64,000 nt of DNA from positions 2,480,001-2,544,000 of the forward strand of contig NC_013517.1 of the NCBI RefSeq assembly GCF_000024405.1, written 5' to 3'. Source of the DNA: Sebaldella termitidis ATCC 33386. Its GTDB lineage: Bacteria > Fusobacteriota > Fusobacteriia > Fusobacteriales > Leptotrichiaceae. Each line of letters starts with the position of its first letter. Positions within the stretch are counted from its first letter, which is position 1. Both the position numbers and the translations under genes were made by a program. Shown in pieces: positions 1 through 64,000 of this stretch. The notes below the pieces were generated by a model, which ran no database searches, had not been told where the DNA came from, and saw only the letters and a program-made list of their open reading frames with translations.

Positions 1-18
1 ATTATCTTCAAATTTCAC
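1..18 (-). CDS. 5' end of a gene running off the left edge
   Basis: Only six codons are visible, reading M(GTG)-K-F-E-D-N on the minus strand. The start is inferred from a very strong purine-rich ribosome binding site at 21-30 (repeated GGAG units) and from a good promoter at 113-141 pointing the same way. No function can be assigned from six residues. The GTG codon at 18-16 is the only plausible initiator near the Shine-Dalgarno sequence. Confidence 0.4.
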
Positions 19-112
19 TGCTCCTCCTCCTTACCAAAGACTTTTTTGATTAAACACCGGTTATTTAAGATTTTTAATTTAATTTCATTCTTTGTTTCTG
101 TGTACTAGTTAA

Positions 113-141
113 ATAATACACTAATATTTTATAAATGTCAA
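113..141 (-). promoter_or_regulatory. Sigma70-type promoter for the gene at the left edge
   Basis: On the minus strand the -35 box is TTGACA (141-136) and the -10 box is TATTAT (118-113), separated by exactly 17 nt. Transcription would start near 106 and give a leader of about 88 nt before the GTG start at 18. Confidence 0.6.
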
Positions 142-149
142 CTATTTTT

Positions 150-600
150 ATTTTTTGTGACTATTACAAAAATAAACTGTAATAAAAAAAGAACTATCTC
201 TACTCCTTCTAAGAGATAATTCCTTGGTAGATGAAATATTATTTCATAATATCTGCCTTCTCAAATATTACTCACCTAAAATTTCTTTTTTAATAAAATA
301 TAACTTCTACTGCACACACTGTATTTTTTGCAGAAACAGCTAATTTATATTCTGCTTTTATATGTTATATTTTATTCCGCTTGTGATATATAAATTTTTA
401 TATATCAGCCTATTAGAAAATAATTTTTTTATTCTTTTTTATTTCATAAAACTCTTCATTGTACAGTTGTTTCTTATAAAAGCCCTTTGCCTTCCTGCTT
501 TATATATATATAATAATACAATCATATTTATTTTTGCTTATACAAATATTAGTTTTATCTTTTAAATATCAAATATATTTCAAAGACTGAAAATATAATT
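150..600. other. AT-rich intergenic stretch, no convincing gene
   Basis: About 450 nt of very AT-rich DNA. The open frame at 362-565 (+) has no ribosome binding site and a low-complexity F/L/I/Y composition expected of random AT-rich sequence, so I do not call it. A near-perfect palindrome sits at 384-407 (11-nt arms, TGATATATAAA and its complement). The part near 505-600 shows a diverged resemblance to 1502-1600, including a shared TGCTTATACA block, suggesting an old local duplication. Confidence 0.4.
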
Positions 601-610
601 TCAAAAATAG

Positions 611-632
611 AAAAAGCCTGCCGGCACAGACT
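611..632 (-). terminator. Rho-independent terminator of the 704-1060 gene
   Basis: On the minus strand AGTCTG pairs with CAGGCT (one G-U pair) around a 6-nt loop, followed by five T residues (615-611). It lies about 70 nt beyond the stop codon of the small membrane protein gene. Confidence 0.6.
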
Positions 633-703
633 TATTAATACTGCTAATACTGTTTATTTACTTTCAGCGAAAAGCTGGTAAGCAGTTATAAAAAAAATTT
701 ATA

Positions 704-1060
704 TTATTTTCTGGAAAAATACTTTTGTATATCAGGAATAACGAAATAAAACATAGCTATTAATGTCAAAAGCGCAATATTTCCCGGTCTTTTAAAATAT
801 AACAAATTCACTGCAAGACATATTACAATTCCGGCTACCAGTATAAGTCTGCCGGCACTTTTTCCGTAAAATGAAAATACTCCTGCCCAAATCACAAGCA
901 AACCAACAAGAAAATTTATAACAATAATATACGGTATCTGCCCTGACTGTGACAGATAATCCCATTTTTTAGAAAGAATGGATATTCCAGAATATACTCT
1001 GAGACACCCTACAAAAGTTGTAATTATACTTAATATTTTTAATGTCATAGGTTTTTCCAT
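704..1060 (-). CDS. Small integral membrane protein, unknown function
   Basis: A 118-residue protein with about four hydrophobic segments (roughly residues 7-28, 43-62, 69-86 and 92-110) and short charged loops, ending FSRK, so it is an inner-membrane protein. The ATG at 1060 is preceded by GGAGG with an 8-nt spacer, and a promoter lies at 1121-1149. A terminator follows at 611-632, so the gene appears monocistronic. I do not recognise a specific family; the size and layout resemble small uncharacterised DUF-type membrane proteins. No catalytic motif is visible. Confidence 0.7.
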   Translation of the reverse strand: MEKPMTLKILSIITTFVGCLRVYSGISILSKKWDYLSQSGQIPYIIVINFLVGLLVIWAGVFSFYGKSAGRLILVAGIVICLAVNLLYFKRPGNIALLTLIAMFYFVIPDIQKYFSRK

Positions 1061-1120
1061 AATTTATTCCTCCTTTTGATGACTAACACGTTTTACTAAA
1101 AAAACAAGCTGCTACACTAG

Positions 1121-1149
1121 ATAATATCAAAAGAAAGAGAATAAAACAA
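1121..1149 (-). promoter_or_regulatory. Promoter of the small membrane protein gene
   Basis: Minus strand: TTGTTT (1149-1144), 17-nt spacer, TATTAT (1126-1121). Start expected near 1114, giving a leader of about 55 nt. Confidence 0.5.
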
Positions 1150-1174
1150 GTATATTTTCTTTTTCATATTATAT

Positions 1175-1198
1175 AAAAAATCCCTGCCGGGGCAGAGA
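1175..1198 (-). terminator. Orphan terminator hairpin on the minus strand
   Basis: On the minus strand TCTCTG pairs with CAGGGA around CCCCGG, followed by six T (1180-1175). No gene lies directly upstream on this strand between 1200 and 1650, so it either ends a small RNA or belonged to a lost gene. It resembles the terminator at 611-632. Confidence 0.45.
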
Positions 1199-1280
1199 TA
1201 ATTTCTTTGCAATTAATTCCTTTCAAAATATCATCTTTCTTTCTGATATTTATTCCACAAGAATTATATTATTTTCTTAG

Positions 1281-1397
1281 GTAAAATATGGATTAGTATC
1301 ATGTCCCGCATGGCGAATACGGCATAATACCCACAGTAAAGTATGCATTTATTGTGGCGATTTCAACAAAAGCACAGGATTTTTATCCATATTTTAC
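1281..1397. mobile_element. MITE-like 117-bp element with 13-bp perfect inverted ends
   Basis: The ends are GTAAAATATGGAT (1281-1293) and its exact reverse complement (1385-1397). The interior is noticeably more GC-rich than the flanks (around 1301-1345) and contains no usable reading frame. No target-site duplication is obvious. The size and terminal repeats fit a miniature inverted-repeat element or a repeated intergenic unit, but only one copy is in this window, so mobility is an inference. Confidence 0.45.
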
Positions 1398-1656
1398 TGA
1401 TTGATTTACCTTCACAGATAACATATTATATATCTGAGAAAATAAACGAATCTTTTTCAAACTTAACTCATCTGCATCTTTACTGCTCCTCTTCCCTTGT
1501 CTACATATATATAATAACTCTGCAAGTTTTTTATTTGCTTATACAATAATTAGTTTTTCATTTATATTATCTAATTATTTTCAAAGATAATATATTTACA
1601 TCCTTTAATAATCTATCTGAATATCAAGTTATGTATAAATCTTTTGGCTGTTTATG

Positions 1657-1696
1657 AAAAAGAGCCGGATTCAAAATACAAAATGAATCCGGCTCT
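1657..1696 (-). terminator. Terminator of the gltBD operon
   Basis: Thirteen perfect base pairs (AGAGCCGGATTCA at 1661-1673 with its complement at 1684-1696) around a 10-nt loop, followed on the minus strand by TTTT. It lies 20 nt after the gltD stop codon. Confidence 0.85.
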
Positions 1697-1716
1697 AATA
1701 TATTAAATTATAAAAT

Positions 1717-3165
1717 TCAGGAATTTGCTGATAGATATTTGTCCACTGCCTTAGCTGCTTCGCGCCCTTCTCTTATTGCCCAGACTACCAGTGACTGTCC
1801 TCTTCTCACATCTCCGGCTGCAAAATACTTATCCGTGCTTGTTTTGTAGTCTGCTTCGTCAGCTTGCACATTCCCGCGCTGATCCAGCTGTATTCCAAGA
1901 TTTTTTATTAAACCCTCATGTACAGGATGTGTAAATCCAATTGCCAAAAAAATTATATCTGCTTCAATAATAAATTCAGTTCCTTTTATTTCTCTGAAGC
2001 CAAGCCTTCCGTTTTCATCTGTAAAACTTTCTGCTTTTGCTGCTTTCAGTCCCTTTATATTTCCGCTGCCGTCATTTAAAAATTCTTTGGTAAGTATATT
2101 CCATTCTCTCGGATCATTACCATACTTATCCCCGGCTTCCTTATGTGATGTTGAGATTTTCAATACAACAGGATACTGCGGCCATGGATTAGACTCTCCC
2201 CTGCTTACCGGCGGTTTGTCCATTATTTCAATTTGCGTTATTTTTTCTGCCCCCTGTCTTACCGAGGTTCCCACGCAATCTGCACCTGTGTCTCCGCCGC
2301 CTATTACCAGTACTTTTTTTCCGCTTGTATCTATTATTTCATTTTCTGTTTTTATTCCCTGATTTTTTCTATTCTGTTGTGTAAGAAAATCCATTGCATA
2401 ATAAATTCCTCTTAAATCTCTTCCTGGTATTCCGAGGTCTCTGGGATTTTTTGAACCGCACGCCAGAACTACAGCATCAAATTCTTTATTCAGCTCTTCT
2501 ATATCAATATCTTTACCGGCTTCAGTATTATATCTGAAAACAACACCTTCGTCCTCCAGCTGTTTTACTCTTCTCTGAACAATTGATTTCTCAAGCTTAA
2601 AGTCAGGTATTCCGAAAGTCAGAAGACCTCCTGCCCGTTCATCCTTTTCAAAAACAGTTACCTCATGTCCCATACGCACGAGATTCTGTGCTGCTGAGAG
2701 TCCTGCCGGTCCGCTCCCGACCACTGCTGCTTTTTTTCCTGTTCCGGATACGGCTTTTTTGGGTTTTATCCACCCATTTTCAAAACCTTTTTCTACTACG
2801 GCCAGTTCTATATTTTTTATTGCTACAGGATCATCGTTAATGCCCAGAGTACAGCTCCCTTCGCATGGTGCCGGACATACACTTCCGGTAAATTCGGGAA
2901 AGTTATTTGTAGAATGCAGAATTTCCAGTGCTCTTTCCCATTCATTATTATAGACCAAATCCTGCCATTCAGGACATATATTATCCACAGGACATGCCAT
3001 ATGACAAAACGGAATTCCGCAGTCCATACATCTTGCTGCCTGTAATTTTACATATTCATCATTCATATGTATATTAATATCTCTAAAATCTTTTATTCTT
3101 TCATCTACAGTTCTTAATTTTTTTTCTTCTCTTTTTATTTCCAAAAATCCGCCGCTTTTTCCCAT
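1717..3165 (-). CDS. gltD: Glutamate synthase (NADPH) small subunit
   Basis: 482 residues, the usual length for the beta subunit of bacterial NADPH-GOGAT. It takes electrons from NAD(P)H to FAD and passes them through iron-sulfur centres to the large subunit, which makes two glutamates from glutamine and 2-oxoglutarate. The N-terminus has the ferredoxin-like cysteine clusters (CMDCGIPFCHMAC near residue 45 and CPAPCEGSC near 97). A FAD-binding GSGPAG lies near residue 150 and an NAD(P)-binding GGGDTG near 290. The start codon overlaps the gltB stop by one base (TGATG), so the two genes are translationally coupled. A strong terminator follows. Confidence 0.96.
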   Translation of the reverse strand: MGKSGGFLEIKREEKKLRTVDERIKDFRDINIHMNDEYVKLQAARCMDCGIPFCHMACPVDNICPEWQDLVYNNEWERALEILHSTNNFPEFTGSVCPAPCEGSCTLGINDDPVAIKNIELAVVEKGFENGWIKPKKAVSGTGKKAAVVGSGPAGLSAAQNLVRMGHEVTVFEKDERAGGLLTFGIPDFKLEKSIVQRRVKQLEDEGVVFRYNTEAGKDIDIEELNKEFDAVVLACGSKNPRDLGIPGRDLRGIYYAMDFLTQQNRKNQGIKTENEIIDTSGKKVLVIGGGDTGADCVGTSVRQGAEKITQIEIMDKPPVSRGESNPWPQYPVVLKISTSHKEAGDKYGNDPREWNILTKEFLNDGSGNIKGLKAAKAESFTDENGRLGFREIKGTEFIIEADIIFLAIGFTHPVHEGLIKNLGIQLDQRGNVQADEADYKTSTDKYFAAGDVRRGQSLVVWAIREGREAAKAVDKYLSANS

Positions 3166-6100
3166 CAGCTTATCACCTCTTTAAGGAATAATTCATTATA
3201 TTTTGGCGATACAACTACCTTAAAATCACTTTTCAAATTATCCCAGTCCGATAAAATTTCTTTTGCAATTTCACTCTGAGTATATCTAAAATGATTTTCC
3301 ACATATTTTTTTATTTCTGCTTCATATACAGGTTCTAAGTTATGTATTTCGACCATTTCCCTGTTCAGTCTCTTTTCAAGCTTATTCTGTTTATCGTATA
3401 CATAGGCTATTCCACCGCTCATACCTGCTCCGAAGTTTTTCCCCACTCTTCCAAGTATTACTGCTCTTCCGCCTGTCATATATTCGCAGCCATGATCTCC
3501 TACTCCTTCTGTCACAGATACCGCACCTGAATTTCTTACACAGTATCTTTCTCCTGCTACTCCGTTAAGATACAGCTCTCCTTTTATTGCTCCATATAAT
3601 ACTGCATTTCCTCCTATTATGTTTTTAGTACTGTCATATGCAGCATCTTTAGGCTTTCTTATTATAATTTTAGCTCCGAAAAGTCCTTTTCCTATGTAAT
3701 CATTAGACTCTCCTTCAAGGTTAATAGTAATACCGCTCATTCCAAATACTCCAAAGCTTTGCCCGGCATAACCTCTGAGATTTATTTTTATAGTATCTTC
3801 CGGAAGTCCGGCTTCACCATATTTTTCGGCTATTATTCCGCTCAGCATTGCCCCGAGACTTCTGTCAGCATTTGTAATAGTATCGTTTATTACTGTTTCC
3901 TGCTTGTCTGTGATGGATTTCTCAGCTTCTGATATTAATTTCAGATCTTTTATTTTATCCATTCCGAAATTCTGTTTTTCAGTACAAATATTAGGTGTAT
4001 GATCCTCAGGATTTCTATATAGTATTTTTGTCAGCTCCACTTTTCTTGACTTCCAGTTTTCATTTTTGTAATCTACCTCAAGAAGATCGGTTCTTCCTAT
4101 CAAATCCTCTAATTTTGTTACTCCGAGTTCTGCCATGATTTCTCTCATCTCTTCTGATAAAAATCTAAAATATGTAATTATATTTTTATATTTACCTACA
4201 AATTTTGCACGTAATTCTTCAGATTGTGTGGCAATTCCTACAGGACACATATTCGTATGACACTTTCTCATCATAATACATCCTAATACCACCAAAGGCA
4301 TTGTGGCAAATCCGAACTCTTCTGCTCCCAGTAAGGCACCAAATATGATATCTCTTCCGGTTTTCAGTTTTCCGTCTACCTGCAGGACTACTCTGTTTCT
4401 TAATTTATGCTCTTTTAGCACCTGATTCGCCTCTGCAAGACCAAGCTCCCACGGCAGACCCGCATGCTTAATAGATGACAGCGGTGATGCTCCTGTTCCA
4501 CCGTCATGTCCTGAGATCAGTATCATCTCCGAATGAGCCTTTGCCACTCCGGAAGCTACTACCCCTACCCCTGCTTCCGATACTAATTTCACACTTATTC
4601 TTGCTTTGGGATTTACATTTTTCAAATCAAATATCAACTGTGCCAAATCCTCTATTGAGTAAATATCATGGTGCGGAGGCGGTGATATCAGACCTATTCC
4701 CGGTGTTGTATGTCTTGTCTTTCCTATTTCTTTATCTACCTTATCTCCGGGAAGCTGACCACCCTCTCCGGGTTTTGCTCCCTGTGCCATTTTTATCTGA
4801 AGCTCGTCTGCATTTATCAGATATGAGGTAGTTACTCCGAATCTTCCCGAAGCTACCTGCTTTGTCGCACTTCTTCTGTTATCGGTAAATCTTTCCGAAA
4901 GCTCTCCGCCTTCTCCGGAATTCGATCTTCCTCCTATCTCATTCAAAGCCATTGCCAAAGCCTCGTGTGCTTCTTTTGAAATAGATCCGTAAGACATAGC
5001 ACCTGTAACAAATCTCTTCATTATAGCTTCTACAGGCTCTACTTCCTCCAAAGGGACAGGAGTTTGCTTTTTCATCTTAAACATTCCTCTGATAGTCAGA
5101 AGTTTTTTGCTCTGGTCATTTATAATATTTGAAAATTCTTTATATGCTTTATAATCATTTCTGCTTGTAGCTTCCTGTATTTTAGCTATTGCCTCGGGAG
5201 TAAGAATATGATTTACCCCGTCTTTTCTCCATTGATATTCACCGTCATTATTCAGTACTTCCGAATGTTTTTTTATTGCATTCACAGCTTCTGTATGTCT
5301 GAGTCTTGTTTCCTTTTCCAGTGCCTCTATATCCAGACCTTCTATTCTGGAAACTGTTCCTCTGAAATATTTATCCACAAGTTTTTGCGAAAGCCCCAGT
5401 GCTTCAAAAATCTGAGCCCCTCTGTAGCTCTGCACAGATGAGATACCCATTTTTGCCATTGTTTTCAATAATGCTTTTTCCAGTGCCTTTATTATATTTT
5501 TTATGTATTCCTGCTTATCAGACTGAAGATATAATTTTTTTGCCAGCATATAATCCACAGAATCAAATGCAAGATACGGATTTATCAAAAGTGCCCCGTA
5601 TCCTACCAGTAAGGCAAAATGCATTATTTCTCTTGCTTCCCCTGTTTCCAGAATAATATCTATACCGCTTCTTTTCTTTTTTTCTATCAGATAATGATGT
5701 AAACCGGCTGTTGCCAAAAGAGAAGGTATTGGTATTTTATTTTCCCCGGCCTTTTTGTCTGAAAGAACTATTACTTTTTTTCCGTTTTCTATATCTTCTT
5801 CCACGGATCTGAATATTTCATTCAGCTTTTCTTCAAGGCTTTCATCTGATTTATCAAATATAATATCTTTTATTGCTATGCTTTCTTTATATTCATTTTT
5901 TATAAAATCTAAAGTTTTATTATCTATAACAGGTGACTCAAAGACCATTGTCCTGCTGTTTTCCGGTGTATTAAAAAGCAGATTCCCTTTTGTTCCCAGT
6001 TCGCTTTTCAGTGACATTACCGATTTTTCTCTTATAGAATCTATAGGAGGATTCGTTACCTGTGCGAATAACTGCTTGAAATAATTAAACAGCAGTCTCG

Positions 6101-7616
6101 GCTTTTCGGAAAATACAGCAAGTGCCGTATCATTCCCCATTGATCCCAACGGTTCATTACTGCTGGATGCCATTTCAGATATTATTATGCCGAGATCCTC
6201 ACGGGTATAACCAAAAATTCTCAGCTGTTCTTCTATTATGGAAAGCTCTCTTCTTTCTTCTTTATATTTATAATTTTTCAGTTCTTTTTCTGCGTATCTT
6301 TTATTCTTAAGCAAATCCGCATAATCAGTGTTATTCAGTATTTTTTCCAGAGTAGCTTCCTTATCAAGAACCTTGCCTTCTTTCATATCCAAAAGAAGAA
6401 TTTCACCCGGTCTCACTCTTCCGCTTTCCTTTATATTTGAAAACTCTGTAGGAAGAGTTCCTACTTCCGACCCGGCTATTATGTAATTATCCTTGGTTAT
6501 CAGGTATCTAAGCGGTCTCAGTCCGTTTCTGTCAAGCTTTGCCAGTATATATCTTCCGTCTGTCATGGCAAGTGCCGCCGGACCGTCCCACGGCTCCATA
6601 AGACTGGAATAATAATCATAAAAATTTTTAAGTTTTTCCGGCATTTCACTGTCTTTTTCCCATGCTGCAGGGACTAACATTGAAATTGCTTCTATTAATG
6701 TCTTTCCGGAAAAAAGTAAAAACTCCAGCGCTGTATCCAGATTAGCTGAATCACTTGCTAAATGATCATTTACAGGAAAAAGTGCTTCTATTTCGGAATA
6801 TGCTTCCGAGCTCAGGGCAGGCTCTCTTGAAACCATCCAGTTAACATTTCCCTTTACAGTATTTATCTCCCCGTTATGTGCAAGAAAACGAAAAGGATGA
6901 GCCAGTTCCCATTTTGGAAAGGTATTGGTACTAAATCTCTGATGTACCAGACAAAACTGACTTTCCATCTTATCAGACTGAAGGTCAATATAAAATTTTT
7001 CTATCTGGTCCGGCTTTATTAAGCCCTTATATACAATTATTTTTGATGAAAGCTTTGTAATATAAAATTCTTCAATATTTATATCAAGAGTTTTCACTTT
7101 ATTTTCTATTTTTTTTCTTATAATATATAATTTTTTTTCAAACTCTTCTTTTGCCGAAGCTGTTCTTTCAATAAAAAGCTGTTCTATCTCCGGAAGGGTT
7201 CTTTGTGCTTCTATACCTACCGCATTTCTGTTTACAGGAACTTTTCTCCAGTAAAGAATCTTTTCCCCCTCTTCTTTTACAGTTTTTTCGGCTATTTCCT
7301 TTATTATACGTGCATGATCAGGATTTACCGGCAAAAATATATTTCCTGTTCCATAATCCCCCATTTTCGGCAGATTTTCACAAATATCCCTAAAGAACGC
7401 ATCGGGAATCTCGAAAAGAAGACCTGCTCCGTCTCCGGTTTCGGAATCATATCCGGAAGCTCCTCTATGCTCCAGTCCCATTAGTATTCTTATTCCGTCT
7501 TTAATTGTTTTGTTGGTTTTCAGCCCGTCTATATTAGCTATAAACCCCATCCCGCAGTTATCTTTTTCAAATTCTCTCTCAAACAATGATTTTTCCATAA
7601 ATCTTTTCTTTTCCAA
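3165..7616 (-). CDS. gltB: Glutamate synthase large subunit
   Basis: 1483 residues, normal for the alpha subunit. It hydrolyses glutamine, channels ammonia to 2-oxoglutarate and reduces the iminoglutarate at FMN. The N-terminal glutamine amidotransferase nucleophile is Cys21 (DNCGMGF), which implies removal of a 20-residue propeptide. The central and FMN domains follow, with the 3Fe-4S cysteines in GCIMMRKCHTNMCP, then the C-terminal glycine-rich beta-helix domain. The chosen start is TTG at 7616, 9 nt after GGAGG; an ATG at 7598 is in frame but has no ribosome binding site, and another ATG closer to the GGAGG is out of frame. It is divergent from glnN, forming a GS-GOGAT locus. Confidence 0.96.
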   Translation of the reverse strand: MEKKRFMEKSLFEREFEKDNCGMGFIANIDGLKTNKTIKDGIRILMGLEHRGASGYDSETGDGAGLLFEIPDAFFRDICENLPKMGDYGTGNIFLPVNPDHARIIKEIAEKTVKEEGEKILYWRKVPVNRNAVGIEAQRTLPEIEQLFIERTASAKEEFEKKLYIIRKKIENKVKTLDINIEEFYITKLSSKIIVYKGLIKPDQIEKFYIDLQSDKMESQFCLVHQRFSTNTFPKWELAHPFRFLAHNGEINTVKGNVNWMVSREPALSSEAYSEIEALFPVNDHLASDSANLDTALEFLLFSGKTLIEAISMLVPAAWEKDSEMPEKLKNFYDYYSSLMEPWDGPAALAMTDGRYILAKLDRNGLRPLRYLITKDNYIIAGSEVGTLPTEFSNIKESGRVRPGEILLLDMKEGKVLDKEATLEKILNNTDYADLLKNKRYAEKELKNYKYKEERRELSIIEEQLRIFGYTREDLGIIISEMASSSNEPLGSMGNDTALAVFSEKPRLLFNYFKQLFAQVTNPPIDSIREKSVMSLKSELGTKGNLLFNTPENSRTMVFESPVIDNKTLDFIKNEYKESIAIKDIIFDKSDESLEEKLNEIFRSVEEDIENGKKVIVLSDKKAGENKIPIPSLLATAGLHHYLIEKKKRSGIDIILETGEAREIMHFALLVGYGALLINPYLAFDSVDYMLAKKLYLQSDKQEYIKNIIKALEKALLKTMAKMGISSVQSYRGAQIFEALGLSQKLVDKYFRGTVSRIEGLDIEALEKETRLRHTEAVNAIKKHSEVLNNDGEYQWRKDGVNHILTPEAIAKIQEATSRNDYKAYKEFSNIINDQSKKLLTIRGMFKMKKQTPVPLEEVEPVEAIMKRFVTGAMSYGSISKEAHEALAMALNEIGGRSNSGEGGELSERFTDNRRSATKQVASGRFGVTTSYLINADELQIKMAQGAKPGEGGQLPGDKVDKEIGKTRHTTPGIGLISPPPHHDIYSIEDLAQLIFDLKNVNPKARISVKLVSEAGVGVVASGVAKAHSEMILISGHDGGTGASPLSSIKHAGLPWELGLAEANQVLKEHKLRNRVVLQVDGKLKTGRDIIFGALLGAEEFGFATMPLVVLGCIMMRKCHTNMCPVGIATQSEELRAKFVGKYKNIITYFRFLSEEMREIMAELGVTKLEDLIGRTDLLEVDYKNENWKSRKVELTKILYRNPEDHTPNICTEKQNFGMDKIKDLKLISEAEKSITDKQETVINDTITNADRSLGAMLSGIIAEKYGEAGLPEDTIKINLRGYAGQSFGVFGMSGITINLEGESNDYIGKGLFGAKIIIRKPKDAAYDSTKNIIGGNAVLYGAIKGELYLNGVAGERYCVRNSGAVSVTEGVGDHGCEYMTGGRAVILGRVGKNFGAGMSGGIAYVYDKQNKLEKRLNREMVEIHNLEPVYEAEIKKYVENHFRYTQSEIAKEILSDWDNLKSDFKVVVSPKYNELFLKEVIS

Positions 7617-7770
7617 ATCATAGCACCTCCAATTCTGTCATTTCTATTTTGACTAAAGCATTTTATTTTTATATAAAATTATAAATACAAAATTCTATTC
7701 AAAATCAATTAATCTCTCATTTTATTATCTTAATTTTTTCAGGTAAGAACAGCTATAATTGTTTTGTAGT

Positions 7771-7831
7771 CAGTGTATCAGTATAATGTCATGTTCATAA
7801 ATCAGCCGTATAACACTGGATACGAACATTA
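7771..7831 (-). promoter_or_regulatory. Inverted-repeat cluster upstream of gltB
   Basis: ATGTTC (7791-7796) pairs with GAACAT (7824-7829), enclosing GTAT/ATAC (7808-7811, 7820-7823). A competing pairing joins CAGTGT (7771-7776) with ACACTG (7813-7818). This could be an operator or a folded leader controlling gltB. It matches no riboswitch I recognise, and I found no convincing minus-strand promoter next to it. Confidence 0.3.
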
Positions 7832-8008
7832 CATCACACCAAAAATTTACTTGTTCTTATATTCTACTATATTTTTCAAAAAATAAAAAATTTATTCTCT
7901 TTATGAAACATAAAAAAAAATTCATCAGCTGTTTTTGTCAATTTATTCAATGTTTTTAGTACTTTTTATAAAATGTCAAGCTTTTTTAATCATTAAATAA
8001 ATTTATGC

Positions 8009-8038
8009 TTGACTTGAAAGGCATAAATATAATATAAT
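8009..8038 (+). promoter_or_regulatory. Promoter of the glnN transcript
   Basis: TTGACT (8009-8014), 18-nt spacer, TATAAT (8033-8038). Transcription should begin near 8045, about 18 nt before the predicted ribozyme cleavage site, giving a leader of about 200 nt before glnN. Confidence 0.7.
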
Positions 8039-8063
8039 CATTTAGGGATTAAAAAAAATGAAA

Positions 8064-8215
8064 GCGCTAGGGCTAAAATACCAAATATTTTAGTTGACGA
8101 GGAGAGAGAATTATCGAGACTATCAGCGGGTATTCTCTGGGTTGTAACAACCTAAAAGATAATAACAAACCTTATAAGTAATTATATGAACAAAAATATC
8201 TTAGTTACTAATCTC
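8064..8215 (+). ncRNA. glmS-type self-cleaving ribozyme in the glnN leader
   Basis: The conserved core of the glucosamine-6-phosphate-activated glmS ribozyme is recognisable. Cleavage would fall between A8063 and G8064 (A|GCGCU). P1 is CTAAAATA (8073-8080) paired with TATTTTAG (8086-8093). The invariant TTGACGAGG follows at 8094-8102, then TTATCGAGA at 8111-8119 and AGCGGG at 8125-8130. AGAGAA (8105-8110) pairs with TTCTCT (8133-8138), enclosing the active-site strand as in known examples. The substrate strand CGCU (8065-8068) pairs with AGCG (8125-8128), whereas Bacillus has CGCC with GGCG, so the pair has covaried. P3 is GGTTG/CAACC at 8140-8152. The P4-like hairpin (AGTAA 8177-8181 with TTACT 8205-8209) is less certain. 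The downstream gene is glutamine synthetase, not glmS. Confidence 0.88.
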
Positions 8216-8245
8216 TGAAATTTAAATTATTTGGAGGAATCATTT

Positions 8246-10354
8246 ATGGAAACTATGGAAAACAAGATGAAACTCTTCGGGGAAAATGCCTTTACTGACA
8301 AAAACCTGAAAAAAAGAGTTCCAAAAGATGTTTTTAAAGAATTTAAGCTTTCGCAGACTGGTGAAGTGGAACTTTCCCTTGCATCTGCCGAAGTCATTGC
8401 CAATGCTCTGAAAGACTGGGCAATAAAAAGAGGAGCCACACATTACAGCCACTGGTTTCAGCCGCTTACAGAGCTTACTGCTGAAAAGCACGACTCTTTC
8501 CTTGACCCGTCAAGTGATGAAGAAATTATCTACAGATTTTCTGGGAAAAGCCTTATAAAAGGTGAACCTGATGCATCTTCATTTCCTAACGGAGGTCTTA
8601 GAAGCACTTTTGAAGCCAGAGGATACACAGTGTGGGATACAAGCTCACCACCCTTCATAAAAGAAAATAAAAACGGAGCTACTCTATATATTCCCACTGC
8701 ATTTATATCATATAACGGTGAAGCCCTTGATAAGAAAGTTCCGCTTCTCAGATCCATGTCTGCTGTTAATAAGCATGCTTTAAGAATTTTGAGAGCACTG
8801 GGTAATACCACTGCAAAAAACGTTGTATGTACATTGGGTGTTGAACAGGAATATTTCCTAATCAAAAGAGAGTTTTTTGAAAAAAGGGAAGATCTTCTTC
8901 TTACAGGAAGAACACTTTTTGGAGCACCGGCTCCGAAAGGCCAGGAACTAAATGACCATTACTTTGGTAAAATAAAAGAAAAAGTAATAAACTTTATGAG
9001 TGATCTTGATGCAGAGCTTTGGACAGTAGGTATCTCATCTAAGACAAGACATAATGAAGTTGCACCAAATCAGTTTGAGATAGCTTCTTTATTCAGTCTT
9101 GCCAATCAGGCCTCTGATCAGAATCAGGTTATCATGGAAACAATTGAAAAAGTCGCACTAAGACATGACTTGGTAGCACTTTTACATGAAAAACCTTTTG
9201 CCGGCGTAAATGGTTCCGGAAAACATAACAACTGGTCACTTGCTACAGATGACGGTGAAAACCTCCTTGAACCAGGTTACAGTCCGGAAAGAAACCTTCA
9301 GTTTTTACTGTTTTTATCGGCTGTTATAGAAGCTGTTGACAGATACTATCCTTTATTAAGAGTTACTACAGCAAGTGCTACAAATGACCACAGACTGGGA
9401 GGACATGAAGCGCCTCCGGCTATTATTTCAGTATTTCTCGGTGATCCGCTGACAAGTGCTCTGGAATTCGTAGCCCTGAATAAAGACAGTCTGCGTGAAG
9501 CGATAGAAAATCTGGAAATGGGAATAGAAAGTCTTCCAAAACTTCCGCTTGATTCAGGAGATAGAAACAGAACATCGCCTTTTGCCTTTACAGGTAATAA
9601 ATTCGAATTCAGAATGCCCGGTTCCAGCTCTACACCTGCGACAACGGCTGCTTCAATAAACATAATCGTATCAAAGGTTCTGTCTGAATATGCAGACAAG
9701 CTTGAAAATTCCAATGATATAGAAAAAGCTGTTATTTCAATTATCACTGATGCGTATAAAAAGCATAACAGAATTATATTTAACGGAGACGGTTACAGTG
9801 AAGAATGGCATAAAGAAGCTGAAAAAAGAGGACTCAGCAATATTATTGCTGCCAGTGACTCATTAAGTACTTTCCTTGATGAAGAAATTACACAGATATG
9901 TGAAGAAATGAAAATACTAAGCAGAACAGAACTCGAGTCCCGTTATAATGCATATGCGGAGAGATATGTAACACAGTTATCTATAGAATCGAAGACTCTT
10001 ATAGAAATTGCCAATAAGGATATTATACCGGCAGCAATAAAATATGCTAATATTCTTGCTGACAATATAGAAAAAACATCTAAAATCTATACAGGAATGA
10101 CTACAGTGCAGGAAGATCTGCTAAAAGTAGTTCTTGAAAATATTACAGTCATAAAAACAGGTATTACATGCCTTGAAAGTAAGCTTTTTGAACTGAATAA
10201 AATTAATTCCATATCAGAACAGCTTGCATTCGCACATGACGAGTTTCTCAAAGGACTGAATGACCTGAGAGAGCCGTGTGATACTCTGGAAAAAATAATA
10301 GACAGAAATATCTGGCCTATGCCTACTTATAAGGATCTTTTATTTTTTCTGTAA
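8246..10354 (+). CDS. glnN: Glutamine synthetase type III
   Basis: 702 residues, the typical size of the GSIII (GlnN) family found in Bacteroides, cyanobacteria and anaerobes, far longer than the roughly 450-residue type I enzyme. It makes glutamine from glutamate, ammonia and ATP in the cytoplasm. Family-typical segments include VEQEYFLI, NGSGKHNNWSL and GGHEAPPA, in the metal- and ATP-binding core. The ATG at 8246 sits 8 nt after GGAGG; an in-frame TTG at 8231 overlaps the ribosome binding site and is rejected. A promoter and a glmS-type ribozyme precede the gene, so message stability is probably controlled by glucosamine-6-phosphate. A nested hairpin terminator follows. Confidence 0.96.
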   Translation: METMENKMKLFGENAFTDKNLKKRVPKDVFKEFKLSQTGEVELSLASAEVIANALKDWAIKRGATHYSHWFQPLTELTAEKHDSFLDPSSDEEIIYRFSGKSLIKGEPDASSFPNGGLRSTFEARGYTVWDTSSPPFIKENKNGATLYIPTAFISYNGEALDKKVPLLRSMSAVNKHALRILRALGNTTAKNVVCTLGVEQEYFLIKREFFEKREDLLLTGRTLFGAPAPKGQELNDHYFGKIKEKVINFMSDLDAELWTVGISSKTRHNEVAPNQFEIASLFSLANQASDQNQVIMETIEKVALRHDLVALLHEKPFAGVNGSGKHNNWSLATDDGENLLEPGYSPERNLQFLLFLSAVIEAVDRYYPLLRVTTASATNDHRLGGHEAPPAIISVFLGDPLTSALEFVALNKDSLREAIENLEMGIESLPKLPLDSGDRNRTSPFAFTGNKFEFRMPGSSSTPATTAASINIIVSKVLSEYADKLENSNDIEKAVISIITDAYKKHNRIIFNGDGYSEEWHKEAEKRGLSNIIAASDSLSTFLDEEITQICEEMKILSRTELESRYNAYAERYVTQLSIESKTLIEIANKDIIPAAIKYANILADNIEKTSKIYTGMTTVQEDLLKVVLENITVIKTGITCLESKLFELNKINSISEQLAFAHDEFLKGLNDLREPCDTLEKIIDRNIWPMPTYKDLLFFL

Positions 10355-10415
10355 TTATGCCAAATAATTTTTATTAATACAAGAACCAAAGTGTCTGTAT
10401 CTAATACAAACATAT

Positions 10416-10497
10416 AAAAAAATGAGCTGAAATGAAGTGTCTCCAGCAGGCCGGTTAACCCGGCAGCGGCGGATCACTTCAAAAGGCTCATTTTTTT
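10416..10497. terminator. Elaborate nested hairpin terminator between convergent genes
   Basis: Outer arms AAAAAATGAGC (10416-10426) and GCTCATTTTTTT (10486-10497) carry A and T runs, so the hairpin can terminate both strands. Inside, TGAAGTG (10433-10439) pairs with CACTTCA (10475-10481), and a GC-rich stem-loop GCCGG-TTAAC-CCGGC lies at 10450-10464. This is unusually large and GC-rich for a terminator in this genome. Confidence 0.75.
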
Positions 10498-10960
10498 ATA
10501 AATTATCTTTTATTTCTTTTAGTGTTTTCAGCAGTACTAAATTATGCTCTTTCCATTCCTGAAAACTGTCGCTGTCCTCCCAAAGCTCATATGTCTCATG
10601 CATTTCATCTTTTGGTTTGAGTATATCAGAAATCTGCTCTATCAGAAAACTCACATTCTCTTTATCAAATGATATATTGGTAATTTCCTCTTCTATATCT
10701 TCATCATCATCGTTTTCATAATTAATTATTACTTTACCATTCTTATGATATTCCTCCAAAAGCTCAGCCAAAACCATTACAGTATGGTCATAAAGAAAAT
10801 CTATTTCCTCCGGCTTTTCCGGCAGAAATCCCGTTTCTTTAAAATGTTCAAGCAGATCTCCCATCTTTATTTCATCATTCTCTATACAGTAATCAGTGAA
10901 TTCGTCAAAAACGTCAAGTCCCTCATCACTATCCAATGCCCTTACTCCCCATGCTCCCAT
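10496..10960 (-). CDS. DUF4259-family protein
   Basis: 154 residues, acidic and soluble. The N-terminus MGAWGVRALDSDEGLDVFDEF matches the start typical of DUF4259 proteins (MGAWG followed by a short aspartate-rich stretch). The start is placed at 10960, where GGAG lies 6 nt upstream; an in-frame codon 18 residues earlier lacks a ribosome binding site and would place the family's N-terminus internally. The function of DUF4259 is unknown, although members often occur with immunity-like or small adaptor proteins. The gene is convergent with glnN and shares its terminator. Confidence 0.75.
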   Translation of the reverse strand: MGAWGVRALDSDEGLDVFDEFTDYCIENDEIKMGDLLEHFKETGFLPEKPEEIDFLYDHTVMVLAELLEEYHKNGKVIINYENDDDEDIEEEITNISFDKENVSFLIEQISDILKPKDEMHETYELWEDSDSFQEWKEHNLVLLKTLKEIKDNL

Positions 10961-11060
10961 GATTTTCTCCTTTTGTTTTTTTATTATGATATCTTTTTCA
11001 TTATATAATATCACTTATAATATTTCAAAGCTTATTATTTATATTTAAAATTTTTTATAT

Positions 11061-11101
11061 AAAAACTGTTTCTTTCAGATCTTACTGACCCGCAGAAACA
11101 G
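11061..11101 (-). terminator. Terminator after the YedF-like gene
   Basis: CTGTTTCT (11066-11073) pairs with AGAAACAG (11094-11101) around a 20-nt loop. On the minus strand it runs into TTTTT (11065-11061). It lies 13 nt after the stop codon. Confidence 0.65.
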
Positions 11102-11113
11102 CTTTTATATTAT

Positions 11114-11461
11114 TTACGGTTTTATTATTTTTCCCGCATTTTCCAATTTTTCTACAATTACTCTCATATTGCTTATTTTTCCTGCTGAAATTTTATCGCT
11201 TATATTATAGTAATCTGCACATGTTCCGCATAATAAAATTTCTACACCGTTTTTTTCCAGTAACTTTAAGTCATCCAGACATGCTGAATCATTCTCTGCA
11301 AGTAAAACGCCGGAATTATAAAAAACTATAGTCCCCGGTACTTTTTCACTTTCAGTAAGCACATGGATAAAACTCTTTATCAGAATTTCCCCGAGCTTAT
11401 CATCACCATGCCCCATTTTATTCGAAGCTATTGCCAAAACTTCGCCTGAGTCTAATTTCAC
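11114..11461 (-). CDS. YedF/DsrE-like sulfurtransferase-family protein
   Basis: 115 residues resembling the C-terminal DsrE-like half of YedF proteins: an N-terminal strand followed by LGEILIKSFIHVL, a VFYNSGVLLA strand, and a loop with LLCGTCADYY containing two cysteines separated by two residues. YedF proteins linked to selenium metabolism normally also carry an N-terminal TusA/SirA domain; that domain is absent here, so the protein is a single-domain version. A role in sulfur or selenium relay is a family-based guess. It lies 29 nt downstream of the outer-membrane protein gene in the same direction, so they may be co-transcribed. Confidence 0.65.
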   Translation of the reverse strand: MKLDSGEVLAIASNKMGHGDDKLGEILIKSFIHVLTESEKVPGTIVFYNSGVLLAENDSACLDDLKLLEKNGVEILLCGTCADYYNISDKISAGKISNMRVIVEKLENAGKIIKP

Positions 11462-11490
11462 TGTCTAAACCCTCCTTCTTTTCAAATTTG

Positions 11491-12465
11491 TTAGAATGAA
11501 TACGATAATCCCACACCTGTATAATGAAATTTACTAAATGACTTTTGTCCCGGTGCACTATCCTGCTGATTTCTCATCTCATAAGCATACTCAAGAGAAA
11601 CTGCGAAGCCTGCCGGAAGCTGCTGGTCTATTCTAAGTCCTAATCTTGTATCTATTTCATTATTTGCCTGATTTGCACCTGCATTCCATGATTTATTGAT
11701 AAATCCCTGCCTAAAGTATGGTGTTATTGTAGTTGTCTTCTCACCGAAGAATGCAAAATTCATTGGCACATACCCTCTGATCTGCTGGTTATTAAATGAG
11801 TTTTCAGTTGGTCCGCCCAGATTCCATCCTCTGTCCAGATAGTAATTCAATCTTACTGATATAAAATCATTGAATTTATATTTAAGTCCTGACTCAGTTT
11901 CCAACTCTTTATCCGAGTATCCGTTTTCCTGAGCATCGTTAAACATTGAGTAAAGACCTAACCATCCTTCATAACTTAAATTAGAAGTAAAATTATATCT
12001 CCAGTCAGGCTGGATATTCAGCCATCTGTTATTTGTGGTAGTAGGGCTTGTCCCGTCTTTGTGAAACCACTGATAATTTCTTAATGCCGCTCCTAATCCC
12101 ACAGCATATTTATCATTATCCGTAAACTGATAATGAGCTCTAAGTTCCAGCCTGTTAAGATAATTGCCGCGTGTCCAGTCACTATAATCGAAATCATGAT
12201 TTTCATTATAATTAGTCATTCCGAATGACCATTTTCCTTTTCTAAGATCAAAATAAACACTTGGTTCATAAAGGCCGTCTTTATCTCCGGACCCTTCTAC
12301 ATTTTCTGTTTCCTGTAAAATACCAAATGTCCCGTGCCATCCATCCCAGGGGCTTGTTACCTTATTGCGCGATTCTGTTACAGCTTCTGTCTTATCGGTT
12401 TCTTTTGCACTTAAGCTTATACTTAAAAGAGCAAAAACAGCCACCAAGAGTAATTTTTTTTTCAT
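11491..12465 (-). CDS. Outer-membrane beta-barrel protein (porin-like)
   Basis: 324 residues with a classical signal peptide (MKKKLLLVAVFALLSISLSA, cleavage after SLSA). The rest consists of alternating amphipathic strands rich in Tyr, Trp, Asn and Gly, ending in YTGVGLSYSF with a terminal phenylalanine, the usual signature for BAM-mediated barrel insertion. Strand-turn units can be read about 12-14 times, consistent with a 12- to 14-stranded monomeric channel of the OmpG or KdgM type. The start at 12465 has AGG 8 nt upstream; the longer frame to 12558 would bury the signal peptide. The substrate is unknown. Confidence 0.75.
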   Translation of the reverse strand: MKKKLLLVAVFALLSISLSAKETDKTEAVTESRNKVTSPWDGWHGTFGILQETENVEGSGDKDGLYEPSVYFDLRKGKWSFGMTNYNENHDFDYSDWTRGNYLNRLELRAHYQFTDNDKYAVGLGAALRNYQWFHKDGTSPTTTNNRWLNIQPDWRYNFTSNLSYEGWLGLYSMFNDAQENGYSDKELETESGLKYKFNDFISVRLNYYLDRGWNLGGPTENSFNNQQIRGYVPMNFAFFGEKTTTITPYFRQGFINKSWNAGANQANNEIDTRLGLRIDQQLPAGFAVSLEYAYEMRNQQDSAPGQKSFSKFHYTGVGLSYSF

Positions 12466-12697
12466 ATTCATCACCTTTTTAGTTAGATTTTCATGAACCC
12501 CACTATACATAATAATGATATCTGATACTTTGTGATATGTCAATTTATTTTTTGTCACATTTTTCCTGTCTTTTTGCTCTCAACCTTGATTTTTATAACT
12601 TCATTTTATTAATCGAAAGGAAAATTTTTTTTCAATATTTTTTATTTTTAAACAAAATATTTCATCTTTTTAGGATATTATATTTACAAAAAGTATA

Positions 12698-12755
12698 TAA
12701 AAAAAGACTTTCTATCTCCGGATAATTTTATAATTCCAAATAGAAAAGTCTTTTG
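12698..12755 (-). terminator. Terminator of the small secreted protein pair
   Basis: AAAAAGACTTTCTAT (12701-12715) pairs with ATAGAAAAGTCTTTT (12740-12754) with one bulge. The minus-strand product ends in a run of T at 12705-12698. It follows the 40-residue lipoprotein gene directly. Confidence 0.75.
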
Positions 12756-12756
12756 C

Positions 12757-12879
12757 TCATCCTATTATTATTAAAGGCGGTCTTCTTACCCTTACTCTTG
12801 TTCCTCTGTAACCGTCCTCCACTACTACACACGATGTTACTGCCAAAGACAGTATTAATACCATATATAATTTTTTCAT
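12757..12879 (-). CDS. Very small lipoprotein (40 residues)
   Basis: The translation begins MKKLYMVLILSLAVTSC and ends RRPPLIIIG. A hydrophobic segment is followed by a lipobox (VTSC, Cys17), so the mature product would be a lipid-anchored peptide of only 24 residues, Arg/Val-rich and basic. The ATG at 12879 has GGAGG 6 nt upstream; an out-of-frame ATG at 12883 is too close. It lies 15 nt after another small secreted protein gene and just before a terminator, so it is almost certainly the second gene of a two-gene unit. No homologous family is recognised. Confidence 0.65.
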   Translation of the reverse strand: MKKLYMVLILSLAVTSCVVVEDGYRGTRVRVRRPPLIIIG

Positions 12880-12894
12880 TCATTTCCTCCTTTT

Positions 12895-13113
12895 TTATCT
12901 TGCTTTATTCATATTCTGTGGTTTATTTTTTATGTTATTCTTTTTATTATTTACTACTTTCCTTGTTTCATATTTCAGACACTTTCCTGTCTTTCTGCTT
13001 TTTTGTACACATACCTTTTGTGTTACAGGCTTCTTTGCCGGTGTCGGCTTTGAAAATCCCACTACTGACAGCCCCATTAGTAACATTGATATTATTAATA
13101 AATTCTTTTTCAT
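12895..13113 (-). CDS. Small lysine-rich secreted protein (72 residues)
   Basis: A signal peptide (MKKNLLIISMLLMGLSVVGFS) is followed by a roughly 50-residue, strongly basic mature part with two cysteines (VCVQKSRKTGKC) and a Lys/Asn-rich tail. It is likely periplasmic or outer-surface. The first gene of a pair with the 40-residue lipoprotein, 15 nt apart. No domain is recognised; the net charge suggests binding to nucleic acid, lipid A or another anionic surface, but that is inference. Confidence 0.65.
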   Translation of the reverse strand: MKKNLLIISMLLMGLSVVGFSKPTPAKKPVTQKVCVQKSRKTGKCLKYETRKVVNNKKNNIKNKPQNMNKAR

Positions 13114-13300
13114 TATTATTACCTCATATTTATTTTATACACTTATATTAACAGCTCTTTGTGGCATAATAGTGAACCGGGAGTGAATTTTATGTGAACA
13201 TTTTTAATTCTCTCTGACTGTTTTTCAAATCAAAAAATGAGAGCCGCATAAAAAATATTTATATTTTCATACATCTCTCATTTCTCATTTTATAAATAAA

Positions 13301-13325
13301 AAGGCTGTAAATAGATTAAAGCCTT
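13301..13325 (-). terminator. Terminator of the lpx operon
   Basis: AAGGCT (13301-13306) pairs with AGCCTT (13320-13325). On the minus strand the hairpin is followed by TTTTTATTTAT. It lies about 12 nt past the MATE gene stop. Confidence 0.65.
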
Positions 13326-13336
13326 TTTTTATCATA

Positions 13337-14737
13337 TTATTTCATTATTTCTTTAGAAAGTTTTTTATTTTCAATTACGAGCAATACCCCTACAATAAAT
13401 GTAAATATAACATCTGTAACAGGCTGTGCATACCATACTCCGTCCAGTCCCCAGATTCTGGTAAAAATAAGCATTACTATCATAAAAATGAATACCTGTC
13501 TCATAATATTAAGAATAATAGCTTCACGTGCATTTCCTATAGACTGGAAATAATTTGGCACTATTGTACCCACAGAAGCTGGAATAATAAGCATAAAGTA
13601 TATTCTCATTGCTTTTATACCATCATGAATAACATTGGAATTACTGTCCTTGTTAAATAATAAAATTAATTCTCTTGGAATCAGCATTATTACCAAAAAG
13701 AATACTGCTGACATTATCAGTCCCCAAATTATAGACATATTAAATGAAGCCTTAACTCTGTCAAATCTCTTAGCACCGTAATTATAACCTATGATAGGCT
13801 GTGCCCCCTGAGCTATAGAGTACACTGACATTACAATAAGTGTCAGATATGTATTAATAATAGTCATTATTGCTACTCCGGTAGTTCCTCCCGTAGAGCT
13901 GATTACATTATTTATAACCACACCCACCGCTGCATTCACTGATTGCAGCAAAAATGACGACATTCCTATTTTCAAAATATCATAAGAAATCTTATAAGAA
14001 AGAGGAAGATGTTTTTTTCTTAATCTTAGTATGCTTGCCTCGTCAATAGACCTTCCGAACATATTTAGTCTGAATAACGGCTTGCCTCTGATAAAGAAAT
14101 ACATTACATAAACTGCTGATAATACATTTCCTATAAGTGTAGCATAAGCTGTTCCTTCTATCCCCATATGAAAAAGAACTACAAATATATAATCAAGCAC
14201 AAGATTCACTACGCCGCCTATTATCATTGCAAACATCGCAGTTTTCGGAGCATTGGCAGCTCTCATCACATTGCTCAGCCCGTAAGAATAAAAATTAGCC
14301 AGTGAAATTGGTATCAAAATCCTCATATATGCTCTTGCATAAGGAAGTGTCTCGTTATTTGCCCCGGATTTCAGAAGTATAAAATCAAGATTAAACCATA
14401 ATATTACAGTAAGAATAATACTTACTATAAAAAACAAGGTAACAGAATTTCCCAGTATTTTTTCCGAGTCTTCTATATTTTTCTGCCCAAGCCGTATGGA
14501 TATTATTGTCCCGGCTCCTATTCCTATAAGCATACTAAAGGCTATAAAAACCATGAGCAGATAAAAAGTTATCCCCGATGCAGCCAGAGCTTCTTCTCCA
14601 ATAAACTGTCCAATAAACCATCTGTCGACAAAATTGTACACTACTATTACAATATTCCCTATTAAAGCAGGAATAGTATATTTCCTCAAAAGTTTTCCTA
14701 CTGATTCTGTTTCCAGTTCACTTTGCTTTCTCCTCAT
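13337..14737 (-). CDS. MATE family multidrug/solute antiporter
   Basis: 466 residues with about 12 predicted membrane helices in two homologous halves, as in the MATE (MOP superfamily) exporters that use a Na+ or H+ gradient. Family-like segments include NFVDRWFIGQFIGEEALAASG in the first helix pair, GAGTIISIRLGQKN, and SIAQGAQPIIGYNYGAK at the start of the second half. It is the last gene of the pcrA-lpx operon, 18 nt after the ABC exporter gene. The position hints at export of an envelope-active compound, but MATE proteins are common and the substrate cannot be read from sequence. Confidence 0.9.
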   Translation of the reverse strand: MRRKQSELETESVGKLLRKYTIPALIGNIVIVVYNFVDRWFIGQFIGEEALAASGITFYLLMVFIAFSMLIGIGAGTIISIRLGQKNIEDSEKILGNSVTLFFIVSIILTVILWFNLDFILLKSGANNETLPYARAYMRILIPISLANFYSYGLSNVMRAANAPKTAMFAMIIGGVVNLVLDYIFVVLFHMGIEGTAYATLIGNVLSAVYVMYFFIRGKPLFRLNMFGRSIDEASILRLRKKHLPLSYKISYDILKIGMSSFLLQSVNAAVGVVINNVISSTGGTTGVAIMTIINTYLTLIVMSVYSIAQGAQPIIGYNYGAKRFDRVKASFNMSIIWGLIMSAVFFLVIMLIPRELILLFNKDSNSNVIHDGIKAMRIYFMLIIPASVGTIVPNYFQSIGNAREAIILNIMRQVFIFMIVMLIFTRIWGLDGVWYAQPVTDVIFTFIVGVLLVIENKKLSKEIMK

Positions 14738-14755
14738 ATCGCTATCCTATCTATA

Positions 14756-16492
14756 TTAGTCTTCGAAATTTCTCTCATATAATGATTTATATATCCCGTT
14801 TTTGGCAATTAATTCATGATGAGTTCCCATTTCTTTGATTTCACCCTTTTGCAGCACTACTATTTTATCACTGTTTATTACTGTAGATAATCTGTGAGCT
14901 ATTATAAAAGTAGTTTTTTCCAGCATTAACTTCTCCAAAGCCTCCTGAACCAGCTTTTCTGATTCATTATCCAGTGCGCTTGTTGCTTCGTCCAGAATCA
15001 GTATCTGCGGATTTTCCAAAATCGCTCTTGCTATAGCAATTCTCTGCTTCTGCCCGCCCGATAAAAGTACCCCTCTTTCACCAATCTCTGTTTCATAACT
15101 GTCACTAAGTTTCACGATGAATTCATGGGCATTTGCCATCTTAGCTGCTCTGATTATTTCATCATCTGTAGCGTGTCTGTTTCCATATCTTATATTTTCT
15201 TTTATTGATCCGCCGAACAGAAAAGTTTCTTGCGGGACTATTCCTATATTTCTTCTGAGTGATTTTATCTCATAATCTCTTACATCTATACCGTCTACTT
15301 TTATACTACCCTTACTTACATCATAGAATCTTGGTATCAGATTGGCTATTGTAGTTTTCCCGCCTCCGGAATTCCCCACCAGAGCCACAGTTTCTCCTTT
15401 TTTCACATAAAGATTTATATCTTTTAATACATAATCTTCATCATCATTATAGGAAAAAAAGACATTAGATAATTCTATATCCCGCTTAAATGTATCAAAT
15501 TTCACCGGATTTTCGCCGTTTATTATTTCCGGCTCCAGCTTCATTATCTCAAATACTCTCTCTATAGCAGACGAATTATTATTAATGTTATTAATTGTTC
15601 CCACCGATCTTTTGGCAGGAGTATACATGGCAGAAATAGCCCCTATTACAGTAATAAAATGTCCGGTTGTGAAGCCATGTCCTCTTATTACCCTGTATCC
15701 GCCAAACATCAGAAGTAAAGCTACTATAATATAGTTCAGTCCTTCAGTAATGGAATTCGATTTTGCATCATATCTTATACTGTTCATACTATGCACTCTC
15801 AGTTTGTTTGTAAGATTTTTAAACTTTGATTTCTCATAACTCTCAGTAGCAAAAGCCTTAATTACTTTAATACCTGATATAGTTTCCTGAAGTGTGCTGT
15901 TTAGGTCTCCTGTTGCTTCCTGTCTGTCTTTTCCGGCTTTTTTTAATTTTTTAGCATATTTTTTTACTATTTGGATCAAAATCGGAGTTATTACAACAAT
16001 GGACAAAGTCAGTTTCCAGTCTGTGTACATTGCTATACTAAATAAGACTACCGCCTGCACTACATATGAAAGCAGATTAAAAAGATTCAGTATCATAGTA
16101 TTTATATTTTGTGCATCATTGGTAAATCTTACCATTAATTCCCCTACTTTTATTTCAGTAAAAAATTTCAGATCCAGACTCTGTATCTTTACATACATAT
16201 CATTTATAACATCTCTGTATATTCCGGTAGATATACGCCCGGAAAAAATAGTAGATAAATATATTAAAAAACCGCCCATTACTGCCAGCCCTATCATTGA
16301 ACACGCCGCATATAATATATCCTTTTCACTGCCTCCGGAAATCCCCTTGTCAAACAGTCTGTTTACCAGTGCAAGAGGAGCTGCCGCAGTTACTCCTGCC
16401 AGAATTGTCATAAGAAAATTAACCCCTATGAGAACTCCGTATCTTTTTATATATTTGTTTAACTGTAAATATAATTTCTTTAATTCATTCAT
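14756..16492 (-). CDS. MsbA-like ABC exporter (lipid A flippase candidate)
   Basis: 578 residues, a half-size exporter: six membrane helices in residues 1-300, then an ATPase domain. Walker A is GNSGGGKT (about 373-380), the signature LSGGQKQR is at about 478, and Walker B with the catalytic glutamate LILDE is at about 498-502, followed by a switch histidine in AHRLS. The length and arrangement match MsbA, which flips lipid A-core across the inner membrane using ATP. The gene directly abuts lpxB and lies in the lipid A operon, which supports that role over drug export. Not proven, since sequence alone rarely separates MsbA from other exporters. Confidence 0.85.
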   Translation of the reverse strand: MNELKKLYLQLNKYIKRYGVLIGVNFLMTILAGVTAAAPLALVNRLFDKGISGGSEKDILYAACSMIGLAVMGGFLIYLSTIFSGRISTGIYRDVINDMYVKIQSLDLKFFTEIKVGELMVRFTNDAQNINTMILNLFNLLSYVVQAVVLFSIAMYTDWKLTLSIVVITPILIQIVKKYAKKLKKAGKDRQEATGDLNSTLQETISGIKVIKAFATESYEKSKFKNLTNKLRVHSMNSIRYDAKSNSITEGLNYIIVALLLMFGGYRVIRGHGFTTGHFITVIGAISAMYTPAKRSVGTINNINNNSSAIERVFEIMKLEPEIINGENPVKFDTFKRDIELSNVFFSYNDDEDYVLKDINLYVKKGETVALVGNSGGGKTTIANLIPRFYDVSKGSIKVDGIDVRDYEIKSLRRNIGIVPQETFLFGGSIKENIRYGNRHATDDEIIRAAKMANAHEFIVKLSDSYETEIGERGVLLSGGQKQRIAIARAILENPQILILDEATSALDNESEKLVQEALEKLMLEKTTFIIAHRLSTVINSDKIVVLQKGEIKEMGTHHELIAKNGIYKSLYERNFED

Positions 16493-17569
16493 TTATAAAG
16501 CCCTTTCCAAAATAAATTGAGATATTCTGTCTGTTACCCCTTTTTCCCCCATCAGAACCCTGCTCTCCAAAAGAGATTCTACCACGGCTTTCTTAGAATT
16601 ATCTATATAATTCATTTTCTTTTTTATATTTTTTATATTAAAATCATTTTGTATAAGCTCTGGAAGTACTTCTTTTCCCGCTCCTATATTAGTAAGTGAA
16701 ATATAAGCTATTTTCAATATATTTCTTGCAATAAATACATTTAAGGAAGACGTTTTGTAACCTACTATTACAGGCAGACCCATAAGTGCCATCTCAAACG
16801 TTACGGTTCCAGATGTAGCCACAGCCATTCTCAGCTCTTTTCTGATATCTTCCAGTTTTGAAAAGCTTATTTCCATGTTCGGATAATCAGCCTGATCAAA
16901 CGGAATATAATTCAGATGAGATTCATCAGCAAGCCTTAATATGAACTTTTCATCTTTTTCAGCTTTCACGAGCTCCAGCATTACCGGAAGCATTTTCACT
17001 ATTTCCTGTCTTCTGCTTCCCGGCAGCAGAAGTACCTTTTCCCCATAACTATCTGAAAATTCATATTTATCTATAAACGGATTTCCAAAATATGATACAC
17101 TCATATTTTTTTTATCATAATACTCTTTTTCCCAAGGAAAAATAACTATTATTTCATCTAGCTTTTTCAGCTTCTCTATTCTTTTTTCACCCCATGCCCA
17201 TACTTTCGGCGGAATATAATAAAAAGTTTTTATATCGGTTATTTCCTTTTTCAGCATTTCAAAAAATCTCAGGTTAAAACCGCCGTAATCCACAAAAATA
17301 ACATTTTTTATATCATTTTTTTTTATGAATTCTATATACTCTCCGGCTTTTTTCTTGAAATATTTATACTTTTTTACTGCTTCTGCAAAACCCATTATAT
17401 CATTATCTTTAATATGCTGAATCAATACAGCACCTTCAGAAGCTGATTTATCCCCGGCCATTCCAAAAAATTCCGCACCTGTATCAGCCTTTTTTACAGC
17501 TCTGATTATATATGATAAATGCAGGTCTCCGGACATCTCACCGCATGAAACAAAAAATTTATTATTCAT
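16493..17569 (-). CDS. lpxB: Lipid-A-disaccharide synthase
   Basis: 358 residues, typical for LpxB. It joins 2,3-diacylglucosamine-1-phosphate (lipid X) to UDP-diacylglucosamine, giving the beta-1,6 disaccharide of lipid A. Recognisable segments are the N-terminal CGEMSGDLHLS, YIPPKVWAWGEKRI and LLPGSRRQEI, the GT-B-type nucleotide binding region, and SGTVTFEMALMGLPVIVGYK. The gene overlaps lpxI by 8 nt and is followed without a gap by the exporter gene. It is a peripheral membrane enzyme of the cytoplasmic face. Confidence 0.94.
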   Translation of the reverse strand: MNNKFFVSCGEMSGDLHLSYIIRAVKKADTGAEFFGMAGDKSASEGAVLIQHIKDNDIMGFAEAVKKYKYFKKKAGEYIEFIKKNDIKNVIFVDYGGFNLRFFEMLKKEITDIKTFYYIPPKVWAWGEKRIEKLKKLDEIIVIFPWEKEYYDKKNMSVSYFGNPFIDKYEFSDSYGEKVLLLPGSRRQEIVKMLPVMLELVKAEKDEKFILRLADESHLNYIPFDQADYPNMEISFSKLEDIRKELRMAVATSGTVTFEMALMGLPVIVGYKTSSLNVFIARNILKIAYISLTNIGAGKEVLPELIQNDFNIKNIKKKMNYIDNSKKAVVESLLESRVLMGEKGVTDRISQFILERAL

Positions 17570-18368
17570 ATTTTATTCCTTTTATAAATATTTTATTTTT
17601 ATCAGCAAAATTTATTACTTCTTCCTGATCTATAAATAACATATGCTCTGATTCTATTACTATACCTTTTGCTTTTATCTCTGCTGCTTTTTTTACTGTA
17701 TCTATCCCGATTGTAGGTATATCAATTCTGTAATCCTGATTCGGACGTGCCATCTTCACTACTATACAGTCTTTCCCTGCATACTCGCCCGCACGCTCTA
17801 TTGTTTTATCAGTTCCTTCTACTCCTTCCAGAGCAACCACTGATTCATTCTTTACCACTACAGTTTGCCCAGCGTCAATAGCAGTAAGCATTCTTGCAGC
17901 CTCTATTCCTATTTCTATAGTTTTCATATCATCAGGAAGCGCTTTTCTCCTAGTGTACTCCACTTCCTTTGCCATATATCTGTCCATAAGAAAATTCTGG
18001 GGTAATACTTCTATCCCTTCTTTTTCCAGATGGTTTATAATTGCCATCAGTATATTTTTATCTTTTTTATTTCTGGTACTCATCAATATTTTTGTTGCAA
18101 CCAAATCAAATTTTAAATTGGAAAATATAAGATTTTTCTCCACTTTCCCAAGCATAATTAATTTACTTATTTCCTTTGATTTTAAATACTTTATTATTTT
18201 CCCCACCTGGGCAATACTGTATTTTACAGAGTTCGCATATTCTTTTATTTTGTTATCCACTCCGTCAAAAAGATAAATAGGATATACCTCATACCCTTTA
18301 TCTACAGCCTCTTCCAAAAATAAAGTCGGGAGCTTTCCAGCTCCTGTAATAATTGCAATTTTATTCAT
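17562..18368 (-). CDS. lpxI: UDP-2,3-diacylglucosamine pyrophosphatase, LpxI type
   Basis: 268 residues of the LpxI (former DUF1009) family, which cleaves UDP-2,3-diacylglucosamine to lipid X and UMP. LpxI replaces LpxH in many bacteria. The family look is clear: N-terminal IAIITGAGKLP, a central MLGKVEK, and the C-terminal DAGQTVVVKNESVVALEGVEGTD and PTIGIDTV segments. The start codon overlaps the lpxA stop (TAATG), so the genes are translationally coupled. It sits exactly between lpxA and lpxB, matching the order of the pathway. Confidence 0.93.
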   Translation of the reverse strand: MNKIAIITGAGKLPTLFLEEAVDKGYEVYPIYLFDGVDNKIKEYANSVKYSIAQVGKIIKYLKSKEISKLIMLGKVEKNLIFSNLKFDLVATKILMSTRNKKDKNILMAIINHLEKEGIEVLPQNFLMDRYMAKEVEYTRRKALPDDMKTIEIGIEAARMLTAIDAGQTVVVKNESVVALEGVEGTDKTIERAGEYAGKDCIVVKMARPNQDYRIDIPTIGIDTVKKAAEIKAKGIVIESEHMLFIDQEEVINFADKNKIFIKGIKYE

Positions 18369-19144
18369 TATCTTGTAATACCTCTTTTACTTTTTTTGAT
18401 AAAAGCTATTATATGGTCTATATTTTTATCGTCAGGAAATTTTTCTTTCAGCTGAACAAGAGCTTCTTCCAGCTTCAGTCCTCTTTTGAATATTATCTTA
18501 TAGCTTTCTCTCAGATTTTTTATTTCTTCTTCTGTAAAGCCTCGTCTTTTAAGACCGGTAATATTTATATAAGCTGCTCTTGCTTTATTTCCTTCAGCAA
18601 GAGTATAAGGAACCACGTCCTGATTTACTGCAGAAGCACCGCCTACCATAGCATGACGTCCTACTCTTACAAACTGGTGTATAGGTGTCAGTCCGCCGAT
18701 TACAGCATACTCTTCTACATATACATGTCCTGCTAGTGTAGCCCCGTTCGCAAGAATACAATTATCCTCTACCATACAGTCGTGCGCAATATGAACATAG
18801 GCCATTATCAGACAGTTATTGCCTACTGTTGTTTCGAATCTATCCTCAGTTCCTCTGTGAATTGTAACAAATTCTCTGATTTTATTATTGTCTCCGATAA
18901 CGACTCTTGTTTCTTCACCGTGAAATTTCAGATCCTGAGGTACTTTTCCTATAGAAACAAATGAAAAAATATAATTTTTCTTACCTATTATTGTTTCACC
19001 CTCTACCACAACATGAGATTCCAGCACTGTTCCGGAATCTATCGATACCTGTGGTCCGATTATACAATACGGTCCTATCTTTACATCATCTGCAATTTTG
19101 GCTCCAGCGGCAATAATTGCAGTTTCATGTATATTTTTATTCAT
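18368..19144 (-). CDS. lpxA: UDP-N-acetylglucosamine acyltransferase (active LpxA)
   Basis: 258 residues of left-handed beta-helix hexapeptide repeats plus a C-terminal helical domain ending in SKRGITR, as in all LpxA enzymes. It transfers a hydroxyacyl chain from ACP to O-3 of UDP-GlcNAc, the first step of lipid A synthesis. The catalytic residues aligned to E. coli are intact: YVHIAHDC (His122/His125), LAGHV (His144) and PIHQF (His160, Gln161), and glycine in MVGGAS matches the hydrocarbon-ruler Gly173. It lies directly downstream of a second, defective-looking copy. Confidence 0.94.
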
Positions 19145-19173
19145 AAAATTACCATCCTATTTTTTATTTGTTC

Positions 19174-19950
19174 TTATCTTGCTATTCCCCTTTTGCTTTC
19201 CCTGATAAACTGTATCATATGCTTGATATTTTTATCATCGGGAAATTTTTCCTGCATCTGTCTTATTGCTTCTTCGAGTTTGTTCCCTCTTTTAAAAATT
19301 ATTTTATATGCCTCTTTCAGATTTCTTATTTCATCTTCGCTAAAACCACGCCGTCTCAGACCTACCATATTTATGAAAGCCGAGTTGGCCTTAACGCCTT
19401 CTGCCAGAGTAAAGGGAAGTATATCCTGAAATACGTACGAGGCACCGCCTACCATAGCATGACATCCTATACGTACATTTTCATAAACAGGAGTCAGAGC
19501 ACTTATAATAGCATTAGTTTCCACATATACATGTCCGGTTAATGTCACATTATTTCCCAGAATACAGTTGCTTTCTATTGTACAGTCATTTCCTATATGG
19601 ACATAGGCCATTATCAGACAGTTATTCTCTATTTTTGTTTCGAATTTATCTTCGGTTCCTCTGTGTATGGTTACAAATTCCCTGATTTTATTGTTATTCC
19701 CTATTGTTATTTTCGTGTGTTCGTTTAAATAGTCGATATCCTGCGGCATCTTTCCTATTGAAACAAATGAATATATATAATTATTTTCACCGATGGTCGT
19801 ATCTCCGTCCAAGGTCACGTGTGACTCCAGAACAGTTCCGGCACCTATACTTACCTGAGGCCCTATAATACAAAACGGACCTATTTTTACATCATCAGCT
19901 ATTATGGCTTTATCTGACACAATAGCTGTTTCATGTATATGAATACTCAT
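19174..19950 (-). CDS. LpxA paralogue lacking the catalytic histidine
   Basis: 258 residues, closely similar in length and repeat register to the neighbouring LpxA, with the same C-terminus (SKRGIAR). Aligned to E. coli LpxA, the general base His125 is replaced by Asn (HIGNDC, Asn121 here) and the His160-Gln161 pair is replaced by Tyr-Glu (PVYEN), while His122 and His144 positions are kept. It is therefore probably catalytically dead or altered in substrate. LpxA is a trimer with active sites at subunit interfaces, so a mixed trimer or regulatory role is possible. The start at 19950 has GGAGGA 5 nt upstream; a TTG four codons earlier is rejected. Confidence 0.88.
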   Translation of the reverse strand: MSIHIHETAIVSDKAIIADDVKIGPFCIIGPQVSIGAGTVLESHVTLDGDTTIGENNYIYSFVSIGKMPQDIDYLNEHTKITIGNNNKIREFVTIHRGTEDKFETKIENNCLIMAYVHIGNDCTIESNCILGNNVTLTGHVYVETNAIISALTPVYENVRIGCHAMVGGASYVFQDILPFTLAEGVKANSAFINMVGLRRRGFSEDEIRNLKEAYKIIFKRGNKLEEAIRQMQEKFPDDKNIKHMIQFIRESKRGIAR

Positions 19951-19985
19951 ATTTTCCTCCAAATAGTAATACTTCCTTAATATTA

Positions 19986-20411
19986 TTATCTGTCATGTAT
20001 TGCAAACATCAGTTCTGCTTCGCTGACAACTGCCCCGTCAACAAGACATCTTCCTTTTGCCTGTATAATTCTGCTTTTTACTTTCAGCTTTTCTACTTCT
20101 ATTCTAAGCTGATCTCCCGGAACTACCTGTTTTCTGAATTTACATTTATCTACAGACATAAACAAAGGTATTTTCCCCGGTTCAAGCATAAGAAGTCCTA
20201 CTGCCTGTGCCATAGCTTCCACCTGTAAAACTCCCGGCATTACCGGCAGACCCGGAAAATGACCGTTAAAAAATTCCTCGTTTATTGTAATATTTTTAAT
20301 AGCAACAAGACTTTCTGTTCCGTTTTTTTCGATTACTCTGTCTACTAATAAAAAAGGATATCTGTGTGGTAAAATATTCATAATATCTTCTATTTTCATT
20401 ACTGGTTCCAT
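19986..20411 (-). CDS. fabZ: 3-hydroxyacyl-ACP dehydratase FabZ
   Basis: 141 residues, a hot-dog fold dehydratase. It removes water from 3-hydroxyacyl-ACP in fatty acid elongation, competing with LpxA/LpxD for the same substrate, which explains its place among lpx genes. The diagnostic segments LPHRYPFLLVDRV (catalytic His) and HFPGLPVMPGVLQVEAMAQ (catalytic Glu in the long helix) are both present. The ATG at 20411 follows AGGAGG with a normal spacer. Located between lpxC and the lpxA copies, as in many Gram-negative bacteria. Confidence 0.95.
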   Translation of the reverse strand: MEPVMKIEDIMNILPHRYPFLLVDRVIEKNGTESLVAIKNITINEEFFNGHFPGLPVMPGVLQVEAMAQAVGLLMLEPGKIPLFMSVDKCKFRKQVVPGDQLRIEVEKLKVKSRIIQAKGRCLVDGAVVSEAELMFAIHDR

Positions 20412-20432
20412 AATTTTTCCTCCTAAAATTTC

Positions 20433-21269
20433 TTATATTAAACTTTTCAGTTTTTCTGATAATTTTGAATTTATAAAATGTCCTGCTTTCACAGCTATCA
20501 GGTGTCCTTTTACAGGTCTGTTCAATATATATATATCTCCTATCAGATCCAGAATTTTATGTCTTACGAACTCGGTTTCATATCTGAGACCTTCGGGATT
20601 AATTACACCGTCTTTTTTTATAACAATTGCATTCTCGAGACTTCCGCCCAAAGCAAGATTATGACTCTGCATATATTCTATTTCATAATCAAAGCAAAAT
20701 GTTCTTGCAGGTGCTATCTCTTTCGTATAATTTTCCTGATTCAGATCTATTTCATAATATTGTGCTTTCAGAAAAGTATGACCAAAATCTATCGTATACG
20801 ATATTTTAAATCCGTCATACGGCAGGGCAATTATGTATTTCCCGTCTTTCTCCTCTGAAAAATAAACAGGCTCTGTTATTACAACAGGTTCTATGTCTCT
20901 TTCCAGCTCTATAAGTCCTGTTTCATTTATTTTTTCTATAAATATAACAGAGCTTCCGTCCATAATAGGCAGTTCATTACCGTTTATTTCCACTAACAGA
21001 TCTGTTATCCCTGTTATGTGAAATACTGACATTATATGCTCTATGGTATAAACCATCGCACCACTGGAATTTCTTATATTTGTCCCTCTTTCCAGCTCAA
21101 AAAGATTATCAGGAGAAACTTTTATTTCGTTATCTCCCGGAAGATCGACCCTTTTGAATGTAATTCCGCTGTAATCAGTTACCGGTCTTAATTTTATTTC
21201 TATTTTTTCACCCTTATGAAGCCCTATTCCATTATAAGTAATTTCATCTTTTATAGTCTTTCTTTTCAT
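20433..21269 (-). CDS. lpxC: UDP-3-O-acyl-N-acetylglucosamine deacetylase
   Basis: 278 residues, the zinc-dependent deacetylase that commits the cell to lipid A synthesis. The zinc ligands are recognisable: His in VYTIEHIMS and the HKILDLIGD motif (His and Asp). The N-terminal GIGLHKGEKIEIKLRP and the late KAGHFINSKL (catalytic His) are also typical. Length is slightly short of the E. coli enzyme (305), as in other clades without the C-terminal FtsH degradation tail. It lies 4 nt after pcrA. Confidence 0.94.
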   Translation of the reverse strand: MKRKTIKDEITYNGIGLHKGEKIEIKLRPVTDYSGITFKRVDLPGDNEIKVSPDNLFELERGTNIRNSSGAMVYTIEHIMSVFHITGITDLLVEINGNELPIMDGSSVIFIEKINETGLIELERDIEPVVITEPVYFSEEKDGKYIIALPYDGFKISYTIDFGHTFLKAQYYEIDLNQENYTKEIAPARTFCFDYEIEYMQSHNLALGGSLENAIVIKKDGVINPEGLRYETEFVRHKILDLIGDIYILNRPVKGHLIAVKAGHFINSKLSEKLKSLI

Positions 21270-21273
21270 AACA

Positions 21274-23448
21274 CTATCCTTTCAAGAATCTGTCGGCCAA
21301 TGCTAAGGCTATTTTCTTTTCCCCTGTCATAAAATCCACTGTTACGCTTTTATTATCTATACCTGTTACCTTGCCTTTTCCGAATTTTATGTGGTTTACA
21401 TATTCCCCGATCTTATATCTGGCATCTACAGCTGCTTTTTTATAAGGATTAAAATTTTCTATATCTGTCATAGGTTTAAAGTTTTCTGACTTTAGCGGCT
21501 CGGTATTTCTAAATAATTCTGATTTTCTCTCTTTTTTATTCAAAAATTCCAGTTCATCCTGTGATAATTCACCAATAAATCTCGAAGCAGGACGCCCGTA
21601 ACTCGACTGCCCCCAAAGCATTCTTTCGGAAGCATGTGACAGTCTCAATTCTTTTTTTGCTCTTGTTATTGCTACATAGCAAAGTCTTCTTTCCTCTTCC
21701 AGATCTTCATCATTCAGAATAGATGCTTCCCCGGGAAAAAGCCCCTCTTCCATTCCCGCTATGAATACAAAATCAAATTCAAGTCCTTTTGAACTGTGTA
21801 TTGTCATGAGCTTCACAAAATTTTCCTCATCATCCATGCTGTCTGTAGCAGATGTAAGAGAAATAAATTCCAGATATTCACTTAATGTAATCCCCGGATA
21901 TTCTCTTTCTATTTCACGTATACTATTCATTAATTCTTCTATATTCTTTACTCTATCTTCTTTATTATCCTCTATGGAATCAATATATTTTGTTCTGTTT
22001 AGTATCTCCTGAAATATCTCACTTACTGTCATATGTTCAAGATTTTCCAGAACATCTGTCAGCAGTCTGTAAAAATCTTTTAGTTTTTCTTTCGCAGCGG
22101 CACGCAATCCTGATACTTCGTCTATATATTTTAACGACTCAAATAATGATATTCCCTTTTGTGCTGCTATTTCCGCAAATTTTGCCACTGACTTATCCCC
22201 GATAGATCTTTTCGGCACATTAATTATTCTTACAAAATTCAGATTATCCTGTATGTTATTTATTACACTCAGGTAAGCCAAAAGATCTTTTACTTCTCTT
22301 CTCTGGAAAAACTGCATTCCTCCGTAAACTCTGTATTTTATATTATTCAGAAGCATTTTTTCCTCAAGTACTCTTGACTGGGCATTAGTTCTGTAAAGAA
22401 CCGCCATATCCTTGAAGGGAACACCCTCTCTGTTTTTTCTGACTATTTCTTCTGCTATGAAGTTAGCTTCATCAAATGTATTTGCTGCATTAAAAACCTG
22501 AATTTTTTCGCCCTTTCCTGCATCTGTCCAGAGCTTCTTCCCTCTTGAGGATTTATTATTTCTGATCAGTTCATTTGCTGCATTAAGTATTCTCTCAGTG
22601 GATCTGTAATTTTTTTCAAGTTTTATTACCAAAGCATTTTTGTAATCACGTTCAAAGTTCAGTATATTATTTATATTTGCCCCTCTGAAAGCATAAATAC
22701 TCTGGTCTTCATCACCGACTACACAGATATTGTTATACTTGGATGCTATCTTATTTATTATTTCATACTGAAGATCATTAGTATCCTGATACTCATCTAC
22801 TATTATATATCTGTATCTTTCCTGTACTCTTTCCAATACTTCCGAATTATCCAAAAGCTTATTCGCATTCAGTATCAAATCCGAAAAATCCATTGCATTA
22901 CTGGACCTCAGAGTTTTATCATATTTATCGTATATATCGAAAAATACTCTGTTTGAAGGTACACGCAGGTCTACTTCTCTTTCTATTGTCTTTATATCTA
23001 TTCCTTTTTCCTTCAGCTTGCTTATTCTGTTGGCTATTTTACCGGGAGTGCTGTCATCCTGTACATTCAATTCCTTCATTATTTTACTTATTAATGATTT
23101 TTGATCATCAGTATCATAAATATTGAAATTTTTTCCATAACCCAACTTCTCGCCGTATATTCTTAAAAGTCTTACAGAAAATGAGTGAAATGTAGAAATC
23201 TGCAGATTATGAATATCATTTCCTACCAGAGCCTCTGCTCTTTCTTTCATTTCTTTTGCTGCTTTGTTGGTAAATGTAAGAGCCAGTATATTCAAAGGTG
23301 ATACGCCCTTTTCCCTTACCATGTGAGCTATTCTGTATGTTACTGTTCTTGTCTTTCCGCTTCCTGCACCCGCCAGTATCAGCACAGGACCGTCTATATG
23401 TTCTGCTGCTTCTCTTTGTTCTTTATTCAGACCGTCTAATATACTCAT
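21274..23448 (-). CDS. pcrA: ATP-dependent DNA helicase PcrA/UvrD
   Basis: 724 residues, superfamily 1A 3'-5' helicase used in nucleotide excision repair and removal of RecA filaments. Motifs in order: Q motif with LNKEQREAA at the start, Walker A LAGAGSGKTRT (about 28-38), motif Ia TFTNKAAKEM, DEYQDTN (Walker B), VGDEDQSIYAFRGA, the YRST motif, MTIHSSKGLEFD and the VAITRAKKEL motif VI. The C-terminal Tudor-like segment GKGKVTGIDNKSVTVDF, which binds RNA polymerase in PcrA, is present. First gene of the envelope operon, with the promoter at 23480-23508. Confidence 0.94.
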   Translation of the reverse strand: MSILDGLNKEQREAAEHIDGPVLILAGAGSGKTRTVTYRIAHMVREKGVSPLNILALTFTNKAAKEMKERAEALVGNDIHNLQISTFHSFSVRLLRIYGEKLGYGKNFNIYDTDDQKSLISKIMKELNVQDDSTPGKIANRISKLKEKGIDIKTIEREVDLRVPSNRVFFDIYDKYDKTLRSSNAMDFSDLILNANKLLDNSEVLERVQERYRYIIVDEYQDTNDLQYEIINKIASKYNNICVVGDEDQSIYAFRGANINNILNFERDYKNALVIKLEKNYRSTERILNAANELIRNNKSSRGKKLWTDAGKGEKIQVFNAANTFDEANFIAEEIVRKNREGVPFKDMAVLYRTNAQSRVLEEKMLLNNIKYRVYGGMQFFQRREVKDLLAYLSVINNIQDNLNFVRIINVPKRSIGDKSVAKFAEIAAQKGISLFESLKYIDEVSGLRAAAKEKLKDFYRLLTDVLENLEHMTVSEIFQEILNRTKYIDSIEDNKEDRVKNIEELMNSIREIEREYPGITLSEYLEFISLTSATDSMDDEENFVKLMTIHSSKGLEFDFVFIAGMEEGLFPGEASILNDEDLEEERRLCYVAITRAKKELRLSHASERMLWGQSSYGRPASRFIGELSQDELEFLNKKERKSELFRNTEPLKSENFKPMTDIENFNPYKKAAVDARYKIGEYVNHIKFGKGKVTGIDNKSVTVDFMTGEKKIALALADRFLKG

Positions 23449-23479
23449 TTGTTTCCTCTTCTATTATAAAATTTTATTA

Positions 23480-23508
23480 ATTATACCATACATTATGCAC
23501 AATAGCAA
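23480..23508 (-). promoter_or_regulatory. Promoter of the pcrA-lpx operon
   Basis: Minus strand: TTGCTA (23508-23503), 17-nt spacer, TATAAT (23485-23480), with a TG dinucleotide one base before the -10 box (extended -10). Start near 23473, leader about 25 nt. Confidence 0.65.
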
Positions 23509-23631
23509 TGTCCGCACCATAATTCCAAAAGATTTTTCAGTTAAATCCAAGCTCAAAAACAGGTACCTTAATTTGTTATTTTTACTGCATAAAAAATAAT
23601 GTCAACCTAAAATTATCTTTAAAATATTTTA

Positions 23632-24861
23632 TTAATACACAGGTTCTACATGTATTATTACATCTTTAAGATTTTTGTATTTCAGCTTGAGCTTGTTTGA
23701 AATTTCATGTGACAAATCATGGGCTTCTATTACCAGCATATTTTTATTCACCCTTATATCCATAAAAAGATAAATATTCTCCCCTGATTTAGACATATGA
23801 AAATCATGGGCATTCTCCACGCCTTTTTCTCTTATTACTTCATTATAGACTTTCTCGAGAAATTCCTTATCCTGTGTATCCAGAAGCTCCAGCGAATTAT
23901 CTCTTATTATGCCGTATCCTTCTTTTATAATATATAAAATTACTGCTATACCAAGAACAGAATCCACCATAGGACTTACCTGTCTTGATAAAAATATTCC
24001 TATAACAACCGATGTACTTATTATAAAATCAGATTTATAATCTTTTGAAAGAGCAAGTAAAAGTGTATTATTAAGTCTCTCTCCGTTTCTCTTTATAAAA
24101 ATAAACTGCCCGGCTTTTATTATCAGGGAAATAATTGAAACTCCTATAAGTAACGCCGGCGGCTGCGTGCTTACTTCTCCCCTGAACAGCTTCATTACAT
24201 TTTCATACAGTATATTTGAAGCTGCCACTATAATAAGTGTCCCTATTATGATACTCATAATAGACTCCATTTTTCCGTGCCCGAAAGGATGATGTTCGTC
24301 TTCCGGCTTACTTCCTGCCTTCAGACCTACCACTGCTATAGTATTGCTTACACAGTCAGTAAGTGAATTCACTCCGTCTGCGATCAGTGCGGTACTGTTT
24401 CCCATATAACCAAAAACTATTCTTAAAGAAGCCAGAATTATATTTATAAATAAATTAAATATAATCACCAGCATTGCTTTTTTTTCTTTTTTCCTTTTGA
24501 TGCTCAGGCCGTTTCTTATATAAGCATCCCCGTTTCTCACAAATTTCAGTCTTTCAAGAAATTTATTGGAATTCTTATGGTCTAAAACAATCAGCTCGTC
24601 ATAATCTTTGCTTCTCAGCCAGTTTATTATATATTTTAGAAGCTTAGTCCCATAACCGGTATTTCTGTAACCTTCTCTTATAAATATTCTTTTTAAAACA
24701 GGTATTTCATTCATTTCCAAAACTGCATAACCCATTTCCATGTCTCTGTCATTTATTATAAAATACTCTTCTTCCGTTTTTGGAATTTCAAATTCATCAT
24801 CAAGTTTTTTTAACTCATCAAGTTTTTCTATTTCGTCCTCTTTTAATTTTATTATATCCAA
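23632..24861 (-). CDS. GNAT acetyltransferase-CDF metal exporter fusion
   Basis: 409 residues with two parts. Residues 1-125 look like a GNAT N-acetyltransferase, with the acetyl-CoA binding segment REGYRNTGYGTKLLKYI and a final strand-turn NKFLERLKFV. Residues 129-409 are a cation diffusion facilitator with six membrane helices and a cytoplasmic C-terminal metal-binding domain (HDLSHEI, VIIHVEP). The transport site reads NSLTD in helix 2 and DYKSD in helix 5, the N-x3-D/D-x3-D pattern associated with manganese rather than zinc CDFs. Start is TTG at 24861, 4 nt after AGGAGG. Metal efflux by proton antiport is likely; the role of the GNAT part is unknown. Confidence 0.85.
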   Translation of the reverse strand: MDIIKLKEDEIEKLDELKKLDDEFEIPKTEEEYFIINDRDMEMGYAVLEMNEIPVLKRIFIREGYRNTGYGTKLLKYIINWLRSKDYDELIVLDHKNSNKFLERLKFVRNGDAYIRNGLSIKRKKEKKAMLVIIFNLFINIILASLRIVFGYMGNSTALIADGVNSLTDCVSNTIAVVGLKAGSKPEDEHHPFGHGKMESIMSIIIGTLIIVAASNILYENVMKLFRGEVSTQPPALLIGVSIISLIIKAGQFIFIKRNGERLNNTLLLALSKDYKSDFIISTSVVIGIFLSRQVSPMVDSVLGIAVILYIIKEGYGIIRDNSLELLDTQDKEFLEKVYNEVIREKGVENAHDFHMSKSGENIYLFMDIRVNKNMLVIEAHDLSHEISNKLKLKYKNLKDVIIHVEPVY

Positions 24862-24893
24862 TTTTCCTCCTGGAATTAAAATAATTTATTAAT

Positions 24894-24917
24894 AAAAAAA
24901 GCCAGAAAAATCCAGCT
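24894..24917 (-). terminator. Terminator downstream of the SRP RNA region
   Basis: Minus strand AGCTGG (24917-24912) pairs with CTGGCT (24905-24900) using two G-U pairs, loop ATTTTT, followed by seven T. It would end transcripts from the SRP promoter, about 450 nt from the start. Confidence 0.55.
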
Positions 24918-24927
24918 AATATCTTTT

Positions 24928-25069
24928 CTAGTATGGCAACCTGTTTATTCTTGGTTAAATGGTGCTGAATATTTTATCACTCTGCAAAGCAGAAAAATTC
25001 TAGCTGACTGCACCAAATGATACAGACAGTAAAATAAACAGTGGCATTTAGCTAAAAGTAAACAAATTA
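24928..25069 (-). ncRNA. Structured RNA in the 3' flank of the SRP RNA
   Basis: A rod-like fold can be drawn: CTGTTTATT (24941-24949) with AATAAACAG (25033-25041), an asymmetric internal loop, GGTGC (24961-24965) with GCACC (25010-25014), then a TCTGC/GCAGA hairpin (24981-24985, 24989-24993). It lies between the SRP RNA and a terminator on the same strand, so it may be co-transcribed and processed. The end at 24939-24928 repeats the first 12 nt of the SRP RNA. The layout recalls a short 6S-like RNA, but I cannot confirm that identity. Confidence 0.4.
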
Positions 25070-25071
25070 CT

Positions 25072-25345
25072 ATACTAGCCATACACCGAACTCTCGAAAT
25101 AACTCAATATATGTTTCGACAGACAAAGGCTCAAAAAAAGCTACCCTACAAACCCAGAAACTTTCGACTTAGTGCTGCTTCGTTCCCGACCTGACACGAT
25201 TCACCGACATCCTGCAATATAGGACTTTTTTCTCAACGCCGCTGCCTGAAGGCTTTATACCAAATTACCCCTCAAGCTCAGATTCACCTCCACTAGAGCG
25301 GGTTGTGGATACAGGGCACCGCTAATTCCCCGGCTAGTATGGCAA
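25072..25345 (-). ncRNA. ffs: Signal recognition particle RNA, large bacterial type
   Basis: About 274 nt, matching the size and arrangement of the Bacillus scRNA with an Alu domain. Near the 5' end, GCGGTGCCCTGTA and the CCGCTCTAG block match the Alu-domain sequences conserved in Bacillus. The S domain carries GTCAGGTC-GGGAAC-GAAGCAGC, the Ffh-binding helix 8 with its GGAA tetraloop and asymmetric loop. The ends close by ATACTAGCC (5') with GGCTAGTAT (3', 25080-25072). A near-consensus promoter precedes it. The RNA pairs with Ffh to target nascent membrane and secreted proteins. Confidence 0.93.
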
Positions 25346-25350
25346 GTGAT

Positions 25351-25379
25351 ATTCTATCATTTTTGCTTATAATTGTCAA
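25351..25379 (-). promoter_or_regulatory. Strong promoter of the SRP RNA
   Basis: Minus strand TTGACA (25379-25374), 17-nt spacer, TAGAAT (25356-25351). Start near 25344, exactly where the mature RNA should begin. Confidence 0.8.
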
Positions 25380-25452
25380 CTTCTTTAGTACTTTTTATAT
25401 TCAAAAATGTTGAATTTCCTTATATAAAAAGAACAGCTTTATATTGCAGGAG

Positions 25453-26253
25453 CTAGTGCCTTTTCTCGGAAGTTATAATAACTGCAAATGGATAATCCTG
25501 TTCAGGTATTTTCTTCTCATCTGCAAAATACATTTTGGAGATAGCTCCGTCCAAAAAAAGCAGATCTTTACAATTCAGCTTATCCAATGCATATTTTGAA
25601 AAATCATAAAAATTGATCTTTTCGCTGCTCATAAGAAAAAACACCTTATTCTCTCTGTCTATTCCTACAGCACTTCGTATTTTAAATGATTCAGAATTTT
25701 TTCCTATTTTTTTATTTATTACTCCGTTTTCTATAAGCAGAGGTCCTGACTGTGTTGCATAACTAATGTTTTCATTATATTCAAAAGCTTTGGATTCGGA
25801 TATTTTGGGCTGGTTATTCTGAATATAAAATACTCCGTTCGGCTGCATATAGAAGTTTCCTTCTCCGTCAGCAAGATTTATTTTTGATATTATCTTGTGA
25901 TTTTCTATGTATAATCCGTTTGGCTCATATTCTTCACTGTATATTCCTCCATTTGTGGCAAAATTAATCTTATTCCCTGTATTCTCCTGAATAAATTTTG
26001 ACAACTCCGAGTATGCTTTATTATTTTCATCTTTCCAGTACATTTTTATTATTTCTTTATTTAAATCAGGTTTGTATACTGTGAAACCCCTGTCCTCAAT
26101 TTTTTTCCCGTAAACAACTTCTTTTTCTTCTGCATTATCAGAGAAAGTATCTGTTATTTCTGAAGTCTCTTTAGTCTTTTTTGAAAATTTCATAAAAAAT
26201 ATTCCGGTAATTCCTAACACTAATACTAAAATTAATAAATAAATTTTTTTCAT
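25453..26253 (-). CDS. Phosphodiester glycosidase (NAGPA-like) family protein
   Basis: 266 residues with one N-terminal membrane segment (IYLLILVLVLGITGIFFMKF) and an extracytoplasmic domain. The family pattern of the NAGPA/DUF2233 domain is visible: ATNGGIYS (about 105), GLYIENHK, QSGPLLIENG, RSAVGID and LFLDGAISKMY near the end. Relatives cleave or bind sugar phosphodiesters, including the mammalian uncovering enzyme and several exopolysaccharide-linked bacterial proteins. It is probably anchored in the inner membrane and active in the periplasm. It sits 47 nt downstream of the acyltransferase gene, suggesting co-transcription and an envelope role. Confidence 0.8.
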   Translation of the reverse strand: MKKIYLLILVLVLGITGIFFMKFSKKTKETSEITDTFSDNAEEKEVVYGKKIEDRGFTVYKPDLNKEIIKMYWKDENNKAYSELSKFIQENTGNKINFATNGGIYSEEYEPNGLYIENHKIISKINLADGEGNFYMQPNGVFYIQNNQPKISESKAFEYNENISYATQSGPLLIENGVINKKIGKNSESFKIRSAVGIDRENKVFFLMSSEKINFYDFSKYALDKLNCKDLLFLDGAISKMYFADEKKIPEQDYPFAVIITSEKRH

Positions 26254-26300
26254 GTTTTCTCCCCATTCGGCACAGTTTTCTGTTTACTCCGACGTATTCC

Positions 26301-27155
26301 TTATATTTTCCATCTGTTATGCTGCCACATATACTGTTCAGGATATTTTTTTATTAATTCCTCAAAATCATAGAACAGTTTTTGCGTATTATACTGCAGT
26401 GTTTCTCTTAGCTTCCCTATTTTTTCTATCTCGAGTTCTTTTACAAAAGTTATATTTATTCTGTCCTTCTTAAAGACCGAATATGCTAAAACTATAGGTG
26501 CTTTATACTTCATTGCCAAAAGTATATTTCCCTCGTTTGCTTTGGTAGACCTTCCAAAAAATTCTATATCTACCCCGTTTGAATACTGATCTGAAGCAAG
26601 TATCAAAAGTCCTTTATTTCTGAAACATTCCGAAATTTTCTCATTTGATCCGTTTTCCACATTTTTTAATATAGTTTTAGCTCCGGTTTTCTCCCTGTAG
26701 CTTGTCATCAGATTATTTAAATATGGATTTTTCTGTTTCTTAAAAACAGTATATACATCAAACCATTTCGCAAGTGAAAATCCTGCTTCAAATCCTCCCA
26801 TATGAAGTGTAGTCAGGATCAGACCTTTCCCTCTTCCGTAGAGTTCTTTTGCCAGTTGAATATTATCTGTTTCTATAGCTTTTTTTTCTATTAATTCTGT
26901 TAAAAATAAAGGGATAAAAGTATTCTTTGCCACAGTCTTATAAGACTCTTTTGCTATTTTTTTCAATTCCTTCATGCTTTTCTCCGGAAATGCTATCTTT
27001 AAGTTTTCATATGTCAGACTTCTTCTTTTCTTTATAACATAGTAAGTTAACATACCTAAAAATTCAGCAAACTTAAATCGAAGTGCCAAAGGAAAAAATT
27101 CCAGAATTTTTTTCAATCCTTTTATCAATACAACTTCCATTTTAAACTTATTCAT
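26301..27155 (-). CDS. LpxL/HtrB-like lipid A acyltransferase
   Basis: 284 residues of the lysophospholipid acyltransferase family. After an amphipathic or hydrophobic N-terminal region (to about residue 40) comes TTLHMGGFE, giving the HX4E catalytic motif (HX4D/E family), then KGLLILASDQYSNGVDIEFFGR and a C-terminal WQHNRWK typical of LpxL. The likely reaction is transfer of a secondary acyl chain from ACP to Kdo2-lipid IVA at the inner membrane. The start at 27155 has GGGAG 8 nt upstream; the longer frame to 27209 lacks a ribosome binding site. Confidence 0.85.
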   Translation of the reverse strand: MNKFKMEVVLIKGLKKILEFFPLALRFKFAEFLGMLTYYVIKKRRSLTYENLKIAFPEKSMKELKKIAKESYKTVAKNTFIPLFLTELIEKKAIETDNIQLAKELYGRGKGLILTTLHMGGFEAGFSLAKWFDVYTVFKKQKNPYLNNLMTSYREKTGAKTILKNVENGSNEKISECFRNKGLLILASDQYSNGVDIEFFGRSTKANEGNILLAMKYKAPIVLAYSVFKKDRINITFVKELEIEKIGKLRETLQYNTQKLFYDFEELIKKYPEQYMWQHNRWKI

Positions 27156-27304
27156 TTGTTTTTCTCCCAGATATATTAAATATTTTCGCTGAATAACTTT
27201 AAAAGACATAAGTGAATTTAAAATTACAGCTACATCAATAATTCTATCACATTCAGCTTAAAGCTACAAATTTTTTTGTATACATGTTTTATAATTTTTT
27301 TAAT

Positions 27305-27339
27305 AAAAAAGGCAGTTATAGCTAAAAAACTATAACTGC
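27305..27339 (-). terminator. Terminator of the autotransporter gene
   Basis: GCAGTTATAG (27312-27321) pairs with CTATAACTGC (27330-27339) around 8 nt, followed on the minus strand by six T. It lies 33 nt after the stop codon. Confidence 0.85.
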
Positions 27340-27371
27340 TTATCTATTTTTATTATTATGACATTAATTTT

Positions 27372-30300
27372 TTAAAATACAGCTTTCAAACTGATACCGA
27401 CCCTGTAATCTTCCTGATTATTGTCTCCTGTTACATATTCTCCTGTCATGAATATGCCGTATTTCTCTTCTACCTCCACACCTACAGAAGCTTTACTTCT
27501 AAAAGCCCCTTTTTCTTCCTCGGGTTTTGATAAATTATGATATCCGTCTTCTATTGCCACAAGTCTTGCTTTTTCTCTTTCATTAAGGTTAGCAAGTTCA
27601 TATTCGTAGGCAAGGTCAAGCGTTGCTTTTGCTTTCCACCCTCTCGGTCCTAAAGGCATCTCTCCTTTGACTTCCACACCTGCTCTTGGTTTTACGCTCC
27701 ATGCATCATTACCGTCTACTTCCAGAGCTTCCAGACCTGATTCGGTAAATGAAGGTCTTACAGCATACATTGCCCGTAATCCTCCGTAAGGTGTTACAGA
27801 TGAATTTTTCCCTATTTTGAATTTTTTCCCTAATGAATTATCAAAAGTAAGCGAATATGTTTCAAATGTACCGTCCATTTCTGATCTTCCGTTTACAGGC
27901 CAGTCTATATTTCTATCCACATTGTGAATACTTGCTCTTCCGGTAAGATCATTTTTCATGACCCAGTCATTGGCTTTATATTTATTATGTATTCCCAGCT
28001 GAACTGTATCTACCCATTCTTCACTGTTATTTCCGTCATTGAATTCAAAGCCTGTATGCATATAGCCCAGCGAGTAACCGAAAGTATGTCTGTAGGTTCT
28101 CTCCACTTCCCTCAAAGCCTGAATTCCTGTAGCCTTATAATCATATCCGACTACTCCGTCCGTATCTTCTTTCCTTTTTCCATCACCGACTATAACATTA
28201 ATTTTTACATTTTCTTTAGTGTTATTCTTAGAATTTTGCAGTAAATCCAGTGAATTTTCAAATATTCTTGCTATATCTTCTTCACGCTGATTTAAGTTAG
28301 CATATACATTTCCAGCCAGACCTGCCATTATATGCCTAAAGTCTGCCTCATTGCTTATATAATCTATTTTGTTAAAGATATTTAAAGCTTCTGATGATAT
28401 TCCGTCTACACCGTACTTTTTATCAAGATTTTTACCAAAATCTTCATACCACAGACCGCCTGTGAATTTATCATACGGAATTTTTTTCATCCATATATCT
28501 ACATTACCATTACTGTTTATCTGAGGTATTGCTTCCCATGTAAGCGACTTACTTACTACAGGTACAGTTCCGGTATTTGGTCCTCCGCCCGGAGTCGTAG
28601 GATTAAATACATCTTTTAATTTATATACAGTGGCATTTGTCCCCTGTGTAAAATCCGGTGTTACTATAACAGGATTATTTTCATCCACTTCAAATGTCGG
28701 TGCATTGAATTTTACCGAATCTGATACAAATTTTGCTCCTGCATCTTCAGGAAGAGTTGCTTTTCTTATCGTAGCAGGATCTACTTTTATTGCTATTTCT
28801 ACTCCGTTTACGCTGAAATTTTCATTTACATTTATTACTCCTGAATTTATTATACTTGGTATTTCATACAGTGAATTTATTGTCTGCGTTAATCCCAGTC
28901 CATTAATTGAACCGCTCAGAATATTTATTGTTCCTTCTGCATTATTAACAAGCTCCGAGCTGTTTGCCAAAAGTATTGCTATATTATTTTCCCCGCCTAC
29001 ATTTATAATACCGTAGTTTTCCACTCTTGATCCGGCATTTCCATACATACCGTAAGAATTAGTTCCTGTTATATTAATAGTTCCCTTATTGGTAATCAAT
29101 GCCCCGCCTACTGCAGCCATTCCTATGCTTTCATTACCCGCCACAGTGATAGTAGCTGTATTTTCATTAATTATCTGTGTATTTTTACCTTCTGCATATA
29201 ATCCCACAGCACCGTCTGGCAGATAGATATCCCCTTTATTAACAGAAACTGTACTATGGTTTGCATCTGTTTTTGAATAAAAAGCTACTGCACCTGTTCC
29301 GGCATATATGTCTCCCGAATTTGTTACCGAAGAATTTTCCCCGTATAATCCTACTGCATAAGTATTCATAAAAGTATTAGTTTTGCTTTGTATATCAGAA
29401 TTCCCTAGATAAAGATCACCAGAATTATTTATTACGCCGCCTTTATTATATACTGCTATATTTCCTATTCCTGCCGAACCGTCTATTATATTGTTATTTG
29501 TAACAGTTTCCCCATTTACTGAATATACCGCTATACTCTCAAAACCAGACATATTTATTTTGTTATTATTTGTAATTGTACTTCCGCCATCAGAGTATAC
29601 CAGTACTTCATTACTTCCCAATGACATAACTGCATTATTTTCAAACGATGCTCCGCTGTTTAAGATAAATCCATAATTTCCTGAACCTATGCTCATATTT
29701 GACGAGCCGTTTACTATTTTAGCTCCGTTTATCCCGTATACTCCTGCTGTCTCATTTCCGCCCTGTAGCGTAATTTTTGAGTTTCCGTGTATATTAACAG
29801 TATCTCCGTCACTATAGATTCCTATTCCTCCGTCACCTACAATTATTTCACCGTCTTGCTCCACTGAGCCCAGCCCGGCTGCAGAGCCGGCTTTATAAAT
29901 ACCTATTGATGATATTCCGACTGTTATTTTCCCTGTATTTGTATTATATATTTTTTCGTCTGTATTTTCACTGTATATTCCTAACCCCGGATTTACAATA
30001 TTTGTAGAATTCCCTATATTTATTGCTCCGGAATTTGTCAGTACAGCAGTACTTGAAGCTGTATATTTTGAGAAAATTCCTATGGAATCATTTCCTGAAA
30101 GATTTATTTCAGACCCTGCCGCATTAGTTACATCCATATTTCCTTCGGCATATATACCTATTACGTTATTACCTGTACTTTTTATTGTATTATTATTAGT
30201 TACAGTTCCTGTATTTTGTGCATAAATACCCTGACTTGAAGCTCCCGTTTCTATAATTCCGTTATTTGTAATAATTCCGGAATTTACCCCGTACATTCCT

Positions 30301-33300
30301 ACTGATGTATTACCTACAGCAATACTATTTGTATTTAAAGCTCTTGCTCCATTAACTGTGTATATTCCTGCTGAAGAATCTCCCATTGTAATTATGCCCT
30401 GATTTTCAGATTCTACAGAATATGGTGCTGATAATGCTCCTGAATAAAGACCGCTTCCATATAAAGCTACATTATTAGTTCCTGTTCCTGTTATTGCTGT
30501 TCCGGAACTTACCAATACTGCGGAGTTTATTCCGGAGAACATAACTCCGTTATCTCCAAGCGTATAATTAACCGCATTAGTCTGATAAAGCCCTGAATCT
30601 ATATTAGCCACAATATATGAAGAACCGGCAGATGAATTAATTGTCAGGTTATTGGTAAAATTTGAGCCGGTACCTTTTATATTAAATACTATGGCATTTT
30701 GTCCGGTAATATTTATGGTTCCCGAAGTTCCGTTAAAATTACTGCTATTATCCAGATAAAAGCCTACCGCATTGTTACCGGATAGCTCAACTGTTCCGGA
30801 ATTAAAGTTTATATCACTGTTATCAGCATAAATACCTGCATTACTACTGCCTGCCTTTATCTGACCATTAGTATTTGTAAATGTTCCGCCGGTTACATAT
30901 GCTCCTACACTGTTTGCAGAATTAGTAAAATTAAGTATTCCTGTATTTACTGCCTGTACATCATTTCGGTTTATTACAGAATTTCTATTCTCTGCATATA
31001 TTCCCACAGCCTTATTTTGTCCGGAAATATCACTTATATTTCCTGCATTGGTAATATCTGCCTTATCCGAACCGTAGCCTAAGACTGCAGAAGTCTTGGT
31101 TCCGTTGTACGTTACACCGGCCAGTCCCACACTGTTATTCCCTACATTTATTACTCCGCTTCCCGAATTCAGAATTTTTGTATCATTTAGTCCCAATATT
31201 CCTATAGCATCATTCGAGATTGTTATTGCCCCGTTATTTGTAATATCTCCGTATACCGAATAAAGAGAAACCGAGTCGGTTCCGCTCATATTAATATTTC
31301 CGTCATTTACGACTGCTATATCACTTTGTATCTGCCCTGCTTTATTGACTTGCTTTACTATGTTCTGTCCGCCGGCAGTTCCTGTTATATATGTTCCCGA
31401 AGTAATATTTACCTTGGAATTCACGGCACTCATTAAATTAATCGGATTATTAGAATTATCTAAATCATATGGATTTGAAGCTGTTCCATATGACGAATTA
31501 TTATCAATATTAAAAATACCATCTGTAAGTAGTGCAAATCTGTAGTTTCCGTTAATTGTAAGACCGCTGCTGGTTAATACATTATTTGCCGTTGATATCA
31601 TAGATGTAAGATCTATTGCAGAGCTTCCCAGCACAAAAAGATTCCCGTAACCATTACCTGAAGTCGGCATATTTATTGTCAGATTTCCTATTGTTCCGTT
31701 AAATGTATCATTTATATAATTTGTAAAATCTGCAGTATTATAAGTAGCAGAACTAAATTTGAATACTGTTCCGCCTGATTGTACATCTACAGATGTTGAC
31801 GGATTAAGAACAAAGCTTCCGTAGTTTACACCAGCTGTTCCGTTAGATGATGAATAATTATTATAAAACATTAATCCGCCGCTTTGAATAGTCCCCACAG
31901 CTGTTCCGCCAAATTTTATTTTTCCGGCAGTATTCTTAATGCTGTCATAGCCTGCATAAAATGCAATCCCTTTATTTTTAGCTATTACACCCTGTCCGTC
32001 TAATACCACAGTGCTCGCTGAAACATCTGTGGAAGCATATATTCCCGCCGAACTGTTGCTTGTTTCTATTTTTCCGGCAGCGGTATTTGTAAAATTACCC
32101 CCTGTTAATACAACAGCGGCTCCGTTATTTTCTTTTGTTATTGTCCCGGCATTTGTTGCACTTCCGCCTGCTGCTGTTATAATTCCGTTTGTTCCGTCGC
32201 CTGTCACAGTTATAATTCCGTTATTATTGAAAGTACCGTTGTTTTGTACATATGCCCCTGCATTTCCGTTTCCTGATGAAACAGTCAGATTACCCGTAGA
32301 ATCCAGGGTAATTTTCCCACCGGTTGCTGCAAGTCCTATATTATTTTCACCTTTATTTATAAGAACATTTCCTTTTATTGTTAATTCCCCGCCGTCTGCT
32401 CTCACTAAAGAACTGTTTCTTGCATAATCTCCGAACAATATATTATGAACACCGGTTGCTGCTGTATTTCCAGAACCTATTGTCAATGTTAATTTTGCTG
32501 CATCTGTATAAAAACCCGCAGCATTTTCTGTATATGCAGCAAGACCGCCTGATGCATTTCCTATGCTGCCGCTTTTATTACCCGTAGTTCCTATATTTAT
32601 GTTCATTGATGATAATGAAGGATCAAATGCTCCGACAGTAGAATTTTGTGCATATATCCCTACTGTTTCATCACCAGTTAATTCAAGCGCTTTTGTAAAT
32701 GTTATTGCAGTTTTACCAAAATTTGTTATTTCTCTATTAGGAATATCTTCAGAACTTTTTTCAGATAATATTATACCTATTGAGCCCAGACCGTTTAATG
32801 ATATATCGCCATTATTCGTAAATAATGTTCCTCCTGCTGGTGTACTTTGAAGCTGATTTCCCGGAGCTGTGAAATTACCTAAAATATCTCCGGCTCCGTC
32901 TAAAATTATTTTCCCGGTTGAGGTATTGGTAAAATATAAGAATCTGTTATCATTATTACTGCTGCCGCCTCTGTCATCAATCGTGCTAAAAACAATTCTT
33001 GATCCTGGTGTTGTCCCAGTTACAGCATCTGCAGATGCCAATATTGTTCCGCTGTTTTCCATACCTGAATTTGCCGTTCCGCCATGGTACTGCACGCCGA
33101 ACATTATTAAATTCTGACCTTTTAATGTTATATTAGTTGATTCGGCAATTTCCCATTTATTTTCACCGCCATTATGTGAATCAGTAAAAAACAGAAATTT
33201 AGAATCTGTAAAGGAATCACGAAAACCTGTATATGAAATATCCATATCGTCTATTTTTAAAGTCAGTCCTTTGCTTCCTCCGACAAGCTTCATCACATAA

Positions 33301-34175
33301 TATCTGTTAATATTGTTCCAAGTTCCTCCTAATGTGCTGTAACCTGTATAGTTTCCTAAATCAGTCCATCCTATAGAATCTGTATTTGCTATAGTTCCGG
33401 TAATAGTATTGCCTGCATCTATAGTTATATCAAAGCTTCCTTGACCGCCCGCTCCGGTTAACTGCTGCTGTGACAGAATAGCATTAGGATTACCGTCAGT
33501 TCCGCCTGCCATATAGCCGTTGCCGTCATAATTCAATATAGCCTGTCGATCATTATTCCCTGATCCCTTTACACTTATAGTCGGTCCGGTAATATTCTTG
33601 ACAGTCAATTCAGCCACTGAAACATCAAATTCTTCAAATTCAGGTACATCAATAACTGGTACATTAATATTAGGCAGTACCACAGTAACTGCCCCAGCCG
33701 GGTTCACCTGCACTACAGGCGGGGTCTGAATAGCCAGAGAAAGCGGTACTCTGCTTACTTCCTTCATAGGAATTCTGATTCCTAAATCCACTTCTTTTGA
33801 AACCTGAGTTCCCTGCATAATTTTTCCTTGTATTCCGCTTTCGTTATAATCGGGGTCTGAATGATATTTTGCATTGGCTTTTGTGTTATCTCCACGTTCT
33901 ACATGGTCATAAAATCCACTGAAAAATATCTGCCATTCCAAATATTCCGGTTTTACAATGTAGTCAGACTGTTCATATAAGTCCTTTAGTTCTTTATTCC
34001 TTTTATTCAGGACTTCTTCCAGAAAACCGTAATCTTTCTCGCTTACTCCTTTGTCATCCATCAGATTCTTGTATATCTTATCAAGCTTGCTGTTTACCTT
34101 GATGTTAGTTTCTGCATAAGCTGCCGTCATCGAGTATAGCGCTAAAAATGATAACAATAACTTTTTATTTTTCAT
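27372..34175 (-). CDS. Giant type Va autotransporter adhesin
   Basis: 2267 residues. A signal peptide (cleaved after MTAAYA, about residue 21) is followed by a conserved N-terminal region with coiled-coil character to about residue 150, like the autotransporter-associated N-terminal domain of Leptotrichia and Sebaldella. A passenger of roughly 1700 residues consists of degenerate repeats of about 18-25 residues with patterns such as N-x-G-x-I and G-I-Y-x-x-N, expected to form a right-handed beta-helix. The last 280 residues are the outer-membrane barrel, ending GISLKAVF with the required terminal phenylalanine. The composition is rich in Asn, Gly, Ser and Thr. It probably mediates attachment or aggregation. 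Regulated by a candidate operator at 34309-34327. Confidence 0.92.
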   Translation of the reverse strand: MKNKKLLLSFLALYSMTAAYAETNIKVNSKLDKIYKNLMDDKGVSEKDYGFLEEVLNKRNKELKDLYEQSDYIVKPEYLEWQIFFSGFYDHVERGDNTKANAKYHSDPDYNESGIQGKIMQGTQVSKEVDLGIRIPMKEVSRVPLSLAIQTPPVVQVNPAGAVTVVLPNINVPVIDVPEFEEFDVSVAELTVKNITGPTISVKGSGNNDRQAILNYDGNGYMAGGTDGNPNAILSQQQLTGAGGQGSFDITIDAGNTITGTIANTDSIGWTDLGNYTGYSTLGGTWNNINRYYVMKLVGGSKGLTLKIDDMDISYTGFRDSFTDSKFLFFTDSHNGGENKWEIAESTNITLKGQNLIMFGVQYHGGTANSGMENSGTILASADAVTGTTPGSRIVFSTIDDRGGSSNNDNRFLYFTNTSTGKIILDGAGDILGNFTAPGNQLQSTPAGGTLFTNNGDISLNGLGSIGIILSEKSSEDIPNREITNFGKTAITFTKALELTGDETVGIYAQNSTVGAFDPSLSSMNINIGTTGNKSGSIGNASGGLAAYTENAAGFYTDAAKLTLTIGSGNTAATGVHNILFGDYARNSSLVRADGGELTIKGNVLINKGENNIGLAATGGKITLDSTGNLTVSSGNGNAGAYVQNNGTFNNNGIITVTGDGTNGIITAAGGSATNAGTITKENNGAAVVLTGGNFTNTAAGKIETSNSSAGIYASTDVSASTVVLDGQGVIAKNKGIAFYAGYDSIKNTAGKIKFGGTAVGTIQSGGLMFYNNYSSSNGTAGVNYGSFVLNPSTSVDVQSGGTVFKFSSATYNTADFTNYINDTFNGTIGNLTINMPTSGNGYGNLFVLGSSAIDLTSMISTANNVLTSSGLTINGNYRFALLTDGIFNIDNNSSYGTASNPYDLDNSNNPINLMSAVNSKVNITSGTYITGTAGGQNIVKQVNKAGQIQSDIAVVNDGNINMSGTDSVSLYSVYGDITNNGAITISNDAIGILGLNDTKILNSGSGVINVGNNSVGLAGVTYNGTKTSAVLGYGSDKADITNAGNISDISGQNKAVGIYAENRNSVINRNDVQAVNTGILNFTNSANSVGAYVTGGTFTNTNGQIKAGSSNAGIYADNSDINFNSGTVELSGNNAVGFYLDNSSNFNGTSGTINITGQNAIVFNIKGTGSNFTNNLTINSSAGSSYIVANIDSGLYQTNAVNYTLGDNGVMFSGINSAVLVSSGTAITGTGTNNVALYGSGLYSGALSAPYSVESENQGIITMGDSSAGIYTVNGARALNTNSIAVGNTSVGMYGVNSGIITNNGIIETGASSQGIYAQNTGTVTNNNTIKSTGNNVIGIYAEGNMDVTNAAGSEINLSGNDSIGIFSKYTASSTAVLTNSGAINIGNSTNIVNPGLGIYSENTDEKIYNTNTGKITVGISSIGIYKAGSAAGLGSVEQDGEIIVGDGGIGIYSDGDTVNIHGNSKITLQGGNETAGVYGINGAKIVNGSSNMSIGSGNYGFILNSGASFENNAVMSLGSNEVLVYSDGGSTITNNNKINMSGFESIAVYSVNGETVTNNNIIDGSAGIGNIAVYNKGGVINNSGDLYLGNSDIQSKTNTFMNTYAVGLYGENSSVTNSGDIYAGTGAVAFYSKTDANHSTVSVNKGDIYLPDGAVGLYAEGKNTQIINENTATITVAGNESIGMAAVGGALITNKGTINITGTNSYGMYGNAGSRVENYGIINVGGENNIAILLANSSELVNNAEGTINILSGSINGLGLTQTINSLYEIPSIINSGVINVNENFSVNGVEIAIKVDPATIRKATLPEDAGAKFVSDSVKFNAPTFEVDENNPVIVTPDFTQGTNATVYKLKDVFNPTTPGGGPNTGTVPVVSKSLTWEAIPQINSNGNVDIWMKKIPYDKFTGGLWYEDFGKNLDKKYGVDGISSEALNIFNKIDYISNEADFRHIMAGLAGNVYANLNQREEDIARIFENSLDLLQNSKNNTKENVKINVIVGDGKRKEDTDGVVGYDYKATGIQALREVERTYRHTFGYSLGYMHTGFEFNDGNNSEEWVDTVQLGIHNKYKANDWVMKNDLTGRASIHNVDRNIDWPVNGRSEMDGTFETYSLTFDNSLGKKFKIGKNSSVTPYGGLRAMYAVRPSFTESGLEALEVDGNDAWSVKPRAGVEVKGEMPLGPRGWKAKATLDLAYEYELANLNEREKARLVAIEDGYHNLSKPEEEKGAFRSKASVGVEVEEKYGIFMTGEYVTGDNNQEDYRVGISLKAVF

Positions 34176-34308
34176 AAATTCCTCCTGCTTTAATTTATCT
34201 AAAGCAATACTTTTATATTTTCACAAAGAAAATAAAACAGCACTGCTAATTTTTCTCCAACCATCTTAAGTATCTGACTTTATTAATCATCTGTAAATTA
34301 AAGTTAGA

Positions 34309-34351
34309 TATCCTAGTATATAGGATACTATATTTTTATTTATTTTGTCAA
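34309..34351 (-). promoter_or_regulatory. Autotransporter promoter with palindromic operator
   Basis: Minus strand -35 TTGACA (34351-34346), 18-nt spacer, -10 TATCCT (34327-34322). A perfect 6-nt inverted repeat, TATCCT / AGGATA at 34309-34314 and 34322-34327 separated by 7 nt, overlaps the -10 box. A dimeric repressor bound there would block transcription. Confidence 0.5.
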
Positions 34352-34437
34352 TCATTATTCATTATATTGTCTGATATTTAAAATTAACATTTCAATATCA
34401 AATATTAATCTCTTTCTTACTTAGTAAATATTTCCAT

Positions 34438-34483
34438 TAAAAAATACCATTTCTTTATAGATTATAATAAACAAATGGTATTT
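34438..34483 (-). terminator. Terminator of kdsB
   Basis: AAATACCATTT (34442-34452) pairs perfectly with AAATGGTATTT (34473-34483). The minus-strand end runs into six T. Confidence 0.75.
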
Positions 34484-34488
34484 ATTCT

Positions 34489-35232
34489 TTACAGAGTAAT
34501 ATTATTTTTTTTAATTATTTCTTCTACTTCCAGTAAATCTTCTTTTGTATCCACACCTTTTACGGTACTTTTAGTTTCATATACTTTTATTTTATAATCG
34601 TTCTCTAAGAATCTGAGCTGTTCCAGCGACTCGATATGTTCCAATACACCGTCCTTCATATTATCCATATTGTTCAGAACCTTACTTGTATATCCGTAAA
34701 TTCCTACATGTCTGTAGTAAATAAAGTCATCATCAGCGTTTCTCATATAAGGTATCAGGCTTCTGCTAAAATACAGGGCATTATCGGAAAAATCAGTAAT
34801 AACCTTTACTACATTGGGATTTTCCTTATCCAAAGAACATTTTATCTCTTCTTTTAATGTTATTATCTCTGCTTTTTCAGTTTTATATTTATTGACAAGT
34901 ATATTTATTGATTCAGGATCAATTATTGGTTCGTCCCCCTGTATATTTATTATGAACTCAAAATCTTTATATTCGTCAAATCCTATTACTTCCTGTATTC
35001 TGCTTGTTCCGTTTACATGATCATCTCTTGTCATCACGGCTTTACCGCCAAAGTCTGCAACAGTATCAAAGATTCTTTTATCATCAGTAGCTACTACTAC
35101 ATCATCAAGTTCAGATTTTATACTTCTTTTATATACCCATTCGATCATTGGTTTCCCGCAGATCAGCTCCAATGGTTTCCCGTTAAACCTTGAAGATGCA
35201 TATCTTGCAGGAATTACTCCTAATATTTTCAT
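34489..35232 (-). CDS. kdsB: 3-deoxy-manno-octulosonate cytidylyltransferase
   Basis: 247 residues, the normal KdsB size. It activates Kdo with CTP to give CMP-Kdo for addition to lipid IVA. The N-terminal nucleotide-binding stretch IPARYASSRFNGKPL, KPMIEWVYKR, and FIINIQGDEPIIDPE (metal-binding Asp) are clear, as is the YYRHVGIYGYTS segment. The ATG at 35232 has AAGGAG upstream. It stands alone between the autotransporter and a YcxB-like gene, away from the main lpx operon, and has its own terminator. Confidence 0.95.
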   Translation of the reverse strand: MKILGVIPARYASSRFNGKPLELICGKPMIEWVYKRSIKSELDDVVVATDDKRIFDTVADFGGKAVMTRDDHVNGTSRIQEVIGFDEYKDFEFIINIQGDEPIIDPESINILVNKYKTEKAEIITLKEEIKCSLDKENPNVVKVITDFSDNALYFSRSLIPYMRNADDDFIYYRHVGIYGYTSKVLNNMDNMKDGVLEHIESLEQLRFLENDYKIKVYETKSTVKGVDTKEDLLEVEEIIKKNNITL

Positions 35233-35380
35233 AATTTGCTCCTTCTAAAATACACCATTATTCTTTCTCATGATTTTATCATATCTTATGGTAACTTCCA
35301 AGATATTTTAAAACATATCTCTATATTTATTTATCAGCGTAATTAGATTTTCAATTCTATTGTTTATATTCTTTTTTATT

Positions 35381-35875
35381 CTAGTTATATTTACTTTCCG
35401 GAAATTTCTCACAAAGCTGTAAAATAAATTTTTCCAGTTCATCGGCACTAAAAGCATCTTTTGGTATTACTGAATAATATTTTTTACCGTACAGCAGCAG
35501 TATTGTATTGGGTGTTTCTATAAAGCCTTTGTAATAATTCCAGTCTATATCAGAATTGATATCTTTTTGTTTATACCTTATTTTATCTGTTGAAATAATC
35601 AGTTTCTGGCTTCCGATTTTTGCTGTATACATTTTAAAATACATATAAGTCACAATTTTTTCAAAAATATTCAGCATAAAAATAATACCGAATACCAAAA
35701 ATATTATTCCTAATAAAAAGTTTCCAATTGTCAACATAAAAATACCAATTAGTAGAACAAATATTTCCATTATTTTATCAAAAATATTTCTTTTTATTTT
35801 ACTTTTTGTATAATACTTTGCTGCTTCAAAATAATTTTTTATATCTGCATAATATTCTATTTTGATTTCTTCCAT
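35381..35875 (-). CDS. YcxB-like membrane protein
   Basis: 164 residues. Two hydrophobic helices sit at about 38-57 and 60-80, followed by a soluble beta-rich C-terminal half with QKLIISTDKIRYKQKD, WNYYKGFIETPNTILLLYGKKYYSVIPKDAF. The pattern of a helix pair plus a PH-like strand domain ending in a P-x-x-x-F motif matches the YcxB-like domain (found in B. subtilis YcxB). Function unknown. It starts at an ATG with GGAGG-type site at 35880-35884. No clear terminator separates it from kdsB. Confidence 0.7.
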   Translation of the reverse strand: MEEIKIEYYADIKNYFEAAKYYTKSKIKRNIFDKIMEIFVLLIGIFMLTIGNFLLGIIFLVFGIIFMLNIFEKIVTYMYFKMYTAKIGSQKLIISTDKIRYKQKDINSDIDWNYYKGFIETPNTILLLYGKKYYSVIPKDAFSADELEKFILQLCEKFPESKYN

Positions 35876-35910
35876 ATACTCCTCCTTTTAAAATAATTTA
35901 TTGGATTGAT

Positions 35911-35944
35911 AAAAAAAATGAAAAACCAAATTCAGTTTTCCATT
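35911..35944 (-). terminator. Terminator of the ABC importer operon
   Basis: AATGAAAAAC (35917-35926) pairs with GTTTTCCATT (35935-35944) with one G-U pair, loop 8 nt, then T run on the minus strand. It follows the ATPase gene by 11 nt. Confidence 0.7.
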
Positions 35945-35954
35945 TTTCCATTTA

Positions 35955-36740
35955 TTAAAATAAATCCTTATCCGCTAATTTTGCATCTTTTTCATGGAAA
36001 AATTCCAAAAGCTTTTCCACAGTCAGATGTTGTTTTTCTTCACCTTTCAAATCAAGGATTATACTTCCGTCGTGAATCATTATCAGTCTGTTTCCATACT
36101 CTATAGCATCCTGAAGATTATGTGTTATCATAAGAGTGGTAATATTGTTTTTTTCTACCAGCTCTTTTGTCTTATCCAGAATAATCTTTGAAGTCTTCGG
36201 ATCCAAGGCTGCCGTGTGTTCATCCAAAAGCAGTACGTCAGGATGATTGAGTGTTGACATTATCAATGAAAGACACTGTCTCTGACCGCCTGACAGCAGT
36301 CCTACCTTTGTATCCAGCTGTTTTTCAAGTCCTAGATCAAGACTTGCGAGTATTTCTTTATAATAAGGTATATTCTTTTTATCCAGACCAAGTGTAAGAT
36401 TAAAGCTCTTTCCTTTGTTCTTAGCCATAGACAGATTTTCCAATACAGTCATTGACGGCGAAGTTCCCTGCGAAGGATTCTGAAAAACCTGAGATATCCA
36501 CTTTGCTCTTTTATGTCTGCTTACCTTAGTTATATTTCTATCTCTCAAAACGACTTCTCCTGCATCCGGTATTACATTTCCGTTTATTACATTCAGTAAT
36601 GTTGACTTTCCTGCACCGTTGCTTCCTATGATTGAAACAAAATCGCCTTCATTTGCTATAAAATTGGTATTCTGAAAAACGTCTTTTTTTGATCCCAGCT
36701 CACTTACGAATGTCTTATATACATTTCTTAATTCTACCAT
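35955..36740 (-). CDS. ABC importer ATPase (TrpZ-like)
   Basis: 261 residues, a single nucleotide-binding domain. Walker A GSNGAGKS is near residue 38, the signature LSGGQRQ near 145, Walker B LLLDEHTAALDP near 165, and the switch His in MITHNLQDA. It powers the import system whose permease gene ends 4 nt upstream. The family (ATPases paired with PF04392-type binding proteins) includes TrpXYZ-like importers for aromatic amino acids. Location immediately downstream of aromatic biosynthesis genes fits that substrate class, but specificity is inferred. Confidence 0.9.
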   Translation of the reverse strand: MVELRNVYKTFVSELGSKKDVFQNTNFIANEGDFVSIIGSNGAGKSTLLNVINGNVIPDAGEVVLRDRNITKVSRHKRAKWISQVFQNPSQGTSPSMTVLENLSMAKNKGKSFNLTLGLDKKNIPYYKEILASLDLGLEKQLDTKVGLLSGGQRQCLSLIMSTLNHPDVLLLDEHTAALDPKTSKIILDKTKELVEKNNITTLMITHNLQDAIEYGNRLIMIHDGSIILDLKGEEKQHLTVEKLLEFFHEKDAKLADKDLF

Positions 36741-36744
36741 TATT

Positions 36745-37842
36745 CTATCCTTTTGTTTTAAAAATTATTTTTAATTTTTTGCCGGAAAATGCCAGTATTA
36801 TTACTACTATTAGTGCAGTAATCAGTTTTAAGTCTGTTGTTCTTATTTCAAGCATTTTTATAGCGCCGTCTGAAAAATGCAGTGCTTTATATAATGCCTT
36901 AAACCAGTCATTTGATCTAAGAGCTATATAAATGATGAACTGGTACAAAATCGCACCTATTACTACTATCGAAGGATTATTTATTATTTTGTCCTTCTTT
37001 AACACACCCTGACCTATTATTATAGAAGCAAGACCTATTACCATAGTTCCTATTCCCATCTGCAGATCGGCAAATTTCAGATACTGTCCGTAAAGTGAAC
37101 CTGATAATGCCACAAGTCCGTTTGCCATCATCAGACCAAACATTTTCATATTCTTTTCATTGACTCCCAATCCGACTACCAGATCCTCATTATCTCCTAT
37201 AGCTCTTAAGGCAAAACCGAATTTTGTATTAAGCAGATAATCAAGACATAATTTTATTATGAATACTATATCAGCTATTATCATTAAAGTTACGTTTTTA
37301 TTTATTACAGTGTAAGTCATAAGAATAATAAAAAGAATTATATATAAACAAGTACTTATTATAAATGATCTCTTATCTTTCAGAGCTTTATCGCATAAAA
37401 ATTTCAAAAACATACACACTACGAGTATTATAACCAAAATATATAATTTATCATAGCTGAATAAATTAAATATTGTCTTATCACCCGGAATATATACATT
37501 GGCTTTTCCTACTACTCTGGAATTCACGCTGTATAAGGCTGACATCGTAAGTATTCCTGCAAGAAGATTACTTATATTCAGTCTCACGTGCATTGCTCCT
37601 GTGGCCATTCCCGCAAGAGCACCCGCTATAAATGCGATAAACATTCCAAGTATAGGATTTATATCCTTTAAGACTACTGCTGCCAATACAAATGCCCCTA
37701 AAGGAAATGATCCGTCTACCGAAAGATCCGGAAAATCCAGAATTTTATATGTCAAATATATACCCATTACCATTATAGCCAATATCAGACCCTGTTCAAA
37801 TACCGTTGTTAATCCTGCAAAAAAATTTAAAAGTCCTTCCAT
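36745..37842 (-). CDS. ABC importer permease (TrpY-like)
   Basis: 365 residues with about 9-10 membrane helices, related to the LivH/RbsC-type permeases (PF02653). Segments such as DLSVDGSFPLGAFVLAAV near residue 37 and LRAIGDNEDLVVGLGVN near 215 resemble those used in family members. It forms the channel of the importer with the ATPase downstream and two lipoproteins upstream. It is somewhat longer than the usual 290-320 residues because of an extra hydrophobic region around residues 155-200. Confidence 0.88.
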   Translation of the reverse strand: MEGLLNFFAGLTTVFEQGLILAIMVMGIYLTYKILDFPDLSVDGSFPLGAFVLAAVVLKDINPILGMFIAFIAGALAGMATGAMHVRLNISNLLAGILTMSALYSVNSRVVGKANVYIPGDKTIFNLFSYDKLYILVIILVVCMFLKFLCDKALKDKRSFIISTCLYIILFIILMTYTVINKNVTLMIIADIVFIIKLCLDYLLNTKFGFALRAIGDNEDLVVGLGVNEKNMKMFGLMMANGLVALSGSLYGQYLKFADLQMGIGTMVIGLASIIIGQGVLKKDKIINNPSIVVIGAILYQFIIYIALRSNDWFKALYKALHFSDGAIKMLEIRTTDLKLITALIVVIILAFSGKKLKIIFKTKG

Positions 37843-37878
37843 TACATTTTTTCTCCTATCCTACTGTTATTCGTTATA

Positions 37879-38865
37879 TTAATCAACGAATTTCACTTCA
37901 TTTTTCAGCTTTTCAGGTAAAGTCACCCCTATAGCCTCCATAGTCTTTTTATTAAATACCAGGTTTGTAGGCTTTAATGTGACTATTTCCAGGTCAGAAG
38001 GCGATTTCCCGTCTTTCAGAATCTGTGCAGCCAGCTTTCCGGCTTCTTTTCCCAGCTCATAGAAATCTATTCCTTTTGTATAAAGGGCTCCGTTAGTAAC
38101 TGACCCTTCGTCTGTGGCTATTACTATTTTTTTTGCTGCATTGGCTCTTTCTACCACTACAGGCATATTAGATACTACCAGATTATCAGTAGGAATATAC
38201 AGAGCATCTGCTTTTGAAAGAAGATTGTCCAGTGCCTGTGTTAACTCACTCACTGCTGTTACTGCCTGTTCTTCTACTTTTATTCCCTTTTCTGCTGCTA
38301 CTTTCTTTATAAGCTCTACCTGTGTTACAGAGTTTTGCTCTGATGAATTATATAAAACTCCTATTGTTGTTGCATTGGGATTTAATTCTTTCAGAACATC
38401 CAGCTGTTCTGCCACATTGTCTACTCTGTCGCTGCTTCCTGTAACATTAGGCTTTATCAGACCAGCCGCTTCAGGATCAGTTACTGCAGTAAATATTATC
38501 GGTATAGAGCTTGTTGCGTTCACAGCTGCCTGCGTTGTTGGTGTAGCTATTGAAAATATCAGGTCTACTTTATCAGTAACGAATTTATTCGCTATTGTAT
38601 TTGCTATTGTTATATCTCCCTGTGCATTCTGCTCGTCGTATTCTACATCCAGTCCGGCTTCTTTCAATGCATCTTTAAACCCTTCTCTTGACTGGTCTAA
38701 TGCCGGATGTGAAACTATCTGTGTTATCCCTATTTTATACTTTTTTGCTCCTTCTGTCTGAGCTGTTTCAGTTTTTGTCTCTGCTTCTTTGTTTTCTTCC
38801 TTATTTCCACATGATATCAATGAAAATAACACCATTATACATAATAAATATGACAGCTTTCTCAT
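37879..38865 (-). CDS. ABC substrate-binding lipoprotein 1 (TrpX family)
   Basis: 328 residues. A lipoprotein signal peptide (MRKLSYLLCIMVLFSLISC, Cys19) is followed by a periplasmic domain of the PF04392 family. Family-typical stretches are KIGITQIVSHPALDQSREGF, DEQNAQGD, ATPTTQAAVNATSSIPIIFTAVTDPEAAG and ALYIPTDNLVVS. It captures the ligand and delivers it to the permease encoded 36 nt downstream. Closely similar to the next gene upstream, so it arose by tandem duplication. Aromatic amino acid binding is likely by context. Confidence 0.9.
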   Translation of the reverse strand: MRKLSYLLCIMVLFSLISCGNKEENKEAETKTETAQTEGAKKYKIGITQIVSHPALDQSREGFKDALKEAGLDVEYDEQNAQGDITIANTIANKFVTDKVDLIFSIATPTTQAAVNATSSIPIIFTAVTDPEAAGLIKPNVTGSSDRVDNVAEQLDVLKELNPNATTIGVLYNSSEQNSVTQVELIKKVAAEKGIKVEEQAVTAVSELTQALDNLLSKADALYIPTDNLVVSNMPVVVERANAAKKIVIATDEGSVTNGALYTKGIDFYELGKEAGKLAAQILKDGKSPSDLEIVTLKPTNLVFNKKTMEAIGVTLPEKLKNEVKFVD

Positions 38866-38892
38866 AGAACCTCCTAAATCATTTCAAAAAAA

Positions 38893-39888
38893 TTATTTCG
38901 CTTTAGTTTCGATAAACTTAGCTTTACTCATAACATCTTCAGGAAGTTTTATACCTAATTGCTCCAGTGTTTGTTTATTTACCGCTATCTCAACAGTTTC
39001 AGATATTTTATACGGTAAATCTGACGGTTTTTTCCCGTCTTTCAAGATTTCCGCAGCCATTTTCCCGGCTTCTTTCCCTAACTGGTAATAATCTATTCCT
39101 TTTGTTATGAATATTCCGTTTTCCAACATTCCTGATTCTGCAGCAAACGTCATTATTTTAGCTGCATTTGCTTTTTCTGCAATTAGTGCCGAACTTGATG
39201 AAATCAGGTTATCTGTGGGAAGATACAATGCATCCACCTGTGTCAGCATCTTATCTATTGCCTGAGGTAATTCATTTGCCGAACTTATCCCCTGCTCCAC
39301 AATTTCAAAATCATACTTTCCTGCTACTTTTTTTATCTCTTCCAATTGTACTAATGAATTTTCCTCTGAAGAATTATATAAAAATCCAATTTTCTTTGCA
39401 TCTTTAGATATTTCTCTTAATAAGGCCAGCTGCTGCTCAATATCCACTTTGTCACTGCTTCCTGTTACATTCGGTTTTACCAGTCCGGCTGCTTCAGGAT
39501 CAGTTACCGCCGAAAATAAAATCGGTGTATCGCTTGTAGCGTTTGACACTGCCTGTGCTGTTGGTGTAGCTATTGCAAATACTAAGTCCACTTTATCAGT
39601 AACGAATTTATTCGCTATTGTATTGGCTATTGTTACATCTCCCTGTGCATTCTGCTCATCGTATTCCGCTTTTATTCCTGCTTCTTCCAGTGCATCCTTG
39701 AATCCTTCTCTTGCTTTATCCAGAGCTTGATGTGACACTATCTGAGTAATTCCTATCTTGTATACTTTATCATCTGCTTTTGTCTCGGTGTTTGCAGTAT
39801 CAGTCCCTGTCTTAGCTTCTTCTTTTTTATCTCCGCACCCTATTAATATTAGTGATAACATCATCACTAAAAACATTATTTTTTTCAT
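38893..39888 (-). CDS. ABC substrate-binding lipoprotein 2 (TrpX family)
   Basis: 331 residues, paralogue of the neighbouring protein with the same signature blocks (GITQIVSHQALDKAREGF, DEQNAQGDV, TDPEAAG). The lipobox is LIGC (Cys18). Differences concentrate in the middle, where the ligand-contact loops lie (for example SSANELPQAIDKML against AVSELTQALDNLL), so the two could bind different aromatic ligands while sharing one permease. It is the first gene of the importer set, 78 nt after the HutP-like gene. Confidence 0.9.
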   Translation of the reverse strand: MKKIMFLVMMLSLILIGCGDKKEEAKTGTDTANTETKADDKVYKIGITQIVSHQALDKAREGFKDALEEAGIKAEYDEQNAQGDVTIANTIANKFVTDKVDLVFAIATPTAQAVSNATSDTPILFSAVTDPEAAGLVKPNVTGSSDKVDIEQQLALLREISKDAKKIGFLYNSSEENSLVQLEEIKKVAGKYDFEIVEQGISSANELPQAIDKMLTQVDALYLPTDNLISSSSALIAEKANAAKIMTFAAESGMLENGIFITKGIDYYQLGKEAGKMAAEILKDGKKPSDLPYKISETVEIAVNKQTLEQLGIKLPEDVMSKAKFIETKAK

Positions 39889-39966
39889 TTGTTTCCTCCT
39901 ACTATCCTACTAAAATTTTTATTCTTACTTATAAATACTATCAAAAATTATGAATTAAGTCAATTA

Positions 39967-40413
39967 TTAAGTCAGTTCCTTTTCCTCTTTAAATATCGGA
40001 ACAGACCTGTGTGCAATGGAACTTATCACCTCATTAAACTGTAGTACTCCCACGCTTAGGAATACCGCGACGCTGAGATGTTCCCCGTCTCTTGCTATCC
40101 CTATCTTTCCTCCTACACTCAAACCGTTTATATTAGTTTCTATCTGGCTTATTGCTTCTCTCATGGCACCTATTACCGCTCCGTCATGTACATGACTGTC
40201 AGTAATAAGACCGTTTCTCTTAGCCGCTACCAGTGCGCTCTCTATAAACTTAAACCTGGAATCAGGCATTTTTCCGCCGATATCCACAGCAGCTACTTTT
40301 ATATTTTTCTTTTTGAAGTCTTCCATGTACTTTCTTTCTTCTTCTCTTGAAGAAATAGCCATTTTCAGTGCTACTCTGCATACCTGTACGCTTTTATTAT
40401 CATTAAATCCCAT
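39967..40413 (-). CDS. HutP-family RNA-binding antiterminator-like protein
   Basis: 148 residues, the same length as B. subtilis HutP. The later half contains NGLSVGGKIGIARDGEHLSVAVF and LQFNEVISSIAHRSVP, which resemble the conserved core of HutP-like proteins in clostridia. HutP binds L-histidine and Mg2+ and then a structured mRNA to prevent termination of the hut operon. Here no hut gene is nearby; the neighbours are aroQ (30 nt upstream) and the importer genes. It may control this operon in response to an aromatic amino acid or histidine. Assignment is by remembered family resemblance. Confidence 0.7.
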   Translation of the reverse strand: MGFNDNKSVQVCRVALKMAISSREEERKYMEDFKKKNIKVAAVDIGGKMPDSRFKFIESALVAAKRNGLITDSHVHDGAVIGAMREAISQIETNINGLSVGGKIGIARDGEHLSVAVFLSVGVLQFNEVISSIAHRSVPIFKEEKELT

Positions 40414-40443
40414 GTTTCCTCCTGTTTTGTTTTCTGCCTGATA

Positions 40444-40878
40444 TTATTTTAAATATTCCAGCAGATATAGCAAGCCCTCTATATATCCTTCCTTCCCTTT
40501 TCCGCATATTTGTTTTACACATGCCGGAGCTGTCACGGAAACTTTTCTGAAATCCTCTCTGTCATGAATATCGCTCAGATGAACTTCCACAGCAGGAATT
40601 GAAACAGCTTTCAAAGCATCATATATCGCATAACTGTAATGTGTATAAGCTCCCGGATTTATTATTATCCCGTCTACTTTATCATAGTAAGCCTTCTGCA
40701 GAAAATCTATTATCTCACCTTCGCTGTTTGACTGTTTTATCTCTATCTCCTCTATAAGTTTTCCGCTTACATCCTTAATATATTCCACTAGCTCCTTATA
40801 TGTTTCTGAACCGTAAACTCCTTTTTCACGAATTCCCAAAAAGTTCAGATTAGGCCCGTTTACCACTAAAAATTTCAT
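40444..40878 (-). CDS. aroQ: 3-dehydroquinate dehydratase, type II
   Basis: 144 residues, the size of the dodecameric type II enzyme of the shikimate pathway, which converts 3-dehydroquinate to 3-dehydroshikimate. Key stretches are VVNGPNLNFLGIREKGVYG (Arg/Tyr of the flexible lid), IIINPGAYTHYSYAI (catalytic region), and VEVHLSDIHDREDFRKVS. The start overlaps the aroK stop by four bases (ATGA), so translation is coupled. Confidence 0.95.
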   Translation of the reverse strand: MKFLVVNGPNLNFLGIREKGVYGSETYKELVEYIKDVSGKLIEEIEIKQSNSEGEIIDFLQKAYYDKVDGIIINPGAYTHYSYAIYDALKAVSIPAVEVHLSDIHDREDFRKVSVTAPACVKQICGKGKEGYIEGLLYLLEYLK

Positions 40879-41372
40879 TCTTCCACCTCATTTATAATCT
40901 TTATTATTGTTTCTATGACCTCCTCGAGAGAACTGTTATTTTTCACAATATAGTCAGCATAACCCTCATATAAATGATATCTCTCCCCGTATAACCTTTC
41001 GATATTGGCAGTATCCTGAAGCAGGGGTCTTAATGCATGATCTTCCTTCGCTATTTCCGAAGGATCTCTGTCCAGAAATATGACAATACCATTTTTTTTC
41101 AGATTTTCTATATTTTTTTCTCTTTTTATCACTCCTCCGCCAGTGGAAATAATAATATTGTTTTTTTCTGAAAGCTCGTTTGTATATTTTTCTTCCAGAT
41201 CTCTGAAATAATCCTCGCCGAATTCCGAAAAAATGTCTTTTATCAGCCTTCCTTCCATTTCTTCAAGATAAATATCCGCGTCATATTTTTCCATTTCCAG
41301 CTTTTCAGCCAGTAATTCAGATATTGTAGTCTTACCTGATGCCGGCATACCTATTAACACTATATTTTTCAT
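40875..41372 (-). CDS. aroK: Shikimate kinase
   Basis: 165 residues, a small P-loop kinase. Walker A is GMPASGKTT (residues 8-16), the shikimate-binding Asp lies in KYDADIYLEE, the motif STGGG with following VI occurs near residue 77, and the lid region is DHALRPLLQD. It phosphorylates shikimate at O-3. The second residue of Walker A varies (GMPASGKT) but all catalytic positions are present. Coupled to aroQ by a 4-base overlap. Confidence 0.94.
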   Translation of the reverse strand: MKNIVLIGMPASGKTTISELLAEKLEMEKYDADIYLEEMEGRLIKDIFSEFGEDYFRDLEEKYTNELSEKNNIIISTGGGVIKREKNIENLKKNGIVIFLDRDPSEIAKEDHALRPLLQDTANIERLYGERYHLYEGYADYIVKNNSSLEEVIETIIKIINEVEE

Positions 41373-41410
41373 TACTCTCCTTAAAACTTTATAAATACTT
41401 ATATTTTATT

Positions 41411-42295
41411 TTAAACAATATCCAACCATACTTTGGTATCTGGAGCCGGAAATTCCAGTTCAAGATCTCTGATCTCTTCTCCGGAAAGAAAAATACCGGC
41501 TGTTTCGGCATTTTCATATATATGATTTTCCTGTACCGCTTTCGGAATAGAAATTATGTCTTTTTCTCTGACAGTCCACGCAAGCAGTACCTGTACCTCG
41601 CTTATTCCTCTTTCCCCGGCTATTCTCCTTACCGTCTTATTGGCAAGAAGCTCTTTCCTGAGAATGCCTCCCTGTGCAACCGGGCAGTAAGCCATTACAG
41701 GAAGCTTTTTCTCTCGGCACCACGGAAGCAGATCGTATTCTATACCGCGCGAGCCCAAATGATACAAAACCTGGTTAACTGCACAATTTGATCCGTCAGG
41801 AATCTTCCATAATTCTTCCATATCCTTGGTATCAAAATTTGAAACTCCCCATCTTTTTATTTTACCTTCTTTTACGAGCTGTTCCATTACTTCTACAGTC
41901 TCATGAAGAGGTATTCCGCCTCTCCAGTGAAGCAAATACAGATCAATATAGTCTGTACCGAGTCTTTTCAGAGAATTTTCACATGAAAGAACCGCTCTCT
42001 TTTTTCCAGCATTTTGAGGATAAACCTTTGAAACAATAAAGATCTTATCTCTTATTCCCTTGACAGCTTCTCCGGTTACTTCTTCCGCACCGCCGCTTCC
42101 GTACATCTCAGCTGTATCAATAAGAGTCATTCCCAGATCAATTCCCAGTCTCAAAGCTTTTATTTCTTTTGCTCTTTCCGAATGCTTCTCCCCCATATGC
42201 CAAGTACCCTGTCCTATTGCATTTACCAGACTACCGTCTCTTAATTCTACATTTCTTTGAAAGTTTTCATTTTTTATTCTGTCAGTATTTTTCAC
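41411..42295 (-). CDS. Aldo/keto reductase
   Basis: 294 residues, a TIM-barrel NADPH oxidoreductase. The catalytic tetrad can be recognised: Asp in LIDTAEMYGSG, Tyr in the same segment, Lys in FIVSKVYPQNA, and His in LYLLHWRG. The late IPKAVQENHIYENAETAGIFL segment is typical of cofactor binding. Start is GTG at 42295, 8 nt after GAGG. The substrate is unknown; the position inside the aro cluster may be coincidental. Similar enzymes in this group act on sugar- or diketo-type aldehydes. Confidence 0.9.
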   Translation of the reverse strand: MKNTDRIKNENFQRNVELRDGSLVNAIGQGTWHMGEKHSERAKEIKALRLGIDLGMTLIDTAEMYGSGGAEEVTGEAVKGIRDKIFIVSKVYPQNAGKKRAVLSCENSLKRLGTDYIDLYLLHWRGGIPLHETVEVMEQLVKEGKIKRWGVSNFDTKDMEELWKIPDGSNCAVNQVLYHLGSRGIEYDLLPWCREKKLPVMAYCPVAQGGILRKELLANKTVRRIAGERGISEVQVLLAWTVREKDIISIPKAVQENHIYENAETAGIFLSGEEIRDLELEFPAPDTKVWLDIV

Positions 42296-42345
42296 ATTTA
42301 ATACCTCATTTCGCTTTGCTCCGGATTTTAAAAATATTAGCCGGA

Positions 42346-42540
42346 TTAAGCTTTTTTTATAAACTGTTTATTTGAAACTGAGTATTCATAGCCGTGATTT
42401 TTCAGTCTTTCTTCCAGAGCTTCTTTTTTTATGTCATAATAAGCACTGAAATCATCAAGATCGCTGAAATCATCTCTTAATTTCATATTCACAATGCTTA
42501 ATAATATATTTATATCTGTTTTTTCTGCATCAATCTTCAT
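42346..42540 (-). CDS. DUF4250 small protein
   Basis: 64 residues. The pattern D-x-NILLSIVNMKLRDDFSDLDDFSAYYDI, then LEERLKNHGYEYSVSNKQF, matches DUF4250, a family of about 60 residues widespread in anaerobes with no known role. It reads as two or three helices that could form a winged or helix-turn-helix-like unit. The ATG has AGGAGA 6 nt upstream. It sits between the aldo/keto reductase and an unrecognised 284-residue protein, all in one direction. Confidence 0.75.
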   Translation of the reverse strand: MKIDAEKTDINILLSIVNMKLRDDFSDLDDFSAYYDIKKEALEERLKNHGYEYSVSNKQFIKKA

Positions 42541-42621
42541 TCTCTCTCCTAAATGTCCCGTATATTTATAATTCAGTATATAATTACTTTAACATTATTA
42601 AAGATATTTTTTTGTCAAAAC

Positions 42622-43476
42622 CTAGAAAACCTGTTTCAGCATATTTTTATTTATATCATATTCTTTATTATCCTTTTTAAAAAGAGTTTTCACTTTTACT
42701 ATACCTGTTTCTCCTTCTGCCGCTTCCACAAAGTCTCCTTTTGTAACTTCCAGCTCTTTAAACGGAGCCACTATAATTTCATATATTGATGTATAAAAAT
42801 TTTTCAGATATTCTATGTCATATACATAATAAAAATCAGTCTCAATTTCTTTTATTTTTTCATAAGTCTCTGTTTCTCTCAGATAGAAGATTTTTGAACC
42901 CAGTCCTATATCTATTCCGAAAAGTGTTTTCTTTTCATTTATTAATGCTTTGTTTGCCAATGAAAGAACTATATCTATAAGAAGCTCCTCATATGCTTCC
43001 TCTTTTCCTGCCAGACTCTCCCAGTTAATATTTTCTAATTCTATTCCTTTGCTGTCCAAAAGCTTTTTTAATCCTTCTACATAACCAGTTGACAGATTTT
43101 CATAATAATAGGAATCTGTATTTTTTTGAAGATAAAAATAAATAAACTCTGTAAAAGTCATATTTTCTACATCAGTAAGTCCTAATACTTTTTCTATTGC
43201 ATTTTTTTTATCAGCGAAAAAATCCTTTTTAATTTTTTCATAGGTCTCATATTCTTCCGGAATGAGAAGACGTATCATGCTGTCAAGTTCTCCGTACTCA
43301 TCTGCACCTATTTCTTTTGCAAGTACATAATCCAGATCATTTTGTATTCTTTCGTATAATTCCTCCGAATCTCCGAAAAGTCTTTCATTATTTTCCTCTG
43401 CCAATTCTTTTAATCTTTCATTTATTTCTGCATTTTCATCAGAATTTCCATTTTTATCAGAAATTTTCTTAAACAT
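42622..43476 (-). CDS. Uncharacterised acidic soluble protein
   Basis: 284 residues, no signal peptide or membrane segment, strongly acidic and Glu/Lys/Tyr-rich, mostly helical by composition. The first 60 residues are charged and likely flexible or coiled-coil (NGNSDENAEINERLKELAEENNERL). The C-terminal part has VTKGDFVEAAEGETGIVKVKTLFKKDNKEYDINKNML, a short beta-rich module. No domain is recognised. It lies just downstream of another unrecognised protein of similar size in the aro cluster; the two are not obviously homologous. Confidence 0.65.
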   Translation of the reverse strand: MFKKISDKNGNSDENAEINERLKELAEENNERLFGDSEELYERIQNDLDYVLAKEIGADEYGELDSMIRLLIPEEYETYEKIKKDFFADKKNAIEKVLGLTDVENMTFTEFIYFYLQKNTDSYYYENLSTGYVEGLKKLLDSKGIELENINWESLAGKEEAYEELLIDIVLSLANKALINEKKTLFGIDIGLGSKIFYLRETETYEKIKEIETDFYYVYDIEYLKNFYTSIYEIIVAPFKELEVTKGDFVEAAEGETGIVKVKTLFKKDNKEYDINKNMLKQVF

Positions 43477-43588
43477 CTATCTTGCTCCAATCTGTGAATT
43501 TTTATGAGTTTTCCGGTTTATCAAGACTGTCTGCTAATAACCGGCAGTATTAAGCAATTATATTTATATTTTGAAAAAATTATAAATA

Positions 43589-44437
43589 CTATGAAATTAT
43601 CTCATAATTAATATTATTATTTCTTATCTTGCCTTTTATTGTATCTTCACAAGTAATCGTTTCTATTTCAAGCTCTGTTTCTGTTTCATTATTTATAAAA
43701 AACATGGTATTTTTCAAAATTTCCTTTATGCTTCCGTCTTCCTGAACTACAGTCAGTTTATGAGTAGATATGCCTGAGTTTAGCTTTCTTCCCAAGCCGT
43801 TATATTTGTAGTCATCTACATCTGCTGCCCAAAAGTTTATTATTTTTTCATCTTCAGTAATAGCTCCTGTTTCAGCTATAAATAAATGATATATATCACT
43901 GTTGTCATTTATAAGGTAGAGAGAATATCCCCTCTCTTTTAGTTCCGTATCTATTAATTTCAGCTTTATCAGCAGAAAATCCGAATTATATACACATATT
44001 TCATTATCAGCAATTCTCTTGCGCAGTTTCAGCAGATCGTCAAAATATATTATTTTTTCACCTTTGGCAGTAAGAACGCTGTTAACGAATTGTTCCACAT
44101 CACCTTCACTGTCTTCGCCCTGCCAGTTCACAGACAGCATATATCCTTTACTTTCCAGATACATTAAAGCAAGCTCGGAAAAATATGTATTAAATAAATC
44201 TATTTCAAATTCTTCGGGCGTATCGTATGTATGGTGCTTTAAGATTGTGCTTCTTATTTCTACATCTATGTTTTTAAGATTTCTGCTGTTATATTCGTCA
44301 ATAAATTTGTACAGAGTATCCCCTCTGTTTCCGACAATTGCCTTCATTAATTTTTTGTATTTTATTATTTCTATTTTTGTAATAGTTATTTTATTTTCTT
44401 CTTTTTTTGATATAGACTTTTTAAAAAAATTAAACAT
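43589..44437 (-). CDS. Uncharacterised soluble protein
   Basis: 282 residues, cytoplasmic, acidic. The middle (RKRIADNEICVYNSDFLLIKLKLIDTELKERGYSLYLINDNSDIYHLFIAE, described here by its start and end) is reminiscent of DUF6630-type domains, but I am not confident. The sequence near 95-115 (MLSVNWQGEDSEGDVEQFV) is rich in acid residues. The gene begins 10 nt after aroE and could be co-transcribed. Possible roles are unknown; adjacent small uncharacterised genes suggest a locally acquired set. Confidence 0.6.
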   Translation of the reverse strand: MFNFFKKSISKKEENKITITKIEIIKYKKLMKAIVGNRGDTLYKFIDEYNSRNLKNIDVEIRSTILKHHTYDTPEEFEIDLFNTYFSELALMYLESKGYMLSVNWQGEDSEGDVEQFVNSVLTAKGEKIIYFDDLLKLRKRIADNEICVYNSDFLLIKLKLIDTELKERGYSLYLINDNSDIYHLFIAETGAITEDEKIINFWAADVDDYKYNGLGRKLNSGISTHKLTVVQEDGSIKEILKNTMFFINNETETELEIETITCEDTIKGKIRNNNINYEIIS

Positions 44438-44447
44438 CGTCTCCCTC

Positions 44448-45263
44448 TTATTTATACAGAATTTTCCTTACATCTTCATATATTTCTTTTATGATTTTCT
44501 CGTCTGCTTCCATGTCATTCCATATTTCCTCGGATCTCACTGCCTGAACTACCAGCATCATCAAACCGTTTATTGTTTTTACTCCCATTGAAGCATATTT
44601 TTCCATTAGTGCTGTTTCTTCCGGATTATAAATAACATCTATCAGATATTTTACAGGAATAAAGCTGTCATTTGCAAGGGGGAGATTGTCCACCTGAGGA
44701 TACATCCCTACCGGTGTACAGTTTATTATCCCTTCTATATTCTCAAGATTTTTAATATCTACATAATTTATTATATTATCTTTATTTCTTATTTTAAATC
44801 TGTCATCCTTTTCTATGGAAGCAAGATAAACAGTATCTACGTTTAAAGCTGTCAAAGTACCGTAAATAGCCTTTGCCGCTCCTCCTGTACCGAGTATCAG
44901 TATTCTTTTTCCTTCTACTTCAAGATTATTTACCTTCATTGTTTCCCAAAAACCGTAATAATCTGTATTATAGCCGCCCAATTCTCCGTTTTTATAAGCT
45001 ACTGTGTTTACTGCCCCTATAGCTGAAGCTTCCTTTGACAGTGTATCAAGATACTTCATTACTTCTATTTTATAGGGTATTGTTACATTCAGCCCTTTCA
45101 GCTTTCCTTCTCTTACTTCATCCAGCAGTTCTTTTATATCCTCTGTTTTTCTTTCATATAATTCATATTTCCCTTTTATTCCTGCTTTCTGAAAAAATAA
45201 ATTATGAATTGTCTCAGAAAAGCTATGTCCCAGCTGTTCACCCAGCAATCCGAATTTTTCCAT
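44448..45263 (-). CDS. aroE: Shikimate dehydrogenase
   Basis: 271 residues. It reduces 3-dehydroshikimate to shikimate with NADPH. Recognisable blocks are FGLLGEQLGHSFSETIHN (shikimate-binding Ser pair), GLNVTIPYKIEV (catalytic Lys), GAVNTVAY, YNTDYYGF, the Rossmann motif LGTGGAAKAI, INCTPVGMYP and DVIYNPEETALM. All catalytic residues are present. It lies downstream of rsuA and pheA in the same direction with short gaps, forming an aromatic biosynthesis operon. Confidence 0.95.
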   Translation of the reverse strand: MEKFGLLGEQLGHSFSETIHNLFFQKAGIKGKYELYERKTEDIKELLDEVREGKLKGLNVTIPYKIEVMKYLDTLSKEASAIGAVNTVAYKNGELGGYNTDYYGFWETMKVNNLEVEGKRILILGTGGAAKAIYGTLTALNVDTVYLASIEKDDRFKIRNKDNIINYVDIKNLENIEGIINCTPVGMYPQVDNLPLANDSFIPVKYLIDVIYNPEETALMEKYASMGVKTINGLMMLVVQAVRSEEIWNDMEADEKIIKEIYEDVRKILYK

Positions 45264-45287
45264 ACTTCCTCCTTAATCTTTTCCAGT

Positions 45288-45989
45288 TTATTTTAAACCC
45301 TGCAGCTGTTCCAGTTCATCAGACGTAAGCTCTCTGTATTCACCGGGAGCCAGGTTTTCATCCAGTCCGAGATTTCCCATTCCGGTACGTTTCAAAAAAA
45401 GTACTCTGTTCCCCACACATTTAAACATACGTTTTACCTGATGATACTTTCCTTCTGAAATTATTATATATACTTTATCCTCAGTAATAAATTCCACCTT
45501 TGCAGGCTTTGTCGTAAAGGTTTCCAGTTCTACGCCGTTTTCCAGAATTGCGGCCTCCTCTTTTGAAAGAGTTTTTTTTAATTCGACATAATATCTTTTA
45601 GGAACATGCTTCTTCGGAGATAAAAGCTCATGAGCCATCTTTCCGTCGTTAGTCAGTACCAAAAGCCCTTCTGTATCCTTATCCAGCCGTCCTACGGGGA
45701 AAAGTCCCACTTTTGTAAGCGGCTCCTCGAGAAGATCAAGCACTGTCCTGTGTCTTTCATCATCGGTTGCTGATATTACATCCTGCGGTTTATTAAGCAT
45801 TATATATAAAAATTCTTTAAACTCAATTCTTTTACCGTCAAAGGCTACGAAATCATTATCCTCGTCAATATGTGTTTTTGCTTCTGTTACTACCTCATCA
45901 TTTACACTTATTCTTTTTTTCTTTAAAAGCTCCTTTACTTCCTTCCTCGTTCCAATTCCTGAATTTGCCAAAAATTTATCAATTCTCAT
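45288..45989 (-). CDS. rRNA pseudouridine synthase, RsuA/RluB type
   Basis: 233 residues. An N-terminal S4 RNA-binding domain (MRIDKFLANSGIGTRKEVKELLKKKRISVND) is followed by the synthase domain with the catalytic Asp in FPVGRLDKDTEGLLVLTNDG and the MLNKPQDVISAT and KYHQVKRMFKCVGNRV segments. Single-site 16S (U516) modification is the usual activity of RsuA; RluB/E are similar, so the exact target is not fixed. It lies between pheA and aroE, transcribed in the same direction. Confidence 0.93.
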   Translation of the reverse strand: MRIDKFLANSGIGTRKEVKELLKKKRISVNDEVVTEAKTHIDEDNDFVAFDGKRIEFKEFLYIMLNKPQDVISATDDERHRTVLDLLEEPLTKVGLFPVGRLDKDTEGLLVLTNDGKMAHELLSPKKHVPKRYYVELKKTLSKEEAAILENGVELETFTTKPAKVEFITEDKVYIIISEGKYHQVKRMFKCVGNRVLFLKRTGMGNLGLDENLAPGEYRELTSDELEQLQGLK

Positions 45990-46010
45990 TCTTTCACCGT
46001 TCTCCGCAAT

Positions 46011-47147
46011 TTATATTTTTATGTCTGATCTGTAATTCCCGAGTATTTTCATATAGCTCATCTGGACTTTTATATTTTCAAAGGCTCTTATTACATTTTC
46101 ATCATTCAGATTTCCTTCAAAATCTATATAAAAGTAATATTCCCATGCTTTATTAGGAATAGGTCTTGATTTTATACTTACCATATTCAGATTTTCTTTT
46201 GAAAAAATCTCAATCAGCTTAAAAAGTGATCCTGCCTTATGTTCTATTGTTGTAACTATACTTATTTTGTTGCTTTTTTCGGATATCTTCATGCTTTTAC
46301 TTATTATTATGAATCTTGTATAGTTTTCCTTATTATTGTTAATCCCTTCTGCCAGCAGTTCAAGATCATATATATTTTTTGTCTTTATATTAGCAATACA
46401 GGCATTTTCATTATTATCTTCTTTTTTTATGAATTCGGCTGCTATGGCTGTATTGCTGCAAGCTATGGAATTCCAGTCCGAATGTTCCTTAAGAAACTTA
46501 GAACACTGCATTAATGCCTGTTCATGAGAATATACATTTTTTATATTTTCTATTCTGCTTCCTTTTACTCCTAATAAGTTTTGCTTAATTTTATGTGATA
46601 TTTCTCCGACTATGTAAATATCTTTTTCTTTTATCAGATCTATACTGTCCCTTACTTCTCCAGTAGAAGAATTTTCTATGGGAATCACGCCGTAGTCTAT
46701 TTCTCCTCTTGCTACAGCTTCCGCTACCTCTTCATGAGTGCTGTATTTTTTTATTTCAGAATGCTTTTCATCCACAAGATTAAGCAGGACTTCATGTCCG
46801 AAAGAACCCGGAACACCAGTATATCCCATTTTTTTCCCTTTAAAATCTGCATTAAAATTATTATCCTTTATTTTAAATATCTTAGTCTCCTGATATTCTT
46901 TACTTACACTCATTATATCGTTAAGCATTTTTTCTATATATTTTTTTAATTTCTTTTCTTTTACTCTGTCAATGTTCTTCTTTATTACCTCTTCTTCTCT
47001 CTTGGCATCAAAGATTTTCATATTATTAGCTGCTTTATATTCTATTACATCTTCTACTATAATCATTCTTTCTTCAAGAAGTTTCACCAGTTCTTTATCT
47101 ATATTATCTATTCTTGTCCTGATCTCTCCCAAATCTAATTCCGGCAT
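46011..47147 (-). CDS. pheA: Bifunctional chorismate mutase/prephenate dehydratase
   Basis: 378 residues. The N-terminal 85 residues are an AroQ-type chorismate mutase (IRTRIDNIDKELVKLLEERM, KREEEVI). The prephenate dehydratase domain follows (GVPGSFGHEVLL, YGVIPIENSSTGEVRDSIDL, YSHEQALMQC). A C-terminal ACT domain with HKAGSLFKLIEIF and the KSRPIP motif allows phenylalanine feedback. The pathway step is chorismate to phenylpyruvate. Promoter at 47181-47209; leader only about 27 nt, so no attenuator upstream. Confidence 0.95.
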   Translation of the reverse strand: MPELDLGEIRTRIDNIDKELVKLLEERMIIVEDVIEYKAANNMKIFDAKREEEVIKKNIDRVKEKKLKKYIEKMLNDIMSVSKEYQETKIFKIKDNNFNADFKGKKMGYTGVPGSFGHEVLLNLVDEKHSEIKKYSTHEEVAEAVARGEIDYGVIPIENSSTGEVRDSIDLIKEKDIYIVGEISHKIKQNLLGVKGSRIENIKNVYSHEQALMQCSKFLKEHSDWNSIACSNTAIAAEFIKKEDNNENACIANIKTKNIYDLELLAEGINNNKENYTRFIIISKSMKISEKSNKISIVTTIEHKAGSLFKLIEIFSKENLNMVSIKSRPIPNKAWEYYFYIDFEGNLNDENVIRAFENIKVQMSYMKILGNYRSDIKI

Positions 47148-47180
47148 TTTCCTTACTCCCTTTTCTGTATTTATCTCTTA

Positions 47181-47209
47181 ATTATATAACAATATGATAT
47201 TTTTAACAA
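47181..47209 (-). promoter_or_regulatory. Promoter of the pheA operon
   Basis: Minus strand TTGTTA (47209-47204), 17-nt spacer, TATAAT (47186-47181). Start near 47174. Confidence 0.6.
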
Positions 47210-47503
47210 ATGTTTTGTGAAATTAATTATATAATTTTTATATAGTCAGAATATATAATTTTTCTTTTTAAGCCATTTTTCCGCCAAATATTCCACTGTC
47301 TGTATATAATGATAATATGCAGAATTTTTAATTTCATTAAAGAAGCAGTTTTACATATTTATTTATTATGCTGATATTAATAATTTCTGTCAAAAGCAGT
47401 CTTAAATTATATTATATGTCTGGACTTTCATAACTAAGATTCCATACATAAAAAAATACACATTCTTTCTGTATTTATTATAAATAAATTTTATTTTTTT
47501 AAT

Positions 47504-47532
47504 TTGACATAATATTTTAACGATAATATAAT
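47504..47532 (+). promoter_or_regulatory. Perfect consensus promoter of the RHH gene
   Basis: TTGACA (47504-47509), exactly 17 nt, TATAAT (47527-47532). Both hexamers match the sigma70 consensus fully, which is rare. The transcript would start near 47539, leaving about 20 nt of leader. Confidence 0.8.
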
Positions 47533-47557
47533 TACAGGTAATAAGGAGGGGATAAAA

Positions 47558-47731
47558 ATAGATTTTAAATTATTTGAAAAAACTGATATACCATTATCTG
47601 TCACTATTAGTAAGACGCTTTTTGAAAGGATCAATATAGTCGTAAAGCAGGAGGGCGTGAATAAAAGTACTGCGGTAAGAGTGCTGCTGGAAAAAGGATT
47701 GGAATACTATGAGAATAAGCTGAATAAATAA
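47558..47731 (+). CDS. Ribbon-helix-helix DNA-binding protein with apparent AUA start
   Basis: 57 residues beginning (I)DFKLFEKTDIPLSVTISK and ending GLEYYENKLNK. The body VTISKTLFERINIVVKQE-GVNKSTAVRVLLEKGLEYY fits a CopG/Arc ribbon-helix-helix repressor: a short strand, two helices and a GxNKSTA turn. No ATG, GTG or TTG is in frame before the protein body. AAGGAGG ends 8 nt before ATA at 47558, and the predicted mRNA starts only about 20 nt upstream, so AUA is the probable initiator. It would bind DNA as a dimer, likely repressing its own perfect promoter. Confidence 0.7.
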   Translation: MDFKLFEKTDIPLSVTISKTLFERINIVVKQEGVNKSTAVRVLLEKGLEYYENKLNK

Positions 47732-47917
47732 AACTGTATCTGCCTTAGTATTTTAAGCACTTAATCTTCAAAAGCCATTTTTTAAGTCTTAAGTAAAAGA
47801 CGGATTGTATCAAAATAAAAAATTTTTGATATAATTCCTGTTTTTTAACATTAGTAAAAAAATCAGAAGTAAAATCAGTTAATTGATTCATTATATGCTG
47901 TAAATACCTTAGAATGA

Positions 47918-47945
47918 ACAAAATGAGCCATCAGGCTCATTTTGT
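47918..47945. terminator. Perfect 12-bp hairpin between convergent genes
   Basis: ACAAAATGAGCC (47918-47929) and GGCTCATTTTGT (47934-47945) with a 4-nt loop. T runs are inside the stem on both strands. It lies between the RHH gene and the convergent DUF4189 gene and probably serves both. Confidence 0.65.
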
Positions 47946-47996
47946 CAGAATATATATTTTTCCAAAAAACATTATTAATTCATTATTTTCAGCTTC

Positions 47997-48758
47997 TTAC
48001 TTAACCTCACCCTCGGCCATTCCCTCCAGTACAATTTCACATGTTTTTACCTTAAATTCCTTTTTACATCTTTTTATTGCATCTTTTCCAGCATCTTTCA
48101 TATTTTTATTAGAAAGACCTACTATTAATTCTTTCCCGGGACTCATGGCCATCACAGCATACGTACTTTGAAACCCGAGTGATGCACATTCTGGACTGCC
48201 GCAAGATTTTTCCGAAGCTGCCACTGCTTCACGGCGTGTATAATGATTCCATGACTTTCCCCATTTTCCTGTTTTTATATTATAAGACAGAGAACCCCAT
48301 CGTTTTTCATCAGGCTTTGATGTGCTGCTCGTCATCAATACAACCTCGCACTCATATCCTCCTGCTTTCTGACATGCTGCTATTGCATTTTTCCATGCAC
48401 TGTCATAAGAATCAGCAGAACCAAATTTTGTTACTTTATCATCAGATGAAATAGCAACTGCCGTATAGTAATAGCTTGCCCAGTGGCTGATACATCTGTT
48501 TGAATTGCTTTTTTGCACACAAATTTTTTCCGAAGCATATTTTGCACTTTCACCATCACTGTAATTCCATGCTGCCCCGTATTTTCTGCTGACAGGATCT
48601 ATGGAAACTCCTCCGTAAGTTCTGGCTGCAGGCGGTGCAGGACATTGTCCCACCGGCATGTGCCCTCCCCCGTAACATTGCTCAAGCGGAATAAAATTCG
48701 CTTTAGAAATAAAATTAAAACTTAAAAAAACTAAAAAGAAAAATAATAACTTTCTCAT
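47997..48758 (-). CDS. DUF4189 secreted protein
   Basis: 253 residues with a signal peptide (MRKLLFFFLVFLSFNFISKA). Two DUF4189-like repeats follow: YGGVSIDPVSRKYGAAWNYSDGESAKYASEKIC ... AVAISSDDK and WGSLSYNIKTGKWGKSWNHYTRREAVAASEKSC ... AVMAMSPGK. Each repeat has paired cysteines and the alternating small-residue and aromatic pattern of this family. Cys-rich secreted DUF4189 proteins are widespread in bacteria but functionally undefined. A paralogue lies at 50103-50858 on the other strand. Confidence 0.8.
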   Translation of the reverse strand: MRKLLFFFLVFLSFNFISKANFIPLEQCYGGGHMPVGQCPAPPAARTYGGVSIDPVSRKYGAAWNYSDGESAKYASEKICVQKSNSNRCISHWASYYYTAVAISSDDKVTKFGSADSYDSAWKNAIAACQKAGGYECEVVLMTSSTSKPDEKRWGSLSYNIKTGKWGKSWNHYTRREAVAASEKSCGSPECASLGFQSTYAVMAMSPGKELIVGLSNKNMKDAGKDAIKRCKKEFKVKTCEIVLEGMAEGEVK

Positions 48759-49408
48759 ACATCACCTCATAAATTTTATTATAAAAAGTATACATTATAT
48801 AATGAAAAAAGTAAATTATATTTCACTTTATATAATATATTTCATTGCTTAACATATCAATATTTCAGAAAAACTAAGACTTTCTCCAATTGGAGCTTTC
48901 TACTGTCTTTAATTAAAAATAAATAACCTTATATTCCATTATATATATATAAAAACTTGAAATCAGATTATTTCATGCTAAAGATAGCCGCTCTTTAATT
49001 TAATCAAAGATAAATATTCCTGTTGTATAAATTATCTTATATATTTATCTCTTATTTCTTCTGTTAACAATTGGATTTAGCAGATAACTATGCTATAATT
49101 TATTGAGAAAAAGCAGCTGTAATAGCCGCAGTCTTAAGCTTGTGTATTTTTCATACATTAATATCCGACGGAATAAAAATTCATATAAATCTCATAATTG
49201 ACACTGTATCATTTTAGATCTAAATGACTAAAAGAAACTGATCTTATACAGAATTTCTACAAAAATATTATATTATTATGAATAAATAAAATTAATTCAA
49301 AATATGCCAAAGAATCATAACATTCACAAAGGCTTATAACAAAGCTGCACAGGCTGCTTCACAATAAATATTACTGCATAAAATAATTAAATATGAAGGA
49401 GAATTAGA
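48759..49408 (+). other. 650-nt intergenic region with a strong plus-strand promoter
   Basis: No gene is convincing. A good promoter (TTGGAT at 49071-49076, 17 nt, TATAAT at 49094-49099, extended TGC) would start near 49106, some 300 nt before the PNPOx-family gene. A second weak candidate is TTGACA (49198-49203) with TAAATG 17 nt later. The intervening leader contains nothing I recognise as a riboswitch. Confidence 0.45.
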
Positions 49409-49885
49409 ATGAGTAAATTTGAAAATGCGATGAAACTTATGGAAGAACGTTGCGGAAACGACAAAGAAGAGCTTATTGCCGTCGCAACAATATCACTGAC
49501 TCCGGACGCTGCCGGTAATCCTCGTCCTGCTGCACGTATGGTCTGTGCATATTATGAAGACGGTGCATTTTTTATTTCTACAGATGCTAAAAAAAATAAA
49601 ATGCTTCAAATCGAAAAAAACAACAATGTTTCTGTTGGCGGATTAAACTGGTATACCTTTCAAGGAACAGCTGAAAATCTTGGCTGGGTCAAAGACGAGA
49701 AAAATGCGGAAATCAGAGCAAAATTCAAGAAAATTTTTGACTGGTTTGATGAAGTCGGCGAAGAAGATAATCCGGACTCAATTGTTTTACGTATAACCCT
49801 CACAGAAGGTACTATTATTGATCATGAAAAAAAATACGGCGAAATGCAATATGAAATTGATCTTATTAACAAGACCGCAAAGTAA
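49409..49885 (+). CDS. Pyridoxamine 5'-phosphate oxidase-family protein
   Basis: 158 residues of the split-barrel flavin-binding fold. The pattern LIAVATISLTPDAAGNPRPAARMVCAYYEDGAFFISTDAKKNKMLQIEKNNNVSVGG (positions about 22-78, described by its beginning and end) is typical of the PNPOx-like or general-stress-protein-26 group, which bind FMN or F420. Catalytic residues for true pyridoxamine oxidase are absent, so it may be a flavin reductase or a heme/FMN-binding protein. Ribosome binding site AGGAG, 8 nt upstream. A terminator at 49978-50002 follows. Confidence 0.82.
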   Translation: MSKFENAMKLMEERCGNDKEELIAVATISLTPDAAGNPRPAARMVCAYYEDGAFFISTDAKKNKMLQIEKNNNVSVGGLNWYTFQGTAENLGWVKDEKNAEIRAKFKKIFDWFDEVGEEDNPDSIVLRITLTEGTIIDHEKKYGEMQYEIDLINKTAK

Positions 49886-49977
49886 ATAAATTTATAAACT
49901 CTAAATATTCTGCTAAAAAATTGAAACTTTTCAAATACTATATATTTAAAGAAATATTACTGACACTCTGTGGTATT

Positions 49978-50002
49978 AAAGCTCCTTCCGGGGCTTTTTA
50001 TA
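49978..50002 (+). terminator. Terminator of the PNPOx-family gene
   Basis: AAAGCTCC pairs with GGGGCTTT (one G-U pair) around TTCC, followed by TTTTT. Confidence 0.8.
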
Positions 50003-50025
50003 ATACTCAGTCCCTAAAATATTCC

Positions 50026-50055
50026 TTTACTTTTATTCAGCAAATGAATTATAAT
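50026..50055 (+). promoter_or_regulatory. Promoter of the DUF4189 paralogue
   Basis: TTTACT (50026-50031), 18-nt spacer, TATAAT (50050-50055). Start near 50062; the ribosome binding site AAAGGAG lies just before the ATG at 50103. Confidence 0.6.
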
Positions 50056-50102
50056 CTAGGCATAATTCAAAGCTGAATTAAATCTATTCAAAGGAGAAAA
50101 TT

Positions 50103-50858
50103 ATGAGAAAGTTATTATTATTAATAGTATTGTTATTTGGAATTTTAAGTTTTCAGTCTTTAGCAGGATGCGGCGCACAAATATGCACATGTCCTTATGG
50201 CGGATATGTTACCTTTGGACAGGATTGTCCCGGTCCCAGTATTACTTATTACGGCGGAATTGCAATTAATCCTCACACAAGATCTTTTTATTCGGCATGG
50301 AACTATCGAAACGGTGAAGAAGCAGAAGCAGCTGCCTTAAAAGGCTGCGGAGGCAACAGCTGTGTTTCTACCTGGGCAAGCTCTACTTATATGGCAATAG
50401 CAATTTCAGAAGATGAAAAAAATTGGGGTTATGGTGCTTCTAATAATCAGAGTGACGCTTGGGATAAGGCAGTTAGTATGTGTCAGAAATCGGGAAAAAC
50501 ATGTCATGTAGCTTTGGTCGGCTATCCTAATGAAAAAGCCAGATATGTTTATTGGGGATCAGTTGCATATAATCCAGATACAGGCCAGACAGGAAAAACT
50601 TCAAATGAACTTCGAAAAAGAACAGCTGAAAATCAATCACTTGTAAATAGCGGGTGTACTTATAATCCTAATTGCTATTTTTATGCTTTTCAAACAGCTT
50701 ACGGCGCATTAGCTAAAGGAGAGTCAAACAAAGTTTATTCAGGCACTTCAAATAAAAGCCTGAAAGATGCAGAAAAACAGGCTGAAAAAAACTGTAAAAA
50801 AGGAACCGGTGATAAACAGTGTAAGGCTCTGATAAGCTCGGCAAAAAATAAGAAATAA
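50103..50858 (+). CDS. DUF4189 secreted protein, paralogue
   Basis: 251 residues with a signal peptide (MRKLLLLIVLLFGILSFQSLAG). Same two-repeat design as the protein at 47997-48758: YYGGIAINPHTRSFYSAWNYRNGEEAEAAALKGC ... AIAISEDEKN and WGSVAYNPDTGQTGKTSNELRKRTAENQSLVNSGC. Cysteines are conserved at similar spacings. The two genes face away from each other around the PNPOx gene (minus at 48 kb, plus at 50 kb), suggesting an old inverted duplication with independent promoters. Role unknown; probably periplasmic or surface-exposed. Confidence 0.8.
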   Translation: MRKLLLLIVLLFGILSFQSLAGCGAQICTCPYGGYVTFGQDCPGPSITYYGGIAINPHTRSFYSAWNYRNGEEAEAAALKGCGGNSCVSTWASSTYMAIAISEDEKNWGYGASNNQSDAWDKAVSMCQKSGKTCHVALVGYPNEKARYVYWGSVAYNPDTGQTGKTSNELRKRTAENQSLVNSGCTYNPNCYFYAFQTAYGALAKGESNKVYSGTSNKSLKDAEKQAEKNCKKGTGDKQCKALISSAKNKK

Positions 50859-50924
50859 GAAAATATATAAAGCTTTTATTCAAATGAGAAAATCGTATAT
50901 CAAAGCTGAAATTCAAGTTAATGA

Positions 50925-50948
50925 AGAGACAGAACAGTCTCTTTTTTT
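50925..50948 (+). terminator. Terminator of the DUF4189 paralogue
   Basis: AGAGAC (50925-50930) pairs with GTCTCT (50937-50942) around 6 nt, followed by six T. Confidence 0.85.
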
Positions 50949-51020
50949 ATCAATTTTTGAATTATTTTATAAAATTAATTTCTTATATTCTTCCTTATTT
51001 CTCTGTAACAGGCTGTATGT

Positions 51021-51046
51021 AAAAAAGAGCTGATTATTCCAGCTCT
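51021..51046 (-). terminator. Terminator of the MarR-sulfatase operon
   Basis: AGAGCTG (51026-51032) pairs with CAGCTCT (51040-51046). On the minus strand the hairpin ends in TTTTTT. It lies about 68 nt past the sulfatase stop. Confidence 0.75.
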
Positions 51047-51113
51047 GATTTACTCTTTCTATTATTCTATTTTTGATACTTACCTATGTCTCATTTTTAA
51101 TTAAATTGTATTT

Positions 51114-53087
51114 TTAAGGTGTAACTATATTAAAATCCGGTGTGAATGTATCAAAGAAAGTTAAAGCCTCCTTGAATTTTTCCACATCGCCTGCAATTTT
51201 AGCATTACCGCTTTGAATCTCCTTGTCTAGTGTAGACTGTTTCACAAGAATATTATTAAGAGCTTCTTTTGGTAATGTTAGTGTAATGTCAGCATTATTC
51301 TTAAATGAATCTACTTTTCTATACACAAGAACAGAATTTTCCATTGTAACGGTATATTTACTTTTTATATCCGGTATATCCCAATTCATAGTAATACTTG
51401 TATTCTTTGCTTTTTCACTGTTTAAACGTATCCCCATATAATCAAGAAACATGTCAACAGTCATCGCTCTGATTGTGTCAGGTGTATCTGCTCCTATACC
51501 TGCCGGAAGCTTTACTTTTCCATTTCTTAATTCAAAAGCGCCCATTAAGTATTCATTTCTCCATGTAGCATTTTCAGTCTGATATCCTAATTGTTCCAGA
51601 GCATCAGCAGCAAGATTTTTAGCCTCCTGATTATCAGGCTCAGCAAATACTACTCTGTTCATTAATTCGGCCACCCATCTGTATTCACCATTTTTATAAT
51701 ATTCTTTTGCTTTTTTTATTATTGATTTTGAACCGCCCATTACCTCAACATATTTTTTTGAAGCTTCTTCCGGCGGCAGAGGATTTAAATTTGCCGGATT
51801 ACTGTCATACCAGCCTAAATATCTTTGGTACACTGCTTTTGCATCATGATTCACACTTCCGTAATATCCTCTAAGTGACCACTCCTGTTCCAGCACATCC
51901 GGTAATTTTATCATTTCTGCGATTTCATTCATTGTATAACCTTTATTTGCCAAATTTAATGTCTGATCATGAATATATTTATAAGCATCTCTTTGCTTTT
52001 CAAGATAAGTATTAATTTCTTTATTTCCCCATTTAGGCCAATGATGCTGTGCTATTACTACCTCTGCTTTATCACCGTATGTACTCAGCATCATGTCAAT
52101 TGCTTTCCACCATTTAGCAGCATCCCTTACCTGTGCTCCCCTTAAAGTGTATAAATTATGCAGTGTATGTGTAGCATCCTCAGCAGTATTTAGCAATTTG
52201 AACTGCGGATAATACATTATCATTTCTGACGGTGCTTCTGTTCCGGGCACTAGACTAAACTCTATCTGAACACCATCTATGGTTCTAGTTTCAGTATTTT
52301 TTGAAATTATGTCAGTTGGCGCAATAAGTCCTACTGAGCCTACAGAAGTCGTTTTCCCCAGTCCGCCGTCTACCTGCCCTTTTTCTCCTCTTGGAAGCAA
52401 AGCTCCATACATATACAGTGCTCTTCTTCCCATCGCATTTCCGGCATACACATTTTCACTGACAGCTTCCTCAAGGAATCCTTCCGGAGCATAAACCTTT
52501 ACTTTCCCGGATTTTACATCTTCATCTGTAATTACGCCTCGCACTCCTCCGTAATGATCTCCGTGGCTATGGCTGTATATTACAGCAACTATAGGTTTTT
52601 TAGGTCTGTTTTGATAATAAAGATCAAGTGCGGCTTTGGCAGTTTCAGCACTCATTATAGGATCAGTAATTATTAATCCTTTATTTCCTTCAACTATTGT
52701 CATATTAGAAATATCGAATCCTCTTACCTGATATACCCTGTCTGTTACTTTAAATAATCCGTTGATATTATTTATCTGAGCAATTCTCCATAAGCTTGGA
52801 TTTACCGTAAAAGGAGCAGATTTTCCATTTAAAAATTCATAACTTGTTATGTCCCAGACATTATGTCCATCAGAAGACGGAATTACTAATTTTGGTAAAG
52901 TAGCAACAAATCCTTTTTTAGCATCGTCAAAATCCTGAGTATCACTAAACGGAAGCTCTTGTAAAACTTGTTCATTTTTTTCTTTTGTAAACGATGTAGC
53001 ATCTTTAGATGTTTCGGCTGCAAGCAGATTAACTGATAAAACTAAAGATAATACTGCTAATTTTAGAATATTTTTTTTAATTTCCAT
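51114..53087 (-). CDS. Alkyl sulfatase, SdsA1/BDS1 family
   Basis: 657 residues. A signal peptide (to about LLAAE) is followed by a metallo-beta-lactamase domain with the zinc motif HSHGDH at 173-178 and a later QHHWPKWGN, then a helical dimerisation segment, and a C-terminal SCP2-like lipid-binding domain (from about 530). This architecture defines the linear primary-alkylsulfatases, which hydrolyse detergents such as dodecyl sulfate with inversion. It is probably periplasmic. The gene follows the MarR-type regulator by 37 nt, so expression is likely derepressed by an alkyl sulfate or similar ligand. Confidence 0.92.
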   Translation of the reverse strand: MEIKKNILKLAVLSLVLSVNLLAAETSKDATSFTKEKNEQVLQELPFSDTQDFDDAKKGFVATLPKLVIPSSDGHNVWDITSYEFLNGKSAPFTVNPSLWRIAQINNINGLFKVTDRVYQVRGFDISNMTIVEGNKGLIITDPIMSAETAKAALDLYYQNRPKKPIVAVIYSHSHGDHYGGVRGVITDEDVKSGKVKVYAPEGFLEEAVSENVYAGNAMGRRALYMYGALLPRGEKGQVDGGLGKTTSVGSVGLIAPTDIISKNTETRTIDGVQIEFSLVPGTEAPSEMIMYYPQFKLLNTAEDATHTLHNLYTLRGAQVRDAAKWWKAIDMMLSTYGDKAEVVIAQHHWPKWGNKEINTYLEKQRDAYKYIHDQTLNLANKGYTMNEIAEMIKLPDVLEQEWSLRGYYGSVNHDAKAVYQRYLGWYDSNPANLNPLPPEEASKKYVEVMGGSKSIIKKAKEYYKNGEYRWVAELMNRVVFAEPDNQEAKNLAADALEQLGYQTENATWRNEYLMGAFELRNGKVKLPAGIGADTPDTIRAMTVDMFLDYMGIRLNSEKAKNTSITMNWDIPDIKSKYTVTMENSVLVYRKVDSFKNNADITLTLPKEALNNILVKQSTLDKEIQSGNAKIAGDVEKFKEALTFFDTFTPDFNIVTP

Positions 53088-53124
53088 ATTTTCCTCCTAA
53101 TGATTTTATTTTTAATTATTAATA

Positions 53125-53619
53125 TTAAAAAAAATCAAGACTGCAGAATAATTTTAACGAATTATGTTTTAAGTATTTTAATTCTTCACTGGTAAAATTC
53201 ATTAACAGTCTTTCATACTTTAAATGGTATTCAGACATGACTTCATTCAAAAAAATCAAACCTTTTGAAGTGATGCATATATTGCAGAATCTCTTGTCTT
53301 TTTCTGAAACTTCTTTTTTTACAAGCTCTTTTTTATTTAATGTTTTTATTACATTGCTTATTGTAGGATTAGATAATCCTAATTTTCTTGAAATACTGCC
53401 CGGCGTTTCAAAACCATTTTCACTTATAACTAAAAGTAAAAGTATCGATATCTGAGTGCTTGTGACTTCAAAACGGCTGAGGTAGCTATCAATCTTTCCG
53501 GTAATTTTTTGATGTGCCAGCATATAACTAAAAAATGTCTTTGTAGGCTCTGAATCTGTAATATTATATTTTTTTATTAATTTGTTAAGCTTTTCCAGAT
53601 CAGGAAATTTATTTTTAAT
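53125..53619 (-). CDS. MarR-family repressor with apparent AUU start
   Basis: 164 residues if read from ATT at 53619. The body shows a MarR winged helix: LAHQKITGKIDSYLSRFEVTSTQISILLLLV (dimerisation helix and helix 2), GSISRKLGLSNPTISNVIKTLNKKELVKKE (recognition helix) and RFCNICITSKG (wing). The annotated-looking ATG at 53523 lacks a ribosome binding site and would remove the first family helix. GAGGTGA matching the anti-SD lies just 5' of the ATT, with an optimal 7-nt distance. An alternative is one missing A in the A5 run at 53612-53616, which would open the frame from ATG at 53639, though that ATG has no Shine-Dalgarno. It probably controls the downstream sulfatase. Confidence 0.8.
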   Translation of the reverse strand: MKNKFPDLEKLNKLIKKYNITDSEPTKTFFSYMLAHQKITGKIDSYLSRFEVTSTQISILLLLVISENGFETPGSISRKLGLSNPTISNVIKTLNKKELVKKEVSEKDKRFCNICITSKGLIFLNEVMSEYHLKYERLLMNFTSEELKYLKHNSLKLFCSLDFF

Positions 53620-53673
53620 GCTCTCACCTCTCTTTTCATATTAGTTCTAAACATTAAAAAACATAAAATATAT

Positions 53674-53718
53674 CTAGTTTACTAATTGATTATACAATTA
53701 TATAATTTAGAAAGTCAA
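53674..53718 (-). promoter_or_regulatory. Promoter and candidate operator of marR-sulfatase operon
   Basis: Minus strand TTGACT (53718-53713), 18 nt, TATAAT (53694-53689). Immediately downstream, CTAGTTTACTAATT (53674-53687) contains a TAGT/ACTA inverted repeat across the expected start point, a typical MarR-dimer site. The -10 region itself is palindromic (ATTATA/TATAAT). The stretch 53720-54083 otherwise contains no gene. Confidence 0.5.
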
Positions 53719-54083
53719 TAACAATTTTTTTATCTGTAAATCTGTTTCTTATATCCAAAATATTTATTTCAAAATAAAATGAATGGAAGAATAATAAAAT
53801 CAGCTTCTTTTTATTATAAACATGAGATTTTACAGCATTAATATAATAAATCTGCCATATAAAATTATATAAACAAAAATAAAAATTTAAGAGAAAACTT
53901 TTATAAATGGAATATATTATCTTGAGAATAGCAAAGTAATTTCTTAATAAAATCTATTAGAATCTTATTTTAGTACTCTTCCTGGAAAAGTTAGAATTTT
54001 TATATTAATTATATATGAAATATGATAAAATAAACTTATTCCAGAATGGAATATAAAATTTAGAATATAAGGAAGTGAGTAAA

Positions 54084-54500
54084 ATGGCTTTGGAAATATA
54101 CCTGAATTTTGAAGGAAACTGCTATGAAGCAGTGAGCTTCTACTCTAAAATATTCAAAACTGAAATGCAGAATGTTATGTATTACTCTGATATGCCTGAA
54201 AACCCAGACTTTCCTCTTACTGATGAAGTAAAAAAAATGGTACTTCACACTTTTTTAAATATAAACGGTACAACAGTCATGTTTTCCGATTGTCCGCCGA
54301 ATATCCCGCTGAAATTCGGTAATAATACAGCATTAGTTATAAATAAAGACAATACCGAAGAAATAAAAGAACTCTTTAATGCTCTAAAAGAGGACGGAAC
54401 AGTTGTAATGGATCTGCAGGAGACTTTCTGGAGCAGGCTTTATGCATTTGTAGAAGATAAATATGGAATTTTATGGCATCTTATTTATACTGGCAATTAA
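54084..54500 (+). CDS. VOC-family (PhnB/glyoxalase-like) protein
   Basis: 138 residues of the vicinal-oxygen-chelate fold, with the PhnB-like layout: EIYLNFEGNCYEAVSFYSKIFKTE at the start, VMFSDCPPNIPLKFGNNTALVI in the middle, and ETFWSRLYAFVEDKYGILWHLIY at the end. These proteins occur as dimers; the metal ligands common in glyoxalases are not obvious, so a small-molecule binding or resistance role is more likely than lactoylglutathione lyase. The ATG at 54084 follows AAGGAA by 9 nt; an in-frame GTG 9 nt upstream directly abuts it and is rejected. Confidence 0.85.
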   Translation: MALEIYLNFEGNCYEAVSFYSKIFKTEMQNVMYYSDMPENPDFPLTDEVKKMVLHTFLNINGTTVMFSDCPPNIPLKFGNNTALVINKDNTEEIKELFNALKEDGTVVMDLQETFWSRLYAFVEDKYGILWHLIYTGN

Positions 54501-54518
54501 AAATATTATTCATATAAA

Positions 54519-54545
54519 AAAACCGGCTAAAATGCCGGTTTTTAT
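54519..54545. terminator. Bidirectional terminator
   Basis: AACCGGC (54521-54527) pairs with GCCGGTT (54534-54540), flanked by A and T runs on both sides, between convergent genes. Confidence 0.8.
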
Positions 54546-54568
54546 CATAATCATCTATTTTATAAAAA

Positions 54569-54889
54569 TTACAGATTGCTGTTCATGAGTATTTTCATCT
54601 GTTCCGGTGTTAGTATCTGCGAAAGTCTGTCCCTGCTTTTCAAAATAGCCTGTTTATGTGCTTCTTCCTTATCCTGCTGCGAAACATTCATATTTTCTAT
54701 TTTCTGAACCTCAGTCATATATTGATCCTGAACAAGCTTTATCTGTTTTTTTTGTTCTTCGCTAAAATCCAAATTCTGTGAAGATGACACTGCAGTTTTT
54801 ACATTAGTAACTTTATTTATGGATGTTTTCGCAAATGCACTCACTGCTAACAGTGTCATCAGCGAAAACATTATCAAAATTCTTTTCAT
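54569..54889 (-). CDS. Small periplasmic Spy/CpxP-like protein
   Basis: 106 residues. Signal peptide MKRILIMFSLMTLLAVSAFA, then a helical mature part with LDFSEEQKKQIKLVQDQY and a C-terminal ILTPEQMKIL, close to the LTxxQ motif of the Spy/CpxP family of periplasmic chaperones and stress sensors. The second LTxxQ copy is degenerate. It is about 50 residues shorter than E. coli Spy. Start at 54889 has AGGAGG upstream. Likely role in envelope stress, but weak homology limits certainty. Confidence 0.65.
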   Translation of the reverse strand: MKRILIMFSLMTLLAVSAFAKTSINKVTNVKTAVSSSQNLDFSEEQKKQIKLVQDQYMTEVQKIENMNVSQQDKEEAHKQAILKSRDRLSQILTPEQMKILMNSNL

Positions 54890-55078
54890 TTTCTACCTCC
54901 TGAAATGATTAGACTAATTATACTAAAAATTTCTTTGAGGCTTCTTTTTATGATCTTTATTTTTTATATAAGTTAGCTTTGTATAGCTTAATTCATGCTG
55001 TCAAATTACTTCTCCGAGCTTCTTTTTATCAGTAACAATGTATCATTTCTCGAATTCTATATCCTCATCTGTTATACT

Positions 55079-55765
55079 TTATTCTATACCTGCCCCTTCT
55101 GCTTTCACAGAGAAATCCCAAAGAGTCAGATTTAAATAAAAATTAGTATTAAACAGAATAAAAAACGGATATGAAATATAATTCCATGCACTAAAAATAA
55201 TCTTTATCCATACTATATCCGCTGATTCAAAAAGATTTATTGCAAAAGCAAAAATAACCATAGGAAGGAAGAATAAGATTCCTGCCAAGCCTAATAATAA
55301 ACTTAAAACAAAATAATCTGTCTTAAATCCATCCATTATATCCTCACTTTCACTGATACATTCACTTGCAGTTAACTCAGGATTGTCTAAATATATATAA
55401 AATGCCTGTGAATAAGCTATTCCTTTTACGATTCCGGGAATTATAAGCAGTAATCCCCATAAAAAGCTGAACAGCCCTATTAATAATTCCAGTAATAATA
55501 ATCTTCCAGTTCTTTCCCTGAATCCTATAAATGTGTCTCCAATACTAAATTCCTCATATCTGGCAGCTTTCAGACATACATGACTTACTCCTATTAATAC
55601 AATAATATTCAAAAAATCTAATATTAATCCTAAAATATCAGATAATTCTGAAAAGAAAAGGCTGATCATTCCGAAAACAATCAAATATACCGAAATTCCA
55701 AGCATTTTTTCCCAATTTTTTTTGTAATCATTAATTGATTTTGAAAATATTTTCCCAAATTCCAT
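55079..55765 (-). CDS. DUF975-family membrane protein
   Basis: 228 residues with about five to six membrane helices. The segment LLIIPGIVKGIAYSQAFYIYLDNPELTASECISESEDIMDG (described from 110 to 150) contains the DUF975 hallmark of a Pro-Gly-Ile helix followed by a YI-x-DNPEL and S-E-x-I-x-x-S motif. DUF975 proteins are common in Firmicutes and of unknown function; they are often linked with membrane remodelling or bacteriocin immunity. The ATG at 55765 has AAGGAG 6 nt upstream. Confidence 0.75.
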   Translation of the reverse strand: MEFGKIFSKSINDYKKNWEKMLGISVYLIVFGMISLFFSELSDILGLILDFLNIIVLIGVSHVCLKAARYEEFSIGDTFIGFRERTGRLLLLELLIGLFSFLWGLLLIIPGIVKGIAYSQAFYIYLDNPELTASECISESEDIMDGFKTDYFVLSLLLGLAGILFFLPMVIFAFAINLFESADIVWIKIIFSAWNYISYPFFILFNTNFYLNLTLWDFSVKAEGAGIE

Positions 55766-55987
55766 GTTAAACTCCTTCTGAATTTTTATTTAAATATATC
55801 ATAAAATATTCTTTTCAGTCAATTATTTTTACCAATAAAAACAATAACCATATAAAAAAACATAACTAAAATATTAATAAATATTATCGAAAAATAATAA
55901 TCAGCTTAATGAAATATAACCTTTTTATGAGCATTCATTATGATATAACTGTCCTGAAAAAACCTTAATTTTCAATATTTAATATAT

Positions 55988-56188
55988 TATACATCACAAA
56001 TATGTATCAGCTCTTTTAATGCACTATTTTTTTATAATGCATCACATTAGACCCAAACCATCTATTATAGTGATATATAACTTATTTTTATTATAACTGT
56101 TATGAATATATATCCTTAAATTCACAAAAAAAATTGACTTCTTTTTTTCAATGTGTTATATTATTTTCAAATAATGCATCACATTGAA
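55988..56188 (+). promoter_or_regulatory. Promoter and repeated CcpN-like operators
   Basis: Promoter TTGACT (56134-56139), 17 nt, TATATT (56157-56162). TTCAATGTG (56147-56155) and CACATTGAA (56180-56188) form an inverted pair around it; the sequence TGTGTTATATT at 56152-56162 fits the CcpN consensus as I remember it (TRTGHYATAYW). Related copies lie at 56034-56050 and 55988-55998. The stretch 55766-56133 has no gene. Confidence 0.55.
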
Positions 56189-56199
56189 ATCGAAGGTAG

Positions 56200-56838
56200 G
56201 TGAGTTCTATAAAATTTACATCCCGACAAAAAGAAATAATTAAAATTGTAGAGAAGAATCAGCCTGTTACCGGCGAAGAAATAGCACAGATCCTGAAGAT
56301 GAATAAATCTACACTGCGATTAGATTTTTCTGTATTAACCAAGTTCAATATACTTATAGCAAAACCTAAAATTGGTTATTCTCTGGCAGGCAGCCACTTC
56401 CACTATTTTTCCAAAGAAGAGATAAAAGAACAGGATATCTCCGAAGTTATGGAAGTCCCTACACTTATAAACCACGATACAAACATAAAAGATGCAATAA
56501 TAAATCTGTTTATGTACAATACAGATATTTTATATGCTGTAGATAACAACTCCCTTGTAGGTGTGGTCACTAAAAAAGATCTTTTAAAAATAAGCATAAA
56601 CGGAAAAGATCTGGAAAAAATTCCTGTTAGTCTGGTTATGACCAGAATGCCTAATATTATTTATCTGTACTCCAAATCATCTATTTATGACGGCATTCAA
56701 AAACTGAATTATCACCAGATTGACAATATTCCCATAGTAAAAAGCATGGAAGAAAACGGAAAAAATATCCTGAAAGTTATAGGCCAGTTTTCTAAAACTA
56801 CAGCCTGTAATCTATTTTTTGAACTACTTGACAAATAG
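56200..56838 (+). CDS. ccpN: CcpN-type regulator (HTH plus CBS pair)
   Basis: 212 residues: winged helix-turn-helix at 1-60 (SRQKEIIKIVEKNQPVTGEEIAQILKMNKSTLRLDFSVLTKF), then two CBS domains with DAIINLFMYNTDILYAVDNNSLVGVVTKKDLLKI and GIQKLNYHQIDNIPIV. The family includes B. subtilis CcpN, which represses gluconeogenic genes in response to ATP/ADP. The start is GTG at 56200; ATA three codons later is preceded by AGGTGAG and cannot be excluded. Followed by PDRP and PPDK genes, the same order found in Firmicutes. Confidence 0.85.
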   Translation: MSSIKFTSRQKEIIKIVEKNQPVTGEEIAQILKMNKSTLRLDFSVLTKFNILIAKPKIGYSLAGSHFHYFSKEEIKEQDISEVMEVPTLINHDTNIKDAIINLFMYNTDILYAVDNNSLVGVVTKKDLLKISINGKDLEKIPVSLVMTRMPNIIYLYSKSSIYDGIQKLNYHQIDNIPIVKSMEENGKNILKVIGQFSKTTACNLFFELLDK

Positions 56839-56846
56839 GAGGAAGC

Positions 56847-57659
56847 ATGGAAAAAATATATATATATTCTATATCGGATTCAGTCGGAGAGACTTCTGAA
56901 TCAGTGATAAAAGCTGCGTTATGTCAGTTTAATTATACTAATTATGAAATCAAAAAATATTCATTTGTCAGTACTCTTGAAGAGTTAAAAATTATACTGG
57001 AGGAAAGCAAAACACATAAATCCATATTTTTTTACACATTAGTAGAAACAGAGCTTGTTAATTATATAAAAGAATTCTCAAGAAACTATGAGATAAAAAA
57101 TGTGGATTTACTTTCAGAAGCATTGAATTCAATAGCCGGAGTGCTTAATATGGAACCCAAAAGAGAGCCCGGAATACTGAGAAGACTTAATATGAGTTAT
57201 TTTGACAGAATAGAGGCAGTAGAATTCGCTGTAAAATATGATGATGGAAAAGACCCGCGCGGCTTTATGCTGGCTGATATAATTCTTCTTGGAATTTCCA
57301 GAACCAGCAAAACACCGCTCAGCCTGTATCTTGCCAATAAGAACTATAAAGTGGCTAATTTCCCTGTGGTACCCAATGTTCCGATACCAAAGGAGCTTAT
57401 TAAGGCTTCTCCGGAAAAAATATTCGGACTTACCATATCACTGGATAAAGTTCACGCAATAAGACGGGAAAGACTGAAAACTTTGGGATTTACCTCGCAG
57501 TCCTCTTATTCGGACAAGGAATCTATACTTGAAGAAATCGAATATGCGAATGAAGTAATCAGAAAAATAGGCTGCCCTGTTATTGATGTGTCAAATAAAG
57601 CCATCGAAGAAACAGGAGATGTAATTTTAAGTTATATAAATAAAGATAAAGAAGATTAG
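56847..57659 (+). CDS. PPDK regulatory protein (bifunctional kinase/phosphorylase)
   Basis: 270 residues of the PDRP (YqfL/DUF299) family. It inactivates pyruvate phosphate dikinase by ADP-dependent phosphorylation of an active-site threonine and reactivates it by phosphorolysis. The P-loop-like ISRTSKTPLSLYLANKNYKVANFP is near residue 150, and VHAIRRERL further on. The ATG has AGGAGG 5 nt upstream and follows ccpN by 9 nt. The target, PPDK, is encoded next. Confidence 0.93.
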   Translation: MEKIYIYSISDSVGETSESVIKAALCQFNYTNYEIKKYSFVSTLEELKIILEESKTHKSIFFYTLVETELVNYIKEFSRNYEIKNVDLLSEALNSIAGVLNMEPKREPGILRRLNMSYFDRIEAVEFAVKYDDGKDPRGFMLADIILLGISRTSKTPLSLYLANKNYKVANFPVVPNVPIPKELIKASPEKIFGLTISLDKVHAIRRERLKTLGFTSQSSYSDKESILEEIEYANEVIRKIGCPVIDVSNKAIEETGDVILSYINKDKED

Positions 57660-57753
57660 ACAAAAAAGCGGTTCTGTACTTTTCTTTCTACAGATGCTGG
57701 CAGGATATTGACAGTTTGAATGTATTTAGACAAAACACTAGGAGGTTTTAAAT

Positions 57754-60396
57754 ATGAAACTTATTTATCAGTTTAACGAGGGTAATAAGGATATGAAAGA
57801 TATCCTTGGCGGCAAAGGTGCCAATCTTGCAGAAATGACTTCATTAGGACTAAATGTACCTCCGGGTTTTACTATCAGCACAACGGCGTGCAGAAAATAT
57901 CTGGAAGATAATGTCCTTTGGTTGGAATTAAAGGAAACTGTTCTTTCTAACCTCAGACTTTTGGAATTGAAAACGGAAAAATCATTTTTAGGAAACAGAA
58001 ATCTTCAGCCTCTTCTCCTTTCTGTGAGATCAGGTGCTCCAAATTCAATGCCCGGAATGATGGATACTATACTAAATCTTGGTCTGAATGATACTTCGGT
58101 AAAGCTCATGGCAGATTTTACCAGCAATGAAAGATTTGCTTATGATAGTTATCGCAGATTTATCGAAATGTTTTCCAATGTTGTAGCTGAAATTCCAAGA
58201 ATTGAATTTGAGAAGCAGCTGGAAAGTGTAAAAATAGAAAAAAATTATAATTCTGATTCTGATTTGACAATTTCAGACTTAAAGTTACTTATTGAAAAAT
58301 ACAAAAAAATATATTTTGATTTTGAAAAAACAGAGTTTCCGGAAGATCCTACAAGACAGCTTTTTCTTGCTGTTGAGGCTGTTTTCCGTTCATGGAACAA
58401 TCCAAGAGCAATAACATATAGAAATCTTCATAAGATATCACATGATATTGGTACTGCTGTAAATATACAATCTATGGTTTTTGGAAATATGGGGAAAACT
58501 TCAGGAACAGGTGTTCTTTTTTCAAGAAATCCCATAAACGGAAATGATGAGCTTTTCGGTGAATACCTTATGAATGCACAGGGTGAGGATGTAGTAGCCG
58601 GAATCAGAACTCCGCTTGAAATAAGTGAACTTAACAAAGAATTTCCGAATATATATAAAGAACTTTTTGATACTTCAAAAAAACTTGAGCTTTATTTTAA
58701 AGATATTCAGGATATTGAATTTACTATAGAAAACGGGAAGCTTTACTTCCTGCAGGTAAGAAATGCCAAAAGAACTCCTTTGGCTGCGGTTAATTCAGCA
58801 TGTGAGTTTGTAAGTGAAGGCCTTATTGATAAAAAGGAAGCTATAAAAAGAATCAGCTCTAAAGATATTGAAAATCTGCTTCATCCTGTTTTTGACGATG
58901 CATATCTGAAAAAATCAAAAGTAGTAGGCAAAGGTCTCGCTGCTTCTCCCGGAGCTGCTTCAGGAAAGGTATATTTCAGTCCGGCTGATGTAACTATTGC
59001 CAAGAATAAAGGTGAAAAGGTTATACTTGTAAGAGAAGAAACTTCTCCGGAAGATATTGAAGGAATGCTTTATTCTGAAGGAATCCTTACTTCAAAAGGG
59101 GGAATGACATCACATGCGGCTGTAGTAGCAAGAGGAATAGGAAAATGCTGTATTACCGGATGTGAAGATATTGCATTTAATAAAGATGAGAAATATATTG
59201 TCATAAATGATGTAGTTATCAAAGAAGGAGATTTTATCTCAATTGACGGAAGCACAGGAAATATTTATCTGGGAGAAATTCCAAAAGTAAAGCTCGATAC
59301 CAATGAGAATTTTAAAATTCTTCTGAAATGGCTGGATGAATTCAGAAAAATAGGAGTAAGAGCAAATGCCGATACTCCAAATGATGCAATGCATGCTAAC
59401 CAGTTTAATACTGACGGAATAGGACTATGCAGAACAGAACATATGTTTTTTAATAAAATAAGAATACCTATTGTAAGAAGTATGATACTGGCAAATTATG
59501 AGGATGAAAGAAAAGAATATCTGGATGAGCTTCTAAAGTTTCAGAGAGAAGATTTTGTAGAAATTTTCAAACTGATGGATAATAAACCGGTAACTGTAAG
59601 ACTTCTGGATCCGCCTTTGCATGAGTTTCTTCCTAAAACTGACGTGGAGATCAAAAACCTTGCAGCTTCAATGGGACTTACCATGAATGATATGCTCTAC
59701 AGAATAGAAAATCTGAAAGAGAGTAATCCTATGCTCGGTCACCGTGGATGCCGTCTGGCTATCACTTTTCCGGAAATATATAAAATGCAGGCAAGAGCTA
59801 TCATAGAAGCTGCTGTTATTTCCAAGGAAAACGGAATTAATATAAATCCTGAAATAATGATACCTCTTGTATGCGACAAGAAGGAACTGAAATTTATAAA
59901 AAACCACTTGGTTGATGAAATAAATAAAGTGTTTAAAGAAAAAAGCAACAGCGTGGAATATCACATCGGTACTATGATAGAAATACCAAGAGCGGCACTT
60001 CTGGCTGATGAAATTGCAGAAGAAGCTGACTTCTTCAGCTATGGTACTAATGATCTCACACAGATGACTTTCGGATTTTCACGTGACGATTCTAATAAAT
60101 TCTTATTTGACTATATGAATCACGATGTTTTTAGCACTAATCCATTCTCTACCCTTGATAAAAAAGGTGTGGGAAAATTAATAGAAATGTCGGCACAGCT
60201 TGGCAGAACAACAAATAAAAATATAAAACTTGGTATATGCGGAGAGCAGGCGGGAGATCCTGAAGCCCTGGAATTATATTCCAAATTAGGCATTACTTAC
60301 CTCTCATGTTCACCGTTCAGAATACCTCTGGTTAAACTGGCACTTGCCAAGTTAGCTATAAACCAGGACTCTGCAGGACAGAGCATTACAAATTAG
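57754..60396 (+). CDS. ppdK: Pyruvate, phosphate dikinase
   Basis: 880 residues, the standard length. It interconverts pyruvate, ATP and phosphate with phosphoenolpyruvate, AMP and pyrophosphate. The N-terminal ATP-grasp domain begins GGKGANLAEMTSLGL and contains SVRSGAPNSMPGMMDTI; the phosphohistidine domain has GGMTSHAAVVARG, with catalytic His and the Thr two residues earlier that PDRP would modify. The PEP/pyruvate TIM barrel has TDGIGLCRTEHMF and the signature GICGEQAGDP. It completes a regulator-modifier-enzyme operon for gluconeogenic or reversible glycolytic flux. Confidence 0.96.
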   Translation: MKLIYQFNEGNKDMKDILGGKGANLAEMTSLGLNVPPGFTISTTACRKYLEDNVLWLELKETVLSNLRLLELKTEKSFLGNRNLQPLLLSVRSGAPNSMPGMMDTILNLGLNDTSVKLMADFTSNERFAYDSYRRFIEMFSNVVAEIPRIEFEKQLESVKIEKNYNSDSDLTISDLKLLIEKYKKIYFDFEKTEFPEDPTRQLFLAVEAVFRSWNNPRAITYRNLHKISHDIGTAVNIQSMVFGNMGKTSGTGVLFSRNPINGNDELFGEYLMNAQGEDVVAGIRTPLEISELNKEFPNIYKELFDTSKKLELYFKDIQDIEFTIENGKLYFLQVRNAKRTPLAAVNSACEFVSEGLIDKKEAIKRISSKDIENLLHPVFDDAYLKKSKVVGKGLAASPGAASGKVYFSPADVTIAKNKGEKVILVREETSPEDIEGMLYSEGILTSKGGMTSHAAVVARGIGKCCITGCEDIAFNKDEKYIVINDVVIKEGDFISIDGSTGNIYLGEIPKVKLDTNENFKILLKWLDEFRKIGVRANADTPNDAMHANQFNTDGIGLCRTEHMFFNKIRIPIVRSMILANYEDERKEYLDELLKFQREDFVEIFKLMDNKPVTVRLLDPPLHEFLPKTDVEIKNLAASMGLTMNDMLYRIENLKESNPMLGHRGCRLAITFPEIYKMQARAIIEAAVISKENGININPEIMIPLVCDKKELKFIKNHLVDEINKVFKEKSNSVEYHIGTMIEIPRAALLADEIAEEADFFSYGTNDLTQMTFGFSRDDSNKFLFDYMNHDVFSTNPFSTLDKKGVGKLIEMSAQLGRTTNKNIKLGICGEQAGDPEALELYSKLGITYLSCSPFRIPLVKLALAKLAINQDSAGQSITN

Positions 60397-60556
60397 TTTT
60401 TTCTTTTAAAAAATAAATTCACCAAAAGCCTAATTTTTTTAAAGAAAATTATGTTTAAGAATTATACGGGATCCCTTATTTGTCATCCTAAAATATGTTC
60501 AAACAGCTTATTTGGCTGTATTAAAGATGATATACCTGTATATTCTTGCCGAAAGT

Positions 60557-60587
60557 GCTGTATTCTTCCGATGAATACAGCCTTTTT
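60557..60587 (+). terminator. Terminator of the ccpN-ppdK operon
   Basis: GCTGTATTC (60557-60565) pairs with GAATACAGC (60573-60581), followed by TTTTT. The remainder of 60397-60718 holds no gene. Confidence 0.8.
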
Positions 60588-60718
60588 AATTTTACTGATA
60601 TTATATATATCATTCATATTGAAATAAAATATAAGATTTTATGAATACACTCTTATTTGACTGTTTCTGATTTTTTTGTTATTATTTACTATAAAATATA
60701 AAAAAGAAAGGTGAATAT

Positions 60719-61480
60719 ATGAAAGACACATGGAATCCTGACTTATACAAAAATAACCACTCTTTTGTCTATGACTATGGAAAAGATCTTTTAGCTCTTC
60801 TTGATCCTAAAGACGGAGAAGTAATATTAGATCTGGGCTGCGGTACCGGCGAACTCACTTTCGAAATATCAAAGAAAACCCGTTTTATTACTGGTATTGA
60901 TGCTTCTGAAAAAATGCTGTCCAAAGCAAAGAAGAGCTACCCTGATATTGAATTTTTAAATATAGATGCTCTTAGTATGGACTACCGTAATAAATTTGAC
61001 AAAGTATTCTCAAATGCTGTATTCCACTGGATTTTTGAACAGGAAAAATTTTTGAAAAATATATATAATTCTCTTAAGCCTGGCGGAAAACTTATTTTTG
61101 AAATGGGCGGCAAGGATAATACTGCTGTCATTATGCTTAATTTGAAAAAGGCTTTGATAAAAAGAGGCTTTAATAAAAATGCTGAAAAGCAGGTTATGTT
61201 TTTTCCTTCTGTGGGAGAATATTCTGCACTTCTTGAAAAAACAGGCTTTACAGTTAGATATGCACTTTATTTTGACAGAGATACTGTACTTAACGGAAAA
61301 GACGGCTTGAAAAATTTTATAAACATGTTTCATAATTCATATTTTGATGACATTGATGAAAACCTGAGAAATGAAATTATACAGGAAGTAGAAAACAATG
61401 TAAAACCTGTTCTTTATAAAGACGGGGTATGGTATGCCGATTACAAAAGACTTCGCATAATTGCAGAAAAAATTATATAA
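60719..61480 (+). CDS. SAM-dependent methyltransferase
   Basis: 253 residues with a class I methyltransferase fold: VILDLGCGTGELTFEISK (SAM-binding motif I), FITGIDASEKML, FDKVFSNAVFHWIFEQEKFL and LKPGGKLIFEMGGK. The order and the FSNAVFHWI segment resemble trans-aconitate 2-methyltransferase and related small-acid methyltransferases, though the substrate is not readable. Start ATG at 60719 follows AAAGAAAGGTG. A bidirectional terminator follows. Confidence 0.88.
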   Translation: MKDTWNPDLYKNNHSFVYDYGKDLLALLDPKDGEVILDLGCGTGELTFEISKKTRFITGIDASEKMLSKAKKSYPDIEFLNIDALSMDYRNKFDKVFSNAVFHWIFEQEKFLKNIYNSLKPGGKLIFEMGGKDNTAVIMLNLKKALIKRGFNKNAEKQVMFFPSVGEYSALLEKTGFTVRYALYFDRDTVLNGKDGLKNFINMFHNSYFDDIDENLRNEIIQEVENNVKPVLYKDGVWYADYKRLRIIAEKII

Positions 61481-61490
61481 AACTAAAAGC

Positions 61491-61530
61491 AAAAAGGAGC
61501 ATGTTTCCATAAGAAAACATGCTCCTTTTT
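61491..61530. terminator. Bidirectional terminator
   Basis: AAAAAGGAGCATGTTT pairs with AAACATGCTCCTTTTT around a short loop; A and T runs on both sides serve the methyltransferase and the convergent membrane protein gene. Confidence 0.85.
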
Positions 61531-61547
61531 ATAATTTTTATTTTGTT

Positions 61548-62012
61548 CTATTCTGTCAGTACACTTTTCCCGGAAAACCAAAATTTCCCGTCTTCAGTAA
61601 ACCATAATTTAAGAATAATAATTGCCTCAAAAATAAAGAGTACTGCACTTACCCATCCTAAAATATCTGCTCCTGTTTCGATCATCATATCATAAATCAG
61701 ATATAATCTCAGTATAAGATATAATGTGTACATATACAGTCCTGCTTTTTTTCTTTTTTGTATCAGAATTCCAAATAATAATCCTGATCCGTAAAGCAGA
61801 AAACTCAGCAGTGAGTATATAAGAAATAGCCTGAATACATTCGGAGGCTCTACATTATAAATTCCCATTTCCTCATAATAAAGTGCCATATTTCTCGGAG
61901 TCAGAATCAGCATCATAAAATTATTTGCCAAAGAAAGAATACAAAGTATTGCTGATATTATTACCAACGGTTTCCACTGACTTGCTATTTCATATTCCCT
62001 GTAACTCTGCAT
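61548..62012 (-). CDS. Four-helix membrane protein, unknown function
   Basis: 154 residues with about four membrane helices (18-40, 64-85, 95-110, 122-140) and short loops. The start MQSYRE at 62012 has GGAGG 8 nt upstream; an ATG five codons earlier overlaps the ribosome binding site itself. No family is recognised. It lies between a methyltransferase and a polysaccharide gene pair and has no obvious partner. The C-terminal WFTEDGKFWFSGKSVL is probably cytoplasmic. Confidence 0.65.
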   Translation of the reverse strand: MQSYREYEIASQWKPLVIISAILCILSLANNFMMLILTPRNMALYYEEMGIYNVEPPNVFRLFLIYSLLSFLLYGSGLLFGILIQKRKKAGLYMYTLYLILRLYLIYDMMIETGADILGWVSAVLFIFEAIIILKLWFTEDGKFWFSGKSVLTE

Positions 62013-62068
62013 AACCACAACCTCCATTTTATTTTCCCTTTTATGTAATTTATTATTATTACTTATAT

Positions 62069-62983
62069 TTATTTATCAAGATATTCTTTTAGACCCTGAT
62101 CCAGTGTATATTCAGGTTTCCAGCTGGTATTTTTCAGTAACTTATTATTATCCAGCCTTGAATTTCTAATATCCCCTTTTCTTGCTTCCTTATGAAAAGC
62201 ATCTTTTTCATAGCCTGAATATTTTTTCATAGTATTAAAAAGTTTTAAAATAGAAATATCAGTATTGGTAGAGACATTGAAAGTTTCATTTTTTATATCT
62301 TCTGTAGCACATATATAATTAGCTCCGGAAACATCCTTTACATAAACAAAATCTCTTGTCTGAAGTCCGTCACCCTCTATAAAAATATCCCCGTTTGCCT
62401 TTATCTTATCGTTAAATATAGAAACTACCCCTGCTTCTCCATGTGCACTCTGTCTTGGTCCATACACATTGGCATATCTTAATATCACATAATTAACACC
62501 AAAAAGTCTGGAATACATTTTTATATATTCTTCTCCTGTAAGCTTCGACAATCCGTAAGGTGACAGCGGAGCTGTTTTATTAGCCTCTCTTGAAGGCACT
62601 TCCTCCGGAATGCCGTATACTGCTGCAGTACTTGAAAATACAATTTTTTCAGTATTATATTTTTTACATAATTCCAGAATATTTATTAATGCTGTTATAT
62701 TTTCCTCAGCATCATATAATACATCTTCCACAGATGAAGAAACACTGACCTGTGCTGCAAGATGAATCACATAATCAGGTTTTTCATTTTTAAAAAGCTC
62801 TTCCAGTTTTTCCCTGTCTCTTATATCTATATTAAAAAATTTTATATTTTTTCCGTTGATATTATCAATATTTCCTGTTACCAAATTATCCGCTGCTATC
62901 ACCTCATAGTTATTCAAAAGAAATCTGTCTGCTACATGGGATCCTATAAAACCTGCCCCGCCTGTTATCAGTACTTTTTTCAT
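62069..62983 (-). CDS. NAD-dependent sugar epimerase (GalE-like)
   Basis: 304 residues of the extended short-chain dehydrogenase family. The NAD motif GGAGFIGSHVADRF is at residues 7-20, the Asp of the nicotinamide pocket follows in AADNLVTG, and the catalytic YGLSK lies near 150, after SSTAAVYG. Size and motifs are typical of UDP-glucose/UDP-GlcNAc 4-epimerases or dTDP-glucose-type enzymes. It starts 4 nt after the gene for a sugar transferase, so the two form the start of an exopolysaccharide or capsule operon. Substrate is uncertain. Confidence 0.9.
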   Translation of the reverse strand: MKKVLITGGAGFIGSHVADRFLLNNYEVIAADNLVTGNIDNINGKNIKFFNIDIRDREKLEELFKNEKPDYVIHLAAQVSVSSSVEDVLYDAEENITALINILELCKKYNTEKIVFSSTAAVYGIPEEVPSREANKTAPLSPYGLSKLTGEEYIKMYSRLFGVNYVILRYANVYGPRQSAHGEAGVVSIFNDKIKANGDIFIEGDGLQTRDFVYVKDVSGANYICATEDIKNETFNVSTNTDISILKLFNTMKKYSGYEKDAFHKEARKGDIRNSRLDNNKLLKNTSWKPEYTLDQGLKEYLDK

Positions 62984-62986
62984 TTT

Positions 62987-64000
62987 CTATCTTCCTTTCC
63001 CTAAAATAACCGTAGTTATTGTATTTAGTATTATCATAAAATCAAATATTATATTATGATGCTTTATATAGTAAAGGTCATATTGCAGCTTAATATATGA
63101 ATCATCTATGGTAGAACCATACTGATACATTATCTGCGCCCATCCTGTCAATCCCGGCTTTACTGTATGTCTAAGATTATAGTAAGGAATTTCTTTTTCC
63201 AGCTGCTTTATAAAAAACTCTCTTTCAGGTCTTGGACCTACAAAGCTCATATCTCCCCTTATTACATTCCACAGCTGAGGAAGCTCGTCTATTCTCGTAA
63301 GCCTCATAAATTTACCAAATCTTGTTATTCTTGCATCATTTTTCTGTGCCCACTGAGGACCGTCTTTTTCTGCATCCTGTGCCATTGATCTGAATTTATA
63401 CATATCAAACGGTCTGTTCAGTTCTCCGATACGTTCCTGTACGAATAAAACAGGCCCTTTTGAACCAAGCTTTACTATTACTGCCGCTATGAGCATTAAC
63501 GGCAGGCATATTGTTCCTATTACCACAGCCATTAATATATCCAAAAGTCTTTTTACCCTCATATTGAAATTATTATAGTAAATTTCAAAACCGTCATTTT
63601 CAAGGAACCATTTTTGATCAAGATCACTGATGGGAAGCTTCATTTCCAGATTTTCATAAAAATTCAGATAGTTATAAAACTGAAGACCTTCAAGCTTGTA
63701 ATTAAGTAAAATTTCCACAAGCTTTGTATCATTCAAAAGAGTATCCGTAAAATCAACGATTATGTCAGGCTTTAGTCTTCCATACTCGGATTTCAGCGCT
63801 TCTATAAAGTTCTCTTGTTTATTGTCAAGAACTCCCAGAAAACGATACTGCTCACCCTTCTTCAAAGTTTTTATAAGCTCTTCCTGATAATCATTTACCC
63901 CTATAAAAAGTACCTTTAATTTATCCACAAAAACACTTAAAACCAAATATTTAAATAACATCTGAAAGAATAAGATAAGACCGAATACTATTATTCCCTG
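62987..64000 (-). CDS. Undecaprenyl-phosphate sugar transferase, truncated by the window
   Basis: The reading frame stays open to the right edge; the visible part is the C-terminal 338 or so residues. After part of the N-terminal membrane segments (GIIVFGLILFFQMLFKYLVL) and a Rossmann-like linker, the catalytic domain begins near KRLLDILMAVVIG and has FVQERIG, MYKFRSM, LTRIDELPQLWNVIRGDMSFVGPRPE and KPGLTGWAQ, the WcaJ/RfbP hallmark. It transfers a sugar-1-phosphate to undecaprenyl phosphate to start repeat-unit assembly. The 5' end lies outside this window. Confidence 0.94.
   Translation of the reverse strand, partial: QGIIVFGLILFFQMLFKYLVLSVFVDKLKVLFIGVNDYQEELIKTLKKGEQYRFLGVLDNKQENFIEALKSEYGRLKPDIIVDFTDTLLNDTKLVEILLNYKLEGLQFYNYLNFYENLEMKLPISDLDQKWFLENDGFEIYYNNFNMRVKRLLDILMAVVIGTICLPLMLIAAVIVKLGSKGPVLFVQERIGELNRPFDMYKFRSMAQDAEKDGPQWAQKNDARITRFGKFMRLTRIDELPQLWNVIRGDMSFVGPRPEREFFIKQLEKEIPYYNLRHTVKPGLTGWAQIMYQYGSTIDDSYIKLQYDLYYIKHHNIIFDFMIILNTITTVILGKGR

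Follow-up and report, generated by a model that had tools for sequence, protein, structure and literature searches.

The glmS ribozymes have been treated as a feedback device for one gene, and hence as a drug target. Their usual setting is the 5' UTR of glmS, and the class is marked by cleavage between A(-1) and G1, after which come CGC and a bulged nucleotide 6. In B. subtilis, the only organism from which this route is known, RNase J removes the cut glmS message. A 2011 survey by McCown, Roth and Breaker reportedly placed all but two glmS ribozymes in glmS mRNAs, according to its abstract. Metabolite control at the RNA level that bears on glutamine synthetase is known from the cyanobacterial glutamine riboswitch (Klahn 2018, cited in PMC11477304); that system differs in belonging to another RNA class, in having glutamine as its ligand and in involving no ribozyme.

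Here we describe the leader of glnN in Sebaldella termitidis ATCC 33386, within a window of 64,000 nucleotides (all positions below are those of the window unless another contig or locus is named). By computation, we found a complete glmS-class ribozyme with intact active-site motifs and a conserved promoter-like site upstream, kept before glnN in four of four Sebaldella genomes, as well as a second ribozyme on glmS. Compared to the RF00234 glmS ribozymes, as in Bacillus, Thermoanaerobacter and the glmS leader of this genome itself, this one has the same full-length covariance match, cleavage site, P2/P2.1/P2.2 double pseudoknot and P3/P4 elements, and the same distance of about 35 nt to the start codon, but its predicted target is a type III glutamine synthetase (GSIII) gene instead of glmS and its pair 5-53 is U-A.

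Results

A first-pass annotation, made from the letters alone, had placed a glmS ribozyme before glutamine synthetase and proposed a covariance-model search as a check. The Rfam model RF00234 (release 15) matched positions 8052-8211 (+) over its full length (model positions 1-167 of 167) with 82.6 bits (E = 1.8e-17, calculated for the window), well above the gathering score of 37, and the gene downstream encodes GSIII, so that the usual glmS 5' UTR setting is replaced by another gene. The motifs TTGACGAGG, TTATCGAGA and AGCGGG occur in that order, as the annotation had read them, and its A|GCGCU site corresponds to the A(-1)|G1 step at 8063/8064 (+), the cleavage site predicted from alignment to the Rfam consensus AaAGCGCC. 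The segment AAAGCGCUAG at 8061-8070 supplies this step, the CGC that follows it and the bulged nucleotide 6; AGCGC is present in 87 of 87 ribozymes that we compared.

The remaining parts of the fold were likewise found in place on the + strand, including the P1, enclosing stem and P3 that the annotation had listed. P1 (8071-8095) has 8 bp, GGCUAAAA with UUUUAGUU, of which the first two are G-U, and is followed by the core GACGAGG (8096-8102), which holds the catalytic guanine and the P2.1 5' strand and is identical in all 87 ribozymes compared. P2 (8105-8138; 6 bp, AGAGAA with UUCUCU) encloses UUAUCGA and AGCGG. Within UUAUCGA, the P2.1 3' strand UCG (8114-8116) pairs with CGA of GACGAGG in all 70 ribozymes that could be parsed for pairing, and the P2.2 5' strand CGCU (C2 G3 C4 U5; 8065-8068) pairs with the downstream AGCG (8125-8128) in all four glnN ribozymes. 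The seven pairs of the P2.1/P2.2 pseudoknot are all formed in four of four glnN ribozymes, and both helices are paired in 70 of 70 parsed ribozymes, these four included. P3 is a 5-bp hairpin (GGUUG UAA CAACC; 8140-8152), and P4 (8156-8202) has an internal loop (AACAAA ... GAACAAAAA) and a GUAA-capped tip; the purine-rich P3/P4 internal loop is present, its AACAAA and GAACAAA matching AAAac and ACAaAG of the model in the alignment.

The annotation had also noted CGCU paired with AGCG in P2.2 as a compensated change. Of the 87 ribozymes compared, one of which is from Bacillota, 82 have C-G at pair 5-53. The other five have U-A; these are the glnN ribozymes of the four Sebaldella genomes and a single ribozyme of the glmS type (G031). 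There are no mixed pairs. The compensated change is therefore real, and since G031 shares it, it is not unique to the glnN ribozymes. Most single changes at this pair strongly cut the rate of a Thermoanaerobacter core construct (PMC7125110).

Upstream of the ribozyme lies the best promoter-like site of the region (11/12), TTGACT (8009-8014) and TATAAT (8033-8038) separated by 18 nt on the + strand; both hexamers are unchanged in four of four Sebaldella leaders. From this site, transcription would be expected to start near 8044-8047, about 18 nt upstream of the cut. A start inside the core had been named as an argument against the ribozyme; we found no other promoter-like site inside the core or between the ribozyme and the glnN ATG. 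We also found no intrinsic terminator in the leader on the + strand, and thus rejected the idea that the leader acts through one. The match to the ribozyme model stops 35 nt short of the ATG and leaves the GGAGG Shine-Dalgarno sequence outside. Since there is neither a terminator nor a second promoter-like site before the ATG, cleavage and decay are the fitting read-out, and it is the known cleavage-then-decay control of glmS, not attenuation or the masking of a site, that the anatomy of this leader fits.

The glnN gene (8246-10354, +) encodes a protein of 702 aa with N-terminal (GSIII_N, PF12437, 241 bits), catalytic (PF00120, 75.8 bits) and C-terminal (Gln-synt_C-ter, PF18318, 142.1 bits) domains of a type III enzyme. 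Its likely start is the ATG at 8246, which follows the GGAGG, although the ORF listing gives a TTG at 8231. Its divergent neighbor is gltB, for the glutamate synthase large subunit (3165-7616, -; ORF and tblastn), with gltD at 1717-3165 (-; ORF). In the two other genomes looked at for this by tblastn, G001 and G003, gltB also adjoins glnN (90% and 76% identity). Between gltB and glnN there is an imperfect palindrome, ATGTTCATAA...GGATACGAACAT (7790-7840), partly kept in G002 and not seen in G001 and G003, which might be a gltB operator. Elsewhere on the - strand of the window are two lpxA-like acyltransferase genes that adjoin and resemble each other (18368-19144 and 19174-19962), apparently duplicated in tandem, and a bacterial large SRP RNA (25079-25342; RF01854, 142 bits).

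A search of the genome with the catalytic domain PF00120 returned a single match, glnN, and thus the ribozyme would control the sole detected enzyme of its kind. The annotation had asked whether glmS here has a ribozyme of its own; it does (C1:1646397-1646638, -; RF00234, 65.9 bits), 35 nt before the gene. This glmS-linked copy (L003) has an insertion of about 80 nt in P1, while the glnN-linked copy is compact; G001 and G003 have glmS-ribozyme matches of similar length to L003.

We found glmS ribozymes in 81 of 98 Fusobacteriota genomes and GSIII in 88 of the 98. By tblastn, the genes downstream of all 86 Fusobacteriota ribozymes found are glmS (82) and GSIII (4). The annotation had asked whether glnN in other Fusobacteriota carries the same leader; it does in the other three Sebaldella genomes (ribozymes of 84.0, 87.7 and 72.3 bits), but not elsewhere in the phylum, where none of the ribozymes found precedes glnN. 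The distance to the ATG is 35 nt in three Sebaldella genomes, and the position of the ribozyme in G003 is almost the same. Three Sebaldella genomes also have the glmS-linked ribozyme; G002 (86% complete) shows the glnN-linked one only. At the glnN loci of seven Leptotrichiaceae near Sebaldella, a search with a lax E-value gave no trace of a ribozyme.

In the tree, a single clade (support 1.0) unites the glnN ribozymes and is nested among those of Leptotrichiaceae (0.98), a placement that leaves a recent transfer from Bacillota unsupported. The simplest reading of these sequences is one duplication that would predate the split of species whose GSIII proteins are 82% identical, the lowest identity among Sebaldella. 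We also considered that the ribozyme might be left from a lost glmS once located between it and glnN, and found no support for this: gltB is divergently beside glnN in S. termitidis, G001 and G003, and the seven nearby Leptotrichiaceae loci without a ribozyme trace speak against it as well.

When S. termitidis is set against the most distant Sebaldella, the ribozyme is 79% and the promoter 80% identical, but the distal intergenic region only 25%. A count of pairs over the four glnN copies alone gave 94% paired, but covariation did not rise above shuffles, because four such close sequences are too few and too similar; the sole two-sided pair change among them is U-A to C-G, in P4. The useful evidence is the contrast in conservation together with pair 5-53 across 87 sequences, rather than four-copy covariation. 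G003 has a G just before UCGA, at a position that is A in 82 of the 87 ribozymes and U in four glmS-type ones. This G and the basal G-U pairs of P1 are weak points of the glnN ribozymes.

In a sample of 398 Bacillota genomes, we found the ribozyme in 265, with two copies in only four. The extra targets in these four are a type I glutamine synthetase, an F1,6BP aldolase/phosphatase, glmM and a second glmS. At the sampled single-copy loci, glmS was downstream in 19 of 19, and these two counts together indicate that targets other than glmS are rare. At one of these loci (L184), a GlmS-like protein without the glutaminase domain (588-1670) is encoded directly behind the ribozyme, with a full glmS next.

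The type I case (L188, in genome G172) has a ribozyme at 2266-2418 (-; 101 bits) before a glutamine synthetase at 862-2214 (-; TIGR00653, 578 bits), and this genome also has a ribozyme on glmS. The class of ribozyme and the kind of target are those of the Sebaldella leader, but the enzyme is an unrelated type I glutamine synthetase, the lineage belongs to Bacillota and pair 5-53 is the consensus C-G. The sequence recurs on contigs SLNR01000032.1 and SLAN01000028.1, from soda-lake sediment MAGs, and this arrangement is known from one soda-lake lineage, only on short MAG contigs with conflicting taxon labels. When named genomes were searched with the type I glutamine synthetase, a motif search of 80 loci showed a ribozyme before glnA in none but the two copies of this soda-lake sequence.

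In the second case (L189), a ribozyme at 552-725 (+) precedes the F1,6BP aldolase/phosphatase gene at 928-2052 (592 bits). By searching the taxonomic class of that genome, we found the same arrangement in three additional genomes (G601, G602 and G603; loci L273, L275 and L276), which belong to two other genera and have ribozymes of 106-111 bits, for a total of four Bacillota genomes in three genera. In the third case (L165), ribozymes at 1441-1594 and 3098-3251 (+) precede glmM (585 bits) and glmS, respectively. The non-glmS targets found make a GlmS substrate or act on the GlmS product. The glutamine synthetase and aldolase/phosphatase cases together indicate recruitment of the class to genes that supply both GlmS substrates; being independent, the type I and aldolase/phosphatase cases suggest that this supply is a recurrent target.

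Discussion

From its sequence, the glnN leader very probably carries a true member of the glmS class, a self-cleaving ribozyme that depends on GlcN6P, has its origin in a Leptotrichiaceae glmS ribozyme and is located before the only glutamine synthetase detected. By analogy with the class, GlcN6P most likely cleaves this leader and RNase J, which the genome encodes (632 bits), removes the message: high GlcN6P would serve as the catalytic cofactor, the RNA would be cut at 8063/8064, and the glnN message with its 5'-hydroxyl end would be degraded. GlcN6P would then feed back both on GlmS and on the supply of its substrate glutamine, which would link amino-sugar status to ammonium assimilation. 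Since ribozymes precede both glmS and the only detected glutamine synthetase, wall-sugar supply probably helps set nitrogen assimilation in Sebaldella.

The first-pass annotation had given falling demand for glutamine as the logic of this control, a workable reading but one of two. In the second, the ribozyme and the cut are the same and the signal is a surplus of nitrogen: growth on amino sugars raises GlcN6P, NagB frees ammonium, and glutamate dehydrogenase replaces the costly glutamine synthetase route. The genome encodes proteins that fit this: one clear NagB (404.5 bits), another match that passes the cut-off, some lower-scoring NagB-like proteins and a protein of the glutamate dehydrogenase type (306 bits). 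Sebaldella was isolated from the termite intestine. We regard nitrogen surplus as a possible signal, to be held tentatively, because it does not explain the F1,6BP aldolase/phosphatase and glmM cases, which fit control of GlcN6P supply; the aldolase/phosphatase parallel in particular favors supply control. The two are not exclusive, and the logic may be either one or both acting together.

We think it unlikely that the ribozyme is a relic, copied with a fragment of the glmS promoter and now an inactive or weak part of a mere 5' leader. Such decay might account for U-A at pair 5-53, the G-U pairs of P1 and the changed nucleotide before UCGA in one species. However, U-A at 5-53 also occurs in an ordinary glmS ribozyme, all four genomes preserve the catalytic motifs even though their distal intergenic sequence falls to 25% identity, and the seven other Leptotrichiaceae glnN leaders examined are without a ribozyme. 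A glmS fold with a changed cofactor, such as another amine-bearing metabolite tied to nitrogen status, is most improbable: a new target gene could favor a new ligand, and pair 5-53 is off consensus, but in four of four the GACGAGG, UCGA and GCGG strands, from which the active site and the ligand pocket are built, are the same as in the glmS type.

The annotation had called the arrangement undescribed. We found no description of a glmS ribozyme on a glutamine synthetase in a literature search outside of which the McCown 2011 survey and a 2012 review lay, but the locus may be among the two non-glmS cases of that survey, since the genome sequence of S. termitidis was already available in 2009 (PMC3035275). 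The chance that this single locus is tabulated there is near one half. The class of ribozyme is well known; the unusual element is glutamine synthetase as its target. Even if the glnN locus was tabulated, we know of no earlier recognition of substrate supply as a recurrent target of glmS ribozymes.

These loci lead us to favor, with reasonable though not strong confidence, the view that GlcN6P-sensing ribozymes serve small regulons that extend past glmS. Their further members would be the genes for glutamine synthetase, of type III in Sebaldella and of type I in a soda-lake lineage of Bacillota, and for the F1,6BP aldolase/phosphatase, the source of fructose-6-phosphate, in three Bacillota genera, together with glmM. 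If this is true, a self-cleaving RNA class thought to control a single gene is a transferable control element at the level of a pathway. In Sebaldella, with a ribozyme before the only detected gene for converting ammonium to glutamine, beside the glutamate synthase genes, GlcN6P would join cell-envelope synthesis to nitrogen assimilation, and in bacteria of this kind a mimic of GlcN6P would then act against glutamine synthesis in addition to glmS.

Follow-up and report, generated by a model that had tools for sequence, protein, structure and literature searches.

A strong promoter and a probable AUA start codon at a ribbon-helix-helix-like regulator gene of Sebaldella termitidis

Precedents for weak start codons and the infC gene of the family

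The closest described systems are regulators of Staphylococcus aureus and Streptomyces whose translation begins at poor start codons. According to the accessible part of one report (PMC13009471), S. aureus uses AUA starts in ccpN, infC and citZ and an AUU start in cvfC1, and reporters for the three genes tested (ccpN, citZ and cvfC1) reached roughly 10-30% of the AUG level. The same text puts the yield of the ccpN AUA start at ~10% of AUG when the medium is poor, rising to as much as 30% when it is rich, and describes this start as conserved between S. aureus and B. subtilis. The available portion of a second report describes sigR of Streptomyces as having a GTC start and being repressed by IF3, with a canonical start leading to overproduction (PMC5472188). 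Our literature search found nothing joining a ribbon-helix-helix (RHH) protein with an AUA start codon.

Here we consider such a combination in Sebaldella termitidis ATCC 33386. The window, by which we mean the whole 64,000-nt stretch of contig NC_013517.1 that was analysed, contains a short gene that a sequence-only reading had described as an RHH regulator beginning at AUA behind a perfect promoter. That reading cited infC as a precedent, and the comparison holds within this family as well. The gene is present in 33 of 33 genomes, and among the 30 loci returned (L040-L043 and L114-L139) the position 8 nt past AGGAGG is occupied by ATA in 26 cases and by ATT in four, and never by ATG, GTG or TTG. 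An in-frame ATG lies eleven codons downstream in 20 of these loci and is absent from the other 10; a GTG lies inside the Shine-Dalgarno (SD) sequence in all 30, without an SD of its own, and is the sole other canonical codon near the start in 10. We infer that infC of the family starts at AUA or AUU, and gene models that place the start at the GTG, or at the ATG further on, are probably mistaken.

Promoter, start site and conservation of the RHH-like gene

The genome of the window is designated G000, and G001 and G002 are other species of the genus with the RHH-like gene. The main features are collected in the table below.

Table. Features of the window discussed in the text (positions are those of the window).
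Feature	Position	Strand	Remarks
A/T-rich tract abutting the 5' side of the -35 box	47473..47503	+	kept in 3/3 species (three-locus alignment)
Sigma-70 promoter, TTGACA-17-TATAAT	47504..47532	+	consensus match 12/12
Shine-Dalgarno AAGGAGG	47543..47549	+	pairs with 16S 3' end GGATCACCTCCTTTCT
ATA, inferred start codon	47558..47560	+	aligned codon ATA (G002), ATG (G001)
RHH-like regulator ORF, 57 aa	47558..47731	+	stop included (47729-47731)
Hairpin, 12 bp, 4-nt loop	47918..47945		between convergent RHH-like and DUF4189 genes, direct reading
MarR-family regulator, candidate ATT start 53619-53617	53125..53619	-	no canonical start before residue 33
CcpN homologue, likely ATA start 56209-56211	56209..56838	+	listed GTG 56200 within SD AGGTGA

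The promoter was verified as matching the consensus at all twelve positions with a 17-nt spacer, as had been claimed, and the A/T-rich tract before it may be an UP-element-like sequence. Tract and promoter together differ at 3 of 58 aligned positions between G000 and G002; by reading, the promoter is again 12/12 in G002 and 11/12 in G001, where the -35 box is TTGACT. Perfect promoters of this spacing number 63 genome-wide, while the reversed control pattern occurs 6 times, and that of the RHH-like gene is strong-looking and not unique in the genome. Among the 30 of the 63 that were examined, a script found a canonical start in 21 (18 ATG, 2 GTG and 1 TTG) and none in nine, and no general rule pairing strong promoters with weak starts emerged from these 30. 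The single TTG belongs to locus L064 (G000:C1, ~1428.9 kb), where the perfect promoter lies 5' of a MarR paralogue; this TTG is internal to the MarR-type frame, the head of which lacks ATG, GTG and TTG. A search for operators returned weak A/T-rich inverted repeats and no clear operator, and no RNA leader or riboswitch was matched in Rfam between 44000 and 51000 at E up to 0.1.

On its 5' side the RHH-like frame is open only back to a stop at 47510, within the promoter. The claim that no in-frame ATG, GTG or TTG precedes the body was borne out: the in-frame GTG and TTG codons are codons 34, 42 and 48, all within the body, of which the first is a GTG, and from the -10 box to codon 11, with all frames considered, just one ATG, GTG or TTG occurs, a TTG at 47574 that is out of frame. 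The AAGGAGG said to lie in the leader was also found, and its duplex with the anti-SD has an energy of -11.6 kcal/mol, compared with -14.0 for infC. The spacing from AGGAGG to ATA is 8 nt, or 5 nt from the end of the aligned AAGGAGGTGA, a register common to ccpN and, by reading, to infC. An ideal distance had been proposed for the AUA; the spacing is good but is not a single ideal, the 5-nt register occurring in 169 of 1268 ATG matches in a 2.46-Mb sample. Folding at the start region is slightly weaker than in shuffled versions of it (z ~ +1.25). The gene has two of the properties expected of a regulator with a conserved AUH start (AUA, AUU or AUC), namely the lack of a usable in-frame canonical start and a strong SD at suitable spacing.

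Orthologues were sought with the protein in 60 genomes, that of the window among them, and with a profile in 98 genomes of the phylum. Clear orthologues were confined to the genus, with 96% identity in G002 and 76% in G001; none were found by profile beyond the three species among the 98 genomes, nor in viral contigs, plasmids or phages. The gene is absent from a further genome, G003, by both tblastn and profile, and in a scan of contigs the G002 contig was the sole match. A match in a fourth genome (E 0.008) was not counted as a relative, as it sits inside a 507-aa frame, and other weak protein-search matches (best E 0.0085) contain stops and were likewise set aside. The start codon is ATA in two of the three species having the gene, G000 and G002, and ATG in the third, each 3' of a GGAGG-type SD. 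An ATG conserved in orthologues, which the sequence-only reading would have taken as the sign of a sequence error, is present in just one of the two orthologues and therefore does not demonstrate such an error.

The G000 and G002 coding sequences are separated by 12 synonymous and 2 nonsynonymous codon changes (dN 0.015, dS 0.51), giving P ~8e-7 for at least 12 of 14 changes being synonymous under neutrality (22% of single changes synonymous) and P 1e-4 with an assumed transition bias (35% synonymous). Its neighbours, pheA and two genes that we take to be an rsuA-like gene and aroE, have dS of 0.27-0.38 for the same pair, and the RHH-like gene has therefore diverged with its surroundings and is equally old. 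If the ATA arose once, before G000 and G002 split, these codon changes accumulated under an ATA start in a gene in use. Codons 2-26 show 5 synonymous and no nonsynonymous changes, which argues that they are translated, and synonymous changes occur in 0 of 13 early codons (2-14) as against 12 of 43 later ones (P 0.027), which faintly suggests constraint on the start region. Comparison of the species thus indicates that the gene is translated and used, being neither a dead gene nor a sequencing error. Translation from AUA is well supported, since a second species keeps ATA in a gene subject to purifying selection, ATG occupies the position in a third, and infC has ATA or ATT family-wide. Retention of ATA in only two species is not by itself proof of selection for weakness, because at dS 0.5 a single neutral site can escape change, and AUA is not required for the protein's function in every species, because G001 has ATG.

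The encoded protein, its surroundings and other regulators with candidate AUH starts

The description of the protein as having an RHH body stands in part. The three orthologues score 14.8, 15.9 and 16.7 bits with Pfam RHH_1, below the gathering cut-off of 20.5, over 37 of 39 profile positions; CopG-like and other repressor profiles of PHROGs match at E 0.006-0.08, and the best PDB matches, which fall short of significance, include CopG and TraM. All three sources agree on residues ~12-54. An AlphaFold monomer model (from three sequences, pLDDT 80) has helices at 13-32 and 36-56, where two helices are expected, but no strand, and a Foldseek search with it returned no match at E <=0.001. The protein is probably RHH-like, without being filed in the RHH_1 family, and is a putative dimeric DNA-binding repressor that possibly represses its own promoter. 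No toxin gene of the kind that would accompany a type II antitoxin (CopG_antitoxin) lies in its operon, the flanks being the oppositely oriented pheA and DUF4189 genes; other genes flank it in G001 and G002.

The RHH-like gene appears monocistronic and is divergent from pheA in G000, G001 and G002; in G001 a gene read from its translation as channel-like lies between the two. The hairpin on its 3' side is possibly a terminator, though uncalled by the scan. Also 3' of the gene, 47781-47921 resembles three other places in the genome at 82-83% identity, and a reverse frame in it (MNQLTDF) is similar to the beginning of a transposase-like ORF adjoining the gene in G002; the segment is probably an insertion-sequence remnant. 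DUF4189 proteins are encoded at 47997-48758 (-) and 50103-50858 (+), on both sides of a pyridoxamine-oxidase-like gene.

Two further regulators in the window have candidate AUH starts. In the CcpN homologue, an ATA lies nine bases past the listed GTG, and the corresponding codon is ATA in G001 and G002 and ATC in G003. The G003 copy, 82% identical to that of the window, contains HTH_11 and CBS domains and lies before pheA in a genome that has no RHH-like gene there. It matches NCBIfam NF053704 (CcpN) over its whole length (E 7e-60) at 201.9 bits, below the cut-off of 260, and is therefore a homologue of this Bacilli-built model that is not filed as an equivalog; in the alignment its residue 4, encoded by the codon (ATC) that corresponds to the window's ATA, falls on model position 1. 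The window's homologue likely starts at ATA 56209. Downstream of it lie what we presume to be a PpsR-like gene and then PPDK. Taken together, infC and ccpN suggest that regulation through AUA starts reaches beyond Bacillota.

The MarR-family regulator seems to start at ATT. Four relatives start with ATG at or near the place of this ATT and one paralogue likewise has no canonical start; no close orthologue carrying ATT was found, and the case is therefore weaker than those of the RHH-like gene and CcpN. The large ORF that follows it (51114-53087, -) is presumably alkylsulfatase-like.

To gauge how common such starts are, a survey covered 2.46 Mb, or 55% of the genome with the window counted in, and applied filters on SD, register, frame length and the lack of another start, in place of a simple count of codons after SD sequences, which was too noisy. 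The filtered survey left 27 candidates, of which seven have ATA, ATT or ATC (2.8 expected, P 0.017). Three of the seven lie in the window, and outside it the count is 4 of 24 against roughly 2.5 expected, one of the four sitting at the edge of a stretch; without the window's three the number is thus near expectation, and we dropped the idea of a genome-wide excess. Candidates in rRNA regions, in IS-like genes and in short frames also stood on a wider list and were left out. Long frames with a strong SD, an ATT (or ATC) and no canonical start found were also seen in the 60-kb blocks of G000:C1 from 1300001 (57200 and 32311, -) and from 2800001 (41743, -); by eye, two of these three are membrane-protein-like and one is PAP2-like. 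The clustering of the RHH-like, CcpN and MarR regulators within 8.7 kb was noticed post hoc and is suggestive only.

A model of weak initiation and its comparison with known systems

We hypothesize that a strong promoter drives transcription of the gene, that its product is a functional RHH-like regulator of 57 aa, and that weak initiation at AUA under discrimination by IF3 keeps this product at a low level, a reading to which we assign a probability of about 0.72. In this model the promoter would yield abundant mRNA, to which the strong SD would recruit 30S subunits, and the initiator tRNA would begin translation at AUA. AUA mismatches the initiator anticodon at the third base and would be discriminated against by IF3, such that only a fraction of ribosomes would initiate and little protein would be made from much mRNA, at a level that may vary with growth condition or IF3 activity. 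What happens after SD binding is modelled on S. aureus ccpN and infC and on sigR, as far as the accessible parts of those reports describe them (PMC13009471, PMC5472188), and the low level, the IF3 dependence and the DNA binding of the regulator are predictions. A plausible benefit would be a regulator held low and responsive to initiation conditions. Of the original proposal of a regulator beginning at AUA, the start site is well supported by sequence comparison, and its suggested purpose, whether to keep the repressor scarce or to couple it to initiation fidelity, would be in line with the ccpN, infC and sigR cases. The noise control that was also suggested found no support in the analysis.

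The main rival, because G001 manages with ATG, is that AUA is used yet is merely a tolerated, near-neutral substitution with no regulatory role. The occurrence of ATA in two species only is consistent with this, and a strong promoter and SD could offset a weak start; the long-kept AUH starts of infC and ccpN in the same clade argue against it, as does, more faintly, the lack of synonymous change in the early codons. We consider it unlikely, with a chance that still deserves serious weight. A start-loss allele, in which an ancestral ATG became ATA and left the gene silent or decaying in the G000 lineage, is favoured by the ATG at the aligned position in G001 and by the poor quality of AUA as a start codon. 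The ATA shared with G002 implies one origin before the split, however, followed by predominantly synonymous change, and promoter and SD are also preserved; this makes start loss improbable, a case that independent recent origins of ATA would weaken.

Initiation elsewhere is a far slighter prospect still. In G000 an AGGAGG stands before the GTG of codon 34, but G002 has lost this GGAGG and G001 has GTA in place of the GTG, and the pattern of change in codons 2-26 points to translation upstream of it; the TTG at 47574 would require slippage, being out of frame and 24 nt from the SD. A one-base sequencing error in G000, for which the ATG of one orthologue might speak, has a negligible chance, as ATA is also read in JAITVW010000223.1, a MAG contig from another species (G002) that was sequenced separately.

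Returning to the weakly initiated regulator, a broader extension would make initiation fidelity itself a regulatory input in the genus, acting on infC and on the RHH-like, CcpN-like and MarR-like regulators. We hold this extension to be doubtful at best; if true, AUA and AUU starts at nearly the same SD register would mean that changes in IF3 activity shift several regulators together. As gene callers usually ignore starts other than ATG, GTG and TTG, such regulators are apt to be missed or mis-started. The RHH-like gene offers a fusobacterial AUA start with evolutionary evidence, and the orthologues with ATG (G001) and with ATA (G000 and G002) form a natural pair for gauging the effect of a weak start.

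Among known systems, the CopG/RHH repressors (RHH_1; plasmid CopG, PDB 1b01) resemble the protein in weak profile similarity and in two helices at the expected places, and differ from it in that it scores below the gathering cut-off, lacks a beta strand in its monomer model and has an unusual start codon. S. aureus ccpN and infC share with it an AUA start after a strong SD, and the product of ccpN is a transcriptional repressor, as stated in the part of the report available (PMC13009471); the RHH-like gene is unrelated to them, encodes 57 aa, occurs in one genus only in our searches and has a start deduced from sequence. The accessible account of sigR similarly presents a regulator whose level a non-canonical start keeps down, as is predicted here, whereas sigR encodes a sigma factor, starts at GTC rather than ATA, is co-transcribed with an anti-sigma factor and is the one for which IF3 dependence was shown (PMC5472188). 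With these likenesses and differences, the RHH-like gene joins the known weak-start genes infC, ccpN and sigR.
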